Below are positions 1 through 64,000 of a stretch of DNA of 64,000 nucleotides, piece by piece. Position 1 is the first letter of the stretch; each line of letters opens with the position of its first letter. The stretch spans positions 1 through 64,000 of the forward strand of contig NZ_BCNX01000009.1 of NCBI RefSeq assembly GCF_001571405.1, written 5' to 3'. The DNA is from Methanoculleus thermophilus (GTDB taxonomy: Archaea; Halobacteriota; Methanomicrobia; Methanomicrobiales; Methanoculleaceae). Under the pieces are notes generated by a model, which was given only the letters and a program-made list of their open reading frames with translations, was not told where the DNA came from and ran no database searches. Both the position numbers and the translations under genes were made by a program.

Positions 1-2457
1 CAGTTCAGCCTCACGGCTCTCAAGGAGGCTTCGCTTCGCATCCAGCGCCTGGGAGAGCCGCGAGAGTCCTTCGAGGCGCACACGGAGTTCAAACGCTCTC
101 TGGAATGCTGCTTCGGCACGGTTGCATTCTTCGCCAAGTGCGGCAAACCGTTCCGGGTCAAAAGAGAGGCGGGCAAGTTCGTCCATCGCACTCTCCCGCT
201 TCTTACAAAGCCCGTCAATCTTTGCAAGAACGACAGCGTGCTCCTCCTCAAGCGCTGGTTTTTGCAGAAGTCGGGCCTGCATCTGCGCATACGCACGGTA
301 AGACGCCTCAAGCGCCTGCGCCTGCGCTTCCAGGTCTTGCAGGACCCCTGGGTCGAACCCGAGCCGTGCGATCTTCGCCTCGGCCTCCTCTTTACGGGCC
401 AGGTAATCCTCGACATCGGCGATGAGCTGCTGCCGCTCCTTCTGGAGGGCGGGAAGGCGGCTGCACTCGCCCCGGAGCGTATCAGCCTCCGCCCGCTTCC
501 CGGTCAGGTCCCGGATCCGCTCTTTGAGGGCATTATGCGCCTCGGGATCGTATTCATCCATACCAAGCGCCCGTATTGCGGCACTGTACTTTTCAGCCTC
601 GGTCTTGCGCCGTTGCAGGACGGCTGCGGTCTGCTCGTATCGGGAGGAATAAAGCGCATGCTGTTCCTTTAAGCGCTGGTATGCCGTACGTTGCTGGTAA
701 AGGTTCTGTAAGCCTGCGATGAGGGCCTCGCGCTCGGCGACTGCCCTCGCATACTCGTGCTCGAGATCGGCAAGCGTCTTCTGTTTTAATTCACTGGCGG
801 CTGCAAGATCGTCGACCAGTTCCTCATAATGCTCGCCGAGGCTCTGGTGGCACATGGGGCAGGACCCTTCCGGGCCTGCGGTGATGATCTCGGCCCGGTG
901 CTCCGCCAGCCGCCGGATCTCCTCGCGGATCGTCTCCTGGCGTTCGGCGCACACGCTGATCCGTGAAGTCAGGTACTCTTTTTTGCTCTCTGCAGACTCA
1001 ATCTGCTCCTCAATCGCACCCATCCCGGCGAGTTGCCGGGAAACTCCGGCGATCTCGGTCTCGAGTTGATTCATCTCTTCGGAGGCGGCGCAAGCTTCCT
1101 GCAGGCACCACTCTCTCTGCCGGGCATACTCCGCCGCCGAGAGAAAGATCTCTTCACGGGCCCGGAGAGCATCGAGGTCACGGACCTCGGCCTCCAGCGC
1201 ACGGAGATGCTGGACCTTCCCTTCAATCCGCTCTATCTCCTTTCGGTTCTCCAGGACCCGCTGCTCTATCTGGGCAAACCGCTCATCGAGGCGAGCAAGT
1301 TCCTCACGAAGACTGTCGTATTCGGGTTGGAGAGCCTTCATCGCCGAGATACGATTATGAAGCGACTGCAGCGCTGCAATATCACCGGAAAGCCCAGCAA
1401 CCGCGTCCTCATCTTTTTTCAGTACGGCGAGTTCGGCTTCAATCTTTGCGAAGCGTTCAGTATACTCCCGGATCTGCTCCTCAACGGTCTCCACCTCGTG
1501 CCTCAGGCGGTCCACGGTTGCCCTATTCTCGGCCATTTGGGCGAGCTCTGCCTTTAAGGATTCGTAACGCCCGGCAAGGAGATCGAGATCTCTAAGTTCG
1601 TCCTGCAACCGCTGCCGCTGTGCGATCTCTGCCTCTCCCTCCTGGCACTCGGTGCGGAGCCGCGCGATCTCTGCCTCAAGCACCTCCCTCTCCCGCGCGA
1701 GGTGCAGGTAGCGGTCGCGCACGGAGAGAAGCCGATCGCGCTCTTTACGGGCGCGCTCAAGCATCTCTGCAGCGCTCTGCTCGCCGGCACTGATCCGCTT
1801 CAGTTCGTCCTCCGCCCGGGCAAGTTCGGCGCGAAGTTCCTCAAGTCGGTCGCGAATCGAGGCGGCATCGAGTTCCTGGAGTCTTCCCGTGAACTCCAAA
1901 AGAGTTCCTTCCCGGGCATCGATGATCTGTTTTAACTCCTCCATGCTGTCTTTCTTGAGGTAATCGATGCCCAGCACCTGCATGAACCAATCCTTCCGGG
2001 ATCCGGCCCGGCTCTCGAGCAGGGTGAGGAGTTCCTTCTGTCCGGCGTAGATGGTGTTTCGGAAGTCACCCGGCCCCATGCCGACGATCCGGTGCACTTC
2101 TTCTCCAACTTTTTGGACGCTGCTTGCAAGCAGTTTCTGGTTCAGGAAGAGGTACGCCTCGTGGAGGGTCGAGGAGGGGCGCCGCTTGAACCTGCGAACG
2201 ACGGCATACTCGTTGCCACCGACCAGGAAGTCCAGGCGGACCTCGCAGACATCCTGCGGGCCCGCAAAGGAACTGACGATGTAGTTCCCATCTAGCCCCG
2301 TCCCCTGAAGCCCGTAGAGAGCAAAGAGAATAGCACTCACGATGCTGCTCTTGCCGGTCCCGTTGTTCCCGATGATACCCGTGATGCCGTCCTGGAAGGT
2401 GATCTCCTGGTCGCGGAACCGCTTGAAGTTCCGCATCCGGAGTTTATTCAGCAGCAT
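1..2457 (-). CDS. rad50: Rad50 ATPase, C-terminal part beyond window
   Basis: Rad50 is the SMC-like ATPase of the Mre11-Rad50 complex that tethers and processes DNA double-strand breaks. From the ATG at 2457 the frame stays open for 819 codons to the window edge, so the C-terminal ATPase half is missing. The N-terminus has a Walker A loop, GNNGTGKSS, at about residues 30-38. A long, charged, coiled-coil-like stretch follows and leads to a zinc-hook CPMC at about residues 533-536 (near 850-861), after which the returning coil begins. The start overlaps the end of mre11 by 14 bases, so the two are surely co-transcribed. A second in-frame ATG at 2436 (MRNFKRF) is a possible alternative start. 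Confidence 0.96.
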   Translation of the reverse strand, partial: MLLNKLRMRNFKRFRDQEITFQDGITGIIGNNGTGKSSIVSAILFALYGLQGTGLDGNYIVSSFAGPQDVCEVRLDFLVGGNEYAVVRRFKRRPSSTLHEAYLFLNQKLLASSVQKVGEEVHRIVGMGPGDFRNTIYAGQKELLTLLESRAGSRKDWFMQVLGIDYLKKDSMEELKQIIDAREGTLLEFTGRLQELDAASIRDRLEELRAELARAEDELKRISAGEQSAAEMLERARKERDRLLSVRDRYLHLAREREVLEAEIARLRTECQEGEAEIAQRQRLQDELRDLDLLAGRYESLKAELAQMAENRATVDRLRHEVETVEEQIREYTERFAKIEAELAVLKKDEDAVAGLSGDIAALQSLHNRISAMKALQPEYDSLREELARLDERFAQIEQRVLENRKEIERIEGKVQHLRALEAEVRDLDALRAREEIFLSAAEYARQREWCLQEACAASEEMNQLETEIAGVSRQLAGMGAIEEQIESAESKKEYLTSRISVCAERQETIREEIRRLAEHRAEIITAGPEGSCPMCHQSLGEHYEELVDDLAAASELKQKTLADLEHEYARAVAEREALIAGLQNLYQQRTAYQRLKEQHALYSSRYEQTAAVLQRRKTEAEKYSAAIRALGMDEYDPEAHNALKERIRDLTGKRAEADTLRGECSRLPALQKERQQLIADVEDYLARKEEAEAKIARLGFDPGVLQDLEAQAQALEASYRAYAQMQARLLQKPALEEEHAVVLAKIDGLCKKRESAMDELARLSFDPERFAALGEECNRAEAAFQRAFELRVRLEGLSRLSQALDAKRSLLESREAEL

Positions 2458-3610
2458 TCTCCCCCTCTTTGTGGCGCGCGATGACCGTTCTGAGGACATC
2501 TGTCCCGGTCTTCTTCACGAACTCTTCATCGCCGGGGGCGAGGTGCTCCATCTCCACGAAGTGCTTGAACTCGGCGACGTAGTCAAGGCCGACAAGCGAG
2601 TCTTCGTAAAGTATCCGGGATGGATCGTCGATGGTGAGGGCCTGCAGTTTGAGGTCGAGCACCCGGCTCCTGACCTCCGCGAGGGGCTTCTGGTCAAGTG
2701 CGCGGAGTGTCTCGCGCCGGATCCCATCAAGCGTGATCTGGCAGATCGCCTGGTAGATCCCCTTCCCGGCTCTATCAACTGCGTCAAGGATTCCATCCAC
2801 GACCTCCCGGGCAGAGAGACCGTCGCAGTTGATACGGCCGAGGTTGATCATGGGGGTGTGCGGGAGGTCGACATGCCGGACCTCCCCCGAGGCCAGATCC
2901 ACGACGAGGCCACCCTTGGTATCCGATATCTCACCGTAATTACAGTATTCAAGCGACCCGCTGTACCAGGCATTATCGGTGACCTGTACCTGATCGTGGA
3001 AGTGGCCGAGCGCGATGTAGTCGAACCGGTCGGAGAGGATCGTCGCATCCAGTTCGTGTTCGGCAACGGTGCGGAGCCTTCGATCCGAGAGAACGCTTGC
3101 AAGACCATGAGTGACGAGCACGTCTGTGCCGGAGGAGAACTCTATCTCCTCAAACGCTGCCCGGTACCCCTCAGGGAGAAGCATATTCGGGATCAGATGA
3201 AAGACAACGTCATCGAGTTCAACCCGCCGATAGCGGTTATGGTGAGCGATGTAGAGATCGTTTGCGCGGTAGCCTGCCCGTTCGAGCACCTCAAACGGCG
3301 ATGCCGTATATCGGGTCTTGGCCATGCTGTGGTTACCCGCGACCATGAGCACCGGTATCCCGGCATCTCTAAGACGGCCAAGGGCATCGAGGGCCGTTGT
3401 GTAGGCGCGGGTTTTCGGCTTGACCTGGTGGAAGAGGTCGCCGGCATGGACGAGCGCATCGGGATGCAAGTCGATGATTCGATCGATGGCGGCGAGGAAG
3501 TTGTCATAGATGAGTTGTTCGCGCAGGTTCATCCCGGTTTTGGGGTCTACCCGGTTAAATGCCGACAATCCGAGATGTGTGTCTGCTACATGAACGATCT
3601 TCATGCCCAA
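2444..3610 (-). CDS. mre11: Mre11 nuclease
   Basis: Mre11 is the Mn-dependent nuclease partner of Rad50. The 388-residue protein shows the calcineurin-like phosphoesterase motifs in order: DTH at residues 10-12, GDLFH around 57-61, GNH at 92-94, VTHG around 166-169 and GHFH at 202-205. The remaining 180 residues form the capping and Rad50-binding region. The ATG at 3610 is followed by a second in-frame ATG two codons later, and either could be used. It is the first gene of an mre11-rad50 operon on the minus strand. No HerA or NurA gene is visible in the window; they may lie beyond rad50. Confidence 0.96.
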   Translation of the reverse strand: MGMKIVHVADTHLGLSAFNRVDPKTGMNLREQLIYDNFLAAIDRIIDLHPDALVHAGDLFHQVKPKTRAYTTALDALGRLRDAGIPVLMVAGNHSMAKTRYTASPFEVLERAGYRANDLYIAHHNRYRRVELDDVVFHLIPNMLLPEGYRAAFEEIEFSSGTDVLVTHGLASVLSDRRLRTVAEHELDATILSDRFDYIALGHFHDQVQVTDNAWYSGSLEYCNYGEISDTKGGLVVDLASGEVRHVDLPHTPMINLGRINCDGLSAREVVDGILDAVDRAGKGIYQAICQITLDGIRRETLRALDQKPLAEVRSRVLDLKLQALTIDDPSRILYEDSLVGLDYVAEFKHFVEMEHLAPGDEEFVKKTGTDVLRTVIARHKEGENAAE

Positions 3611-3700
3611 TTAGTCTCCGTGTCTCTTGCGTATAAATGCCTGATCTCTGTGCTGTGAAAGTGTTTGGCACCGGGTCGGTGTCAAAAATACGTGTAAACT

Positions 3701-3731
3701 AATATATCCTCACCAATATTTGTATGGTGAT
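3701..3731 (+). promoter_or_regulatory. Promoter and RBS of the SepCysS operon
   Basis: An AT-rich TATA-like box (AATATATC, 3701-3708) lies about 27 bases before a GTG codon. A GGTGA ribosome binding site at 3727-3731 is followed by four bases and then that GTG. The same GGTGA-N4-start spacing is seen at other genes of the window (9998, 33156), which supports GTG at 3735 as the operon's first start. Confidence 0.5.
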
Positions 3732-3734
3732 CTC

Positions 3735-3917
3735 GTGTCGAAAAGAGCCGTAGATGCAGTTTTTCAGGCGCTCTTCCTCCTCTCCGACCTCCGGTTTCTG
3801 CTCCGGGAGACAGCTCCCAAGCATGACCTTGACGAGGCACAGAGAGCGCGCGCCGCAGCCACGTTAGAGAAGATGAAGCGGCAGATCGCAATCATTGAAG
3901 AGGAGTTGATCCAGTGA
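3735..3917 (+). CDS. Small helical protein coupled to SepCysS (possible SepCysE-type factor)
   Basis: This 60-residue protein begins at a GTG with a well-placed GGTGA and ends in a TGA that overlaps the GTG of the SepCysS gene, so the two should be translationally coupled. It is predicted mostly helical: a hydrophobic N-terminal stretch (VFQALFLLSDLRFLL) and a charged C-terminal helix (ARAAATLEKMKRQIAIIEEEL). No catalytic motif is visible. In other methanogens a scaffold protein, SepCysE, holds SepRS and SepCysS together; its size and domain make-up differ among lineages. Position and helical character make this a candidate reduced form, but that is inference, and I cannot show sequence homology. 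Confidence 0.6.
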   Translation: MSKRAVDAVFQALFLLSDLRFLLRETAPKHDLDEAQRARAAATLEKMKRQIAIIEEELIQ

Positions 3918-5092
3918 AATGCGCAGTAGATATCGAGTCACGCGACATCGAGGAGATGTATATCAACATTGACCCGATTCAGGCAGGCGGGCGACTCACC
4001 GCGGACGCCATGAAAGCGGCGATATCATTCGGCGACGGCTACTCAGTCTGTGACAACTGCCGGAATCCCCCCAGGCTTGATTATATTCAGAACCCCCCGA
4101 TCGCGCAGTTCCACAAGGACCTTGCTGCGTGGCTGAATATGGACACTGTGCGGGTGGTGCCGGGAGCGCGCCGCGGGTTCCAGGCGGTGGCAAATACATA
4201 TGTTGAGAAAGGCGATCCGGTCATCCTGACGTCGCTCGCTCACTATACGGAGTTTATGGCAATCGAGGCGGCTGGAGGGATCCCGCGGGAGATTCCAAAG
4301 GATAAAAATAATCACATCACCGCCGATGCTGCGGCGGAAAAGATTGAGGCGGTGATCCGTGAGTTCTCGAAGACGCCACCGCTGCTCTTTGTCGATCATG
4401 TCGACTACCAGTTCGGGAACATTCATGACGTCGCGGGCATCATCAAGGTCGCCCACCAGTACGACATCCCGGTCCTCGTCAACGGGGCCTACACCGTAGG
4501 GATCATGCCTATCGACGGCAAGGCACTCGGAGCCGACTTTCTGGTAGGGTCGGGCCACAAGAGCATGGCGGCCCCAGCACCATCCGGCCTCCTTGCGACG
4601 ACGAACGAGCACGCGGAGCGGGTATTCCGGATGACACAGGCGAAGGGAGATGTAACGGGCAGGTCGTTCGGCATGAAGGAGATAGAGATGATGGGCTGCA
4701 CCCTGATGGGGGTCACCGTCGTCGGCATGATGGCCTCGTTCCCTCACGTAAAGGAGCGGGTGAAACACTGGGAGACCGAGGTAACCCACTCACAGGCAGT
4801 CGTTGACGCCCTCCTCTCCATCGAGGGGACGAAGGTGCTCTCAGATTACCCGCGGCAGCACACCCTGACCCGGATCGATACCAGCGAGTCCTTCGATAAG
4901 GTCGCGCAGCAGCACAAGAAACGTGGTTTCTTCCTCTCGAGCGCATTAAAGAAGCGGGGGATCACCGGTGTCATCCCCGGGTCCACCCGGGTCTGGAAGT
5001 TCAACACCTTCGGGCTGACCGAGAAGCAGATCCGGTATGTCGGAGAGGCATTTATTGAGGTTGCGCGGGAGAATGGGTTGAATATTATCTGA
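3914..5092 (+). CDS. pscS: O-phospho-L-seryl-tRNA:Cys-tRNA synthase (SepCysS)
   Basis: SepCysS is the PLP enzyme that turns phosphoseryl-tRNA(Cys) into Cys-tRNA(Cys), the methanogen route to cysteine. The 392-residue protein has a fold-type I aminotransferase-like layout. The PLP-binding lysine lies in GSGHKS at residue 216. Cysteines C46 and C49 (CDNC) and C262 (MMGCTLMG) match the three cysteines known to be catalytic in the family. A patch of small and basic residues (PGARRGF, residues 83-89) may help bind PLP phosphate. Translation starts at a GTG overlapping the stop of the preceding small gene. No SepRS gene is in the window. The adjacent thiI uses related sulfur chemistry but lies on the other strand. 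Confidence 0.95.
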   Translation: MKCAVDIESRDIEEMYINIDPIQAGGRLTADAMKAAISFGDGYSVCDNCRNPPRLDYIQNPPIAQFHKDLAAWLNMDTVRVVPGARRGFQAVANTYVEKGDPVILTSLAHYTEFMAIEAAGGIPREIPKDKNNHITADAAAEKIEAVIREFSKTPPLLFVDHVDYQFGNIHDVAGIIKVAHQYDIPVLVNGAYTVGIMPIDGKALGADFLVGSGHKSMAAPAPSGLLATTNEHAERVFRMTQAKGDVTGRSFGMKEIEMMGCTLMGVTVVGMMASFPHVKERVKHWETEVTHSQAVVDALLSIEGTKVLSDYPRQHTLTRIDTSESFDKVAQQHKKRGFFLSSALKKRGITGVIPGSTRVWKFNTFGLTEKQIRYVGEAFIEVARENGLNII

Positions 5093-5144
5093 AAGACTCG
5101 TCAACTCTTTTTTAGCGGCACAGTGTGAGCGGGGGCAGAACCCC

Positions 5145-6323
5145 TCACTCAACCAACTCAATCACTCCGTTCTTTGCGCGGTAGCGCTGCACCGCCCCGG
5201 TAGCCTGCTCCGCGAGGGCAGCAACGCCTATCTCTTCCTCAATCCGTGCAATCGTCTCCGCGGGTGCCGCTGTCGAAGGGTAGCGGGGAGCAACCGCGCA
5301 CTCGACACTCCCGGGATGGGGTTCGAACGTCCCGATGGCGCGGGCGCGCTCGATGATCTCCTCCTTGTCAAACCCAATCAGCGGGCGAAGCACCGGAATG
5401 GACGTCGCCGAAGCGATCACGGTCATATTTGCAAGCGTCTGGGAGGCCACCTGCCCCAGGTTGTCACCGTTGACAAGCGCGTAAGCGCCGCGCTCCCTCG
5501 CAAGGATGCCGGCAACCCGGAGCATGAACCGCTTGCAGAGGATGCACCGGTAGCGCGGCTCTTTCAAGCCCGTGATCACCTCAAAGAACGGCTCCATATC
5601 CACGACAAGGAGATCAAGCGGGTGCCCCGGGATCCAGGTGGAGAGCCGGGCATGATTTGCGAGGACGTTCCGCTCCAGATCGGCTCCTCCGAATCGACCG
5701 CCCCGCATGTTGACGTGAACCATCCGGCAGCCCCGGCGCATCATCAACCACGACGCGACGGGCGAGTCGATCCCTGCCGAGAGAAGACACAGCACCTCCC
5801 CCTGTGTCCCATACGGGAGACCGCCCGGCCCATCGATCTTCTCATCGTAAACAAGGCCGCCAAACTCCCGGGCCTCAACAAAGACCTCGTAGTCGGGCGC
5901 CGTCAGGTTAACCCTTGCATCAGAGATCCGGTCAAGGATGGCTGAGCCAACCTCGGCCGCGAGTTCCTGACTGTTGAATCCCTCGACCCCCGAGCGGCGT
6001 GCCCGGACGGCAAACGACATTCCCGGGTGGAGACGCCGCTTGGCGTGCTCAACGGCTGCAGCCGAGATCCCCTCGATATCGGGCGTGGTCACCGTGCAGA
6101 CGCTCACGCTTGCCACACCAAACGTCCTTGCCGCCACCCCGGCAATCTGCCGGGGTTCGTCTCCGTAGATCAGAACTCTCCCCCGGGGAGCCTCGATGCG
6201 GTAAGAGAGCCCTTCGGCCTCCAGTGCGAGCCGGATGTTCTCGATCATGATCGATATGAACCGGCGTTTCACCGGCTCGCTCTTGAGGAAGATCTCGCTG
6301 TACCGAATCATCACCGCTTCCAC
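5145..6323 (-). CDS. thiI: tRNA 4-thiouridine synthase ThiI
   Basis: ThiI adenylates U8 of tRNA and replaces its oxygen with sulfur. The 392-residue protein has an N-terminal ferredoxin-like and THUMP region (about 1-165), then a PP-loop ATPase domain with LSAGIDSPVA at about residues 181-190. There is no C-terminal rhodanese domain. Instead a CILC motif occurs at residues 260-263, in the place where methanogen ThiI proteins are reported to carry a CXXC essential for sulfur transfer. It ends with a conventional stop at 5145. The ATG at 6323 overlaps the stop region of the small upstream gene by 13 bases, suggesting one transcript. Confidence 0.93.
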   Translation of the reverse strand: MEAVMIRYSEIFLKSEPVKRRFISIMIENIRLALEAEGLSYRIEAPRGRVLIYGDEPRQIAGVAARTFGVASVSVCTVTTPDIEGISAAAVEHAKRRLHPGMSFAVRARRSGVEGFNSQELAAEVGSAILDRISDARVNLTAPDYEVFVEAREFGGLVYDEKIDGPGGLPYGTQGEVLCLLSAGIDSPVASWLMMRRGCRMVHVNMRGGRFGGADLERNVLANHARLSTWIPGHPLDLLVVDMEPFFEVITGLKEPRYRCILCKRFMLRVAGILARERGAYALVNGDNLGQVASQTLANMTVIASATSIPVLRPLIGFDKEEIIERARAIGTFEPHPGSVECAVAPRYPSTAAPAETIARIEEEIGVAALAEQATGAVQRYRAKNGVIELVE

Positions 6324-6571
6324 GAATCTGCGCCTCCTTCCCGATAGCCCTCCGGAGCAGCCATAACATCCTCAAAACCCGGTTTTTTCACCGCATCGAG
6401 CAACCGCTCCAACTCTGCATGATGCGCCAGGTCGACCTCACTAGGAGCTCGATGATCGCCGGTGGACCGGACCCGTATGGTCCCCGGAATCTCCCGCGCA
6501 AGGAGTCCTTGGGCGGCCGCAATAGGCTCAAAGGATTTCATGAGCGAAGCCAGCCCCAGTCTATCTCGCAT
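6311..6571 (-). CDS. Small hypothetical protein upstream of thiI
   Basis: This is an 86-residue protein that I do not recognise. It is soluble, with a basic and leucine-rich N-terminus and a hydrophilic end rich in Glu, Asp and Gly. It overlaps the thiI start by 13 bases on the same strand, which is the best argument that it is real. A TATA-like GCATAAAAAG lies only about 10 bases before the ATG at 6571, too close for a normal archaeal promoter. The in-frame ATG at 6541 (MKSFEPI), about 40 bases from that box, is therefore a plausible alternative start. A false overlapping frame cannot be excluded. Confidence 0.45.
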   Translation of the reverse strand: MRDRLGLASLMKSFEPIAAAQGLLAREIPGTIRVRSTGDHRAPSEVDLAHHAELERLLDAVKKPGFEDVMAAPEGYREGGADSWKR

Positions 6572-6652
6572 CTCCTCTTTTTATGCTCGCTCGACCTACA
6601 TGAATCTTCGCGAATCGCGGCAATTTAAGCCTTCTGCATCGTGAGCAAATGG

Positions 6653-6659
6653 TATTTAA
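6653..6659 (+). promoter_or_regulatory. TATA box for the DUF2150-type gene
   Basis: The box TATTTAA sits 27 bases before the ATG at 6686, the normal distance from TATA box to transcription start in archaea. This suggests a leaderless or very short-leader mRNA and argues against the upstream in-frame GTG at 6641. A second candidate, CAATTTAAG, lies at 6621-6629. Confidence 0.45.
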
Positions 6660-6685
6660 CAGAGGCACTCCGAATGTGTACTGAT

Positions 6686-7312
6686 ATGGCAAAGAAGGCG
6701 AGTGCCAAACAGGCAGAACCCATGAAACTCTTCTATATTTTTTACAATCAGGAGCGCTGGGACAACTGGATTAAGACGCTGGAAGAGGCAAGTTTCGAGC
6801 CCGCAGAGGGCGAAGAGGTCTCCGAAGGGGAACAGATACTCTACAGTTTCACTGAGGATATCACCCTCTCGGTCTTAAAGATCATCCGTCTCTACCAGAA
6901 CGGCCGATTCACGAAGGAGGAGACCATTGAGAAGCTCAACGATGTGGAGCTGATTGTTATGACCGGTCTCCCCGAAGGAGACCTCGAGGAGATCATCGGG
7001 TCGCTCCAGCTCTCGCTGCTGGTGCTCTTTACTGCCTGCCGGAAGTACCTCGAGGGTGAGTTTGATAAAGATATCAAGACGCTTGTGAAGAAGGGGCGGA
7101 GCATCGACGAGGAGAACCTCGATGAGGCGCTTGAGGTTGCAGCGAATATCGGGGCGGCCGTGATCGATGGTGCCACCTGCTGCGGAAAATATATCAAGGA
7201 CAACGTGGAGAATCCAAGCCTCTTTGACGAGTGGCTAATCGAGATCGAGACCATGGGCAACGCCATGAAGTCACTCGCGAAGTTTGACGAGGAGCCTGGA
7301 GAAGTCTCGTGA
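6686..7312 (+). CDS. Conserved archaeal protein, DUF2150-like
   Basis: The 208-residue acidic, largely helical protein begins with a short charged tail followed by FYIFYNQERWDNWI, and resembles the archaeal DUF2150 family, which has no known function. It carries a double-cysteine segment (ATCCGKYI) near residue 165 and many Glu and Asp residues. I chose the ATG at 6686 because of the TATA box spacing; a GTG at 6641 and an ATG at 6674 are in the same frame. Its last codons overlap the GTG of the next gene by four bases (GTGA), so the pair is co-translated. The family assignment is from memory of the sequence pattern. Confidence 0.75.
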   Translation: MAKKASAKQAEPMKLFYIFYNQERWDNWIKTLEEASFEPAEGEEVSEGEQILYSFTEDITLSVLKIIRLYQNGRFTKEETIEKLNDVELIVMTGLPEGDLEEIIGSLQLSLLVLFTACRKYLEGEFDKDIKTLVKKGRSIDEENLDEALEVAANIGAAVIDGATCCGKYIKDNVENPSLFDEWLIEIETMGNAMKSLAKFDEEPGEVS

Positions 7313-7761
7313 TTGCAGATAAGGCCCGATTTCGGGCGGCAAGGAGACTTGAACGGGCAGCCGGATTCCGGCTCCCGGATCATGTCTTCTCAGGCGCATT
7401 TCTTGAGGCGCTCGGGAGGGCAATCAACTTCGATAACCTCGATCGCCGGATGCGGGAGCAGCTCCTCGCTTTTTTCCGCGACTTCATGGACTGTGAATGC
7501 AAAAACGCACCCTACTGCGGATGCCCTGAGCGGAAGTTCACCCTTGCGATCATCGAGTTTCGTGAGATGGGGCTTGATCACCGCCAGATCAGTGCCCACC
7601 TTCTCGACGAGTACGGGATTGACCTCTACCCCGCCGATATCCTGAGTTTCCTCGAAGACTCTGTCCATATGCTTGAGGCGATACGCGACGTCGCCGAGTT
7701 GCAGGGGCGGGAGAAACTGGCGGAGAACGCCATCGAGCATATCAGGAAGATCGAACACTAA
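7309..7761 (+). CDS. Cysteine-cluster protein, function unknown
   Basis: A 150-residue protein starting at a GTG that overlaps the stop of the preceding gene. Its central feature is a cysteine cluster, DCECKNAPYCGCPER, around residues 62-76, which could bind zinc or an Fe-S cluster. A helical region follows with the pattern HRQISAHLLDEYGIDLYPADILSFLED, which reads like a helix-turn-helix or peptide-binding module. Similar cysteine clusters occur in euryarchaeal helicase-associated proteins (DUF5814-like), but here there is no helicase domain. Coupling to the DUF2150-like gene suggests a joint function. Specific function unknown. Confidence 0.7.
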   Translation: MIADKARFRAARRLERAAGFRLPDHVFSGAFLEALGRAINFDNLDRRMREQLLAFFRDFMDCECKNAPYCGCPERKFTLAIIEFREMGLDHRQISAHLLDEYGIDLYPADILSFLEDSVHMLEAIRDVAELQGREKLAENAIEHIRKIEH

Positions 7762-7835
7762 GGCAAGACCCTGGATGTCCCGGGCTCCACTCTTCGCCCC
7801 ATTCAGGGCAGCCGCATAAGTATGGCTCCTGGCGA

Positions 7836-8279
7836 CTACCCGCCCCCGGGCTTGCGCATCATGGGAGCCACGTTGCAGCCCGCCATCTCCCCAAAGCAGA
7901 AGAGGAACCGCTCCCGGATACTCTTCGGCAGCCTCGCCTCCGGGATGAGTTCAAACCCGAGTCTTTCGTAAAACCCAATCAATGGAAGTGTTGAGTGGAT
8001 GTAGATCGTCTCGGAGCCGCATTCTTCGAGAAGTCTCTGGACAGCTTCCCTTGCATATCCGCTTCCACGGTACTCGTCCAGGGTGAAGACGCAGTCCATC
8101 TCAAGCCCCTCCGGATGGCGTGTGCAGCGAGCCGTCGCCGCAAGGGTTCCATCGACGAAGACGCCAAAGATCCTCTCCCGTGTCGGATCGGACTTCTGGC
8201 CGCGGTAGTGCATCCAGACCCTCTCTGCAAGCAAAAACTCATCACGTTCCAGTTCACGGATATTCTTCCTCATCATCAT
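7836..8279 (-). CDS. GNAT-family N-acetyltransferase
   Basis: This 147-residue protein has the GNAT fold signature. Strands ending in MDCVFTLDEYRG lead into the acetyl-CoA loop GSGYAREAVQRLLEE near residues 85-98. It is followed by the typical IYIHSTLPLIGFYERLGFEL (B motif, Tyr of YERLGF). The substrate is unknown. Three ATG codons in a row (8279, 8276, 8273) follow a GAGAGG Shine-Dalgarno-like stretch, so the exact start is uncertain by two residues; an upstream TTG at 8297 is less likely. It is a single gene with no evident operon partner. Confidence 0.85.
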   Translation of the reverse strand: MMMRKNIRELERDEFLLAERVWMHYRGQKSDPTRERIFGVFVDGTLAATARCTRHPEGLEMDCVFTLDEYRGSGYAREAVQRLLEECGSETIYIHSTLPLIGFYERLGFELIPEARLPKSIRERFLFCFGEMAGCNVAPMMRKPGGG

Positions 8280-8394
8280 CCTCTCATATGAGCACAACCT
8301 GCTGCACCATCTTACTTCAATTAAACTGAGAGAGGTTTCCGGGGGGTGTTAGGATGATAGCAAGCGCAGCCCGTGGACCGTGGTTCTCCCGGGT

Positions 8395-9840
8395 TTAGAG
8401 TGAGCCGGGCCACGGGAGACCCAGTTTTCCGGCCAGGTCTTTGAGTTCGTCGTGGATACCACCATCAAGTCTGAGGAGGACCAGGCAGTAGACCAGCCCG
8501 CCGAGCGCAACCGCCCCAAGAACGACAAAGACGTTTGAGAGCGGGACGACGAGTGAATAGGCCGCAAGAACGACCGCCATAATGAGTGCAGCAAGGACGA
8601 TGTTACCCACGCTGCGGGGCTCTATCGTTACCCGAATACTCCGGGATAGGGCATAGTAGGCGAGCGCTGCATTGAGAACCATGGTGACGAGTGTTGCCGC
8701 CGATGCCCCGACGATGCCGTATGCCGGGATGAGATAGAGGTTGAGCCCAATATTCGCAGCAACTGCAACTGCCGTCACCCGGAACGAGTCCCTCGGCCGG
8801 TCGAGGGCGTTCAAGCACGTCGTCTGGAGAAACATAAAGACATGAACAACCTGGACGAGCAGGAGTATCGCAAGAGCTCCCGCCCCGGTGGAGAATGCCT
8901 CCCCATAGAAGAAGTAGAGGAGACGCTCCCCGAGGATCCAGCCGCCGAGAACGACCGGGACCGCGAGGAGGAGCGAGTAGGTGAAGGCACGGGCAAGTGC
9001 ACGCTCCACCGAAACAAGATCGTTCTGTTTCCCCCAGTAACTGACCTTCGGATAGAGAGTTGTATGGAGCGCTGTGGTGATGAATGTTGCAGCCGTAGTG
9101 AGCTGAAGCGCCACACGGTAGATGCCGACCTCGGTATCCGTCAGGAAATAGCCGAGCATGATGATATCGGCATACGAAAAGACTAGAGAACCGCTGGAAC
9201 CAAGAAAACTCCAGAACGAGAAGAGAAAGAGGCTCTGAATATGCAATAGACCAAACGGCGCTAGTTTGAGATCGAGGAAACGGTAGTTGATGAGTCCAGC
9301 CGCAAGGAGCCCGGCAACGAACCCCCCGGCGAGACCCGCAATGCCATACCCAAGGACGACCGCAATGACCTGAACAATAACCCTGACCAGGTTGTCAACC
9401 AATTGGCTGATCTGGTTGACGCCGACCTTCCCACTGCCGTAGACCGCGTTGGATGCGACGCTCGTGAAGACGCTCGCGACCAGCGCGATGATCAACCAGA
9501 AAAAGGCCCCGGATGCAGTGATATCGACGAGATACGGCCGTGCAACGAGGAGGAGGCACACCGAGACGACCACCAGCATCACGCGGAGGACGAAAAACGC
9601 GGTAAAATACGCATTCTGATCCTCACCCTCACTGATCCGCTTTACCGCAGCACCACCAAATCCCCCATCGCCGATCAGATTGAAGACGCTGAAATAGGCA
9701 ACAAAGAGGAAGTACGCACCCAGTATCGCGGGACCGACAGTGTGGGCAAAGAGCATCGTGGAGAGAAACCCGACGGCGGTGAGGCCCAGGGTTGAGGCGA
9801 GGCTGATGAGGCTCTGACGCTGGATCGGGTCAATACGCAT
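8395..9840 (-). CDS. Polysaccharide flippase (Wzx/MATE-like)
   Basis: A 481-residue membrane protein with about 12-14 hydrophobic helices over its full length and short basic loops, of the Wzx/polysaccharide-transporter type that flips lipid-linked glycan units across the membrane. Recognisable features are the conserved N-terminus (SLISLASTLGLTAVGFLSTM), the NLIGDGGFGGAAVKRISEGE segment and the mid-protein YADIIMLGYFLTDTEVGIY. I chose the ATG at 9840 (MRIDPIQ) because a TATA-like CATAAATTT near 9900 would start transcription around 9875; an in-frame upstream start at 9930 would add 30 polar residues. It opens the surface-polysaccharide island and is divergent from the nucleotide-sugar genes. 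Confidence 0.9.
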   Translation of the reverse strand: MRIDPIQRQSLISLASTLGLTAVGFLSTMLFAHTVGPAILGAYFLFVAYFSVFNLIGDGGFGGAAVKRISEGEDQNAYFTAFFVLRVMLVVVSVCLLLVARPYLVDITASGAFFWLIIALVASVFTSVASNAVYGSGKVGVNQISQLVDNLVRVIVQVIAVVLGYGIAGLAGGFVAGLLAAGLINYRFLDLKLAPFGLLHIQSLFLFSFWSFLGSSGSLVFSYADIIMLGYFLTDTEVGIYRVALQLTTAATFITTALHTTLYPKVSYWGKQNDLVSVERALARAFTYSLLLAVPVVLGGWILGERLLYFFYGEAFSTGAGALAILLLVQVVHVFMFLQTTCLNALDRPRDSFRVTAVAVAANIGLNLYLIPAYGIVGASAATLVTMVLNAALAYYALSRSIRVTIEPRSVGNIVLAALIMAVVLAAYSLVVPLSNVFVVLGAVALGGLVYCLVLLRLDGGIHDELKDLAGKLGLPWPGSL

Positions 9841-9997
9841 GACTCGGGCAAGATACCCCCTGGGTCGAAACACAGCATTGGATTCTCCGTCAAAAAATTT
9901 ATGAGTTTTGAACTCATGCAAGGGGGCCATCAGCGGTCTGGCAGGATGAGTCTTTTCGATCCAGGCGAGTGCAGCAAAAACTACTGGCGGTGAGATC

Positions 9998-10927
9998 TTG
10001 GATGTAGGGGTGATCGGTGTCGGAATGATGGGCAGGAATCATGCCCGTGTTTATTCAGAGTTGAAGGCGGTGGACTCACTCTACCTGTACGACCTTAACC
10101 GGGAGGCGGCCCGCGACCTTGCCGAAGCCTTCGGGGCAACAGTCTCTTCAAGCATTGAAGACCTGCTCGGAGGCGTGGATGCAGTGAGTGTCTGTGTTCC
10201 GACCTCTTACCACTTCGAGATTGCAGAGCAAGTCCTCGATGCCGGGGTACCACTTCTCATCGAAAAACCCATCTGCGCAACTGCTGACGAGAGCAGGCGG
10301 CTTATCCAGATGATCCCGGACGGCCTCGTAACCGGGATCGGCCACATCGAACGGTTCAACCCTATCCTCCCCGAGATCAAAAAGATTGTCCGGAACCCCC
10401 TCTACATCGAGATAAAACGGCATAACCCGGCATCGGCACGGGTGAACAGTTCCTCGGTCGTTGAAGACCTGATGATCCATGACGTGGATATTGTGCGAAA
10501 CGTCCTCCTTCCTACCGGAGACTACCGCCTCACCGGGAGTGGAAACGAGGATGTATGCAGCGCTCTCTTCTCATTCGGGGAGACACCAGTCTACCTCTCA
10601 GCGAGCAGGAAGTCCTCAAAGAAGATCCGCATGATCTACATCGAGGAGGAAGAGTTCACCATCGAAGGAGATTTCATGGCCCAGGAGATCTACATCCATA
10701 GAAAACCTGGACAGTATGCGGCCGATGATGAGCGCTATGTGCAGGAGAACATCATCGAGAAGGTGCTTGTAAACAAGCAGGAACCTCTGAAACTCGAACT
10801 CTCGACGTTCCTCGATTGCGTCGCCAGGAAAAGAGCGTTCCCGGTCACCCCCGAGCAGGCGCTGCTGAACATGGAGATCTGTGAGAATATCGCGCGGTGC
10901 TTCTCCCCTAAGATGGTGCGGGTATGA
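9998..10927 (+). CDS. Gfo/Idh/MocA-family sugar dehydrogenase
   Basis: This 309-residue NAD-dependent oxidoreductase resembles archaeal UDP-N-acetylglucosamine 3-dehydrogenases of glycan pathways. The Rossmann motif GVGMMGRNH is at residues 7-15 and the conserved EKP (LLIEKPICA) is near residue 93. The catalytic region follows with HIERFNP and the metal/substrate-type VVEDLMIHDVDI. Translation starts at a TTG, supported by GGTGA four bases upstream. Its stop overlaps the ATG of the next gene (ATGA). The expected companion aminotransferase and acetyltransferase for a 3-acetamido sugar are not next to it, so the exact substrate is uncertain. Confidence 0.87.
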   Translation: MDVGVIGVGMMGRNHARVYSELKAVDSLYLYDLNREAARDLAEAFGATVSSSIEDLLGGVDAVSVCVPTSYHFEIAEQVLDAGVPLLIEKPICATADESRRLIQMIPDGLVTGIGHIERFNPILPEIKKIVRNPLYIEIKRHNPASARVNSSSVVEDLMIHDVDIVRNVLLPTGDYRLTGSGNEDVCSALFSFGETPVYLSASRKSSKKIRMIYIEEEEFTIEGDFMAQEIYIHRKPGQYAADDERYVQENIIEKVLVNKQEPLKLELSTFLDCVARKRAFPVTPEQALLNMEICENIARCFSPKMVRV

Positions 10928-12408
10928 GTAAGAGGTTGCAATCGCTCATTAACGCCAGGGGCCCGATCAAGAAGATCGGTGTCGTCGGGATGGGTTACGT
11001 TGGTATTCCGGCCGCGGTGCTCTTTGCCGACGCACCGGAGTTCGAGTCAGTCGTCGGATTCCAGCGTGATTCCCCGTCCTCCGGCTACAAGATCGCCATG
11101 CTGAACCGGGGCGAGTCTCCGCTCAAGGGAGAGGAGCCAGGGCTTGAAGAACTCCTCAGCAGGGTCGTTGGTGCGGGTAAGTTCCGGTGCACATCGGATT
11201 TTGCAGCGATCGCGGAGTGTGATGCGGTGACCCTCTCCATCCAGACCCCGTTTAAGGACCCAAAAGACCTCATTCCGGACTTTTCTGCCCTGACCGAGGG
11301 ACTTCGCGCGGTGGGGAAGAATCTCTCGGAGGGCACGCTCGTGGTCCTCGAATCGACCGTAACCCCGGGAACGACCGAGCGCATGGCCCGCGATGTTCTC
11401 GAAGAGGAGTCCGGGCTCGTCGCCGGCGAGGACTTTGCACTGGCGCACGCCCCCGAGCGGGTGATGGTCGGGCGGCTGCTCCGGAATATCCGGGAGCACG
11501 ACCGGATCGTCGGCGGGATCGACGACGTCTCGACGAGGCGTGCGGCCGAACTCTACCGGCCCGTTCTCACGACCGGCACGATCATCCCGATGACCGCGAC
11601 CGCGGCCGAGGTGACGAAGACCGCCGAGAACGCCTTCCGCGACCTCCAGATCGCGGCTGTCAACCAACTCGCCCTCCACTGCGAGGCAATGGGCGTCAAC
11701 GTCTACGATGTCCGGACCGGGATCGACTCACTCAAGGGCGAGGGGATCACCCGGGCAATCCTCTGGCCCGGGGCCGGGGTAGGTGGCCACTGCCTGACAA
11801 AAGATTCATGGCACCTCGAGCGAGGGGCAAAGGTCCTCGGCGGCGATCTCTGGTATCCACACGGAACCGAATCGATCTTCGGCGTCGCACGGGCGATCAA
11901 CGAGTTCATGCCCCGGCACATGGTTCACCTGACGTGCGAAGGGCTTAAGCGGGCAGGAAAATCCCCGGAAGATGCGAAAGTTGCGCTCCTTGGATGGGCA
12001 TTCATCCAGAACTCGGACGATGCGAGAAATACACCGGCAGAGTCCTATCTTGCGGCGATGGCAAAGGCGGGTGCAGAGGTCAGGGTTCACGATCCGTTCG
12101 TTGAGGACTATCCGGGCATCGAGATCATGCACGACCTGGACGCGGCCCTCGTGGAAGCGGATGCCATCACGATCTTTACGGCGCATCACCACTACGCCAC
12201 TCTCAACGCAGGCCGGGTAAAGGAGCTCTCGGGTGAGGAGCACCCCGTGATCGTCGACGGCAGGAACGTCATCGACCCGGATGCTTTCATCCGGGCGGGG
12301 TTTATCTACAAAGGCATCGGCCGGGGCGATAAGAACAACCATCCGATCGCCTGGAGCGGTTCATCGATTCGGGACACTCCGGGCACCGGGCAATACTCTT
12401 ATGTATGA
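10924..12408 (+). CDS. UDP-sugar dehydrogenase (UDP-ManNAc/GlcNAc dehydrogenase type)
   Basis: The 494-residue enzyme belongs to the UDP-glucose/UDP-ManNAc 6-dehydrogenase family, which oxidises a nucleotide sugar twice to a uronic acid. It has the N-terminal Rossmann motif GVVGMGYVG (about residues 18-26). The central signature includes ESTVTPGTTE and APERVMVG, then TAAEVTKTAENAFRD. The catalytic cysteine lies in GVGGHCLTKD near residue 292. The C-terminal UDP-binding domain includes LLGWAFIQNSDDARNTPA and VIVDGRNVID. The WecC subgroup fits best. It is translationally coupled to the upstream dehydrogenase and probably supplies an acidic amino-sugar for the surface glycan. Confidence 0.88.
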   Translation: MSKRLQSLINARGPIKKIGVVGMGYVGIPAAVLFADAPEFESVVGFQRDSPSSGYKIAMLNRGESPLKGEEPGLEELLSRVVGAGKFRCTSDFAAIAECDAVTLSIQTPFKDPKDLIPDFSALTEGLRAVGKNLSEGTLVVLESTVTPGTTERMARDVLEEESGLVAGEDFALAHAPERVMVGRLLRNIREHDRIVGGIDDVSTRRAAELYRPVLTTGTIIPMTATAAEVTKTAENAFRDLQIAAVNQLALHCEAMGVNVYDVRTGIDSLKGEGITRAILWPGAGVGGHCLTKDSWHLERGAKVLGGDLWYPHGTESIFGVARAINEFMPRHMVHLTCEGLKRAGKSPEDAKVALLGWAFIQNSDDARNTPAESYLAAMAKAGAEVRVHDPFVEDYPGIEIMHDLDAALVEADAITIFTAHHHYATLNAGRVKELSGEEHPVIVDGRNVIDPDAFIRAGFIYKGIGRGDKNNHPIAWSGSSIRDTPGTGQYSYV

Positions 12409-12497
12409 GAACCGCCAGTCAGTCGATACGTCTACCGGGAGTAAAAAGGCTGCCGTAAACGCGATCCCGGGCGATACGATCCAGCGGTGCACCACCG

Positions 12498-12517
12498 CCT
12501 GATCAGCCGGGATCAGG
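12498..12517 (+). other. Hairpin just before the nucleotidyltransferase start
   Basis: CCTGATC and GATCAGG form a perfect 7-bp stem around a 6-base loop (AGCCGG), ending ten bases before the TTG start of the next gene. It sits in the 118-base gap after the dehydrogenase gene. It could affect termination or ribosome access, but no function can be shown. Confidence 0.3.
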
Positions 12518-12526
12518 GGGTCTACA

Positions 12527-13276
12527 TTGATTGGAATAATTTTAGCAGCAGGAAGAGGGCTAAGATTAGGCAAGGATATCGATCTTACGAAGGTAGGCCC
12601 CAAATGCCTGCTGACCGTCAATGGCTATACGTTGCTGGAGCGGATGGTAGCAGATCTGGCGTCCTTTGATGTGGATACAATCAAGATCGTTGTTGGATAT
12701 AACGCTGATGCCGTAGAGGGGGCCCGTTCCAAACTGGAGAGCAAATACGGTGTTGATCTGATCCTCGCCTACAACAACGAGTTTCTCTCCACCAACACAG
12801 CCTACTCACTTAATATCGGGATATCTGGCGTAGACGATGATGTTGTCATATTTAACGGGGATTTACTCTACGATTATGCCATACTGAGTGATCTACTGAG
12901 CATAAACCAGACGGCAATCGTGGTTGATGATAAGAAAACACTCACAGAGGAATCATTCAAATTAAGAATCGTAAATGGCCAGATAGAGGAGATTGGTAAG
13001 TTTATCCCGATAAATGAAGCGACAGGAGAGTTTATCGGCATCTCAAAGATCGCCAGAGGTGACGTAGAGGAAGCAAAAAGACTTCTGAGATACAGGATCG
13101 CCAGTGATCCGAATAGTTATTATGATGAAATATACAAGCCCCTATCGAAAGATGGGCGCTTTGCATACTCTTTTACGAATGGGCTGAAATGGACCGAGAT
13201 CGATGATATCCACGACCTGATATATGCAAAAAGCATCGCGAGTGTGTCTGACAGTACACGGAGGCATCTGGGATGA
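12527..13276 (+). CDS. LicC-like sugar/alcohol-phosphate nucleotidyltransferase
   Basis: A 249-residue nucleotidyltransferase (NTP_transferase fold) with the N-terminal loop LAAGRGLRLG at about residues 6-15 and the PKCLL motif near 26-30. The metal-binding FNGDLLYD is around 107-114, and a C-terminal GLKWTEIDDIHDL matches the WVEIDT...DL pattern. The segment NNEFLSTNTAYSLNIGI resembles the NxxxxxNNxxSL signature of phosphocholine cytidylyltransferase (LicC)-type enzymes rather than glucose-1-phosphate types. Likely product is a CDP-activated phospho-alcohol or sugar. It starts at a TTG and overlaps the gpsA-like gene by four bases (ATGA). That pairing suggests sn-glycerol-3-phosphate as substrate; see findings. 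Confidence 0.8.
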   Translation: MIGIILAAGRGLRLGKDIDLTKVGPKCLLTVNGYTLLERMVADLASFDVDTIKIVVGYNADAVEGARSKLESKYGVDLILAYNNEFLSTNTAYSLNIGISGVDDDVVIFNGDLLYDYAILSDLLSINQTAIVVDDKKTLTEESFKLRIVNGQIEEIGKFIPINEATGEFIGISKIARGDVEEAKRLLRYRIASDPNSYYDEIYKPLSKDGRFAYSFTNGLKWTEIDDIHDLIYAKSIASVSDSTRRHLG

Positions 13277-14280
13277 TCTCAAGGGTAGGAATCATCGGCG
13301 CCGGAAGTATGGGCACCGCCCTTGCACAGAGGATATCCAGCAGAGCAGAAGAGGTTATCCTGTATGGACGCAAACAGGAGGTCGTCAATTCGATTAACGA
13401 TGAGAGGTGCAACCCCGATTACTTTCCGGGTCTACTGTTAAACCCGAATATCCGTGCAAGACTGATCGCCGGTAATCATGGTCTTGAGGATTGCCAAGCC
13501 GTGCTAATTGCCGTACCCTCCAGCGAGGTCCGCTCCATCGTTCATGCCATCAGTCACGACCTTGCGAATAAGGTCATTATCACCGTATCCAAAGGCCTCG
13601 AGTATCCCTCACTCAAGACAATGAGCGAGATCATCTTCGAGGAATCAAACAACCCAAATATTGTCTGTATATCAGGACCGAACTTCGCCGACGAGATTGC
13701 ATACGGGCACATTGCCGGCGCTACAATCGGTGCTGCCGATCCATCGCTTTCGACGATGCTATCCGATCTATTCGGAGGATTCATCCTCGATTTTTCAGAC
13801 GACCTCAGGGCGGTCGAGTTGTGCGGAGTACTCAAGAACGTGTATGCCATCGGCGCCGGAATGTGGGATTCGGTGTATGGCAACTACAATGAACATTACA
13901 CCTTCCTGAATATGTGCTATAAAGAGATGTGCCGCTTCTTGAGAGAGATCTCATCCGACAGGGAGATATTCACGAAGTTCTGCTGCTTTGGCGATTTTAA
14001 TCTTACGGCGAACGTGGATAAAAGCCGCAACCGGACATTGGGCCTGATGGTTGGAAAGAATATCATAAAGACACCCTACCTGGAGCCCGGGGTGACATTT
14101 GAGGGGTCTAAATCCGTTGAAGGCATAATCGAGCTTGGGGCGAGACACGGCATTGATATGCCCATTGCAACGCTTATCTCAGATGTATTGAACGGCAGGA
14201 GCAGTATCCGGAACACTGTTGAGACCCTTATTCGGGGACCGCCCCGGCGTACTTCCAGGCGGGTGGTGCGGGCCGGGTGA
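13273..14280 (+). CDS. gpsA: NAD(P)-dependent glycerol-3-phosphate dehydrogenase family protein (GpsA)
   Basis: This 335-residue protein has the full GpsA signature. GAGSMGTALA (residues 9-18) is the NAD-binding loop, SKGLE and CISGPNFADEIA are the middle motifs, and the catalytic lysine lies in CGVLKNVYAIGAG. GDFNLTANVDKSRNRTLG corresponds to the GDL.LT...RN..G motif. GpsA reduces dihydroxyacetone phosphate to sn-glycerol-3-phosphate. Archaeal lipids need the opposite enantiomer, made by an unrelated enzyme, so this copy more likely supplies glycerol phosphate to the surface polymer. The start overlaps the cytidylyltransferase-like gene. The last 15 residues are basic and differ from the family. 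Confidence 0.88.
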   Translation: MISRVGIIGAGSMGTALAQRISSRAEEVILYGRKQEVVNSINDERCNPDYFPGLLLNPNIRARLIAGNHGLEDCQAVLIAVPSSEVRSIVHAISHDLANKVIITVSKGLEYPSLKTMSEIIFEESNNPNIVCISGPNFADEIAYGHIAGATIGAADPSLSTMLSDLFGGFILDFSDDLRAVELCGVLKNVYAIGAGMWDSVYGNYNEHYTFLNMCYKEMCRFLREISSDREIFTKFCCFGDFNLTANVDKSRNRTLGLMVGKNIIKTPYLEPGVTFEGSKSVEGIIELGARHGIDMPIATLISDVLNGRSSIRNTVETLIRGPPRRTSRRVVRAG

Positions 14281-14416
14281 GTTGGCCATGTCACTCGTAA
14301 CGAACCTTCTGTAAAAGTAAAACTCCAGAATCTCAAAGAATGGAACTTGCCGGGATTCAATTGGTGACTCGGATGATCATACCAATACTCAAGAAGGCGA
14401 CTTTAGCCGTCTTCTT

Positions 14417-14602
14417 CTATGTAGTGTTGGCTGCTTTTCGGTATTCCCGAGAATTCAGCCATTTGCAAAACCCTGGAGTCGCGGTTCCATCCCCATATGC
14501 TTCCATCAGACCCTCTGCAACATCATTCTGATACAGCCGGAGAATATTTCTGAGTGCCACATGGATATAGTGAACAAAGCACACAGGATAGATCTTCGTC
14601 AG
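14417..14602 (-). pseudogene. Possible protein-coding remnant in the 14.28-14.68 kb gap
   Basis: The 403-base gap between gpsA and the next glycosyltransferase holds no intact gene. On the minus strand a 61-codon stretch reads LTKIYPVCFVHYIHVALRN, then a helical segment ending EYRKAANTT and TAG at 14417. It is cut off upstream by an in-frame TAG (14603-14605) and lacks a start codon. The pattern looks like the C-terminal end of a real protein, possibly a transposase or an island gene, but I cannot name the family. It may also be a chance open frame. Confidence 0.3.
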
Positions 14603-14683
14603 CTATGTATGATCAAACAAGGAGACAGAATTCAGATAAATTGCAGAAGATCTGAGATGTTATCTTTTTTTGGGATAGAAAGA

Positions 14684-15475
14684 TTAATTTTTTGCCTCAA
14701 TTCCATCGATTTCTGCCAGTTTTTTACTGCCACTCATTTGCTTTATGAGATATCTCCAAATGATGGATGGAAAGCAGATGCCAAGGAGTAGTAATCCATG
14801 AATACCCATGTTTCCCCATATTACCTTTATCCTTTCAAGATAATTTGTTATAATCTGGTTCTCACTCTCTCCCCCTTTCAAATAGTATACTACAGGTATA
14901 CCAATATACTTCATACTTTGTCCGGATCCAATTAAGACCCGGAGCAACCAATCAAAATCAGCGTAAATTTTATAATTTGTGTTAAATCCCCCATATTTCG
15001 TGAAAGTAGATCTTTTAGCAAAGGTGGTTTGGTGACAATATCCTCTGCGGATCAGATCCTGGATACCAGTACGGTAGCTGGAACACCGCTGCTCATCAAC
15101 CACATCGTAATAGATATAATCTCCATAGAATATGTCATTATCCGGGTCAGCACAGAATCTTTCAGCGATATTTTTCAGTACATCGCTATTGTAAAGATAG
15201 TCTCCCGCATTTAAGAAGTAAACAAGATCGCCAGTCGCGTATTTCAGCCCTTTATTCATGGCATCGTAAATGCCATCATCCTTCTCAGATACCAATATTT
15301 CAATATACTTCTCGTATTTTTTTACAATCTCAAGGGTTCTGTCAGAAGATAACCCATCGATGATGATGTATTGGATATTTGTATAACTCTGTTCTACAAC
15401 ACTTTTTATTGTTCTATCTATAAGTTCTTCGCAATTAAAACATACAGTAATTATCGATATTTTGCAATCATTCAT
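14684..15475 (-). CDS. Family 2 glycosyltransferase
   Basis: A 263-residue GT-A glycosyltransferase. The N-terminus (ISIITVCFNCEELIDRTIKS) is the nucleotide-sugar binding strand-loop. The DG in IIIDGLSSDRT and the GIYDAMNKGLKYATGDLVYFLNAGD block (residues ~68-92) contain the acidic metal-binding residues, resembling WcaA-type enzymes. A hydrophobic stretch near the C-terminus (WGNMGIHGLLLLGICFPSI) may dock on the membrane. DNA here is noticeably more AT-rich than in housekeeping genes, in keeping with acquired island DNA. The ATG at 15475 is used. Confidence 0.9.
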   Translation of the reverse strand: MNDCKISIITVCFNCEELIDRTIKSVVEQSYTNIQYIIIDGLSSDRTLEIVKKYEKYIEILVSEKDDGIYDAMNKGLKYATGDLVYFLNAGDYLYNSDVLKNIAERFCADPDNDIFYGDYIYYDVVDEQRCSSYRTGIQDLIRRGYCHQTTFAKRSTFTKYGGFNTNYKIYADFDWLLRVLIGSGQSMKYIGIPVVYYLKGGESENQIITNYLERIKVIWGNMGIHGLLLLGICFPSIIWRYLIKQMSGSKKLAEIDGIEAKN

Positions 15476-15685
15476 AGCATCATCCTTTCAAAGACCACAA
15501 AAGATCATAGGTATACCATTTATGATGCCACCCAGTTATTAACATTAGGTTGCAGCATTAGGGCGAACAACCGGGGGCCTTTGAAATCTCATACCTCTTC
15601 AGAACTTTGCGATTTCCTGCAGGAATGAACGAAGCAGAACAAGTGTTCTTGAAATTTTCGCAGTTCGGGCTGTTTCAGGGTTTTG

Positions 15686-16993
15686 CTATTTGAGGATGGC
15701 CCGATAAAACGAAAGATATTCGCCTGCCATCCTCTCCAGTCCAAACCGCCGTGCCGCATCCTCGGCGGCCTCCCGTCCCATCCGCAACCGGAGCTCCTCA
15801 TCTTCGAGCAACCCAAGGACCCGTCCTGCCATCGCCCGGGCATCTCCCACCGGTACGAGACAACCCGTCCGCCCCTCTATGATCTGTTCGGGGATGCCTC
15901 CGACCGCACTCGCCACAACCGGGGTGCCACAGGCTAGGGCTTCAAGGGTGGTGTTCGGGAAGGTTTCGGCACGGGCGGGGTGGAGGTAGAGATCGGTCGC
16001 CTGGTAGTATCGGGCGACTCTTTGGGGATTCTTCTGGTAGGGGATGAACCTGATCTCGATATTACCAATCCTTTTCGGCGGGGCGGCTTCGCCGAGGGCA
16101 ATACAGAGCACCTTTGCTCCGGTTTTTGCAATCATCTCAAGGGTTGACTGCAGGGTCCTGTAATCTTTCCAGATATTCTTTCGGATGCCGTTTGCTGCAA
16201 AGAGGAGGATCTTTGCATCGTGTGGGAGCCCGAGTTCCCGTCGGGCCTCAGCCCGGTCAGCCGGGTGGAAGATACCTAAATCTACGCCGTTGGGGATTAC
16301 CCTCGATGCCACGATCCCCGGTTCCAACATCGATTCTTCGACCTTATCCATGAGCCACCGGCAGGGGGTGACGACGTACAACCGGCTCTTCCTATAAATA
16401 TCCGCCTTGAGCTGCCAGTTGTAAGCCGTCGCATCCCTTCTGATCGCCGGATAAATCGTGAGATCCGGGCAGTTTCCACATCCTGTCTTCCAGCGCTCGC
16501 AGTCAAAGGAGTGAGCGCAGTGACCGGAAAGGAGCCACGCATCGTGGAGGGTAAGTATGGTCGGGATCTGGCGGCTGAGATGAGGAAGGGCACGGAGGTC
16601 GAAATAACCGCCATGGAGGTTGTGGCAGTGGAAGATATCGGGGGATTCAGGGTTCCGATCAAGCAATTTCCAGGTTCCGGGGTGATCAAAGTCCTCATAG
16701 CCTTTAAGATAGGCACCGATCCGACGGGGGGTTGTCAGGAAGTCAACCAATTTCACGACACCCGGGGTGCGAGGTAAACTCCGGATCCTGGCTGGAACGA
16801 GTTGAAAGATTTTGTTAAACCTGTTTTGAATAGGAAAAACATCTGGATTTTGCGACTTTTTTATCCCTACTGCCAACCATGAGTGGTGGCCATGAGCACG
16901 GTAAGCCGTATGAAGATCCCATGCAATCCTTTCGGCACCACCGGCAATGTCATACGTGCTTACCTGAAGGATGCGGAGAGCTGATTCACTCAT
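15686..16993 (-). CDS. Family 4 glycosyltransferase
   Basis: A 435-residue GT-B enzyme. The N-terminal domain has the glycine-rich IAGGAERIAWDL (residues 16-27) and FHCHNLHGGYFD. The C-terminal domain has PNGVDLGIFHP and the donor-binding motif ARAETFPNTTLEALACGTPVV, with the two acidic residues (E...E) of the GT4 family. Such enzymes are retaining transferases that act on lipid-linked sugars at the inner membrane face. The ATG at 16993 lies within the end of the truncated deacetylase frame (ATGAGTGA overlap), so both come from one minus-strand transcript. The 210 bases after its end (15476-15685) hold nothing recognisable. Confidence 0.92.
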   Translation of the reverse strand: MSESALRILQVSTYDIAGGAERIAWDLHTAYRAHGHHSWLAVGIKKSQNPDVFPIQNRFNKIFQLVPARIRSLPRTPGVVKLVDFLTTPRRIGAYLKGYEDFDHPGTWKLLDRNPESPDIFHCHNLHGGYFDLRALPHLSRQIPTILTLHDAWLLSGHCAHSFDCERWKTGCGNCPDLTIYPAIRRDATAYNWQLKADIYRKSRLYVVTPCRWLMDKVEESMLEPGIVASRVIPNGVDLGIFHPADRAEARRELGLPHDAKILLFAANGIRKNIWKDYRTLQSTLEMIAKTGAKVLCIALGEAAPPKRIGNIEIRFIPYQKNPQRVARYYQATDLYLHPARAETFPNTTLEALACGTPVVASAVGGIPEQIIEGRTGCLVPVGDARAMAGRVLGLLEDEELRLRMGREAAEDAARRFGLERMAGEYLSFYRAILK

Positions 16994-17489
16994 TAAACCA
17001 AGCCTTCATTCTGGATGAAAACGACTCAACATCCCAGTCTCTGACCAGCGCCCTGGGGAGGCGATATGGGTCTGTACTTCCAATGAGGGTTAAGCCATAG
17101 TTGGCGCATGCTGTAGTAATACCTGCCTCCTTCACTATCTTGACAGTTTTTCGATTGAAGTCCACTCGGCCGCCGAAGGGATACGAAAAAGTCTGCACTG
17201 GGCGACCAAGCGTCTCTTCAAGATATTCTTTACCCTGAATAACCTCAGTCCTTTGTATACCTACTGGCTGCATAGAGAGCATTGTATGGGTTGCCGTATG
17301 TGATCCAATTTCTATCAGCCCTCCCCGAGCAAGTTCTTTTAATTCGCTTACAGTGAGAGACCGGTGAGTCTTTCGCCCAGTTCTTGGCATCTCGGCCCAT
17401 TGCGCGATAGTGGAAAGGATCCATATTTCAATTGAAACTTTGAGGAGATCTTTGGGCTGAATACAGTTCCACTTGCGTATTAATCCAAT
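16986..17489 (-). pseudogene. N-terminally truncated polysaccharide deacetylase
   Basis: The open frame encodes the second half of a NodB-type polysaccharide deacetylase. THRSLTVSELKELA leads to EIGSHTATHTML, the metal-binding H-x3-H motif. The typical QRTEVIQGKEYLEETLG and FSYPFGG follow. The catalytic FDDG motif should lie well before this, but it is absent. Recognisable homologous sequence continues upstream of the first ATG (17390) through WILSTIAQWAE, and the frame is then closed by TAG at 17490-17492. The gene has therefore probably lost its 5' part. The 3' end overlaps the glycosyltransferase start. A 134-residue product from 17390 could still be made but should be inactive. Confidence 0.75.
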
Positions 17490-17524
17490 CTATTCAACAG
17501 CATGACATGATATAGTATACAACT

Positions 17525-17538
17525 CCCCCCACGGGGGG
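17525..17538 (+). other. G/C-tract hairpin in an AT-rich gap
   Basis: CCCCCC and GGGGGG face each other across two bases (AC), in otherwise AT-rich DNA between the truncated deacetylase and the fcl gene (17490-17675). It could act as a terminator on the minus-strand transcript after fcl or as a recombination scar. Only the inverted repeat itself is certain. Confidence 0.35.
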
Positions 17539-17675
17539 TTACCTTCAGTTTCCACTTAATTTTACTACTAGAATTCTAGAGATCAATTCACCCCAATTCA
17601 TCTCCTATAACTTTGTTGATTTTCAATTTACCTCATGTAAGTAATTTGTCGTCTGCTAATTGGAAGATTTACATA

Positions 17676-19665
<1,990 letters not shown>

Positions 19666-19684
<19 letters not shown>

Positions 19685-20724
19685 CGGTCCGGATACACCC
19701 GGGCGAGGAACTCGTCCCCTTCACCGGGAGGCTCAAGTCCTGCCTCCCTCAGGTCCGCATCGACCATGATCTTTGTTAAGTCGGTAAACGTCACGCAGGG
19801 CTTCCAACCGAGCTTTTCCCGGGCCTTTCTGGCATCCGCGATGAGGTTCTCAACCTCGGTCGGCCGGAAGTACCGGGGATCGATCCTGACGTACTCCTCC
19901 CAGTCGAGGCCGACGTAGGAGAAGGCGGTCTCAAGGAACTCCCGGACGGAATGGCTCTCGCCGGTCCCGATGACGAAATCATCAGGCTCCTCCTGCTGGA
20001 GGATTCTCCACATGCACTCGACGTACTCCGGGGCAAACCCCCAGTCCCGCCGAGCATCCAGGTTCCCCATGTAGAGGTATTTCTCTTTTCCAGCAAGGAT
20101 CCGGGCGATCCCGCGCGTGATCTTTCTCGTCACGAACGTCTCGCCCCGTCGGGGGGATTCGTGGTTGAAGAGGATCCCGTTTGCGGCAAAGATCCCGTAG
20201 CCGTCGCGGTAGTTCCGCGTCATCCAGTAGGCATAGAGTTTGGCGCAGGCATACGGACTCCGCGGCCAGAATGGTGTCGTCTCGTTCTGCGGCGGCGGTG
20301 TCGCCCCGAACATCTCGCTGCTCGAAGCCTGATAGAACTTTATTCCGTTTCCGCTCCTCCGGATCATCTCTAGGAGCCTGGTTGTCCCGAGACCGGTGAC
20401 GTTCCCGGTGTACTCGGGCGTATCGAAACTGACCCGTACATGGCTCTGGGCCCCGAGGTGGTAGACCTCATCGGGTTTGATATTGTAGATGAGGTGGGAG
20501 ATCTGCTCGTCGTCAGAGAGGTCGCCATAGTGGAGGAAAAGACGGGCACCGGCATCGTGGGGATCGGTATAGATGTGATCGATCCGGGAAGTATTGAAGG
20601 TCGATGCCCGCCGAATGATTCCATGTACTTCATAGCCTTTGTGAAGGAGGAACTCAGCGAGATACGAGCCGTCCTGCCCGGTGATGCCGGTTATTAAAGC
20701 TTTTTTAAGGATAATATTCACCAT
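19666..20724 (-). CDS. gmd: GDP-mannose 4,6-dehydratase
   Basis: A 352-residue short-chain dehydrogenase that makes GDP-4-keto-6-deoxymannose. The signature is complete: [16 protein letters not shown] (residues 12-27), [26 protein letters not shown] (catalytic Ser/Thr-Glu pair), and [20 protein letters not shown] with the Tyr-x3-Lys pair. [16 protein letters not shown] is the GDP-mannose-binding stretch. It is first of the gmd-glycosyltransferase-fcl operon. The 207-base gap upstream (20725-20931) is AT-rich, with TATA-like CATATAATG near 20762 on this strand. Confidence 0.95.
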
Positions 20725-20931
20725 CCCATCTTGACAATCAGTAACTTGTTTGTAAACTCACATTATATGGATTTTGTATTGCTGATATACTCTCACGTTT
20801 CACGAGATTCGAGAGAATCAAGGTTAAAATAGGAACTGCCAAGAAACGCTATCGGTATTCTGCAGTAAATCTTTGAAAGACATATGAAACATAATCAAAG
20901 TATTTCCTATAAATCTGGGGGACATCAATCC

Positions 20932-22005
20932 TTATATATAAAGATCAAATAAATCCTTCAATTTGACGGCTTTCCAAAACAGCGGAAGAGGTATCGCTGC
21001 CATACTGCGCAGGATCAATCTTCTATGCCGAAGACACTCTGTTCTGTACGCCTTTAATATCCGATTGGCCTCCTCACTCTCGCCGGCAATGAGGTTTCTT
21101 GCAGCTCTCGCAATCTCTTTCTTCGCGACATACTCTTGTACATCGCTCAGTAACTCGTGAGGGATTGCACCGTTCTCCATCGATTGAAGCGCAGTCTTCA
21201 CGAACGGTTCAGGAGCAAGAGGGAGTTGCCGTCCACAAACCCTGTTGGCAGCCTCCCAGTGATAGATCGCCCCCATATACCAGTTGAAAGCAATGGGATA
21301 TTTCAGCGCAATCTTACCAAATAGGTCGGCATCTTCTCCAAACCACGCATCCTCCGGAAATCCGCCAACCTCGGTAAAGATCTTTTTCGGGATGCAGACA
21401 ACCGATGTCCATACCGGATATTCACCGAGTGCAGCGGACTTGAAGTAGTTCGGGATCAGGCCTCTCCAGGGTGCAGGCGGGATCGCCCGATACTTCGCCC
21501 ATCGGAGCCTGCCACTCACTTTCCGAATTTTGTATGCCGTTGTGTAGGCTCCAGCCTCTGGGAACTCTCTCTTCAATGATAGGATCGTCTCCAGATGCCG
21601 GGGCATCCACTCGTCATCGGCGTCCAGAAACGCGACAAGATCGGCCCGGCTCATGCTCACCCCCTGGTTTCTGGCAGCAGAAACCCCGGATCCCCTCTGC
21701 CGGACAAACCGGATCCGGGGGTCACCGAACCCCTTCACTATCTCTGGGCCGCTATCGGTCGATCCTCCATCCACGACGATCACTTCAAAGTCCTGGACGG
21801 TCTGGCTTATTACGGACTGCAAAGCTCGCCGGATATGAGGCCCTTTGTTTAACAACGGGATGACTACAGATATCTCCGGTTCTGTACTGCTATCGAGTTC
21901 ATTCGGTAGGATCGGGTGGTGTACACGCTGCTCCCGATCAGGTCTGGCCCTGGGGATCTGGAACAACTCTGATGAGCGCTGCTCCGTCGTCGATAGGACC
22001 CTCAT
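20932..22005 (-). CDS. Family 2 glycosyltransferase
   Basis: A 357-residue GT2 enzyme. The catalytic domain starts with ISVVIPLLNKGPHIRRALQS, then VVDGGSTDSG, and VAFLDADDEWMPRHL with the DxD-like motif. VWTSVVCIPKKIFTEVGGFPEDAWFGEDADLF is the acceptor region, and a basic helical tail follows. I chose the ATG at 22005. A GTG at 22101 is in frame and would add 32 unrelated residues; the GGTGAT there overlaps the GTG rather than preceding it. The 45 residues before the catalytic domain are not conserved in pattern. Confidence 0.9.
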   Translation of the reverse strand: MRVLSTTEQRSSELFQIPRARPDREQRVHHPILPNELDSSTEPEISVVIPLLNKGPHIRRALQSVISQTVQDFEVIVVDGGSTDSGPEIVKGFGDPRIRFVRQRGSGVSAARNQGVSMSRADLVAFLDADDEWMPRHLETILSLKREFPEAGAYTTAYKIRKVSGRLRWAKYRAIPPAPWRGLIPNYFKSAALGEYPVWTSVVCIPKKIFTEVGGFPEDAWFGEDADLFGKIALKYPIAFNWYMGAIYHWEAANRVCGRQLPLAPEPFVKTALQSMENGAIPHELLSDVQEYVAKKEIARAARNLIAGESEEANRILKAYRTECLRHRRLILRSMAAIPLPLFWKAVKLKDLFDLYI

Positions 22006-22339
22006 CGACAATCCGGGATCATGTATGCCTCGAATTTGCACGCCTGCAAGAGAGGAACATTCTATAATTGAGGAAGACTTCCCCCGGAAAGATCGGATCA
22101 CCGTAGCTCATCCCCCCGACATCGCTTTGCCCCCAAGAGGGAGTTCAAAGGCTTAAAGGTTCCTGGAGTAACTGGGAATTACCGACATTATCGTGCTGAT
22201 CAGCGGTGCCCGGAAAACCATGGAGAGAGGGGCATCTTCTGGCGCAAATGTGTCTAACGGGCCAACCCAAGCAAACATCAGCGGAAATTGCAAAGATGTA
22301 CGTAAAATGATGACCCCGGCAGTCTATGTCAAGAGAGCC
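22006..22339 (+). other. 334-base gap without a recognisable gene
   Basis: Between the GT2 gene and the TagB/TagF-like gene no convincing coding sequence, tRNA or hairpin was seen. Short open frames occur on both strands, but none has a ribosome binding site and family pattern. It presumably holds the promoter for the GT2 gene and the 3' end of the TagB/TagF-like transcript. Confidence 0.4.
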
Positions 22340-23644
22340 TCATTGCGAGTGGTTGTTGCTGGCTCCACCTGCACAGGGCCCACCAGTCTTACACAGAACC
22401 TCTTCCCATACCCGCCGCGATGAGTTTCCATCCTGGAATCGGTTAATAAGATTATTGACCACCACTCTCTCCTCCTCGTAGCATGCAGGATCGGCAAGAC
22501 ATTTCCGAATCTCGTCAATAAGCGCATCAACCGTCGTAACCTTTGGGCCGGGCGCCCAGAAGTCGTATGGCTCAAGGAGAAATCCCCGGGTTTGTGCATA
22601 CTCCTCCAAATCCAGGGGTATAAAGATGATCGGCCGATTTAAGAGCAAATAGTCAAAATATATCGAAGAATAGTCGGTGATCAGGATATCAAAATTCCCG
22701 AGCACCTCGTATATACTGACAAGGTTGGCCGTGAGGCGCTCTGATTCCAGTACAACAATATTTCCATTGTTCTTTCTAAAATCATCGCGGGATAACCAAT
22801 ACCGCTCCTCATAAGGGTGAAGTTTAAGAACGAAGAGTATACTGTTGTCGCTCAGGAATCTATTAAACCGCTCAGATTTTAGCAGGTCCAGGTGCTCCAC
22901 GGTACCTTCGACCCTACCGTAGCCAACGCGAAATGTCGGCATGTACAGGAGCAATGCATTGTACCTGGATAGATCCCTCTCCAGTAACCCGGCCAGGATA
23001 TGGCCTTTGTGAGCGGTAAAGAGATAATCGTTTCGAGGCTGACCGGTGACGACAACTTTGCGGGGATCGATGAGGAAACTCGTCACCAATGCGTTTTTCG
23101 TGATGCCCGATGTTGCAATGAGGATATCCTCAGCCTCTACCCCTTTTCGAATGTCGTTTAACGCCTCTTCTGTCTCCAGGCAGTCCGCGTATCCCATGGC
23201 TTTCAGCGGCGCCCCGTGCCAGAGGTTTACCAGGAACTGGTTACCTGCTTTTAATCGGCAGTAGTGGTTATGGGTTGTGATGATGTATCGCGATCGAAAG
23301 ATGGCGTAAAGCCCATGAAGACTCTTCTCAAGATGTGCCGCTACTCCGTTTTGCGTCAATATCTTCCAAATCCCCGGATCATCGACCAACCAGACGATAT
23401 CGTATTGACGGTGCATCTGGTTTGCGACTAAGTATTCATACAATGCTTTTGCGTTGTCCGAGTAGTCGGGTATGCTTGCAAAAAGGATCTGGTTATTCTT
23501 CTTGGGTATCATCCTGTTCAGAATTTTTAGCCCGGTATTCAGGATCTCTTTCAGGAGGCCTTTGCCCAGTAGCGACCAGACCTCATATGCCTTCTGCACC
23601 TGAATGGAGTTAAAGGGATTGAGTAGATCGGGCATCTGAACCAT
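22340..23644 (-). CDS. CDP-glycerol glycerophosphotransferase-like protein (TagB/TagF family)
   Basis: The 434-residue protein carries the Glyphos_transf signature of teichoic-acid enzymes. The N-terminal half has a [12 protein letters not shown] motif (H-G-x-P-x-K, near residue 135) and [13 protein letters not shown]. The middle has MPTFR and LKLHPYEE. The C-terminal half has [22 protein letters not shown] and the [11 protein letters not shown] segment. In bacteria such enzymes add or polymerise glycerol phosphate from CDP-glycerol at the cytoplasmic membrane face. No signal peptide is visible. Two ATGs (23644 and 23635) are possible starts, with TATA-like sequence upstream. Together with the GpsA-like and cytidylyltransferase-like pair 8 kb away it could form a glycerol-phosphate pathway; ribitol or another donor remains possible. 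Confidence 0.85.
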
Positions 23645-23811
23645 AGCAACTATAGCAATGGTATTCTTATGATAAACCTACCGGAATTCGAATGATTTTA
23701 ATCCAGAGGAGGCACGCCCCTGATCCCGGCATACGTCCCGCTGGACAGTAGAGATGACTATATGGTGTATCCAGGTAACCCATAAGTGGAGATACCGAAA
23801 TAGTGAGACCC

Positions 23812-24486
23812 ATGCTTACCACCCTCATCCTCGACTTCGACGGCGTCATCGTCGAATCAATACCCCTAAAGACCGCCGCGTTCCGAAAGATCTTCTCCTT
23901 TGCTCCCGAACACCTCGACGAGATCATCGCCTTCCACCTCGAAAACGGCGGGATGTCCCGGTACGACAAATTCCGTTACATCTACGCAAACATTCTCCAC
24001 GAAGACCTCACCCCCGAGCAGGAGGAGCGGCTCGCGAGCGAATACGCCGGACTGATCTATGATGCCATGCTCACCGTGCCGTACACCAAAGGGGCAGAGG
24101 AACTTCTCCAGGACTGCTCCCGGGTGCTCCCGCTCTATATCGTCTCCGCAACCCCGGAGGGCGAGATGCACGAGATCGCCCGCCGCCGGGACCTCTTAAA
24201 GTACTTCGTCCGGATCTACGGCTCGCCGAAGACGAAGGCCGAATGCATCCGTGAAATCCTTAAAGAGACCAATGCCTCACCTAAAGAGGCGCTATTCGTC
24301 GGAGACGCCCCAAACGACTGGGAGGCGGCCTATGAGACCGGCGTTCGGTTCGTGGCAAGGGTTGCCCCCGGCGATCCGAACCGCTTCGTCGGCCGGCCGG
24401 GGGTGGAGCATATCGTGGAGAACCTTCATGAACTCCGGGAGTATCTACGGGAGAGTGTATGCTCATCCCGATCTCGTACCCCCTAA
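23812..24486 (+). CDS. HAD-superfamily hydrolase
   Basis: A 224-residue HAD phosphatase with the nucleophile motif LDFDGVIVES at residues 6-15, the motif II serine/threonine in YIVSATPEG, a lysine in SPKTKAECI and acidic motif IV in FVGDAPNDWEAA. The long cap insertion and the VIVESIPLKTAAF start resemble phosphatases found in capsule loci. The substrate is unknown, but a phosphosugar or glycerol phosphate is plausible from context. ATG 23812 is preferred over the in-frame GTG at 23803. The end overlaps the next gene by 28 bases. Confidence 0.85.
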   Translation: MLTTLILDFDGVIVESIPLKTAAFRKIFSFAPEHLDEIIAFHLENGGMSRYDKFRYIYANILHEDLTPEQEERLASEYAGLIYDAMLTVPYTKGAEELLQDCSRVLPLYIVSATPEGEMHEIARRRDLLKYFVRIYGSPKTKAECIREILKETNASPKEALFVGDAPNDWEAAYETGVRFVARVAPGDPNRFVGRPGVEHIVENLHELREYLRESVCSSRSRTP

Positions 24487-25127
24487 ACCGGGCAACACCA
24501 CTCTACCCCGGAACGGAACCGCTCACGATCACCCCCACAAAGTCTTTTGAGAGGGGCGATGCGGAAGAAAAGAGCCTGATTGCCGTATCAAGCCACGCCG
24601 GAACGCACATCGACCTCCCCCGGCACTTCTGTCCGGGTGGGGGCACCGTCCGGGCCCTCCTTGCGCCGGAGGCGGTCTTTGAACCTGCGCAGTGCATCGA
24701 GGTGCCGAAAGAGGGGGAGGAGCCGATCCGGATCCACGATCTCACTCCGCATCTTGACAAAATCCAGTGCGCCCGGGCGCTCTTTGTGAGGACCGGGAGC
24801 GGCCGGATCAGGGAGAGAGACCCGGAGACTTACGCGAAAAAGCACCCCTGGGTGCACCCCGAGGTGCCGGAGTTTCTCTGCAGGGAAAACCCCGCCCTCA
24901 GGCTGTTCGGGATCGATACAATATCCATTGCGGCACCGTCAAACCCGGAAGAGGGGATGAACGTCCACCGAGCGTTCCTCTGTCGGTCCCCGCACATCTT
25001 CGTTCTCGAAGACGTTGACCTCTCCTACGACCGGTTGCTTGAGGGAGGCTGGACCCTGCGGGTCTATCCGGTGGTCTTTGACGACCTGGACGGAGTACCG
25101 GTGGTGGCACTCGCGGAGTTCAGGTGA
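24459..25127 (+). CDS. Cyclase/kynurenine formamidase-family hydrolase
   Basis: A 222-residue protein of the cyclase (PF04199-type) family. The metal-binding motif S-H-A-G-T-H-I-D-L-P-R-H at residues 44-55 matches the family's HxGTHxDxPxH. Supporting elements are LFVRTGSGR and FGIDTISI followed by HRAFLCRSPHIFVLEDVDL. Members hydrolyse formamides or related bonds; in archaea the substrate is rarely known. The ATG at 24459 overlaps the HAD gene by 28 bases, so the two may be co-translated. No tryptophan-degradation genes are nearby, so kynurenine formamidase activity should not be assumed. Confidence 0.85.
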   Translation: MLIPISYPLNRATPLYPGTEPLTITPTKSFERGDAEEKSLIAVSSHAGTHIDLPRHFCPGGGTVRALLAPEAVFEPAQCIEVPKEGEEPIRIHDLTPHLDKIQCARALFVRTGSGRIRERDPETYAKKHPWVHPEVPEFLCRENPALRLFGIDTISIAAPSNPEEGMNVHRAFLCRSPHIFVLEDVDLSYDRLLEGGWTLRVYPVVFDDLDGVPVVALAEFR

Positions 25128-25222
25128 TTCCGGGACCCCATCAGCAGATGAAATGCCACAGGTAAGATCCTCCTCCCTACTCCGGGAAGATCTGGAGATC
25201 CCCAGCCGCTCTAAAAAAGTGT

Positions 25223-26839
25223 TTAGTTCCCCGGCACCATACGGGCGAGGTCTTCTTCAACCGTCGTGATCCCCTTGATCCCGAAGTTCTCGACGAGCAC
25301 CTTCAAGATGCCGGGCGAGACGAAGCCCGGGAGGCGGGGGCCAAGGGTGATATCTTTGATACCGAGCGAGAGGAGGCTTAAGAGGACCAGGACCGCCTTC
25401 TGCTCGTACCAGGCGATGTTGTATGAGACCGGGAGTTCATTGACCCCGACGCCGAACGCCTTGGCGAGAGCCTGGGCGATGACCACCAGGGAGTAACTGT
25501 CGTTGCACTGTCCGGCATCAAGGACACGGGGTATGCCGCCGATGGTCCCAAGACCCAGGCTGTTGTAGCGGTACTTCGCGCACCCGGCAGTGAGGATGAT
25601 GGTGTCCGCCGGGAGGGCCTCGGCAAACCTGGTGTAGTAGTCGCGCCCGCTGTACCGCCCGTCACAGCCCGCCATCACGATGAACCGCTTGACCGCACCG
25701 GACTTCACTGCATTAACGACGGTATCTGCGATGGCAAGGACCGGGGCATGGGCGCACCCGGTGACGAGATCGCCGCGGGAGAGGTCCTGTGGGGGTTCGC
25801 AACACTTTGCGTGCTCAATCAGGGGCGAGAAGTCCTTCTTTCCGTCCGACGACGCGCCGATGTGCTTTACCCCCGCAAACCCGACGGGACCCGTGGTGTA
25901 GACCCGATCGCGGTAGGTGTCCTTCGGCGGCACAAGGCAGTTCGTGGTGACCAGGACCGGGCCGTTGAACCGCTCAAACTCCTCCCGCTGGAAGGGCCAG
26001 GAGCCGCCGTAGTTCCCGACGAGGTGGTCGTACTTCTTCAGCTCCGGGTAGGCATGCGCCGGGAGCATCTCACCGTGGGTGTAGACGTCCACACCTGTTC
26101 CTGCCGTCTGTGCGAGGAGATCGGCAAGGTCTTTGAGGTCGTGGCCGGTGACGAGGATGCCCGGGCGCGTGCCCGCTCCGGTGCTGACCGTTGTGATCTC
26201 CGGGGTCCCGAAGGCGGCGGTATTTGCTCTGTCGAGGAGGGCCAGAGTCTTCACACCGATCTCGCCGCATTTGAGCACGAGAGTGACCATCTCGTCCGCA
26301 GTGTGATCGTGCAGCGTGGCTGCGAGGCCCTCCTGCAGGAAGGTCGTGATCTCCTCATCCCTATAGCCGAGGACAGAGGCATGGTGGTAGTAGGCACCCA
26401 TCCCTTTGAGCCCAAAGACGAGGAGGTCGCGAAGCGACTGCAGGTCGGCATCAACCATCTCCCGTGCAGCAACGATCTCCTCTGCCTTTGCCGCGATCGC
26501 CGCCTGACTCTCCGGAGTCCAAGTGCAGGCGTCAGGCTCCGCGCTTCCGGCGGGCGGGAGGGCGTCGCGGATGCGGGCCGCTTCCCGGATTTTATCCTCA
26601 AACCTTGCAGGATCGAAGTTCACATTGGTCAGGGTGGCAAAGAGGCATCCCGCGATGAACTCACCGACCTCTGGATCTCCACCACCGTTCTTTATCGCCG
26701 CGAGGTTCCGGACGGAGAGCCCCTTGAGGAGATAGATCAAGACGTCCTGGAGCCCGGCAGTCTCCGCATCCTTGCCGCAAACACCGCGCACCGTGCAGCC
26801 AAGGCCTTTTGCCGTCTCTTCGCACTGGTTACAGAACAT
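25223..26839 (-). CDS. hcp: Hybrid cluster protein (hydroxylamine reductase-like)
   Basis: A 538-residue Hcp that carries a [4Fe-4S]-type cluster at its N-terminus: [19 protein letters not shown], a CX2CX8CX5C pattern at residues 3-21. Downstream are the hybrid-cluster ligand segments: [35 protein letters not shown] and the C-x4 element [29 protein letters not shown] also fits. Hcp proteins reduce hydroxylamine or NO in anaerobes. It starts at an ATG with GGGTGA just upstream and is divergent from a HxlR regulator, which probably controls it. Confidence 0.95.
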
Positions 26840-26863
26840 TCATGTTCACCCATTAGTATCTTT

Positions 26864-26880
26864 TTGATACAAGATATCAA
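26864..26880. promoter_or_regulatory. Palindromic operator between hcp and hxlR
   Basis: TTGATA and TATCAA form a perfect 6-bp inverted repeat with a 5-base spacer, lying 25 bases upstream of the hcp start and overlapping its likely promoter. An additional GTATC/GATAC inverted repeat occupies 26856-26870. A dimeric winged-helix regulator such as HxlR could bind here. Confidence 0.5.
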
Positions 26881-26901
26881 TTAGACACCAGGGTATAAGT
26901 A

Positions 26902-26916
26902 AGAGAAGGTTTCTCT
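26902..26916. promoter_or_regulatory. Second palindrome, at the hxlR start
   Basis: AGAGAA and TTCTCT form a 6-bp inverted repeat with a 3-base spacer that ends ten bases before the hxlR ATG at 26926. A TATA-like GTATAAGT lies just upstream (about 26893-26900), so this site sits between TATA box and start and is well placed for autoregulation of a nearly leaderless gene. Confidence 0.4.
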
Positions 26917-26925
26917 AATTATACC

Positions 26926-27285
26926 ATGCAGGACGAGTGTACGGTCAATCAGACCGTTACATATCTAGGAAAAAAGTGGATGCTCCTGATCATCCTCGAA
27001 CTCTACAAGGGAGACAACTACACCCGGCGGTTCACCGAGATAAAGGAGCGGCTCCCGGGGATCACGGCAAAGGTCCTCTCTGCCCGCTTAAAGGAACTTG
27101 AGGAGGAAGGTCTCGTCGAGAGAAGAGTGGAGGCCCGATCATTCCCCGTGAAGACCGAGTACACGCTCACCGCAAGCGGGCTTGAGCTGGTCGGGGTGAT
27201 CCGGGAGATCAAGCGATGGGCGCTCAGGTGGAAGATCGAGAACCGCGCGTGCGGGGCACAGGACTGCCGGGACTGTGTACTGTGA
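26926..27285 (+). CDS. HxlR-family transcriptional regulator
   Basis: A 119-residue winged-helix protein. The HxlR signature runs from TYLGKKWMLLIILELY at the N-terminus through RRFTEIKERLPGITAKVLSAR (recognition helix) and LKELEEEGLVERR to EYTLTASGLEL. The C-terminal tail, CGAQDCRDC, adds three cysteines (a fourth cysteine is near the N-terminus), which could sense redox or nitric oxide or bind a metal. It is divergent from hcp and separated from it by 86 bases carrying two inverted repeats. The likely role is control of hcp and of itself in response to nitrosative or oxidative stress. Confidence 0.88.
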   Translation: MQDECTVNQTVTYLGKKWMLLIILELYKGDNYTRRFTEIKERLPGITAKVLSARLKELEEEGLVERRVEARSFPVKTEYTLTASGLELVGVIREIKRWALRWKIENRACGAQDCRDCVL

Positions 27286-27334
27286 GAGCCGGAAACCGGC
27301 TCCCTTCAGTTCTAGTGCCCCTTGAAACCTCTCC

Positions 27335-28423
27335 TCAGATCACGCCCATATCCGAGAGCCGCGCCGGCAGGTACTCTTTCGTTACGAAGTCGAGCCCCCG
27401 GCTCGCAAACGCCTGCTGTTCTGACTTCAGTTTTATATCGAGTTGCAGGTTGATCTGGGTACGCCAGTAATCGGTCGCAAACCTGGGATCGGTCAGCTCA
27501 GCCTTCAGAGCATTGATATCCTTCTCGGAGAGGTGGTCGGCGGGGAGGTTGTAGTCAACGATATCGGAGGGCTGCACCCCGATGAACTGCGCCTGCGGGG
27601 TCGCGAGAAGTTCCGACATGTGGGCGCTCTTGATCGAGCCGTAAGCGACGCTCGCGTAGATCCGGTAGGACCATGGATCGCCGTCGGTGAAGACCACGAC
27701 GGGGAGGTTGAGCGACTCGTTGAGTCTCCGTAAAACCCGTCGCGTGGACCGTGCCGGCTGCCCTTTGAGGTGGACCAGGATCGCCCCGTAGTCCTCATCG
27801 AACCCGTTCTCCATCAGACGGGCGTACATACCGCCGGTCTCGATGGCAATGACGAACTTCGCATCGTGATCGACGAATTCGAGATTATCGACGTTATTTG
27901 GAATGGGATAGCCCGCCTCCCCGACGTCCTCCTGGCAGTGAAGTTCTTTGACACCTCTCCGGGTGGTCTCCCGGATCCGCAGGGGACCGAAGATCGAGGC
28001 TCCGTCCTCCTCCGGCCGGAGGTGGAACGCTTCCCGCTGCATCTCGGTGATGATCTCGAGATCCTCGATGAGGAGGTTGCTCTCGTCCTGGGCGGCGAAC
28101 TTCGCTTTCTTCCAGCCCTCGGAGATGTAATACAGTTCTCTCAAGGTCGACGATCGGTTCTCTACAAGTTGACTCTTCAGGAACCAGATGACGTAAGCCA
28201 TCTTCAGCAGGTGGATCGCGCCTTTTTCGGTCGTTGCCGTCCGGGTGCTCTCCCGCTCGCCGTACTTCCAGACATCGCTCTCGTCGTCGTATGCGATATT
28301 ATGCTTCGTCCGCGTCGGCAACCGGATGAACGGCACGATGCCGTCCCGCATCTGGTCGTACCATTCGCGGGCGATACTCATCAGCCGCTCTTTTGCAAGT
28401 GCATCCATCTCTTCCCTAGACAT
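27335..28423 (-). CDS. top6A: DNA topoisomerase VI subunit A
   Basis: The Spo11-like cleavage subunit of the type IIB topoisomerase Topo VI, 362 residues. The catalytic tyrosine lies in [12 protein letters not shown]. The Toprim domain shows FVIAIETGG (Glu) and [10 protein letters not shown] (DxD), the metal-binding residues. The ATG at 28423 was chosen because it overlaps the top6B stop (ATGTCTAG), and the peptide upstream has no family pattern. Expected length is about 360-370 residues. It is the last gene of the four-gene operon that begins at 31786. Confidence 0.95.
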
Positions 28424-30218
28424 CGAGATCCACCACCACCTTCTTTTCATCCTCCACGCCGCGCAGATCGAGCGTTCCATCGCCCGACCCCGTGTAGACC
28501 ACCCGCCAGACCTCACCAGGCCCAAGCGTACGCCGCCAGACCTTGTTGTAATCCCCGTCTATTTCGTCCACGAAGTCAGGCCGGGGATCTGCGTCGTCGG
28601 CCGAATCCCGGGAGAGGTTGTAGAGGACGAAGGTGACCTCTCTTTCAGTGTAGTTGTTCACGTCGATACGGACCTTCCCATCGATTGTCCGCTTCTTCGC
28701 GACGACCTTACGCATGATCCTGCCCTCGATCGGTGAAGTGTCCACCAGGGGGAGTTCCACGATCTCGCTCACTTTCGCGGCGATCTCGGGGATGACCGAG
28801 CAGATAGCTCTCGCGCGGTCGTCCTGCTGCTTCTTCCTCTCGCGGCGGGAAAGATATGTCTTGAGCTCCCGGCCGAGTTCCTGGAGAACGAGAACGATCT
28901 CCCGCTCGATCTCCGGGATGGAGGCGACAGCGTCCTTGCTCTCGCTCGTGAAGGGGACGTTCGTAGACGCCACGTGGACCATGATGAGCACCGGACCCAT
29001 GGGGAGGCCCTGCTGCGAGAGGCCGTAGTTCTTCCAGTTCACCTGCGAGACGCAGTTTGTGATTGCACAGGCACCCTGCTGGTAGAGAAGGGGGACGCGA
29101 TTTGCGAATCGAAAGATCTGGGCGCTCCCTTCAGGGGGGATCTTGCCACCGTAGCCGATCGCCGCCTCGATGATGAACGGGTGCCCGCCGTAGACCATGC
29201 TCGGGCGCGTCCGGGCCTTGATGAAGTCGAGTTGGATCTCCTTCTCAAGCCCCTTGCAGATCAGGTCCTCGCCGATAGGGGAGAGGCACTGCTGCGCCGG
29301 CGGCGCCGGAACTTTCACGGCCTGCATGGCATCGAGGAGCCGGGTCAACTCCTCAGGTTCGAGCTTCTTTACCTTCTGGGTGGGTTTGAGCCCGGCAAGC
29401 GCGATCATCTCGTCGGCGGTCTTCTTCCCGACGCGGGAGAAACTCCCGATGAGGAACTCCTCGACGGTCCCGGTGCTCGCGGCCGCGAGCCGCTTGAGCG
29501 CCCCGAACTCAATCCCATGGGGGTGGGGGAGTATGGATTTCGGACACGGTGGGACCTCGTTTGCCACCCGCTCGAACACGGTCACTTCGCCATCGATCTC
29601 GGCCGTGATCCGGGCATGCGGGTTAACGATTGCGGTGAGGCGGAGATAATCCATCAGCCGCTTCTTTGCCGCAAGGCTGCTCTTGAACTGGATCTCAATC
29701 CTTGTGCCGTGTGTCCGATCCCAATCGATCTCCTCGTGGCTGATAATCTCGGGCTCGTTGGTCTCGGTCTTGATCATCAACTCGAACTGATGAGCCCTCA
29801 CCTTTGCCCCCGTCCGGGAGGTGACCCGTGCCGGGGTTCCGGTGGTGAGCTGCGCATACAGCACCGCTGCCGATATCCCGATACCCTGCTGCCCACGGCT
29901 CTGGCGGATCTGGTGGAACCGGGAGCCGTAGAGGAGTTTTCCAAAGACCAGCGGGACGTTCTCCGGCACGATCCCCGGGCCGTTGTCCTCGACGGTTATC
30001 CGGTAGACCTCGGTATCGACCCTTTTGATGCTGATGAATATATCGGGAAGAACCTCGGCCTCCTCGCAGGCATCGAGAGCGTTGTCCACCGCCTCCTTGA
30101 TGGTGGTGATGATGCCCCGCGTCGGGGAGTCAAAACCAAGCAGGTGCTTGTTCTTCTCAAAGAACTCCGCGACGCTGATGCTCCGCTGCTGCTTGGCGAG
30201 ATCCTCAGCAAGTACCAT
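28416..30218 (-). CDS. top6B: DNA topoisomerase VI subunit B
   Basis: The GHKL ATPase subunit of Topo VI, 600 residues. The N box is [10 protein letters not shown] and the G1 box [13 protein letters not shown]. The lid/G2 segment is [10 protein letters not shown]. The transducer domain contains the lysine loop [20 protein letters not shown] and the conserved QVNWKNYGL. The C-terminal extension of about 100 residues looks like the Ig-type domain seen in methanogen subunits. The ATG at 30218 overlaps the hisS 3' end by 14 bases. The operon also contains hisS and a small membrane protein. Confidence 0.95.
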
Positions 30219-31437
30219 GTCGTGCCACCCAGGCGATGGCGTCCGCAAGGCTCTTTTCCTGCTGCTCCCCGGAGTGGAGGTCCTTGAGGGTCACCGTGCC
30301 CGCTTCGACCTCGCGCTTCCCGAGGATAACGGCAACGTCTGCGGTCTTTGCGGCGTGGGAGACCTGGGCGCCCATCCCCCGCTGCATCAGGTCGACCTCG
30401 GCCCGGATCCCGGCATTCCGGAAGGCCCGGGCGACTTCGAGTGCCCGTACCCGTGCCTCGGGCGTGCAGACGACGCCGACAACGGGCTCATGCGCAAGAT
30501 CGAAGTCCCCGATCGAGACCATCACCCGGTCAAACCCGATGGCAAACCCGCAGGAAGCGACGTCGTCGCCGCCGAAGAGGTGGGCGAGGCGGTAGGTGCC
30601 GCCGCCGAGGATCTGGTTCTCCGCGCCGAGGTTCCTTGCGAACCCTTCAAAGACCATCCCGGTGTAGTAGTCGAGCCCCCGGGCGATCCCGAAGTCCGGC
30701 TGGTAGTTGATGTTCTGGGAGTCGAGGAGCGCAAACGTCTCCTCGATCCGGGCGCGCTCAGGGACGTCGCCCGCGACCTCAAAGACCTCGGCGATCTCGC
30801 GGCACTCCGAGAGGGCCGCAAGCGGTTCGGCAAGGTGGGTGAGATTTCTCTCAACGAGCGCCGCTTCGAGCCCTTCCTTATCGTGCTTGTCGAGGTATGC
30901 CATGATCGCCCGCTGCTCTTCGGGCGCCAGCTCGGCGAGAATATGCTTCATCGGCGCGAGATGACCGACATGGAGGTCAAAGGTGACCCCGGTCGACCGG
31001 AGCATGTCGTCGGCGAGCATGATCACCTCGGTGTCGGCGAGGGCCGTATCCGCGCCGATGAGTTCGACGCCGAACTGCCAGAACTGCCGGTAACGTCCTT
31101 TCTGCGGGCGTTCGTAGCGGAAGCAGTCGGCGAAGTAACACCAGCGGATCGGTTTCGGGAGAACCTTGCCTTCGTTGACATACATCCGGAGAGTCGCCGC
31201 AGTCACCTCTGGCCGAAGCGTCAACTTTCTCCCGCCTTTGTCCTCGAAGACGTACATCTCCTGGATGATCCCCTCGCCGGACTTCATCGTGAAGAGCTCA
31301 AGATGCTCGAAGTCGGGCGTACTGACCTCCCGATATCCCCATCTGCGGGCCACTTCCCGCATCCGCTGTTCGATCAACCGCCGCCGTTCCATCTCGTCGG
31401 GTAAAAAGTCCCGCGTACCCCGTGGTTTCTGAAACAT
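30205..31437 (-). CDS. hisS: Histidyl-tRNA synthetase
   Basis: A class II aminoacyl-tRNA synthetase of 410 residues starting MFQKPRGTRDFLPDEM. Motif 1 region includes TPDFEHLELF, motif 2 has YFADCFRYERPQKGRYRQFWQFG, and histidine A/B elements are GIARGLDYYTGMVFEG. Motif 3 is CGFAIGFDRVM. A C-terminal anticodon-binding domain follows (VVGVVCTPEARVRAL). The ATG at 31437 fits the family; a longer in-frame extension into upstream DNA lacks homology. It lies between the small membrane protein and top6B. Confidence 0.95.
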   Translation of the reverse strand: MFQKPRGTRDFLPDEMERRRLIEQRMREVARRWGYREVSTPDFEHLELFTMKSGEGIIQEMYVFEDKGGRKLTLRPEVTAATLRMYVNEGKVLPKPIRWCYFADCFRYERPQKGRYRQFWQFGVELIGADTALADTEVIMLADDMLRSTGVTFDLHVGHLAPMKHILAELAPEEQRAIMAYLDKHDKEGLEAALVERNLTHLAEPLAALSECREIAEVFEVAGDVPERARIEETFALLDSQNINYQPDFGIARGLDYYTGMVFEGFARNLGAENQILGGGTYRLAHLFGGDDVASCGFAIGFDRVMVSIGDFDLAHEPVVGVVCTPEARVRALEVARAFRNAGIRAEVDLMQRGMGAQVSHAAKTADVAVILGKREVEAGTVTLKDLHSGEQQEKSLADAIAWVARHGTC

Positions 31438-31453
31438 TCGGTATTCTCCCAAA

Positions 31454-31786
31454 TCATAGTCTCTTGCGTGAACCCTTATCACTTGTGCGCGGCGCCCTGC
31501 CAAAGAACCTCTCGCGGGCACTCTCGCCATGCCATACGTTCTCCCGGTCGACCCTGCCCTGGAGATAGAGGGCCAGAAGAACCAGCCCAAGACCGAGGAA
31601 CTCCCAGGCTTCGGCATATGCTGTCACGAAAAAACCCAGCAGGGCCAGCGCCGTGTAGGGGACTCCCCAGTAGGCTGCTCTCCGGTAGCCGGGAAGACCG
31701 GTCCGGTAAAAGATGCGCAGGTCGCGCAGCCACAGGAAGGCGGTGACGGCAACGCCGAACCCCGCAACGTAGGCAAGATAGGACAT
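31454..31786 (-). CDS. Small membrane protein, function unknown
   Basis: A 110-residue protein with about three hydrophobic segments: YLAYVAGFGVAVTAFLWL, AYWGVPYTALALLGFFVTAY and AWEFLGLGLVLLALYL, followed by a basic, Arg-rich tail. No family is recognised. It is the first gene of the minus-strand operon, ends 17 bases before hisS, and is divergent from larB. TATA-like ATATTATAC lies at about 31799-31807 on this strand. Confidence 0.65.
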   Translation of the reverse strand: MSYLAYVAGFGVAVTAFLWLRDLRIFYRTGLPGYRRAAYWGVPYTALALLGFFVTAYAEAWEFLGLGLVLLALYLQGRVDRENVWHGESARERFFGRAPRTSDKGSRKRL

Positions 31787-31834
31787 GAGATGAAGTAATA
31801 TTATACTTCCACCCCTATTTTTGTTATCGAAACT

Positions 31835-33111
<1,277 letters not shown>

Positions 33112-33155
33112 GGGGCAAAACCTGATGGGGATGGCCGTCGCAATCCGGTGAAGTC

Positions 33156-34457
33156 ATGTTTAAGCAACTGCGAGACCTCTTTAAACGAACCGAACCAGTT
33201 GAGGAGAACCTGAAACTCTCTTTTGAGGAGCTTCCCGCATGGCTGGATGCCCGCGAGGAGGAGATCGGGCGCGAACTCTCCGATGCGGCCAAACCACCGC
33301 AAGAAGCAATCCGTAGCGCCCTCGACAATCTTCGGGAGATCGTTGCTCGCATGAAGACGACGGAGGGGAATGAGGAGGTTCACCCCCGGCTCCGGGATAT
33401 ATCAAAGAAGGCGCTCCCTCAGTTCACAAAATCGATGACCCAGATCCTCTCCCGTGACCCTTCGGGAGACCCGGAGACCTTCTATGCTACCGCCGCCGAG
33501 ATCCTAAAGGGTGCACTCAGGGCGGTCAAAGGGCAGGGGAAATACCTCTCCGCTCTCTACCCGGACGAGATGAAGGAGGTGCGCGCGGCCATCAGGGAAC
33601 TGGGGCGGGGGATCAACACGCTAACAGAGGCGATCACCCGCGCTCGAACGGGCCAACAGCAGGTGGAAGAGGTCCGGAGAGCATACGAATCCCTCGTGAG
33701 GATCCGGGAAGAAAATGTAGCGGTCTTTGCCGAGATACAGAAGTCCCGGGAGGCAATCGAGGGGATTGGCGGGAAGATCCGGGAGACGGAGGAGGGCCTG
33801 GCTGCCCTCAAACTGCGGCCGGATTATACCAAGAAAGATGAGGTTGAGAAGAAGATCCGGGAACTTAAAGACCTTGAAGATAAAATTGAGCGAGAGATTC
33901 TAACTCTGCGAAACCCATCTCTCCATGTTTTCAGCAAGGCCGAAAAGATCGCGAGAAAGACAGGAAACAATGCAGCGGCCACGACAATCAATCGGGTCCT
34001 CGATGCATACGCGAACCGCCCGTCGGGTGACGAAGAGAACCTGGTTCGACTGATTGAGGCAGCGATGCCGGCGACGCTCGCCATGGTCCGGCAGGGGGAT
34101 CTTGTTCTGAAGAATCAGGATGAGATCCGTCTCTTCTCGGACCCAGAGACCCTGCCTGCCGAGTTAAGTGAGGTCATGCAGCGGGAGCGCGAGGTCCGGG
34201 AGGAGGATGCAGCGCTGCAGGAGGCCTTGGCCGCACTCCCGGTAGTGGTCGAGGAACAGCGGCTCACCTCCGCGCTCACAGAACTGCAGAGAGAGCGCGA
34301 TGCGATGCGTTCGGCACTGAGCCGGACAGAGGACCAGGAGAATGCAGCGCGGGCATCCTATGCAAAAGAGCGCGAGAATCTTCAATCCCGCGCTGCCGCC
34401 CTTGCCGGTAAGGAAGTGGAGGTGGACGTACCCGACCTCCCGTCGCCGTCCATCTAG
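33156..34457 (+). CDS. Coiled-coil protein, function unknown
   Basis: A 433-residue soluble protein that I do not recognise. The N-terminal 150 residues look helical and contain a conserved-looking FEELPAWLDAREEEI segment. Two coiled-coil-like stretches follow (about 165-255 and 340-425), rich in Glu, Lys, Arg and Gln. The middle has a Gly/Asn segment (ARKTGNNAAATTINRV). It starts at ATG 33156 with GGTGA four bases before it. It may function with the membrane protein encoded downstream. It looks like a structural or signalling scaffold rather than an enzyme. Confidence 0.7.
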   Translation: MFKQLRDLFKRTEPVEENLKLSFEELPAWLDAREEEIGRELSDAAKPPQEAIRSALDNLREIVARMKTTEGNEEVHPRLRDISKKALPQFTKSMTQILSRDPSGDPETFYATAAEILKGALRAVKGQGKYLSALYPDEMKEVRAAIRELGRGINTLTEAITRARTGQQQVEEVRRAYESLVRIREENVAVFAEIQKSREAIEGIGGKIRETEEGLAALKLRPDYTKKDEVEKKIRELKDLEDKIEREILTLRNPSLHVFSKAEKIARKTGNNAAATTINRVLDAYANRPSGDEENLVRLIEAAMPATLAMVRQGDLVLKNQDEIRLFSDPETLPAELSEVMQREREVREEDAALQEALAALPVVVEEQRLTSALTELQRERDAMRSALSRTEDQENAARASYAKERENLQSRAAALAGKEVEVDVPDLPSPSI

Positions 34458-34541
34458 CCGGGGCAGAAAAATCGGCCATCCTCATCCAAAAGGAAACCCT
34501 GTTTAATGTTTCGGTGCACAAATACTTCCTGAGAAGAGTTG

Positions 34542-35378
34542 ATGACAACAGACACTACCTCATCCGGGTCAATCCCACACCGCTGGTTAGCGGTACCGGC
34601 AATCTCGTTCGGAGGTATCGGGATAGGACTGCTGCTCGCCACCGCCGGGATCCCGTATGCGATCCTGGCAGGCGTCGCGGGGTGCGTGATAGCCTCATTC
34701 GTTCTCTGTTATCAGGCATATCATAAACCGCGCAAAGATCTCGTTTCGATCTTTACACCGCTCTTTGCATTCTTCATCCTCGTTATACCCAACGAGATCA
34801 GTTCAGGAGGCCCGATTGTGCAGATATTCTTCGCTGCAACGATCACTCTCCTCGCGGTTCGGGTGGAAAAAACGTTTAATGCGCCAAAGGCAGAGAAGAA
34901 GACCATGAAGCAGATACTGAATGAGTACATCGGCCGCATCAATCCGATCATCTCCCTGGTCGACGAGGAGACCGGACACCTGATCGCGCAGTCCCTGCTG
35001 ACGTATAAGTTCGGGCTCTATGATAATGCAGCCGAAAAGAGCAAGGAGGCACTCGCACGGCTTGAGAAGATCACCCCGCGCCAGAGCGCGCTGGAACGAG
35101 CTCTCCTGATCCTCCAGGAGCGCGCCGGCGGCTTCGCCGAGTCACGGGTGACGACCAACCCCAAGCATGTCTTTGAGGAGACGGACTACAATGACCTTGC
35201 CATCCGCCTCCGCCCGGACCAGGTAGAGGATCCTGTTGCGCTCGATCTCGATAACGCACTGATCCTGCTCTACGCTGTCGGGATCGAGACCTCTCCCGAT
35301 GATGAGCAGGCGCTCGAAGAGCACCAGCGCTTCATCATCCAGATCCTGGAATCCTACAAAGAAAAACTGACCGCATGA
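34542..35378 (+). CDS. Membrane-anchored protein, function unknown
   Basis: A 278-residue protein. The first 110 residues hold about four hydrophobic segments (SFGGIGIGLLLATAGIPYA, CVIASFVLCY, FTPLFAFFILVIP, IVQIFFAATITLLAVR). The C-terminal 165 residues are soluble and mostly helical, with a TPR-like spacing (EEETGHLIAQSLLTYKFGLY ... SALERALLIL) and acidic ends. No family was recognised. It starts at ATG 34542, 84 bases after the coiled-coil gene, on the same strand. Confidence 0.6.
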   Translation: MTTDTTSSGSIPHRWLAVPAISFGGIGIGLLLATAGIPYAILAGVAGCVIASFVLCYQAYHKPRKDLVSIFTPLFAFFILVIPNEISSGGPIVQIFFAATITLLAVRVEKTFNAPKAEKKTMKQILNEYIGRINPIISLVDEETGHLIAQSLLTYKFGLYDNAAEKSKEALARLEKITPRQSALERALLILQERAGGFAESRVTTNPKHVFEETDYNDLAIRLRPDQVEDPVALDLDNALILLYAVGIETSPDDEQALEEHQRFIIQILESYKEKLTA

Positions 35379-35623
35379 CCGGGCCGACCAGGGGTAACCC
35401 CTCCACCCCCTCATTGCGGCAGCGGCGCCGATACCACGAGATTATCAATCGGGGTGCCCCAAGATCGTGGTGAGGCACTCCACACCCATCACAGGCAGGG
35501 ATTCACATTGCGCTGCTACACTCATGAGCCTTTACCGGGCCTAATGCAAGCGATAAATGAACAAAAGCCCACCGACTCTGCTGAATTGGCCCAAGGCACC
35601 CGGATCCCTTTCTGAACCAAAAA

Positions 35624-35944
35624 TCAGAGTGAGTCGAGGCTGATTCCGGTGAACTCGTCCGCGACCGCATTGAGGTCTTTCACACCGAATGCGGTCTGAA
35701 CCGTGGAGAGTTCGAGATCACGCGCCGCGTCGCACATATAATCGATGATATCGATCGAGAGTTCCCGCTTCTGTTTGGATTTGCGCAACTGGTCCACGAG
35801 GAACATCATCTTCTCGGGGGACTCCATGCGGAGCTTGGCGAGGCTCACCACACACATATAAATTCGCGTCAGATTCCTGTCCGTTCCGGTGATGGTATCG
35901 AAGAAGTTCCGGAGGATCTGCGCCTGGTAGACCTCGCCGCCCAT
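35624..35944 (-). CDS. Conserved hypothetical protein
   Basis: A 106-residue soluble, helical protein; the stretch LRNFFDTITGTDRNLTRIYMCVVSLAKLRM and a second helical region (VDQLRKSKQKRELSIDIIDYMCDAARDLEL) suggest an all-helical domain. A TATA-like ATATATTTTT lies at about 35975-35984 on this strand, about 30 bases upstream, consistent with a nearly leaderless transcript from the ATG at 35944. Function unknown; it could be a methanogen-specific protein. Confidence 0.6.
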   Translation of the reverse strand: MGGEVYQAQILRNFFDTITGTDRNLTRIYMCVVSLAKLRMESPEKMMFLVDQLRKSKQKRELSIDIIDYMCDAARDLELSTVQTAFGVKDLNAVADEFTGISLDSL

Positions 35945-36053
35945 GGTGATCGAGTATTTCTCAATACCCCATAAAAATATATCGGTTCATATTCACCCTG
36001 TAAAACGCGGGTCATATTCCCGGGGATGAGCGGGGAAGGAAGCCAGCCCCGGC

Positions 36054-37223
36054 TCACTTCCGGACGCTGACGATCTTGATGATATCACCGTTTTTAAGTT
36101 CCTGGCTGTCTTTGATCCGCATCTTGGTCCTTGCATCGATGGCGTACAGGAACCCCTCACCGATCTCGGTGTGGACCTGGTAGGCAAGGTCACGGGGGGT
36201 TGAGCCGCGCTTCATGAGGTACGCGTCGGGGAGCACCCGACCTCTGCCGTCGGTGAGTTTATTCTCGTCCTCGACCGGGAAGACGACGATCAGGTCAAGG
36301 AGGTTGAATACTGCGGTATCCAGCGCTTTTTGAACACCGGTGCCACCGAACCTCTGCATGAAGTCCGCTACCTTCTGGAGCCCTGCACGTTGCGCAGCAC
36401 TGAGATTCGCATCAGGGTTCACGGTGAAACCCTGATCGCCGGGGAGGTAGCGGATGAACTTCCCTTCGGCGGCCATCCGGAGCGCAAGTTCCCCCGCCGC
36501 ACTTGCAAAGATGACGTCATGCGCCTTGAGTCGATCAAGGCACGCCTCTGGCGCCTGATCGGCCTTGTTCCCGACGATCAGCATAGGTTTGCTGATCGCC
36601 ATCAGTTCCCGGCAGAACCGAATCAGGTCCTCCTCCCCGGCAGTTCGCAAGTCGACATCGGTCGCCTCGACGGCATCGCGGACGTGCTCAAACGTTATGC
36701 CGAGGCCGGCGAAGACCTCGGCAATCGCAGAGACTAAAGAGAAGTTCTTTGACTGAGCCTGCCGCAGGAGTTTCGCCCAATTCCGCGAGAGGATGCCGTA
36801 CATCCACATCGACATCTCATACTGGAGGAACTCGATATCCTTCACCGGGTCACGCGAACCGATCTCGACCGGATTTCCTTCGGCGTCCGTCGCCCCGCTG
36901 GCATCGACGATCTGGAGGATTGCATCCGCCTGACGGAGGTTGTCGAGGAACTGGTTCCCGAGCCCTCTTCCCATGTGCGCTTCGGGGACAAGGCCAGCCA
37001 CGTCGATCAGCCCGACCGGGATGAACCTGACTCCGTCCTGGCAGTTCCCACATGGAACGCCCATCTCCTGGCAGGGGCAGGCCGTCCGGACGTACGCGAC
37101 CCCATGGTTGGCATCGATCGTCGTGAACGGATAATTGGCAATTTCTGCCTGAGCCAGGGTTGCTGCCCTGAAGAATGTCGATTTCCCACAGTTTGGTTTC
37201 CCAGCAATAGCCAGTGTTATCAT
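36054..37223 (-). CDS. YchF/OBG-type GTPase with TGS domain
   Basis: A 389-residue translation-associated P-loop GTPase. The G1 motif GKPNCGKST is at residues 8-16, and switch II is LIDVAGLVPEAHMGRGLGNQFLDNL. G4 is VGNKAD and the G5 region FASAAGELALRM. The C-terminal TGS domain (GRGRVLPDAYLMKRGSTPRDLAYQ, ending DIIKIVSVRK) binds RNA or ribosomes. A cysteine-rich insert, ACPCQEMGVPCGNC, just after switch I is typical of archaeal relatives. It starts from ATG 37223 and has no obvious operon partner. Confidence 0.93.
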   Translation of the reverse strand: MITLAIAGKPNCGKSTFFRAATLAQAEIANYPFTTIDANHGVAYVRTACPCQEMGVPCGNCQDGVRFIPVGLIDVAGLVPEAHMGRGLGNQFLDNLRQADAILQIVDASGATDAEGNPVEIGSRDPVKDIEFLQYEMSMWMYGILSRNWAKLLRQAQSKNFSLVSAIAEVFAGLGITFEHVRDAVEATDVDLRTAGEEDLIRFCRELMAISKPMLIVGNKADQAPEACLDRLKAHDVIFASAAGELALRMAAEGKFIRYLPGDQGFTVNPDANLSAAQRAGLQKVADFMQRFGGTGVQKALDTAVFNLLDLIVVFPVEDENKLTDGRGRVLPDAYLMKRGSTPRDLAYQVHTEIGEGFLYAIDARTKMRIKDSQELKNGDIIKIVSVRK

Positions 37224-37396
37224 GAAGAATTCCTCTACCGCACCGTTCAGCTGAGAGTAGTGTTGGGCAATACACCATTTATCACCTTCTTTCTCCGCGG
37301 GTGCGGCGAGGGCTGTGCCGCTACCTATTGCCGGTACTCTTACTGTCGCATCGCCGGAACGGGGGATTCAATTAGGAGTGAAAACAACATGAGAGT

Positions 37397-37987
37397 ATGG
37401 GCTTCGTTACCAGGAATACCTACTATTTCGATGCCCCCGGCGCACAGAACACTCTCGACGCCGCACGGTTCGCCGTCGAGAGAGCGCAGGAGCTCGGGAT
37501 CCAGAAGATCGTGGTCGCGAGCACCAGCGGCCAGACCGCGCTTACCTTCCGGGACGCCATGGCGGGGACGGATCTCCAGTTGATCGTCGTCACCCACGCG
37601 GTCGGATTCTCAAAACCCGGAGAGTGGGAGTTCTCATCGGAGGCAGCCGATACTCTCCGAGCCGCGGGTGCAACGATCGTCACCGGGACGCACGCTCTCT
37701 CCGGACTCGAACGTGCGATATCCCGTTCGCCGAGGCTCGGGGGGAGTTCACGCACCGAGGCGATCGCCGAGGCGCTGCGGCGCACCATCGCGGTCGGCCT
37801 GAAGGTCGCGGTGGAGTGCGTCCTCATTGCGGCTGATCAGGGTGCGGTCGGTGTTGATGAGGAGGGGATCGCAGTGGGGGGCACAGAATCCGGTGCCGAT
37901 ACCGTCTGCGTCATCCGTCCGGCGCATACGGCATCATTCTTTGACCTGCAGGTGCGCGAGATCGTCGCCATGCCGAGGAACCGGTGA
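37397..37987 (+). CDS. Pyruvate kinase C-terminal (alpha/beta)-domain-like protein
   Basis: A 196-residue protein resembling the stand-alone pyruvate kinase alpha/beta domain proteins of archaea. The pattern is FDAPGAQNTLDAARFAVERAQELGIQKIVVASTSGQTALTF, and the second half includes GTHALSGLERAISRS and AVECVLIAADQGAVG. Conserved glycine loops suggest a nucleotide- or ligand-binding fold without the kinase's catalytic barrel. Function is unknown; I do not propose pyruvate kinase activity. The ATG at 37397 is used. The next gene starts next to its stop. Confidence 0.7.
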   Translation: MGFVTRNTYYFDAPGAQNTLDAARFAVERAQELGIQKIVVASTSGQTALTFRDAMAGTDLQLIVVTHAVGFSKPGEWEFSSEAADTLRAAGATIVTGTHALSGLERAISRSPRLGGSSRTEAIAEALRRTIAVGLKVAVECVLIAADQGAVGVDEEGIAVGGTESGADTVCVIRPAHTASFFDLQVREIVAMPRNR

Positions 37988-37989
37988 GC

Positions 37990-38817
37990 ATGACGTTTGA
38001 ATCGGTCACAAATGCTGCCGGACTCCTCCGGCAGCACCCGGTCCTCTGGTCAGTCGGCCTTGTCATGGGTCTCCTGGCGGTTCTGGACTTCGTAATCCCC
38101 ATATATGGGGAGGCCATTTATGCAGAGCCCCTGGTACTCCTGCAGGTCCTTGTGGCACCATTCCTCGCCGGAGGGGTCTATGGCATGGTCAAAGGAGAGA
38201 GGTTCTCCATGGGAGAGTTCTTCCAGTCCGGCAAGACCTACTACTTCCGGATACTCCTGCCGGCGCTCGTCATCTTCTTTGCGGTTATTCTGACGGTCTT
38301 TCTGCTTGCAATCCCGCTTGCACTCCTCGGTCTAGGTGCCGCCGCAGGTATGGCGCCGCTCCTCTTCGGGGTGCTTGTCTCGATCATCTTCTTCACGTTC
38401 TTCTATGATACCGTGGCGGTTTTTGAAGAGACAAACGTCTTTGAGTCGATTCGACGGAGCATCGAGTTCGTCATGAACAACCTCGGGAGCGTTCTGATAT
38501 TTTATCTGGTGAATATCGTCGTCTTCCTGATCCTCGGATTTGTGGCTCTCTTTGCCTGGTCCGCGCTTCTCATGGAGAAACTCGAACCGCTCATCTATAT
38601 GAGTCCAGACGAACTCGAGACCCTGATGCCAGGAGATATCCTCGCCCTCATCGGGACGGAAGGAATCTGGATCACCGCCGCCCTCTATGCTGTGGTGATC
38701 ATCCTTTTCTCGGCGTTCCTCTACACCTACAAGGCAAGTTTCTTCCGCAACCATGCTGAAGGCATGTTCGCCCTGCAGGGCGAGTACGACGAGAAGGGAC
38801 GCTGGTATAAATACTGA
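37990..38817 (+). CDS. Multi-pass membrane protein (DUF4013-like)
   Basis: A 275-residue membrane protein with about six hydrophobic segments: LLRQHPVLWSVGLVMGLLAV near the start, then strings such as LPALVIFFAVILTVFLLAIPL and the last ITAALYAVVIILFSAFLY. Short loops contain FEETNVFESIRRSIEFV, a feature of DUF4013-type proteins. It starts at ATG 37990, or GTG 37984, which overlaps the previous stop; GGTGA is adjacent. A terminator-like palindrome follows. Function unknown. Confidence 0.72.
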   Translation: MTFESVTNAAGLLRQHPVLWSVGLVMGLLAVLDFVIPIYGEAIYAEPLVLLQVLVAPFLAGGVYGMVKGERFSMGEFFQSGKTYYFRILLPALVIFFAVILTVFLLAIPLALLGLGAAAGMAPLLFGVLVSIIFFTFFYDTVAVFEETNVFESIRRSIEFVMNNLGSVLIFYLVNIVVFLILGFVALFAWSALLMEKLEPLIYMSPDELETLMPGDILALIGTEGIWITAALYAVVIILFSAFLYTYKASFFRNHAEGMFALQGEYDEKGRWYKY

Positions 38818-38827
38818 CGTGGGTGAT

Positions 38828-38849
38828 CGGGGAATATATTCCCGTTTTT
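38828..38849 (+). terminator. Palindrome with T-tract after the DUF4013-like gene
   Basis: GGGAATATATTCCC (38830-38843) is a perfect 14-base palindrome, followed by G and five Ts, ten bases after the stop of the membrane protein gene. A hairpin plus T-run here looks like a transcription terminator. Its central ATATAT would also serve as a TATA-like box on either strand. Confidence 0.5.
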
Positions 38850-38980
38850 CTCCCTAGTTCTGATTTTTGAAATTCGAAATTCTATCCGGTGCTTCTGCTC
38901 CAAACGCTCTCCCTTCGCAAGTTCATAGGCTTTGTCAAACGATGTTCCGGAGAGGGCACAGCCTCCCGTCCCTCCGGGGG

Positions 38981-39057
38981 CGGGGAACGACTGCCGGAAC
39001 GGCAGGAGTTGAAGCACCGCGAGGTGCGAGGAGGCCGAAGGCCGGGTGGGGCTGGGG
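38981..39057 (+). ncRNA. Three-hairpin structured element, copy A
   Basis: Three hairpins follow in close order. H1 is CTGCCG-GAA-CGGCAG at 38991-39005. H2 is GCACC-GCGA-GGTGC at 39014-39027, with a GNRA loop if read on the plus strand. H3 is GGCC-GAA-GGCC at 39033-39043. H1 and H2 are 8 bases apart. A second copy at 59 kb has the same architecture with compensatory changes. This lies in the 417-base gap between convergent genes (38818-39234), the rest of which holds no recognised gene. The strand is uncertain and RNA status is inferred; a TATA-like GTATAAAC at about 39094-39101 could drive the other strand. Confidence 0.5.
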
Positions 39058-39234
39058 ATATAGACATCCAAAATTGGTGGAGGCGAGCATGGATGTATAA
39101 ACCCGAAACCGGACAACCTCAGGCGGGCCGGATGGCCGCAAGGTGGATCCACGATCTCGCAAGCCCGCACCCGACCGATTGATCCGAACAGTAGCCCATC
39201 TAAAAGAGAAATCGCACCGGAGTCCGCGGCCCCA

Positions 39235-40431
39235 TCACGCAAGCAGATAGATCAACATCCCCGCGACGCCGCCAACGAAGGTTGCCGTAAGATTGGTGCC
39301 GGAGTTCCCTATCCTGCCATGATTTTCGAGCGTTGCGCCCACAAGGCTATCAATGTTGGTGCCGATGAACCCCGCGATGACCGTGGAGACGACCATCCAG
39401 GGATCGGCGACGCCCATTATCCAGGCAACCCCGGCGACGATGAGAGATGCAAGGACGGCCGCCGCCTCCCCTCGCACGGTCACCCCACCGTTCGTCCCCC
39501 GGGGCACCGGTCGGAGCGTCGTGATCAGATAAGGCACCTTCCCTGTGACCCCGATCTCACTTGCCGCGGTATCAGCCGCAGCGGAGGCGACACTCCCCAT
39601 GAAGAGCGCCACAAAGGCCGGATGCCCGGTTATGCCGTAGAGGATAGCGGCACCGGTTGCCACCAGGCCGTTTGCAAAGACGTTGAAGTAGCCACGCACA
39701 CCCCCGTGCTCCTGGGCGACCCCGAGCCGCTCTTTGTCGGCGTAGCGGTACCGGGTCGCCCCGGCGCCGATGACGAAGAATGTGAGCATGATCAGGAACC
39801 ACCGGACGTCCGCAAAGACGATGAGGATGATGCCGATCATCGCACCCGAGAAGAGGCCACTGACATCGGCAACCCTGAGCCGGTAAGAGGTGTAGCCAAA
39901 GCCGAAGGCTATTGCAGCCGCTGCTGCGAGGATGGTCAGGTCGACCTCGAAGTTGAGCTCCTCAAAGAGGAACATGGTCATCGCCACGCCGAGCGCCTCG
40001 ATCATCAGGGCATCATCCCGCCCCCGGAGGGCCGCGCGGAGAAGGACCGCAGCAACCACGCCCATCACGACGACAAGCGGCGCAGTATACCCCAGATAGA
40101 GCATCACCGCGAGCGAGACGCCGACGGCGGCGATCAGGTGAGAGAGGTATGCTGCCTGTCTCTCCCCGGCAAGACGGAATGCGAGTTCCCCGATCACGAC
40201 GATGCCGAGCGTGCAGGTGAAGGTGAACGTCGAGAGCCACCCTAGCCCGTAGAGTACGGCAAGCGCGATGATCGAGAGCGACACATACCGTGTATCCCGA
40301 ATAAGAAAGAGAACGAGCGAGAACGGCACGAGGAGAAGCGTGAGCAGCCACGCTGGCTGGAGCAGTGGGGCAAGACCAATAAAGGCGAGGGTGAGCGCCG
40401 ATGCCAGAACCAACCCCGGCTGCTTTATCAT
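39235..40431 (-). CDS. DUF92-family membrane protein
   Basis: A 398-residue polytopic membrane protein with about ten hydrophobic helices. The DUF92 signature is in the C-terminal half: [27 protein letters not shown] followed by [17 protein letters not shown] and [15 protein letters not shown]. Relatives include plant phytyl-phosphate kinase (VTE6) and the vertebrate TMEM19. In archaea it could act on prenyl phosphates, for example in salvage of lipid precursors, but this is inference. ATG at 40431. The longer N-terminal half lacks clear homology pattern and adds helices. Confidence 0.85.
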
Positions 40432-40626
40432 TCTTACAGTATTGGCGGTTCAGGGAAAAAGCCTTTAGGATCCGGGCGTCTCCACCTGTGCCGTCCATCA
40501 TGGCGAAAGTTCAAGATGGTCCGAAGCAGGAGCGAGGGATCCACTCGCAACGCAAGGGTTCCTGACGGCCCAAAAGATCCGTCGAACAATATATTTCACA
40601 GAAAAGAGAGAGATCATACGCTGAAA

Positions 40627-43221
40627 ATGTCGCCGTCATACCAGTTACCAAAAAACTACGATATCGAAGAAGTGGAGAGGCGCTGGCAGAGCACCTGGCG
40701 GGATGAGGACAACTATTTCGATCCTGTTTCGCCAAAACCCCGGTTCATCATCGACACGCCACCGCCATATCCAACTGGAAACTTCCATATCGGAAACGCC
40801 TTAAACTGGTGTTATATTGACTTTATCGCGCGGTACAAGCGCATGCGCGGCTACAACGTCATGTTCCCTCAGGGATGGGACTGCCACGGTCTCCCCACCG
40901 AGGTTAAGGTCGAAGAGACCTACGGGATCACCAAGAACGATGTACCGCGCGAGAAGTTCCGCCAGATGTGCCGCGATCTCACGCTCGGCAACATCGAGAA
41001 GATGCGGGCGACCATGCGGCGGCTCGGGTTCTCGACCGACTGGAGCCATGAATACATCACCATGCTTCCTGAGTACTACAGGAAGACTCAGGCATCGTTT
41101 ATTAAGATGTTCAAAGCCGGCGACATCTACCAGAGCGAGCATCCCGTGAACTTCTGTACCCGGTGCGAGACGGCTATCGCGTTCGCCGAGGTCAACTACA
41201 CTCCCCGCACAACCAAGCTCAACTACTTTGACTTCGATGGAGTCGAGATCGCCACAACCCGGCCGGAACTGCTCGCAGCCTGTGTTGCGGTGGCAGTCCA
41301 TCCCGAGGATGAACGCTACCGCGACCTTGTGGGAAAGAAGCTCACGGTCCCCATCTTCGGACACCAGGTGCCGGTCATCGAGGATATTGTGGTCGACCCG
41401 GAGTTCGGCAGCGGTGCGGTGATGATCTGTACGTTCGGCGATAAGACGGACGTCTACTGGTGGAAACAGCACAACCTGGCTCTTCGTAAGGCAATCGACC
41501 GGAAGGGCGTTATGACCGCGATCGCGGCCCCCTATGAAGGAATGACATCTGAGGCCTGCAGAGAGGCGATCCTTGCCGATATGAAGAAGGCCGGAATATT
41601 GAAGCGGCAGGAGGAGATCGAACAGAGGGTGGGGACCTGCTGGAGGTGCAAGACCCCTATTGAGATCCTCTCGGAGCGCCAGTGGTTCGTCCGGGTTCAC
41701 CAGGACAAGATCCTTGATGCGGCACGGAGGATCTCCTGGACGCCGGAGCATATGTTCTCCCGGATGGAGAACTGGGCGAACTCGATGGAGTGGGATTGGT
41801 GCATCTCACGCCAGCGGATCTTTGCGACACCGATCCCTGTCTGGTTCTGTGCATCGTGCGGTGAGATAGTCCTCCCGGACGAAGAGGATCTCCCGATCGA
41901 TCCGACCATCGATAAACCGAAAAAACCCTGTCCAAAGTGCGGTGGAAACGATTTCATCGGCGAAAAGGACGTGCTCGACACCTGGATGGACTCCTCGATA
42001 TCGGTGCTCCACATAACCGGGTGGGACGGAACCGATGCAAAACCCCCGCTCTTCCCCGCGCAGATCCGCCCTCAGGGTCACGACATCATACGGACGTGGG
42101 CGTTCTACACCATCCTCCGGGCGAATGCTCTGGTCGGCGGTCACCCCTGGGACGAGATCCTCGTGAACGGCATGGTGCTCGGTGAAGACGGGTTCAAGAT
42201 GAGCAAGAGCCGAAACAACATCATCTCCCCTGAAGAGATCGTTGAGAAATATGGCGCGGATGCTCTCCGGCAGTGGGGTGCGGGAGGTGCTGCAACCGGA
42301 TCGGATATCATGTTCAACTGGAACGACGTCATCGCGGCGTCCCGGTTCCAGACCAAACTCTGGAACATTTTCCGGTTTGTCATGGGGCACCTTGAGCATG
42401 GAGCGGACCCTGCAGCACCGGTGACAGAACTTATCGACCGGTGGCTCCTCGTCCGGCTCTCCGAGACCGTCGCAGAGGTCACCGCCGCGATGGAGGGCTA
42501 CCAGTTCGACCGGGCGCTCAAGGCAATCAGGGAGTTCGCCTGGAACACGCTTGCCGACGATTACATCGAGATTGTGAAGGGACGGCTGTATGCTGACGGC
42601 GGCAGCAGAGACAGCGCCTGCAACGCGCTTCGGACAACCATGGACGTTCTCTGCCGCCTGCTTGCGCCGATCATCCCGCACTTTGCCGAGGAGTGCTACC
42701 ACCACCTCACGGGAAGAAGCGTTCACAAAGAGGCCTGGCCGGACTTCACGTACGCCGACGACGAGGCACGGCGTCACGGCGACCTCCTGGTCAAGACGGT
42801 CGCGGAAATCCGGCGCTACAAGCACGACAAGGGCATGGCGCTGAACGCACCGCTCGGCCACGTCACGATTTATGCGCCTGAACCGGTCGACGACGCCGGT
42901 GACGCCGGGCGGGCGCTTGCCGCCGACGCCCGGTGGAGCACTGGCACTCCCAAACTCGAGGAGGTCATGAGCGGCATAGACTTCAATATGGCCGTCATCG
43001 GCCCGGCGCTGCGCAAGCAGGCCAGGCGCTTCATGCAGGCCATCGAGGCGCTCCCGCCGGAGCAACTCAAGAATCCGCCGGCAACCGTCATGGTCGACGG
43101 AGAGGAGATCCCTGTGCCGCCCGGCTCATTTACGCCAAAGGTCACCTACCAGGTGGCAGGGGAAGAGGTGGACGTCCTCACGTTCGGGGACGTGATCGTG
43201 ACGATCGGGCACACGTCCTGA
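40627..43221 (+). CDS. valS: Valyl-tRNA synthetase
   Basis: A class I synthetase of 864 residues. HIGN, a variant of HIGH, is at residues 54-57 within [13 protein letters not shown], and KMSKS is at 524-528. The valine-type editing domain contains [20 protein letters not shown]. Two Cys motifs (CWRCKTPIE and CASCGE/CPKCGG) bind zinc. [19 protein letters not shown] and [20 protein letters not shown] are typical of archaeal ValRS. The anticodon-binding domain ends without the C-terminal coil of bacterial enzymes. The ATG at 40627 follows GCTGAAA; upstream in-frame codons show no family pattern. Its 3' end overlaps the convergent tmk by 44 bases. Confidence 0.95.
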
Positions 43222-43795
43222 TCTCGTCTGCCACGAACCCTGCAACCTCTTCTTTTGGGAGAAGTGCATCGACGATGATAAACCGGGCGGGATCCGCTGC
43301 TGCAAGGTTCAGATAGTTTTCCTGCACCCGCGCGAGGATCTCGGGGCTCTCAAAATACTCTCTCTTCTTTTCAGGATCAAGCCTTGATATGGCATCCTCG
43401 ATGGGCAGAACCAGAAGAAACGTCCGATCTGGCCGGATTGACCACCCTTCATGGATCCGGCGAAGCCAGGAGAGAGGGTCGGGAATGACGCCGTCAAGGA
43501 CGACCGGCTGATAGGCAAACCGTGAATCGGAGTAGCGATCCGAGATGATGAGCCTTCCCTCCTCAAGCGCGGGTCGGATGACCGTCTCGATATGCGCGGC
43601 ATGATCGGCGCAGAAGAGCAATGCCTCGGTGATCGGGTCCATCCGCTCGGCAACAGCCCGCCGTACCGAACCGCCGACCCAGGTGGAGCCGGGCTCGCGA
43701 GTGAAGAGCGGATCGAGGTCGGCGAGCAGTTCCCGAAGACTGGCGAGGAGCGTGCTCTTCCCGCTCCCGTCGATCCCCTCGATGGTGATCAGCAT
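43178..43795 (-). CDS. tmk: Thymidylate kinase
   Basis: The 205-residue kinase phosphorylates dTMP to dTDP. The P-loop is [12 protein letters not shown] (residues 4-15), the DR(Y/S) segment is [18 protein letters not shown], and the lid-like segment [11 protein letters not shown] follows. Deoxynucleotide-binding [10 protein letters not shown] also fits. The ATG at 43795 is chosen as the conserved MLITIEG start. It overlaps the HisA-like gene by seven bases (both minus strand). The tail ends in an Arg/Ser-rich stretch within the valS overlap. Confidence 0.94.
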
Positions 43796-44469
43796 GGGTG
43801 CCCTCTCTGGATCCACTCAAGCGGTATCGCACCATGATGGACGGCGGTTGAGACGATCGCTCCGTCAAATCCAACGTCAGCAAGGAGCCGGATATCGTCG
43901 ATTCCGGCAACACCGCCCCCATAGAAGAGGCGACCGGGATAAGACGAACGCATCTCCTCAAGGTCTTTGCGGTCAAGTCCCCGCTCCGTTCCTACGGCGC
44001 CGATATTCAGAATGATGCATCCCTCAAACGAAAGCCCGGATGCACGACGCAGCATCTCCACCGGCTGGATGCCCCAGGGAAGTACACGCCCATCCTTGAT
44101 ATCTACACTGAGATAGCCAGTCCGGTACGCCGCAAGGTCTTCGATCGTTCTCGCCGCCGTCTCGGTGCCGACGACCGGGATCACGCCGGAAACCGCCGTG
44201 CATTCAGCAGGTGAACGACAGCCCCGGTCGAGGTAGCACCGCTCAACGAGAGCGGCACAACGCCGGACAAGACTGTCCTGTGGTTGTCTGCCCTGGATAC
44301 TCTCGAGATCCGCAATATAGATATATCTGGGTTGCAAGGTGGCCAGATAGGCCTCCGGTTCAGCCGAAGGGGCTAGCCCCCAGGTGAGGGGGCGGTAGCC
44401 GGCGCGGTCTCCAGACTTCCCATGCACCACAAGACCGCCTGCCAGATCTATCGCAAGAATCAGTTCCAT
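43789..44469 (-). CDS. HisA/HisF-like TIM-barrel protein
   Basis: A 226-residue protein with the HisA fold pattern. AIDLAGGLVVHGKSG at the N-terminus corresponds to the catalytic D of beta-1 and phosphate loop. IYIADLESIQG is beta-2, LSVDIKDGRVLPWG contains the D of beta-5, and LFYGGGVAGIDDIRLL and GFDGAIVSTAVHHG supply the second phosphate-binding loops. The body is degenerate compared with true HisA, so a different substrate is likely. It lies between tmk and a divergent mfnB gene, with the two starts 45 bases apart. A role in methanofuran or another cofactor pathway is a reasonable inference, not shown. Confidence 0.82.
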   Translation of the reverse strand: MELILAIDLAGGLVVHGKSGDRAGYRPLTWGLAPSAEPEAYLATLQPRYIYIADLESIQGRQPQDSLVRRCAALVERCYLDRGCRSPAECTAVSGVIPVVGTETAARTIEDLAAYRTGYLSVDIKDGRVLPWGIQPVEMLRRASGLSFEGCIILNIGAVGTERGLDRKDLEEMRSSYPGRLFYGGGVAGIDDIRLLADVGFDGAIVSTAVHHGAIPLEWIQRGHPC

Positions 44470-44513
44470 GTCCTCAACGCAATCACTATTAGGGTGAAGG
44501 ATCATTAATTTCT

Positions 44514-45203
44514 ATGCAATTACTCGTCAGTCCAAGCAGCATTGAGGAGGCAAAAAGCTCGCTTTCCGCTGACATCATCGATGTAAAGCAACCCTCTGAA
44601 GGGTCACTGGGTGCCAATTTTCCCTGGGTTATCCGGGGAATCAAAGAGATCGCCGGCGTCAAGCCCGTCAGTGCTGCAATCGGGGACAATGAGTATAAAC
44701 CGGGAACGGCCGCTCTTTCTGCATACGGTGCCGCACACGCAGGCGCTGATTATATCAAGGTCGGCCTGATGTTTGACGGGGCCGAACGTGCCAGAGACGT
44801 CATTAAGGCCGTGACCACGGCAGTCAAACAGGAGTTCCCCGAAAAGTACGTTGTGATCGCTGCGTATGCCGATTTTGAGAGATTGAACACGATCTCCCCG
44901 TTCGACATCAGTCAGCTGGTTGCGGATGCCGGGGCGGATGTCGCCATGATCGACACAGGTATTAAAGACGGGAAGGGTCTCTTTGATTTTATGAACGAAG
45001 AGGCACTGGTGCGGTTCACCGAACAGAACCGTGACCTCGGACTGCAGACGGCCCTTGCGGGTTCGCTGAAGTTCGAGGACCTTGACGCATTAAAACGAAT
45101 CAACCCCGAGATCATCGGCGTCCGAGGGATGGTCTGCGGAGGCGATCGGTCCGACTCGATCAGGGCAGAGTTGGTAGAGAAAGCAATGATGATGATCAGG
45201 TGA
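44514..45203 (+). CDS. mfnB: (5-formylfuran-3-yl)methyl phosphate synthase (MfnB)
   Basis: MfnB condenses two glyceraldehyde-3-phosphate molecules in the first furan-forming step of methanofuran biosynthesis. The 229-residue TIM-barrel protein begins LLVSPSSIEEAKSSLSADIIDVKQPSEGSLGANFP, the family hallmark with the catalytic lysine after DV. KPVSAAIGDNEYKPGT, HAGADYIKVGLMF and VVIAAYADFERLN (with acidic and lysine residues) follow. DVAMIDTGIKDGKGLFDFM completes the barrel. The stop TGA overlaps a GGTGAT that probably serves guaB, four bases downstream. Confidence 0.93.
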   Translation: MQLLVSPSSIEEAKSSLSADIIDVKQPSEGSLGANFPWVIRGIKEIAGVKPVSAAIGDNEYKPGTAALSAYGAAHAGADYIKVGLMFDGAERARDVIKAVTTAVKQEFPEKYVVIAAYADFERLNTISPFDISQLVADAGADVAMIDTGIKDGKGLFDFMNEEALVRFTEQNRDLGLQTALAGSLKFEDLDALKRINPEIIGVRGMVCGGDRSDSIRAELVEKAMMMIR

Positions 45204-45206
45204 TGT

Positions 45207-46673
45207 ATGTACATCGAGAAGATGAAACTGGAAACAACATTCACGTTTGATGATGTGCTGCTCGTGCCCGCCGAATCCTGGGTCGAGCCCGATGAAGCCG
45301 ACGTCAGGTCGCGGTTCTCACGAAATATCCCCCTAAATATTCCACTCGTGAGCGCCGCCATGGATACGGTAACCGAGTCGCTGATGGCGATAACGATGGC
45401 TCGCGAAGGCGGCATCGGCGTCATTCACCGGAACATGTCCGCTGAGCGGGAGGTTGCCGAAGTCAAGGTCGTCAAACAGGCCGAGGATCTGATCGAGCGC
45501 GAGGTCGTGGCTGTAGGGCCAGAGTCCACGGTCACCGAAGTCGAACAGGTCATGAAGCAGTATGGTATCGGCGGTGTCCCCATCGTCGAGGACGATAAAG
45601 TGATCGGCATCGTCAGCCGCAGGGATATCAGGGCAATCCTTCCAAAGAAAGGCGATGCGCAGATCACCGGGTACATGACCAAGAAACTGATCACGGCTTC
45701 GGAGGGCATCACCGCAGAGAATGCGCTCGAGACGATGTATGCAAACAAGGTCGAGCGCCTCCCTGTCGTTGATGAGGATGGGCGTCTTGTCGGCATCATC
45801 ACGATGCGCGACATCCTGGAGAAGAGGCAGTACCCCCTCGCCAACCGGGATGCGAACGACAAGCTCCGCGTTGCCGCTGCCGTGGGACCATTCGACTTCA
45901 ACCGCGCCATGATGCTTGTCGAGGCAGGCGTAGACGCCCTGGTAGTAGACTGCGCTCATGGCCACAACATGAATGTCGTGAAAGCCGTCAAGGAGATTAA
46001 AGGCAGCGTCACGATCGATGTGGTGGCCGGAAACATCGCGACAAGCCAGGCGGCCTCCGCCCTGGTAGATTCTGTCGACGGGCTGAAGGTCGGCATTGGA
46101 CCGGGTTCCATCTGCACGACGCGGATTGTTGCAGGTGTGGGCGTCCCGCAGATATCCGCGATAGCGAATGTCGCTGAGGTGGCGCATGAGGCAGATGTGC
46201 CGGTGATCGCCGACGGCGGGATCCGCTACTCCGGTGATATCGCAAAAGCGATTGCTGCAGGTGCGGACTGCATAATGGCCGGCAGTCTCTTTGCCGGTAC
46301 CGACGAAGCACCGGGGCGAATAACAACGATCAAGGGCCGGCGCTACAAGCAGTACCGCGGAATGGGATCGCTTGGCGTCATGAGCAGCGGCGAATCGAGC
46401 GATCGTTACTTCCAGAAGAAGCACATCGGAAGGACCAAGTTCGTTCCCGAGGGCGTCGAGGGGGTCACTCCCTACGTCGGCCGGGTCTCGGATGTTATAT
46501 ACCAGCTCGTCGGCGGCCTGAAGTCCGCAATGGGCTACACCGGATCAAAGACGATAGCAGACTTAAAGAAGAACGGGAAATTCATCAGAATCACGCCTGC
46601 TGGGTATGGTGAGAGCCACCCGCACAACATCATGATCACCGACGAGGCGCCGAACTACCGCCTCTTTGAGTAA
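45207..46673 (+). CDS. guaB: IMP dehydrogenase
   Basis: A 488-residue enzyme that oxidises IMP to XMP for GMP synthesis. The N-terminal barrel starts [16 protein letters not shown]. Two CBS domains (about residues 95-210) are recognisable by [26 protein letters not shown] and [32 protein letters not shown]. The catalytic cysteine lies in [21 protein letters not shown] flap motif ([14 protein letters not shown]) is near the end. The start is ATG 45207 with GGTGAT just upstream; a Met at 45222 would be the conserved KLETTF start. It ends in a T-rich stretch (46675-46681). Confidence 0.95.
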
Positions 46674-46684
46674 CCTTTTTTATA
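46674..46684 (+). promoter_or_regulatory. T-tract and TATA box between guaB and the ArsR-type gene
   Basis: The sequence CCTTTTTTATAC combines a T-run that may end the guaB transcript with TTTTTATAC, whose TATA-like centre lies about 27-30 bases before the ATG at 46710. It therefore suggests a leaderless transcript for the regulator. Confidence 0.45.
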
Positions 46685-46709
46685 CACAAAACACTAACAT
46701 TTAGTAAGT

Positions 46710-47333
46710 ATGCTTGAGGGCAGCGAGGTTTCCCGCCTCCTTGATATTCTGGGAAACCGGAACAGGCGACGAATAATAGAATTATTGAGGCAGAAGCCGT
46801 GTTTTGTGACGGAGATCTCAGAACGTCTCCTGATCAGTCCAAAAGCGGTTATCGAACATCTACAGATGATGGAGCGCGAGAAAATCCTCATCTCCTGCCA
46901 GGACGAGCGCAGGCGAAAGTATTACTATCTCTCGCACGACATCAATGTCATCGTAAACCTGCAGAAACTGGATGGAATTATACTCCCCTCGGTTGAAGAG
47001 GATCCAAAGGAAAGGTTTGCCAGAGACCTTGAGATGTTCAAAAGAATGGTCAGGGTTCATGACGAACTCTTGGATAACCTCGAACAACTGGAGCGGGAGA
47101 TCGAATCGAAGTTCGCTGAGATCATGCGCATGAAGGGAGGCCTTATCTCGGACGATAAGGACATCGAGATCATCCTTGCCCTCTCTCACGCAGACATGAC
47201 ACTCATGGAACTCAAGGAAGCGAGCGGCCTGTCCACGGATGAGCTGAAACAGAGACTGGATAACCTCATGTATACAGGGGTTGTCAAGCAGACCAACAAT
47301 CGATACAAAATACGTGGTACTTATGGCGATTAA
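46710..47333 (+). CDS. ArsR-type winged-helix regulator with C-terminal helical extension
   Basis: A 207-residue protein. Residues 1-75 form a winged helix of the ArsR type: LLDILGNRNRRRIIELLRQKPCFVTEISERLLISPKAVIEHLQMMEREKIL, then RRKYYYLS (wing). A long helix-rich middle (RMVRVHDELLDNLEQLEREI) could mediate dimerisation, and the C-terminal part reads as a second winged-helix-like unit (ALSHADMTLMELKEASGLSTDELKQRLDNL). Such tandem regulators are common in methanogens. The signal is unknown. The end overlaps the start of the following gene by 11 bases, so the two form one unit. Confidence 0.85.
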   Translation: MLEGSEVSRLLDILGNRNRRRIIELLRQKPCFVTEISERLLISPKAVIEHLQMMEREKILISCQDERRRKYYYLSHDINVIVNLQKLDGIILPSVEEDPKERFARDLEMFKRMVRVHDELLDNLEQLEREIESKFAEIMRMKGGLISDDKDIEIILALSHADMTLMELKEASGLSTDELKQRLDNLMYTGVVKQTNNRYKIRGTYGD

Positions 47334-47736
47334 TCCATACGATGAGATGTTTAAGAATATCGCACGGATAATGGAGAAGATTCTGAGCGATATGCCTCTT
47401 CAGGATCCAAGGATCATCGGGTTTACGATCATCAGCGGTCCACCCGAAGGGGTGCCCTACTACCCCTACGAGGAGGAAGAGGGGCCCGAATTTGAGGTGA
47501 TCGAGGGGGACGACTGTATCTTCATCACCGCGGCAGTGGACACCCGAGCACAGGGAGCCCCATACGTCACATTCCAAAATAACTCCGTGACCCTCTGCGT
47601 CGGAGGAGACGAGGAGACGGTCATCGATCTCGACTGCGAGATTGATATCCCGCACAGCTTCTACAACGTACGGCACGGCGTGATTGACGCAGTCTGCCGG
47701 AAGAAGCCCATTCAGGGGGAACTTGTCCGCCCTTAA
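47323..47736 (+). CDS. Small acidic protein with a possible Hsp20-like fold
   Basis: A 137-residue acidic protein. Residues 5-30 are helical (INPYDEMFKNIARIMEKILSD). From about 60 on, beta-strand-like segments with FEVIEGDDCIFITAAV, YVTFQNNSVTLCVG and EIDIPHSFYNVRHGVIDAVCRKK recall the alpha-crystallin (Hsp20-like) sandwich, where a short final strand with an I-x-V or VxA stretch is typical. The assignment is tentative. The ATG at 47323 overlaps the regulator's TAA. It may be the regulator's partner or target. Confidence 0.5.
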   Translation: MAINPYDEMFKNIARIMEKILSDMPLQDPRIIGFTIISGPPEGVPYYPYEEEEGPEFEVIEGDDCIFITAAVDTRAQGAPYVTFQNNSVTLCVGGDEETVIDLDCEIDIPHSFYNVRHGVIDAVCRKKPIQGELVRP

Positions 47737-47750
47737 GGCAAGGAACCCTC

Positions 47751-47811
47751 TTTTTACGTCACTTTTTTGCAGCCTATCGGCCCCCTGACCGCCCACGGCT
47801 GCGGGCCGTGG
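47751..47811 (+). terminator. T-tracts and hairpin after the small acidic protein gene
   Basis: Two T-runs (47751-47755 and 47763-47768) follow the stop at 47736, which is the normal form of archaeal termination signals. A 7-bp hairpin, CCACGGC-TGCGG-GCCGTGG, comes next (47793-47811). The rest of the 248-base gap up to 47984 shows no gene; the following gene's promoter is not obvious. Confidence 0.4.
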
Positions 47812-47984
47812 TTGCTCATTTGTCATATCCCCCGCATCTCCTTATGTAATGAGCCCTGCAGCAGATAACAGGCGCAGAGAGGGCGGGAGCTGAGAGAGTC
47901 AATCCAAGGAGGGCTACTTGCCGCGGCCATACCGGGGAGAGAAGGGTTAATTAACCCTACCCCTCATGCCCGGTACAGGGAGGT

Positions 47985-48923
47985 ATGACTGAGGTGGAAG
48001 AGGCCTTGCTACCCGGATATGTGCATCTATCCCGGAGCGGCGAACTGGAGGAGCGGGCGAAGAAGGCGTACGAAGTGCTCCGCGACTGCGTCATCTGCCC
48101 CCAGGAATGCCATGTGAACCGTACTGATGACGAACTCGGGTTCTGCCGGATCGGACTCCTGCCAAGAATCTCGAGTTACTGTCCACACTTCGGTGAAGAG
48201 CCACCACTGGTCGGGAGGTACGGATCTGGAACAATATTCATCTCTGGCTGCAACATGCGATGCGAGTTCTGCCAGAACTTTGAGATCAGCCAGTGCGGGA
48301 TCGGCTACGCAGTCTCATGCGACGAACTTGCCGGGATCATGCTCCGTCTGCAGGAACGCCGATGCCACAACATCAACTTCGTCTCACCTTCGCACGTCGT
48401 CCCCCAGATCCTCCGTGCAGTCGCCCTCGCCGCCGATCGCGGTCTCAAGATCCCGCTGGTGTATAACAGCGGGGGTTACGACTCAGTGGAGTCGTTGCGG
48501 CTCCTTGACGGCGTCATCGATATCTACATGCCTGACGCGAAATACGGGCGGGACGATGTGGCATGGGAACTCTCTCATGCCGCTGACTACACTGCCCGCA
48601 TGCGGGCTGCGCTCAAGGAGATGCATCGGCAGGTCGGGGACCTGGAGATCAGAGACGGCATAGCCGTGCGGGGTATGATCATCAGGCACCTGGTGCTCCC
48701 GGGGAACCTTGCAAACAGCGAGATCGTAATGCGATTCATCGCCGAGGAGATCTCCAAAGACGCTTACGTGAATATCATGGCCCAGTACCACCCGGCATGG
48801 AAGGCGGCCGAAGGTGGGAGAAGTCCGGTGCTCGCGGCACTGCAGCGCCCGATTACTGCACGAGAGTATGAGTATGCCATCAGGTGCGCGAAGGAAAACG
48901 GTCTTTCCCGTGGGTTCCCATGA
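47985..48923 (+). CDS. PflX-like radical SAM protein
   Basis: A 312-residue member of the radical SAM superfamily related to pyruvate formate-lyase activating enzymes. The [4Fe-4S]/SAM motif CNMRCEFCQN is near residue 88, and a second Cys-rich segment, DCVICPQECHVNRTDDELGFCRIG, precedes it, as in PflX-type proteins. VYNSGGYDSVESLRLL and DIYMPDAKYG match the family. The substrate is unknown; a glycyl-radical enzyme partner is not in the window. The stop overlaps the ATG of the PP2C gene (ATGA), so the two are co-translated. Confidence 0.87.
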   Translation: MTEVEEALLPGYVHLSRSGELEERAKKAYEVLRDCVICPQECHVNRTDDELGFCRIGLLPRISSYCPHFGEEPPLVGRYGSGTIFISGCNMRCEFCQNFEISQCGIGYAVSCDELAGIMLRLQERRCHNINFVSPSHVVPQILRAVALAADRGLKIPLVYNSGGYDSVESLRLLDGVIDIYMPDAKYGRDDVAWELSHAADYTARMRAALKEMHRQVGDLEIRDGIAVRGMIIRHLVLPGNLANSEIVMRFIAEEISKDAYVNIMAQYHPAWKAAEGGRSPVLAALQRPITAREYEYAIRCAKENGLSRGFP

Positions 48924-49693
48924 GGCAGCGGAGCACAAAAGACTATTCATTCGCGCATCCAGAGGAATGTGGGGTAGGTGTGAAGCCGGTGATTCGATAT
49001 GCGGCGATGAGCGATATGGGGCTACGTGAGCAGAACGAAGATGCCTATTTTACCGGCCAGGTCAACGGGTATCACGTATTTGCCGTCGCTGACGGCCTTG
49101 GGGGGCACGAGCGCGGGGAGGTCGCAAGCAGGATGGCAATCCAGGCTCTGGAGGCGATTGCAGAAAGGTGCCTTCCCGCGATGGAACCTCCCGCAGTGCT
49201 TGAGCGCATCTTCCAGCATGCAAATACGAGAATACGCACCTACAACCAGGAAAACCGCCTGAACTCCGGGACGACACTCTCGGCTGCGATCGTTGATGAT
49301 TCGGGCAGGTGCTGGATCGGCACGGTGGGCGATTGTAGAACCCACATCATCACGCCCTCGTCCGTCTGGCATACGCGCGACCAGAATTACGTCCAGAGCC
49401 TTGTGGATTCCGGGGTAATCTCCCCCGCAGAAGCGATCTCTCACCCCGGAAAGAACATCCTGACCCAGGCTCTTGGCCTGGAGAGATGGGTGCGGGTGGA
49501 CCTAGATGAGCAGATGATTGCCGGGGCGGTTCTCGTCATCACCTCAGACGGTCTCCACGACTATCTCCCTGAGAGCGCCATTCAGGAGATTGTGCTTGCC
49601 AGTGAGCCCGAGGAGGCATGCCGAAGGCTGATCGAGGCCGCGAAGGACGCAGCAAGCACCGATAACATCACCGCAATCGTCGCAAGAGCGTGA
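48920..49693 (+). CDS. PP2C-type protein phosphatase
   Basis: A 257-residue metal-dependent Ser/Thr phosphatase. The motifs are: SDMGLREQNEDAYF (first Asp), VADGLGGHERGEVAS (second Asp), SGTTLSAAIV, GTVGDCRTHII, and near the end SDGLHDYL with STDNITAIVA. All metal-binding aspartates seem present. The ATG at 48920 overlaps the radical SAM gene stop. No Hanks-type kinase is visible nearby. The pairing suggests phosphorylation control of a radical-SAM-dependent process, but this is speculative. A terminator-like T-run follows at about 49716. Confidence 0.9.
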   Translation: MRQRSTKDYSFAHPEECGVGVKPVIRYAAMSDMGLREQNEDAYFTGQVNGYHVFAVADGLGGHERGEVASRMAIQALEAIAERCLPAMEPPAVLERIFQHANTRIRTYNQENRLNSGTTLSAAIVDDSGRCWIGTVGDCRTHIITPSSVWHTRDQNYVQSLVDSGVISPAEAISHPGKNILTQALGLERWVRVDLDEQMIAGAVLVITSDGLHDYLPESAIQEIVLASEPEEACRRLIEAAKDAASTDNITAIVARA

Positions 49694-49738
49694 TAAGCGA
49701 CCCGGTGTCCGGGTTAAAAAAGACGGAGTAGGAGGGAT

Positions 49739-54116
<4,378 letters not shown>

Positions 54117-54121
54117 CTATG

Positions 54122-54140
54122 ACCTCCGCTAGAAGAGCGG
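54122..54140 (-). promoter_or_regulatory. gyrB leader hairpin overlapping the ribosome binding site
   Basis: On the gyrB strand the leader contains CCGCT-CTTCT-AGCGG (54126-54140) directly followed by GGAGGT, the ribosome binding site, which shares two bases with the stem. The start ATG is at 54116. Pairing could influence translation of gyrBA. Functional relevance is not shown. Confidence 0.35.
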
Positions 54141-54318
54141 TGTCCTGAATCGCAACAAAACTCACACTATATATTGGTCTTATAACCACTTATACTGTAT
54201 GGCTCCAAAAAATTCATCGTTTCAGGATTATCCTCGCGGTCCACAGCACAATGGAGCTTTCGCCCGCATCTGCCAGGGAATATGAACAGCCCGACCGTGC
54301 AGGAGAGGAGCATCCCAA

Positions 54319-54633
54319 TCAATCGTATTTCCCTGTGTCGGGGTTCGGTATGCCAAGCTCTGTATCGATGGCTACTGCTATCCGGTTGAGAAGCCTTCTT
54401 ACGTCTGCAGCATCCTCTTTGTCCATGATACCCGGCTGGTGCCAGATTACCATCTTGCGAAGACGCTCAGCGAGCTCTTCGATCTCGGTCCCCCGGAACT
54501 GTTCCGGCACGATGAAGTCGTTGAGGTGATCGGCGGCGCCAATGAAGGCCCTCTCCGGCGGCAGACCGAAGTGCCGCGAAAGAAGCATGAGATTGACGAT
54601 AAAGCCTCTGCCGAATTCGCTTTTTGCGGCCAT
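54319..54633 (-). CDS. Conserved hypothetical protein
   Basis: A 104-residue soluble, helical protein: EFGRGFIVNLMLLSRHFGLPPERAFIGAADHLNDFIVPEQFRG, then a C-terminal helical stretch (DAADVRRLLNRIAVAID). No catalytic motif is visible and I do not recognise the family. It lies about 100 bases downstream of the cbiQ end, on the same strand. A conserved methanogen protein is likely, since the sequence is compact and well ordered. Confidence 0.6.
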   Translation of the reverse strand: MAAKSEFGRGFIVNLMLLSRHFGLPPERAFIGAADHLNDFIVPEQFRGTEIEELAERLRKMVIWHQPGIMDKEDAADVRRLLNRIAVAIDTELGIPNPDTGKYD

Positions 54634-54741
54634 ACTCTCCTATGTACACCCGATTGATATGAATGATCCGTTTTGTGCGGCAGAGAAGAATCCCTGTTCC
54701 ATCTAGGAAGTGTGGGGGCGGGGCTTGCAGGCACCACCGAC

Positions 54742-55557
54742 CTACGGCTGCATATAGATGAGCACCGTAGAGAGCACGATGAAGGCCAGTACTCCGACAA
54801 AGAAGACGATCTCTCCGGCACCGAGAGGCTTTCGCCGGATATACAGGCTCGCGTTCGCTCCGTAGCCCCGGCAGAGCATGCTCGTGTAGGTGCGCTCGCC
54901 CTGCTCGTAGGACCGGATGAAGATCGTCCCGACCGTGTAGCCGATCTGGTGCAGCCGGTAGCGGTAGGGGAGCGTCCGGTCGAGGGGATCGAAACACCGG
55001 GTCTCCATCGCGGTCCGTATCCTGCCGAACATCTCGGCAAAGACGAATATGTAGCGGACCATCATACCGAGCGTGAGGGTGAACTCCCGCGGCAGACCAA
55101 GCCTCCCCGCGGCCTCGATCATATCCTGCATCTTTGTCGTTGACGAGAGCAGGATGATGAACGATACGCTGACGATGAACTTCACGAGGAGAATCGACGC
55201 AAACTCTACAGATTCTGCGTAGACCTCGATCCCGAAGGGAAGGGTTGCAATCGTATGAAAGGCGTCATAGTACGGATTTTTGATGAAGACCTGAAAGATA
55301 ACGAGAAAGATCCCGAACGGCAGGATGATCGCAAGCCTCTGGAGGTAGACAACCGGAGAGAGGCGGGATACAACCCAGAGTCCGGCAAAGAGAGCAAAGA
55401 AGACGGTACCGAGCTCGTAAATCCTCGTCGAGTAAGGTACGGCGACGATGGCCACAATGGCAGCGAGCGTTATAAGAAGTTTAATTCTCGCATCCAGCTG
55501 GTGGATGGGGCTTATCCTGCCAGCATGTTTCTCGATTGCATAGAGGTCGTCGATCAT
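54742..55557 (-). CDS. cbiQ: CbiQ, transmembrane T component of the Co/Ni ECF transporter
   Basis: A 271-residue membrane protein of the CbiQ family. About five or six hydrophobic helices (LLITLAAIVAIVAVPY, LAIILPFGIFLVIF, ILLVKFIVSVSFIIL and others) are seen, together with the coupling segments LLSSTTKMQDMIEAAGRLGLP and RIRTAMETRCF, in which an Ala-Arg-Gly-type motif meets the ATPase. It begins at the ATG at 55557, overlapping cbiO by four bases. It is the last gene of the cbiMN-cbiO-cbiQ operon. Confidence 0.92.
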   Translation of the reverse strand: MIDDLYAIEKHAGRISPIHQLDARIKLLITLAAIVAIVAVPYSTRIYELGTVFFALFAGLWVVSRLSPVVYLQRLAIILPFGIFLVIFQVFIKNPYYDAFHTIATLPFGIEVYAESVEFASILLVKFIVSVSFIILLSSTTKMQDMIEAAGRLGLPREFTLTLGMMVRYIFVFAEMFGRIRTAMETRCFDPLDRTLPYRYRLHQIGYTVGTIFIRSYEQGERTYTSMLCRGYGANASLYIRRKPLGAGEIVFFVGVLAFIVLSTVLIYMQP

Positions 55558-56387
55558 ACTCTTCTTGCATAGGCTTCGAGAAACGACTTCTTCGCATCCT
55601 CGTAGGTATAGGCCATCTCGATGGGAATGCCGTTCTCCTGGAGCGACCGGATCAATTTCGGTATAGGCGGTATATTGAGCCTTGTACGGGCAAGCAACTC
55701 AGACCGGGCGAAGATCTCCTCAACCGTCCCTGAGCCGACCACGCTCCCCTTATCCATCACGTAAACGAAGTCCGCCATCTCTGCAACGAGGTCGAGATGG
55801 TGTGTCGAGAAGACCACCGTCATGCCGTACTCATTGGGCAGTCGATTGATGAACTCGACAAGATCGGAGACACCCTGTGGATCGAGCCCCGCGGTCGGTT
55901 CATCAAGCACCAGCACCTGCGGCTCCATCGCGAGAATGCCCGCGATGGCCACCCGTTTCTTCTCGCCACCCGAGAGGTGGTGCGGCACGCGATCCCGCAG
56001 TTCCTCGATCCCGAGGAGATGCAGCGCCTCCTCGACGCGGTGAGCAACCGTTGTCTCGTCGAGGCCGAGGTTGGTCGGACCGAACGCGACATCCTGCTCC
56101 ACGGTCGGAGAGAAGATCTGGTCGTCGGGGTTCTGGAAGACGATCCCGACGAACTTGCGCACCTCGCGGAGGTTCTCCTTCGTGATCGGCTCGCCCCGGA
56201 CCAGCACCTCGCCGGACGTGGGTTTGAGGATGCCGTTGAAATGCTTAAAAAGGGTGCTCTTTCCGGCCCCGTTCGGCCCGATGACGGCGATGCGTGACTT
56301 TCGCTCTGCAATGAAGTTCACACTCTCGAGGGCACGAACACCGCCGTGGTAAATATGGGTGAGATCGCGGGTCTCGATCAGGTGCAT
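55554..56387 (-). CDS. cbiO: CbiO, ATPase of the Co/Ni ECF transporter
   Basis: A 277-residue ABC ATPase. Walker A is GPNGAGKST (near residues 38-46), the Q-loop is VFQNPDDQIF, the signature is LSGGEKKRVAIAGIL, and Walker B is VLVLDEPTAGLDP. FSTHHLDL holds the H-loop. This is a typical energy-coupling factor ATPase of Co/Ni systems. The gene overlaps the cbiQ start. Confidence 0.94.
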   Translation of the reverse strand: MHLIETRDLTHIYHGGVRALESVNFIAERKSRIAVIGPNGAGKSTLFKHFNGILKPTSGEVLVRGEPITKENLREVRKFVGIVFQNPDDQIFSPTVEQDVAFGPTNLGLDETTVAHRVEEALHLLGIEELRDRVPHHLSGGEKKRVAIAGILAMEPQVLVLDEPTAGLDPQGVSDLVEFINRLPNEYGMTVVFSTHHLDLVAEMADFVYVMDKGSVVGSGTVEEIFARSELLARTRLNIPPIPKLIRSLQENGIPIEMAYTYEDAKKSFLEAYARRV

Positions 56388-56417
56388 GATAGCAAAAAAT
56401 AGGAACTTTTTATGTAT

Positions 56418-56768
56418 TTAGTTATCGGGCCGTGCGGAGATCTTCGCAACACCGAGCACCAGGACGAGCATGAGGAGGGTGCCGATCACGATCGCGATCA
56501 CTTCTCCGGCCTTATCCATCCCGGGAATGCTGTAATCGGGCATGAGCGCCTCATACGTGAAGTCGTTCCCGGTCACGGCGACTACCTGCTCCTCTGCGGC
56601 GCCGGCGGCATCTTCATCGAGTTCGCTCCCCATGAAGGGTTTTGCCCCGTAGATGCTGAAGAACGCACTCTCTAGCCCGTCGGGGTCCCCTGACGCGAGG
56701 AACGGCGCGGCAACGGCGATCACGAGGGCGATCGCGATACCGATGATGACAAACTGCTTTCTCTCCAT
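56418..56768 (-). CDS. PDGLE-domain (CbiN-like) membrane protein
   Basis: A 116-residue protein with an N-terminal helix (FVIIGIAIALVIAVAAPFLA), then the signature ASGDPDGLESAFFSIYG (the PDGLE motif), and a second hydrophobic helix (AGEVIAIVIGTLLMLVLVLGVA). This two-helix arrangement matches CbiN-type components fused to or paired with CbiM. It overlaps CbiM by one base (both minus). Confidence 0.88.
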   Translation of the reverse strand: MERKQFVIIGIAIALVIAVAAPFLASGDPDGLESAFFSIYGAKPFMGSELDEDAAGAAEEQVVAVTGNDFTYEALMPDYSIPGMDKAGEVIAIVIGTLLMLVLVLGVAKISARPDN

Positions 56769-57406
56769 TACGCACTCACCACCGTGGGATGTTCAAGGAT
56801 GTCGGGCCGTGCCGACGCGATCAGGTAGAGAGCAACCGCGGTGATGCCTCCTTCGATGAGACCGATGACGGCGTGGTAGGTCCCCATCATGGTGAGGCCG
56901 AGTCCAAGCGGGAACGTCCCGGCGATTGCAAGTTCGACCGCACAGAGGATCGCGGAGATGAAGAGCGATGCCCAGCCGGCGATGAATGCAGCGGCATACG
57001 AGTTGCCTATTACGCCCTTAACGGCGGTATACCCGTAGTAGCCGACAAATCCGCCGACGACGCCCATGTTGACGATGTTGGCGCCCATGACGGTGATGCC
57101 GCCGTCACCGAAGATGACGCCCTGCACGAGGAGCACCAGCGTCAGGACAAAGACGCCTGCATACGGTGACCCGAGGACGATTGCCGCGAGCGCTGCGCCG
57201 ACCATGTGGCCGCTCGTTCCCCAGGGAATGGGGATGTTCAACGCCTGAATGGCGAAGATGCCTGCCGCAAGCACGGCAACCAGCGGCACCTTCTCCTCTC
57301 CCATCGAACGTCGCGCCCACCGGAGGGCGAGAGCAATGAAGATAAGGGCAATGACCCAGTAGACCAGGGCCTGTCCCATCGGTATAAGCGCGTCAGGAAT
57401 ATGCAT
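56768..57406 (-). CDS. cbiM: CbiM, substrate-binding component of the Co/Ni ECF transporter
   Basis: A 212-residue membrane protein starting MHIPDALIP, the conserved N-terminus in which His2 helps bind the metal. Other features are [26 protein letters not shown] (conserved His in a helix), [28 protein letters not shown], and a C-terminal helical region with [17 protein letters not shown]. Because LarB and methanogen enzymes need nickel, and F430/B12 need Ni or Co, either metal is possible. First gene of the operon; a palindromic operator and TATA box lie just upstream. Confidence 0.94.
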
Positions 57407-57424
57407 GTCGCACCCTGACGAACT

Positions 57425-57452
57425 GTAATACGTTTTGATATAAAGTTATTAC
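57425..57452 (-). promoter_or_regulatory. NikR-like palindromic operator over the cbiM TATA box
   Basis: GTAATA and TATTAC are perfect inverted half-sites with a 16-base spacer. Between them, on the minus strand, lies a TATA box (TTTATATC, about 57437-57444), and transcription would begin near 57411, a few bases from the cbiM ATG at 57406. The half-site length and 16-base spacing match the layout of NikR operators (6-bp half-sites spaced by 16). The bound regulator would block TBP. The identity of the regulator is inferred. Confidence 0.6.
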
Positions 57453-57469
57453 TAAACGTGACGGGGATA

Positions 57470-58603
57470 TCAGCCGGTAAGAATCTGACGTACTCCTGAT
57501 GCGAAAAGTATGCCCATTGCCCTGGCTAATGCGGGTTTCAGGGCGAGTTTGCGGAGCAATGCACCCGGCCGATCCATATCGCCGTGCTCCACAATCGTCG
57601 CGATGAGGTCTTCGTCATTAAGGGCCCGGCAGAGGCGGTCGATCTCTTCCGGCGTCATCCTCTGCCTCATCCTAAGCGCCTTCATCCCGATATCAAGCTC
57701 TCTTCCGAAATCCTTCTTCCAGCGTCGTTCATAATCCCGGAGGCTTTCGTCGTCGAACGTCATGCGGGCCACGCAGGCCGCTGCGACTGCGGCAGCGTGC
57801 TTTGCCGACCGGACGCCGGTATAGACCCCGCCTCCCGACGTGGGTTTCGCAAACCCCGCCGCATCGCCGACGAAGAGCGCACGGTGGCCATAGGTCTGTG
57901 GCATGACCCCGAGCGGGATGACTCCGCTTACGAGGTGGAGGATATTATCCCCGTATCGGGCGATGAACCGATCGAAGTGGTCCTTTGCCTGCTCCCGTGC
58001 GCAGAGCCCGACGCGTGCCCGGGTCTCCGACACCGGGATCACCCACCCGAAGAAGTCAGGGGAGGCGTTGGGGTGCAGTTCCACATAGCGCGGGTCCATC
58101 TCATGCGGCACCTCCGCCTGCACCCCGGCGAGGTAGGTCTCCGCTCGCTGCAGACCGAGCATTCGGGCGATGGAACTGCGCGGGCCGTCGGCGGCGATCA
58201 GGAGGCGGAAGGGAATCTCCTCGCGCCCGCAAACCCCGCGGGCGAGAAGCGTGGTGCCCCGGATGCCGCAGGCGCTGGTCTTCAAGCAAAACTCCGCTCC
58301 CGCGTTCGCTGCATTCTCCGCCATCTCCCGATCGAGGAGACACCGATCCACGACGTACGCCTTCGTGACCCCCGCGTCGAAGAGGAGTTCCCCGCCAAGA
58401 CCGGAGAACATCCGGGCGCCGGTCACCTCGTTCAAGACCGACCTCTTCGAGACGTCGCACTCCGCAAACGCGGACGCGGAGAGGAGGCCCGCGCACTGAA
58501 CGGGGTACCCGATCGTTCCATGCTCCTCGATGCAGAGCGTTGAAAGCCCCTCCTCAGCACAGGCCCGCGCGGCAGCACTCCCGGCGGGGCCTGCGCCAAC
58601 CAC
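57470..58603 (-). CDS. Geranylgeranyl-reductase-family flavoprotein
   Basis: A 377-residue FAD-dependent oxidoreductase of the family that saturates archaeal geranylgeranyl chains. The dinucleotide-binding GAGPAGSAAARA is at residues 3-14, the family motif YPVQCAGLLS follows (C at about 37), ADGPRSSIARMLGL is the second FAD contact, and LFVGDAAGFAKPTSGGGVYTG is the GD motif. The only canonical start in this frame between the upstream stop and the domain is GTG at 58603. Residues DVVV, the usual first strand, are encoded further upstream without an ATG. See findings. Confidence 0.85.
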   Translation of the reverse strand: MVGAGPAGSAAARACAEEGLSTLCIEEHGTIGYPVQCAGLLSASAFAECDVSKRSVLNEVTGARMFSGLGGELLFDAGVTKAYVVDRCLLDREMAENAANAGAEFCLKTSACGIRGTTLLARGVCGREEIPFRLLIAADGPRSSIARMLGLQRAETYLAGVQAEVPHEMDPRYVELHPNASPDFFGWVIPVSETRARVGLCAREQAKDHFDRFIARYGDNILHLVSGVIPLGVMPQTYGHRALFVGDAAGFAKPTSGGGVYTGVRSAKHAAAVAAACVARMTFDDESLRDYERRWKKDFGRELDIGMKALRMRQRMTPEEIDRLCRALNDEDLIATIVEHGDMDRPGALLRKLALKPALARAMGILFASGVRQILTG

Positions 58604-58808
58604 AACTACATCCCAGATCAGATTACCATGCCTCGCAGACGTGGGTTTCCGGCGACCGGGTGCGTGTGTTCAGGCCGGCACCTGGTTCCTGACAATAATA
58701 GACCTATGGAGGCATAAAATGGGGTGGATGAGAGGTACTTATAGTCGTACGGCCGGTCTTCGGATTGGACAGATAAGGCATCCATTGGACTTCCAACAAC
58801 AGCCATCT

Positions 58809-59155
58809 CATGAGGTTTTGTTCTTCAGAGTGTTGACTCACACTTGAGTTTGCTTGTTTTGTCTGTTCCTAATTGTGCAACCTGTCGGGTCTAGTTCAAA
58901 AATTTGAGGGATAGGTAGTTCCAGAGCATATTTGCTTTAAATCAGAACGGTGAATGCGCCCACAAAACCCCTTGCACTGGACCGTGGGGGAATCGCCATG
59001 GGGGGTGGGGCTGACGGGGAGTGCGACGGTCCGAAGGACCGGAGCTCGAGCACCGGTAGGTGCGAGGGGGGCACGCCCCCCTCCCCTGTCCCCACCCCCC
59101 AGATACGATGCCCCATGGAAAGCCGTGCACACACTCTTAAGAACAAAACCTCATG
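58809..59155 (+). mobile_element. Roughly 350-bp element with 25-bp inverted ends, MITE-like
   Basis: The 25-base segment at 58809-58833 and the reverse complement of 59131-59155 match at 24 of 25 positions. They bound 347 bases that contain no convincing gene but do contain the second three-hairpin element. A TATA-like TTTAAA at 58936-58941 lies inside. No transposase is present, so mobilisation in trans, if any, is assumed. The 205 bases before it (58604-58808) and 204 bases after it (59156-59359) show no gene or clear regulatory site, apart from promoter DNA for the flanking genes. Confidence 0.5.
58996..59105 (+). ncRNA. Three-hairpin structured element, copy B
   Basis: H1 is CGGTCC-GAA-GGACCG (59027-59041), H2 is GCACC-GGTA-GGTGC (59050-59063), and H3 is a six-base G/C stem with a CACG loop (59066-59081). 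H1 and H2 are 8 bases apart, as in copy A at 38991. An outer stem closes them: GGGGGGTGGGG (59000-59010) pairs with CCCCACCCCCC (59090-59100). Relative to copy A the H1 stem has three double changes that preserve pairing. A promoter-like TTTAAA at 58936-58941 suggests a plus-strand transcript starting near 58965. The class is unknown. Confidence 0.5.
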
Positions 59156-59359
59156 GATGGGCTCCGGTTTTTAGACCAGATCCAATATGCAACACACCCC
59201 GGGACAGAGCAGGAACACCCGAGTGTGAGTCACGCCGAATACCTAATTTTTCGTCCTATCGTGCCCCCCAGCATTCAGATCAACGATACCAGTAGCACCT
59301 GCCGCCCCCTGCCCCCATTAGCTGCATATTTGACGGATCATGCCCCAGGTAGTACCGAA

Positions 59360-59722
59360 ATGCCGGAAGAACGGGAGTTTAAGTGGAAGCAGTGTCTGGT
59401 CGTGCGCGCCGACATCAAGATGAGTTGCGGCAAGAAGTGTGCGCAGATCGCCCACGCCGCCGTCAGCGCCTACGAGAAGGCCGATAAGATCGCAAAGAAG
59501 GCCTGGCTCGACGAAGGGCAGAAGAAAGTGGTGCTGAAGGTGCAAAATGAGCGGCAGCTCTTTGAACTCAAGACGATCGCAGAGCAGGCGGGCATCCCCG
59601 CCTCGATCATCCAGGACGCCGGGTTGACCGAGATCCCGCCGGGGACCGTGACGGCGCTCGGTCTTGGACCCGCTCGTTCCGAAGACCTCGACCGGATCAC
59701 CGGCGACCTCTCCCTGCTATGA
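59360..59722 (+). CDS. pth2: Peptidyl-tRNA hydrolase, archaeal type (Pth2)
   Basis: A 120-residue Pth2 that releases tRNA from peptidyl-tRNA. The family motif CLVVRADIKMSCGKKCAQIAHAAVSAYEKA, with its Lys and His, is complete. The VVLKVQNERQLFELKTIAEQAGI stretch and the C-terminal IQDAGLTEIPPGTVTALGLGPA are typical. The ATG at 59360 (MPEEREFKWKQ) is preferred to a longer upstream reading. The stop overlaps the ATG of truD (ATGA), so the pair is co-translated. Confidence 0.95.
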   Translation: MPEEREFKWKQCLVVRADIKMSCGKKCAQIAHAAVSAYEKADKIAKKAWLDEGQKKVVLKVQNERQLFELKTIAEQAGIPASIIQDAGLTEIPPGTVTALGLGPARSEDLDRITGDLSLL

Positions 59723-60990
59723 TGCCCTCACCCTATCCCCTTGAGAAAGACCTCGGGATGCGCTATTACGCATCCGACTCCCCCGGTATCGGGGGGCGGC
59801 TCCGTTCAAGCCCCGAAGACTTCGTCGTCGAAGAACTTCCGCTTCCCATCAGCGACCCGAACGGACCATACCTCATCTGCCGGCTCACCAAGAAGAACTG
59901 GGAACTCCAGCAGGCGGTCAAAGAGATTGCTAAGCACCTCGGGATCAGCCACCGGCGGATCGCCTGGGCGGGGACCAAGGACAAGAACGCGGTGACCACC
60001 CAGTTCATATCGATCTACGATGTCACGCCCGAAGCGGTCGGGCTGGTGCGCATCAAAGATATCTTGCTTGAGGTCGTGGGCCGGTCGCAGCATCCGCTCA
60101 GCCTCGGAGATCTTGCGGGCAACCGGTTCGATATCGTTATCCGGGACTGTAACCCGGAGGAACTTGCTAAACGTGTCCAGGCGGCCACAGAGGCGGTATC
60201 CGCCGGGGTGCCAAACTACTACGGGCTCCAGCGATTCGGCGTCGTCCGGCCGGTCACTCATATCGTCGGTGAGGAGATCCTCAAGGGCAATTACGAGGGC
60301 GCCGTGGTCACGTACATCGGCCGGACGTATCCCCTCGAGACGGAGACGGCGCAACGGGCCAGGCGCAATTTTGCAGAGACCCGCGATGCACGGGCGGCGC
60401 TCGCCGACCTTCCCATCCAGATGACGTACGAGCGGGCGATGGCAAACCACCTCGTCGCGAACCCCGGCGACTACGCCGGCGCGCTCCGGGTTCTTCCGCC
60501 AAAACTCCTCTCGCTCCTCGTAAGCGCGTTCCAGTCGTATCTCTTCAACTGCGCGCTCTCCTCCCGCATCGATGCAGGCTTCTCGCTCACCGAGCCGGAG
60601 GTCGGCGACCGTCTCCTCTTTGCAAACGGCCGCGAGGATATCGTCTCGTCGCGGAACCGGCAGGCGGCTCTCATGCAGATCCGCCGCGGCCGGTGCCGGA
60701 TTGCCCTATTCATTCCGGGTTCCGAACCGATGGCATCGCACGGTCCGATGGATGAGATCATGCAGGATCTGATGGAGAAGTCGGGGATCACTGCAGAAGA
60801 CTTCGAGCGTGCCTCCCGGTTCGTGGAGACCAAGTTCGCCGGAACTCTCCGGGCGATCAGTCTCTCTGCGGATGTTCAGGCTGATATATCCGGTGAGAGT
60901 GTCCGGCTCCGGTTTACCCTCCCCCCCGGCCACTACGCGACGACGGTCTGCCGGGAGTTTATGAAGGCGGATCCCTACGTGATGATCTGA
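59719..60990 (+). CDS. truD: tRNA pseudouridine synthase TruD
   Basis: TruD makes pseudouridine 13 in tRNA. The 423-residue protein begins with FVVEELPLPISDPNGPYL, followed by the catalytic Asp in WAGTKDKNAVTTQ (about residue 93). The conserved GVPNYYGLQRFG and the insertion-domain region NYEGAVVTYIGRTYPLETET follow, then a C-terminal FTLPPGHYATTVCREFMK block. Full length for the family. It is co-translated with pth2 and followed by an unrelated minus-strand gene. Confidence 0.93.
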   Translation: MMPSPYPLEKDLGMRYYASDSPGIGGRLRSSPEDFVVEELPLPISDPNGPYLICRLTKKNWELQQAVKEIAKHLGISHRRIAWAGTKDKNAVTTQFISIYDVTPEAVGLVRIKDILLEVVGRSQHPLSLGDLAGNRFDIVIRDCNPEELAKRVQAATEAVSAGVPNYYGLQRFGVVRPVTHIVGEEILKGNYEGAVVTYIGRTYPLETETAQRARRNFAETRDARAALADLPIQMTYERAMANHLVANPGDYAGALRVLPPKLLSLLVSAFQSYLFNCALSSRIDAGFSLTEPEVGDRLLFANGREDIVSSRNRQAALMQIRRGRCRIALFIPGSEPMASHGPMDEIMQDLMEKSGITAEDFERASRFVETKFAGTLRAISLSADVQADISGESVRLRFTLPPGHYATTVCREFMKADPYVMI

Positions 60991-61071
60991 GACGCAAAGG
61001 CAGGTTCCGGATCAGATCATTCACTCCCCCGGCGATATGAAGGGGCACTCAAGAGGGCAAGTGAAAAATGG

Positions 61072-61764
61072 TTATTCTTCGGGACCGTCTCTGTAGAGTA
61101 CGTCCCACTCGGTGACCAGGTTGCTCCCGCACATGAAGTGGCGCTTCAGGGCGAGCCGGATCATCTCTTTTTCAGTCTCGATGTGCATGCCGCCGACGAG
61201 CGACGGGGTATCGGCACCGCCGACGATGAACGGCAGGTGGATCAGGCGAATCTCGTCGACAAGGTGATGGTTCAGCATGGACCAGTTCAGCGTTGGTCCA
61301 CCTTCGATCATCATCCGGCGGACACCGTAATCCCTCTTAAGGATCCGCATCAGTTCGGGCAGGTCGATCTCGTTTTCTCCGGCAACGACGAGATCGACTC
61401 CGGTCTCCCGGAGACGGGCAACATTTTCCGCCGGCGCGGCCTTGCTGACCGCGATGACCGTCCGCGCGTCCGGTCCGAGCACGTTTGCATTCGGTGGGAG
61501 ATCGGCCCGGCTGCACGGAATAACGCGGAGCGGATTCTTCCCCTCCACCAGCCGAACTGTCAGGAAGGAGTTATCGATCCGGATAGTGTTTGCTCCGACC
61601 ATGATGGCATCGCATGCTGCCCGGGTCTGGTGAAGAAGAATCTCGGTCTCGGGTGCCATGTATTTCATAAGGATCTTGCTGGAGGCCCCGCGCTTCAGGG
61701 TGAGCTTCCCGTCGACGGTGATCTCCGACATCATAAGAACGTGCGGCCTGTCGTATTCAGCCAT
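61072..61764 (-). CDS. 2,5-diamino-6-ribosylamino-pyrimidinone 5'-phosphate reductase
   Basis: A 230-residue NADPH-dependent reductase of the RibD C-terminal family that archaea use in riboflavin and F420 biosynthesis. The patterns are MSEITVDGKLTLKRG at the N-terminus, AIMVGANTIRIDNSFLTVRL, and in the C-terminal half MMIEGGPTLNWSML and HLPFIVGGADTPSLVGG. All lie in the fold's order. The ATG at 61764 is used. No other riboflavin gene is in the window; a divergent promoter is shared with the next gene over the 142-base gap. Confidence 0.9.
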   Translation of the reverse strand: MAEYDRPHVLMMSEITVDGKLTLKRGASSKILMKYMAPETEILLHQTRAACDAIMVGANTIRIDNSFLTVRLVEGKNPLRVIPCSRADLPPNANVLGPDARTVIAVSKAAPAENVARLRETGVDLVVAGENEIDLPELMRILKRDYGVRRMMIEGGPTLNWSMLNHHLVDEIRLIHLPFIVGGADTPSLVGGMHIETEKEMIRLALKRHFMCGSNLVTEWDVLYRDGPEE

Positions 61765-61906
61765 TGGATCTCCTTCCCACAGATCTATCTAACGGGAGCA
61801 TTTATGAATCTGGTGATTTTGGAGCGTATGCGCCATTCAGAGGGGATGTTGCCCCTCTGCCGGAGGCAGCAAAGGTTAAACTCTTACAGACTGATAAAAA
61901 TATGCG

Positions 61907-62539
61907 ATGAATATAACCTCTCTACGGCCGAAATTCATCAAATATACTGAGCCTATCGCGTCATTTTTTGCACGCCTGGGCGTTACCCCGAATCAGGTCT
62001 CGGCCCTCGCCCTGCTCTTTGGCTTTTTATGCGCACTTGCCTTCTCCCAACGCTATTTCCTTGCAGGCGGCCTGCTCCTGTTTGTCTCGGCGGTCCTTGA
62101 CCTGGTGGACGGCAGCGTCGCCCGAAAGAACCATACCGAGAGCAAATTTGGGGCCGTCTTCGATTGGGTTGCAGACAAATACGTCGATGCAGCGGTCATC
62201 CTCGGTGTGGGACTCTCGGGCATCCCTATCGTCAGCCACCTCATGAATCTCCCGGAGATGGCCGATTTCGGCATCGTGGGGCTGGCGCTCATCGGGTCGT
62301 TGATCAATACATTCATCAAGCCGGTGACCTACGCAGAGATCGGCTATACCGAGAGGATTGCCGGCAAGATTGAGGACCCTCTCGAAGGCGTCGGCTTCTT
62401 CGGCAGGCCCGAGACGATCCTCGTTCTGGTGCTCGGAGGCGTCACCGGCTACATCTGGGTCTCGATACTCCTCATCGCAGTCTGCACAAACATCTCTGCG
62501 ATTCAGCGGCTCTTCTACCTCTACCGGCAGTATTCCTGA
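61907..62539 (+). CDS. CDP-alcohol phosphatidyltransferase (archaetidyl transferase type)
   Basis: A 210-residue membrane enzyme. The family motif DGxxAR-x8-GxxxD-x3-D is seen as DLVDGSVAR followed by KFGAVFDWVADKYVDAA. About six hydrophobic helices flank it. These enzymes transfer a phospho-alcohol from a CDP-lipid; in archaea they make archaetidylinositol phosphate or archaetidylglycerol phosphate. The exact acceptor is not evident. The ATG at 61907 follows an AT-rich stretch; a TATA-like AAAATATG lies close upstream. Confidence 0.88.
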   Translation: MNITSLRPKFIKYTEPIASFFARLGVTPNQVSALALLFGFLCALAFSQRYFLAGGLLLFVSAVLDLVDGSVARKNHTESKFGAVFDWVADKYVDAAVILGVGLSGIPIVSHLMNLPEMADFGIVGLALIGSLINTFIKPVTYAEIGYTERIAGKIEDPLEGVGFFGRPETILVLVLGGVTGYIWVSILLIAVCTNISAIQRLFYLYRQYS

Positions 62540-62670
62540 CGGTTGAAGAGACCTGCCCCCCTCTGGACTCAATTCATCCGAATTTTGCCGCGTACGCGGC
62601 AGATAAACCCCAAAACATGGGGGCTCATCCGGGCCTCCCGCCAACGAGACCCAGATGAACCCACACGAGG

Positions 62671-63495
62671 TTAGACTTCGGATTCTTTGATCTTCGGCCG
62701 GACAATCTGCACTACTTCATTGCGGTAGAGATGGTAGAGACCGTTGGCGAGGTCGCCGAGTTCGGGGAGGAGCCAGAAGAGCCCATACGCAAGGATCACA
62801 AGGAATACCAGCGCGCCCAGTTCAGCCATGACGTTGTGCGCCCAGAAGAAACTCTCGTAGCCGAACTCGCCGTTGCCGGCGATCTCAGGCAAGTAGGGGA
62901 ACCACTGTTCGGCATACGCTGTAACCACGAAGACGTTGCGGAAGATGTTTAAGATGTAGATCGTCGGGAAGACCATGAGAAATCCAGCGATCTTCTGTCT
63001 TGTCGTCGACCGCACACCCCATGCGACCCCGAGCATGATCGCAATGCTCTGAATCCCGGTGCAGGCGAGGATGATCTCGGTCCGGAACCCGTTGCGCTCC
63101 ATCAGGTTCCAGGCCTCAAAGTTTACAGGATATCCAACCGCTGAGAGCGCGACGGATGTCTGTTCCGCGACGACCGCGATCAGCCAGTTCCCGAGTGACG
63201 GTATGTAGCCGAAGGGAGCGTAAATAAGGAACGCAACAGCCGCTATCGTCGAGAGCTGCATTACCCGGGGGTCTGCACGAAGCAGGTATTTTGCGGTGAT
63301 ATAGAGGAAAGGAAGGGAGAGGATGGTTATTGTCGGGTACAGGAAGTTATTGATCGAGAAGTAGTAAGGGAGCTCAAGGAGGAGATATCCGACGATGCTT
63401 GCCCACCCGCCGATGGCGAGATACTTTCGGAACCTTCCCGGGATAAGGAAGGCGAGAAAGCAGATGCAGGAGATCAGCACCAGGTAATCCTTCAT
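62671..63495 (-). CDS. artA: Archaeosortase (ArtA-like transpeptidase)
   Basis: A 274-residue membrane protein with about eight helices. The catalytic set of exosortase/archaeosortases is present: the cysteine in ILACTGIQSIAI, the arginine in ILNIFRNVFVV, and the histidine in FFWAHNVMAELG. ArtA cleaves C-terminal PGF-type tails of surface proteins and links them to lipid. The CTGIQS motif fits the ArtA subgroup best. No PGF-CTERM target is seen in the window. The gene shares an intergenic promoter region with TFS. Confidence 0.87.
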   Translation of the reverse strand: MKDYLVLISCICFLAFLIPGRFRKYLAIGGWASIVGYLLLELPYYFSINNFLYPTITILSLPFLYITAKYLLRADPRVMQLSTIAAVAFLIYAPFGYIPSLGNWLIAVVAEQTSVALSAVGYPVNFEAWNLMERNGFRTEIILACTGIQSIAIMLGVAWGVRSTTRQKIAGFLMVFPTIYILNIFRNVFVVTAYAEQWFPYLPEIAGNGEFGYESFFWAHNVMAELGALVFLVILAYGLFWLLPELGDLANGLYHLYRNEVVQIVRPKIKESEV

Positions 63496-63666
63496 CCCTT
63501 ACCTTTCGGTGTATCTGGCATTAAAGCATTTGTGCGCCCCATTCGAACGAGGCACCTGCTGTGTGGCCACGCTATTGCAGTGCGACTGGAAGGTAACAAC
63601 CCCGCACTCACAGATGAGGTTGCCCCACCCCACAAATTAATTTCGATTGGGACCCCATCTCTTATA

Positions 63667-63981
63667 ATGATGTTCTGTCCACAGTGCAAAGGCCTGATGA
63701 TATCGTCCGGAGGCCAGTTAAAGTGCAAAAAGTGTGGTTATATCCGGGAGATAGAGGCCGGTGACCGGTTGAAAATGACAGATAAACGCATCGAAAAAGA
63801 GATCACCATCGTCGATGAAGAGGATAAAGTAGCAACGCTCCCGACTACGAACATCAAATGTCCGGAGTGCGAGTGTACGACAGCATACTGGTGGCTGCGG
63901 CAACTGCGGGCGGCGGATGAGAGCGAGGTCAGATTCTTCCGTTGCACCGCCTGCGGAAAGACGTGGCGCGAATACGATTAA
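63667..63981 (+). CDS. tfs: Transcription factor S (TFS)
   Basis: A 104-residue protein with two zinc ribbons. The N-terminal one has CPQC (residues 4-7) and CKKC (20-23). The C-terminal one has CPEC and, after a hairpin, CTAC. The acidic loop RAADES between them corresponds to the RNA-cleavage-stimulating Asp-Glu of the TFIIS-like domain. TFS rescues backtracked RNA polymerase by inducing transcript cleavage. The start at ATG 63667 is chosen because the upstream frame lacks homology; a TATA-like AAATTAATTT lies about 30 bases before it. Confidence 0.94.
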   Translation: MMFCPQCKGLMISSGGQLKCKKCGYIREIEAGDRLKMTDKRIEKEITIVDEEDKVATLPTTNIKCPECECTTAYWWLRQLRAADESEVRFFRCTACGKTWREYD

Positions 63982-64000
63982 GTTTGACTCGCTCTGCCAT

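Follow-up and report, generated by a model that had tools for sequence, protein, structure and literature searches.

Unique inverted repeats enclosing a G-quadruplex/hairpin element of Methanoculleus: a candidate inversion-prone intergenic unit

In this work, we characterized an intergenic unit bounded by near-perfect inverted repeats (arms) in the window, i.e., the whole 64,000-nucleotide stretch of Methanoculleus thermophilus DNA analysed here, in which the unit belongs to contig C9 of a 2.22-Mb genome. We regard it as evenly balanced whether these arms form the outer inverted repeats of an intergenic unit that is non-coding, prone to inversion and carries one copy of the recurrent Methanoculleus G-quadruplex/hairpin element, and we consider the unit more likely to be flip-prone than to be an ordinary jumping element. 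The core at 58966-59130 forms a separate element that has imperfect ends and abuts the right arm, and the 25-mers at the borders are not conventional transposon ends. Between-species comparison of assemblies at two other loci shows orientation changes that recur between inverted repeats around this element family. The features of the locus are as follows:

57470-58621, minus strand: geranylgeranyl-reductase-like FAD protein gene, the divergent neighbour, with a putative start codon
58809-58833, plus strand: left arm of the outer inverted repeat, CATGAGGTTTTGTTCTTCAGAGTGT; the match continues outward to 58803
58834-58965, no strand assigned: AT-rich segment from the left arm to the A end, unique, no homologue found
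58966-59020, plus strand: A end of the core, CCC-NN-TGCAC-TGGACCGTGGGGG-NATCGC-...-GGGGGGTGGGG-CTGACGGGGA
59000-59021, plus strand: second G-rich half, with a CTGAC loop
59027-59041, plus strand: module hairpin 1, CGGTCC-GAA-GGACCG
59051-59062, plus strand: module hairpin 2, CACC-GGTA-GGTG
59064-59083, plus strand: module hairpin 3, GAGGGGGG-CACG-CCCCCCTC
59076-59130, minus strand: B end of the core, minus-strand reading TGCACGGCTTTCCATGGGGCATCG...GGGGGGTGGGGACAGGGGAGGGGGG
59076-59100, minus strand: potential G-quadruplex GGGGGGTGGGGACAGGGGAGGGGGG, of the published recurrent type with an ACA central loop (PMC8044849)
59131-59155, minus strand: right arm of the outer inverted repeat, CATGAGGTTTTGTTCTTAAGAGTGT as reverse complement; the match continues outward to 59160
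59360-59722, plus strand: pth2-like gene (peptidyl-tRNA hydrolase 2), followed by a truD-like gene

The two arms agree at 24 of 25 positions (58809-58833 against the reverse complement of 59131-59155), exactly as an earlier sequence-only reading had described, and with one gap allowed the match covers 58803-58833 and 59131-59160, about 31 columns. Their local score of 24 exceeds the highest value, 15, reached when the flanks were dinucleotide-shuffled 2000 times, and zero arm-like matches were obtained in 100 shuffles of the window, so that none is expected by chance. The arms enclose 297 bp of intergenic DNA, and the proposal of a discrete inverted-repeat-bounded unit without an open reading frame is supported. 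The core does not sit in the middle of the unit, as had been suggested: the unit is centred at 58982 and the core at about 59045, and the B end touches the right arm at 59130. AT-rich sequence of 124-132 bp lies between the left arm and the A end; measured from arm to A end, the spacing is about 130-145 bp, compared with 110-135 bp in the units at the argF and PiT loci described below; the AT-rich segment at 58834-58965 resembles the L-domain of those units in place and length, with homology undetected beyond the A end.

Searches allowing up to 3 mismatches found no second copy of either 25-mer in the window genome or among 199 genomes of the order, and exact-match searches of GTDB and viral contigs found none either; for these exact ends, this is one of the two outcomes that the sequence-only reading had itself named together as pointing away from mobility. 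The target-site duplication that it proposed to look for is absent at 58808/59156, where the border sequences (...CAGCCATCT / GATGGGCTC...) are the inverted repeat running on into the flanks. Comparison with empty alleles is uninformative at the window locus, because every relative read has different sequence throughout the gap upstream of pth2.

The core is one member of an intergenic family spread across the genus; the G-rich part of this family has already been published as the recurrent potential G-quadruplex sequences (rPQS) of Methanomicrobiaceae (PMC8044849). The window copy carries four G-runs with single-nucleotide first and third loops and a central loop of the CTGAC/GCA/ACC/ACA set (GGGGGGTGGGGACAGGGGAGGGGGG, 59100-59076 on the minus strand), has a C3TC3 track (CGTGCCCCCCTCGCACC) directly 3' of that minus-strand motif, and is intergenic; in that paper, the C-rich track, here module hairpin 3, is described as able to compete with the quadruplex. 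The paper gives G-runs with a CTGAC or ACA central loop, a C-rich track 3' and a strictly intergenic location, and places about half of the rPQS tail-to-tail, 39% head-to-tail and 11% head-to-head, in agreement with the 56 convergent, 34 tandem and 10 divergent copies counted here with simple codon-usage gene calls; the window copy is of the minority divergent class. All copies lie between genes, and no sampled element encloses an open reading frame. Element ends, the module string, enclosing inverted repeats and inversions are not given in the available text, which also lacks the words "transposition" and "mobile".

Most of the genus carries tens of copies of the family per genome, and some genomes have few copies or none at all; A ends number up to 58 per genome at two mismatches versus 0-2 per strand for the reversed pattern. 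Alignment of about 100 copies revealed that the two ends, A and B, are distinct and imperfectly inverted relative to each other, with A paired to B in 53 of 59 cases and a span of 53-387 bp between anchors in all 59. Between the ends, small hairpins follow one another in a series that varies from copy to copy, with 27 different self-complementary stems among 39 modules; at the position of module hairpin 1, other copies carry many different yet self-complementary stems. Among asymmetric elements, the G-rich half lies on the A side in 35 cases and on the B side in 6. No target-site duplication was found in 19, and then in 53, A-B elements. RNA-like pairing of the A and B ends was considered and rejected, as no coupling beyond the shared consensus was seen; their likeness is conserved sequence rather than base-pair coupling. 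No Rfam match was found in the window.

Unique inverted repeats (threshold, at least 16 matching bases) enclose 3 of 111 distinct copies, about 3%: the window copy (24/25), one upstream of argF (17/17) and one beside a PiT-type phosphate transporter gene (19/19), the latter two in the related genome G003 and their gene names being our reading of the sequence. The idea that all copies carry flanking inverted repeats was accordingly rejected, and the core does occur, as suggested earlier, both within such units and away from them. When 606 kb of DNA, mostly from loci chosen for carrying the element, were scanned, the only such repeats beyond those of modules and G-rich core sequence were these three units and the argF orthologue in G011 (15 bases). 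Arms at argF were found in eight genomes (G003, G011, G015, G020, G048, G045, G009 and G004), mostly with 15-17 matching bases, the pairs in G004 and G045 being weaker; those of G009 match at 50 of 50 positions, and its interior contains an assembly gap. The unit at argF is absent from several relatives and from the window genome, and genomes without any unit exist at the comparable argF and PiT loci.

At argF, the DNA outside the arms is collinear, and the interior flanking parts in G015 and G020 are opposite to those in G003 and G011; the G011 interior matches the reverse strand of G020 with 96% identity over 221 bp and 84% over 114 bp. The flanking domain is in plus orientation in G003, G011, G045, G009 and G048, and in minus orientation in G020, G015, G004, G042, G012 and G017. 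On the argF gene tree, this corresponds to 5 orientation changes among 11 genomes, at least 4 of them forced by well-supported branches, and on the PiT gene tree to 3 changes among 8 genomes, at least 2 of them forced, both counts being no fewer than for shuffled labels. One genome represents each species and repeat assemblies may err, yet G003 and G020, both single-contig, are opposite at argF. By this comparison, the enclosing repeats at argF and PiT invert their contents, which the sequence-only reading had not proposed. Further, the innermost part of the argF unit in G015 and G020 keeps the orientation seen in G011 while ends and flanks swap, so the inner and outer levels appear to flip separately, or to have flipped twice; this fits a second, inner inverted-repeat pair (GATATCGCCAC).

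The two arms of one unit are also more like each other than like those of other units, even though they vary between species. At argF, both arms read CCAAGG in G003, CCAGGG in G011, and CCACGG in G048 and in G009, with one each of CCAAGG and CCAGGG in G015; at PiT, the same two T are missing from both arms in G044. Matches within units amount to 212 versus 200 +/- 4 on within-locus re-pairing (p about 0.001), a test inflated by shared ancestry, and we therefore take this apparent within-unit likeness as support rather than proof. The A and B ends, unlike the arms, display no such coupling. Among about 128,000 positions scored with the argF/PiT arm profile, the window right arm (GCCCATCCATGAGGTTTTGT) comes 23rd, the choice of offset not being allowed for, and the left arm 311th; likeness of the window arms to other units is weak, with 13 of 17 bases ungapped on one arm and a poor match on the other. 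Near other elements, the same profile reveals no clear additional outer arms and mostly returns B-end-like matches, and the arms were rejected as a widespread outer terminus.

Because it has the same core, near-perfect arms, a similar spacing on the left and a weakly similar right arm, the window copy is likely of the same class as the argF and PiT units; weighing against this, its AT-rich segment is not homologous to their L-domain, its arms are common to no relative read and its orientation is known from one genome. Recombination or replication template switching between arms would flip the interior and keep the arms alike, perhaps helped by the hairpin- and quadruplex-forming core, which would explain why the arms match each other and nothing else. 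We further offer, as a tentative and on balance unlikely extension, an undescribed Methanoculleus DNA-inversion system, in which rPQS/hairpin elements would lie within two nested inverted-repeat pairs (locus-specific outer arms and an inner GATATCGCCA), segments would flip independently and recurrently, recombination would keep the outer arms alike, and the window copy would be such a unit between divergent promoters.

The surroundings of the window unit bear on what a flip could do. In relatives, the stretches beside both flanking genes are conserved and the middle of the gap is completely variable. If the conserved TATA-like stretches are promoters, the window copy would lie upstream of both, so a flip in this divergent gap would alter the upstream DNA of both genes without breaking either. 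Immediately upstream of the pth2 start, about 38 nt (GCTGCGTATTTGACGGATCATGCCCCAGGTAGTACGAA, window 59320-59359) are nearly invariant in about 30 relatives, with the remaining gap replaced; this stretch includes a likely TATA box and possibly a conserved leader. On the other side, the geranylgeranyl-reductase-like gene probably starts with CTG at 58619-58621 (M-IWDVVVVGAGPAG); a CTG lies at the same place, with no in-frame ATG, in the few relatives read by eye. If the preferred reading is true, a family known only as a possible quadruplex motif would gain recognizable ends, an interior made of modules and, for some of its copies, flipping enclosing repeats, turning a static motif into a rearranging intergenic element of methanogenic archaea. 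If flips are fast, some could serve as switches in front of housekeeping genes; if slow, they would still explain the high variability of these intergenic regions between species.

The most serious alternative, which we nevertheless hold to be doubtful, is a purely local inverted duplication, produced by template switching at a hairpin-rich site and straddling the core by chance, with neither recurrent inversion nor function. The uniqueness of the arms, without copies or target-site duplication, is what such an event predicts, and the replacement of the gap interior in every relative indicates that rearrangement is frequent there; against it, two more copies of the family lie in comparable unique arms, at loci that were repeatedly inverted. 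Arms kept complementary as a structural stem, closing a DNA cruciform or an RNA structure around the G-quadruplex/hairpin core, are improbable. This would be consistent with the co-variation of arms within argF and PiT units and with the predicted single-stranded DNA fold of 58801-59166, in which the arms are paired (-89 kcal/mol, z = -8.8); however, most of that energy simply reflects the presence of the repeats, the arm coupling is explained equally well by gene conversion during inversion, most copies lack arms, the core ends show no compensatory coupling, and G015, of a flipped lineage, already has an uncompensated arm mismatch.

A classical MITE, as the sequence-only reading had put forward, in which the 25-mers would be the terminal inverted repeats of a non-autonomous transposon and its parent would be lost or absent from the collections searched, is very improbable: length, inverted ends, lack of an open reading frame, the intergenic site and the genomes without a comparable unit at argF agree with it, but within the collections searched neither a second copy of the ends nor a transposase with matching ends was found, target-site duplication is absent, and the core has separate ends and lies directly against one arm. 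Prokaryotic MITEs (PMC10969869) are likewise shorter than 500 bp, intergenic and without open reading frames, with inverted ends; here the terminal repeats are single-site in the genome and in 199 relatives rather than multi-copy, arms are unshared between copies, target-site duplication is absent, and neither the sampled elements nor the Y1 transposase search gave a parent element. The flip-prone reading of the window unit has a parallel in invertons (PMC5903667), intergenic segments of about 300 bp between short inverted repeats with mismatches allowed, a form that the window unit has (24/25 arms, 297-bp interior); both interior orientations occur, here between species at the comparable argF and PiT loci. 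Unlike invertons, the interior here is a repeat element rather than a promoter, and flips are known between species alone. The inverton survey sampled only six archaeal datasets and reported inversion signatures in bacterial species (PMC5903667).

REP/BIME elements with RAYT transposases are also dispersed intergenic hairpin pairs, often between convergent genes; unlike them, the present family has A and B ends and G-quadruplex halves, and a Y1 (TnpA-REP/RAYT) transposase (PF01797) had no match in the window genome, with positive controls. The 45-nt satellites of Methanoculleus marisnigri (PMC6749651, family 48_45_4), listed there as a satellite family, are likened here by period alone, which fits the 45-46 bp tandem hairpin modules of several copies; nearly identical 46-bp hairpin modules in tandem at locus L010 and at C6:36505-36734 of the window genome also fit that family.

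Several minor observations concern related loci. The copy at 38.99 kb is a different cassette type with the same hairpin repertoire and without A/B ends; the cassette at window 38950-39060 comprises a CTGCCCCCGCC-like stem, TGCCGGAACGGCA, CACCGCGAGGTG, GGCCGAAGGCC and ...GGGTGGGG, shares hairpin modules with the core, and in relatives is often nested directly inside A/B ends, on the B side. At PiT in G003 (L205/L146), each end has, past the 19-bp arm, a further stretch of about 119 bp that fits the same L-domain profile, the two forming long diverged inverted repeats; in G020 (L215), the L-domain is divided between the two sides, as an internal inversion would leave it. An intergenic repeat (CTCACGCGAAGCCGCGAAGAACGCGAAG) and its reverse complement form inverted pairs in the same gaps of relatives (L063, L064, and argF of G013 and G041). 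Finally, at L209 (G049) and L212 (G011), the place by the left gene of the PiT locus where other species have the arm-bounded unit is taken by a CRISPR array, with repeat ...TTTCAATCCCTATCGGGTTTTCTGATGAGCTGTGAC and a variant of it differing by one base.
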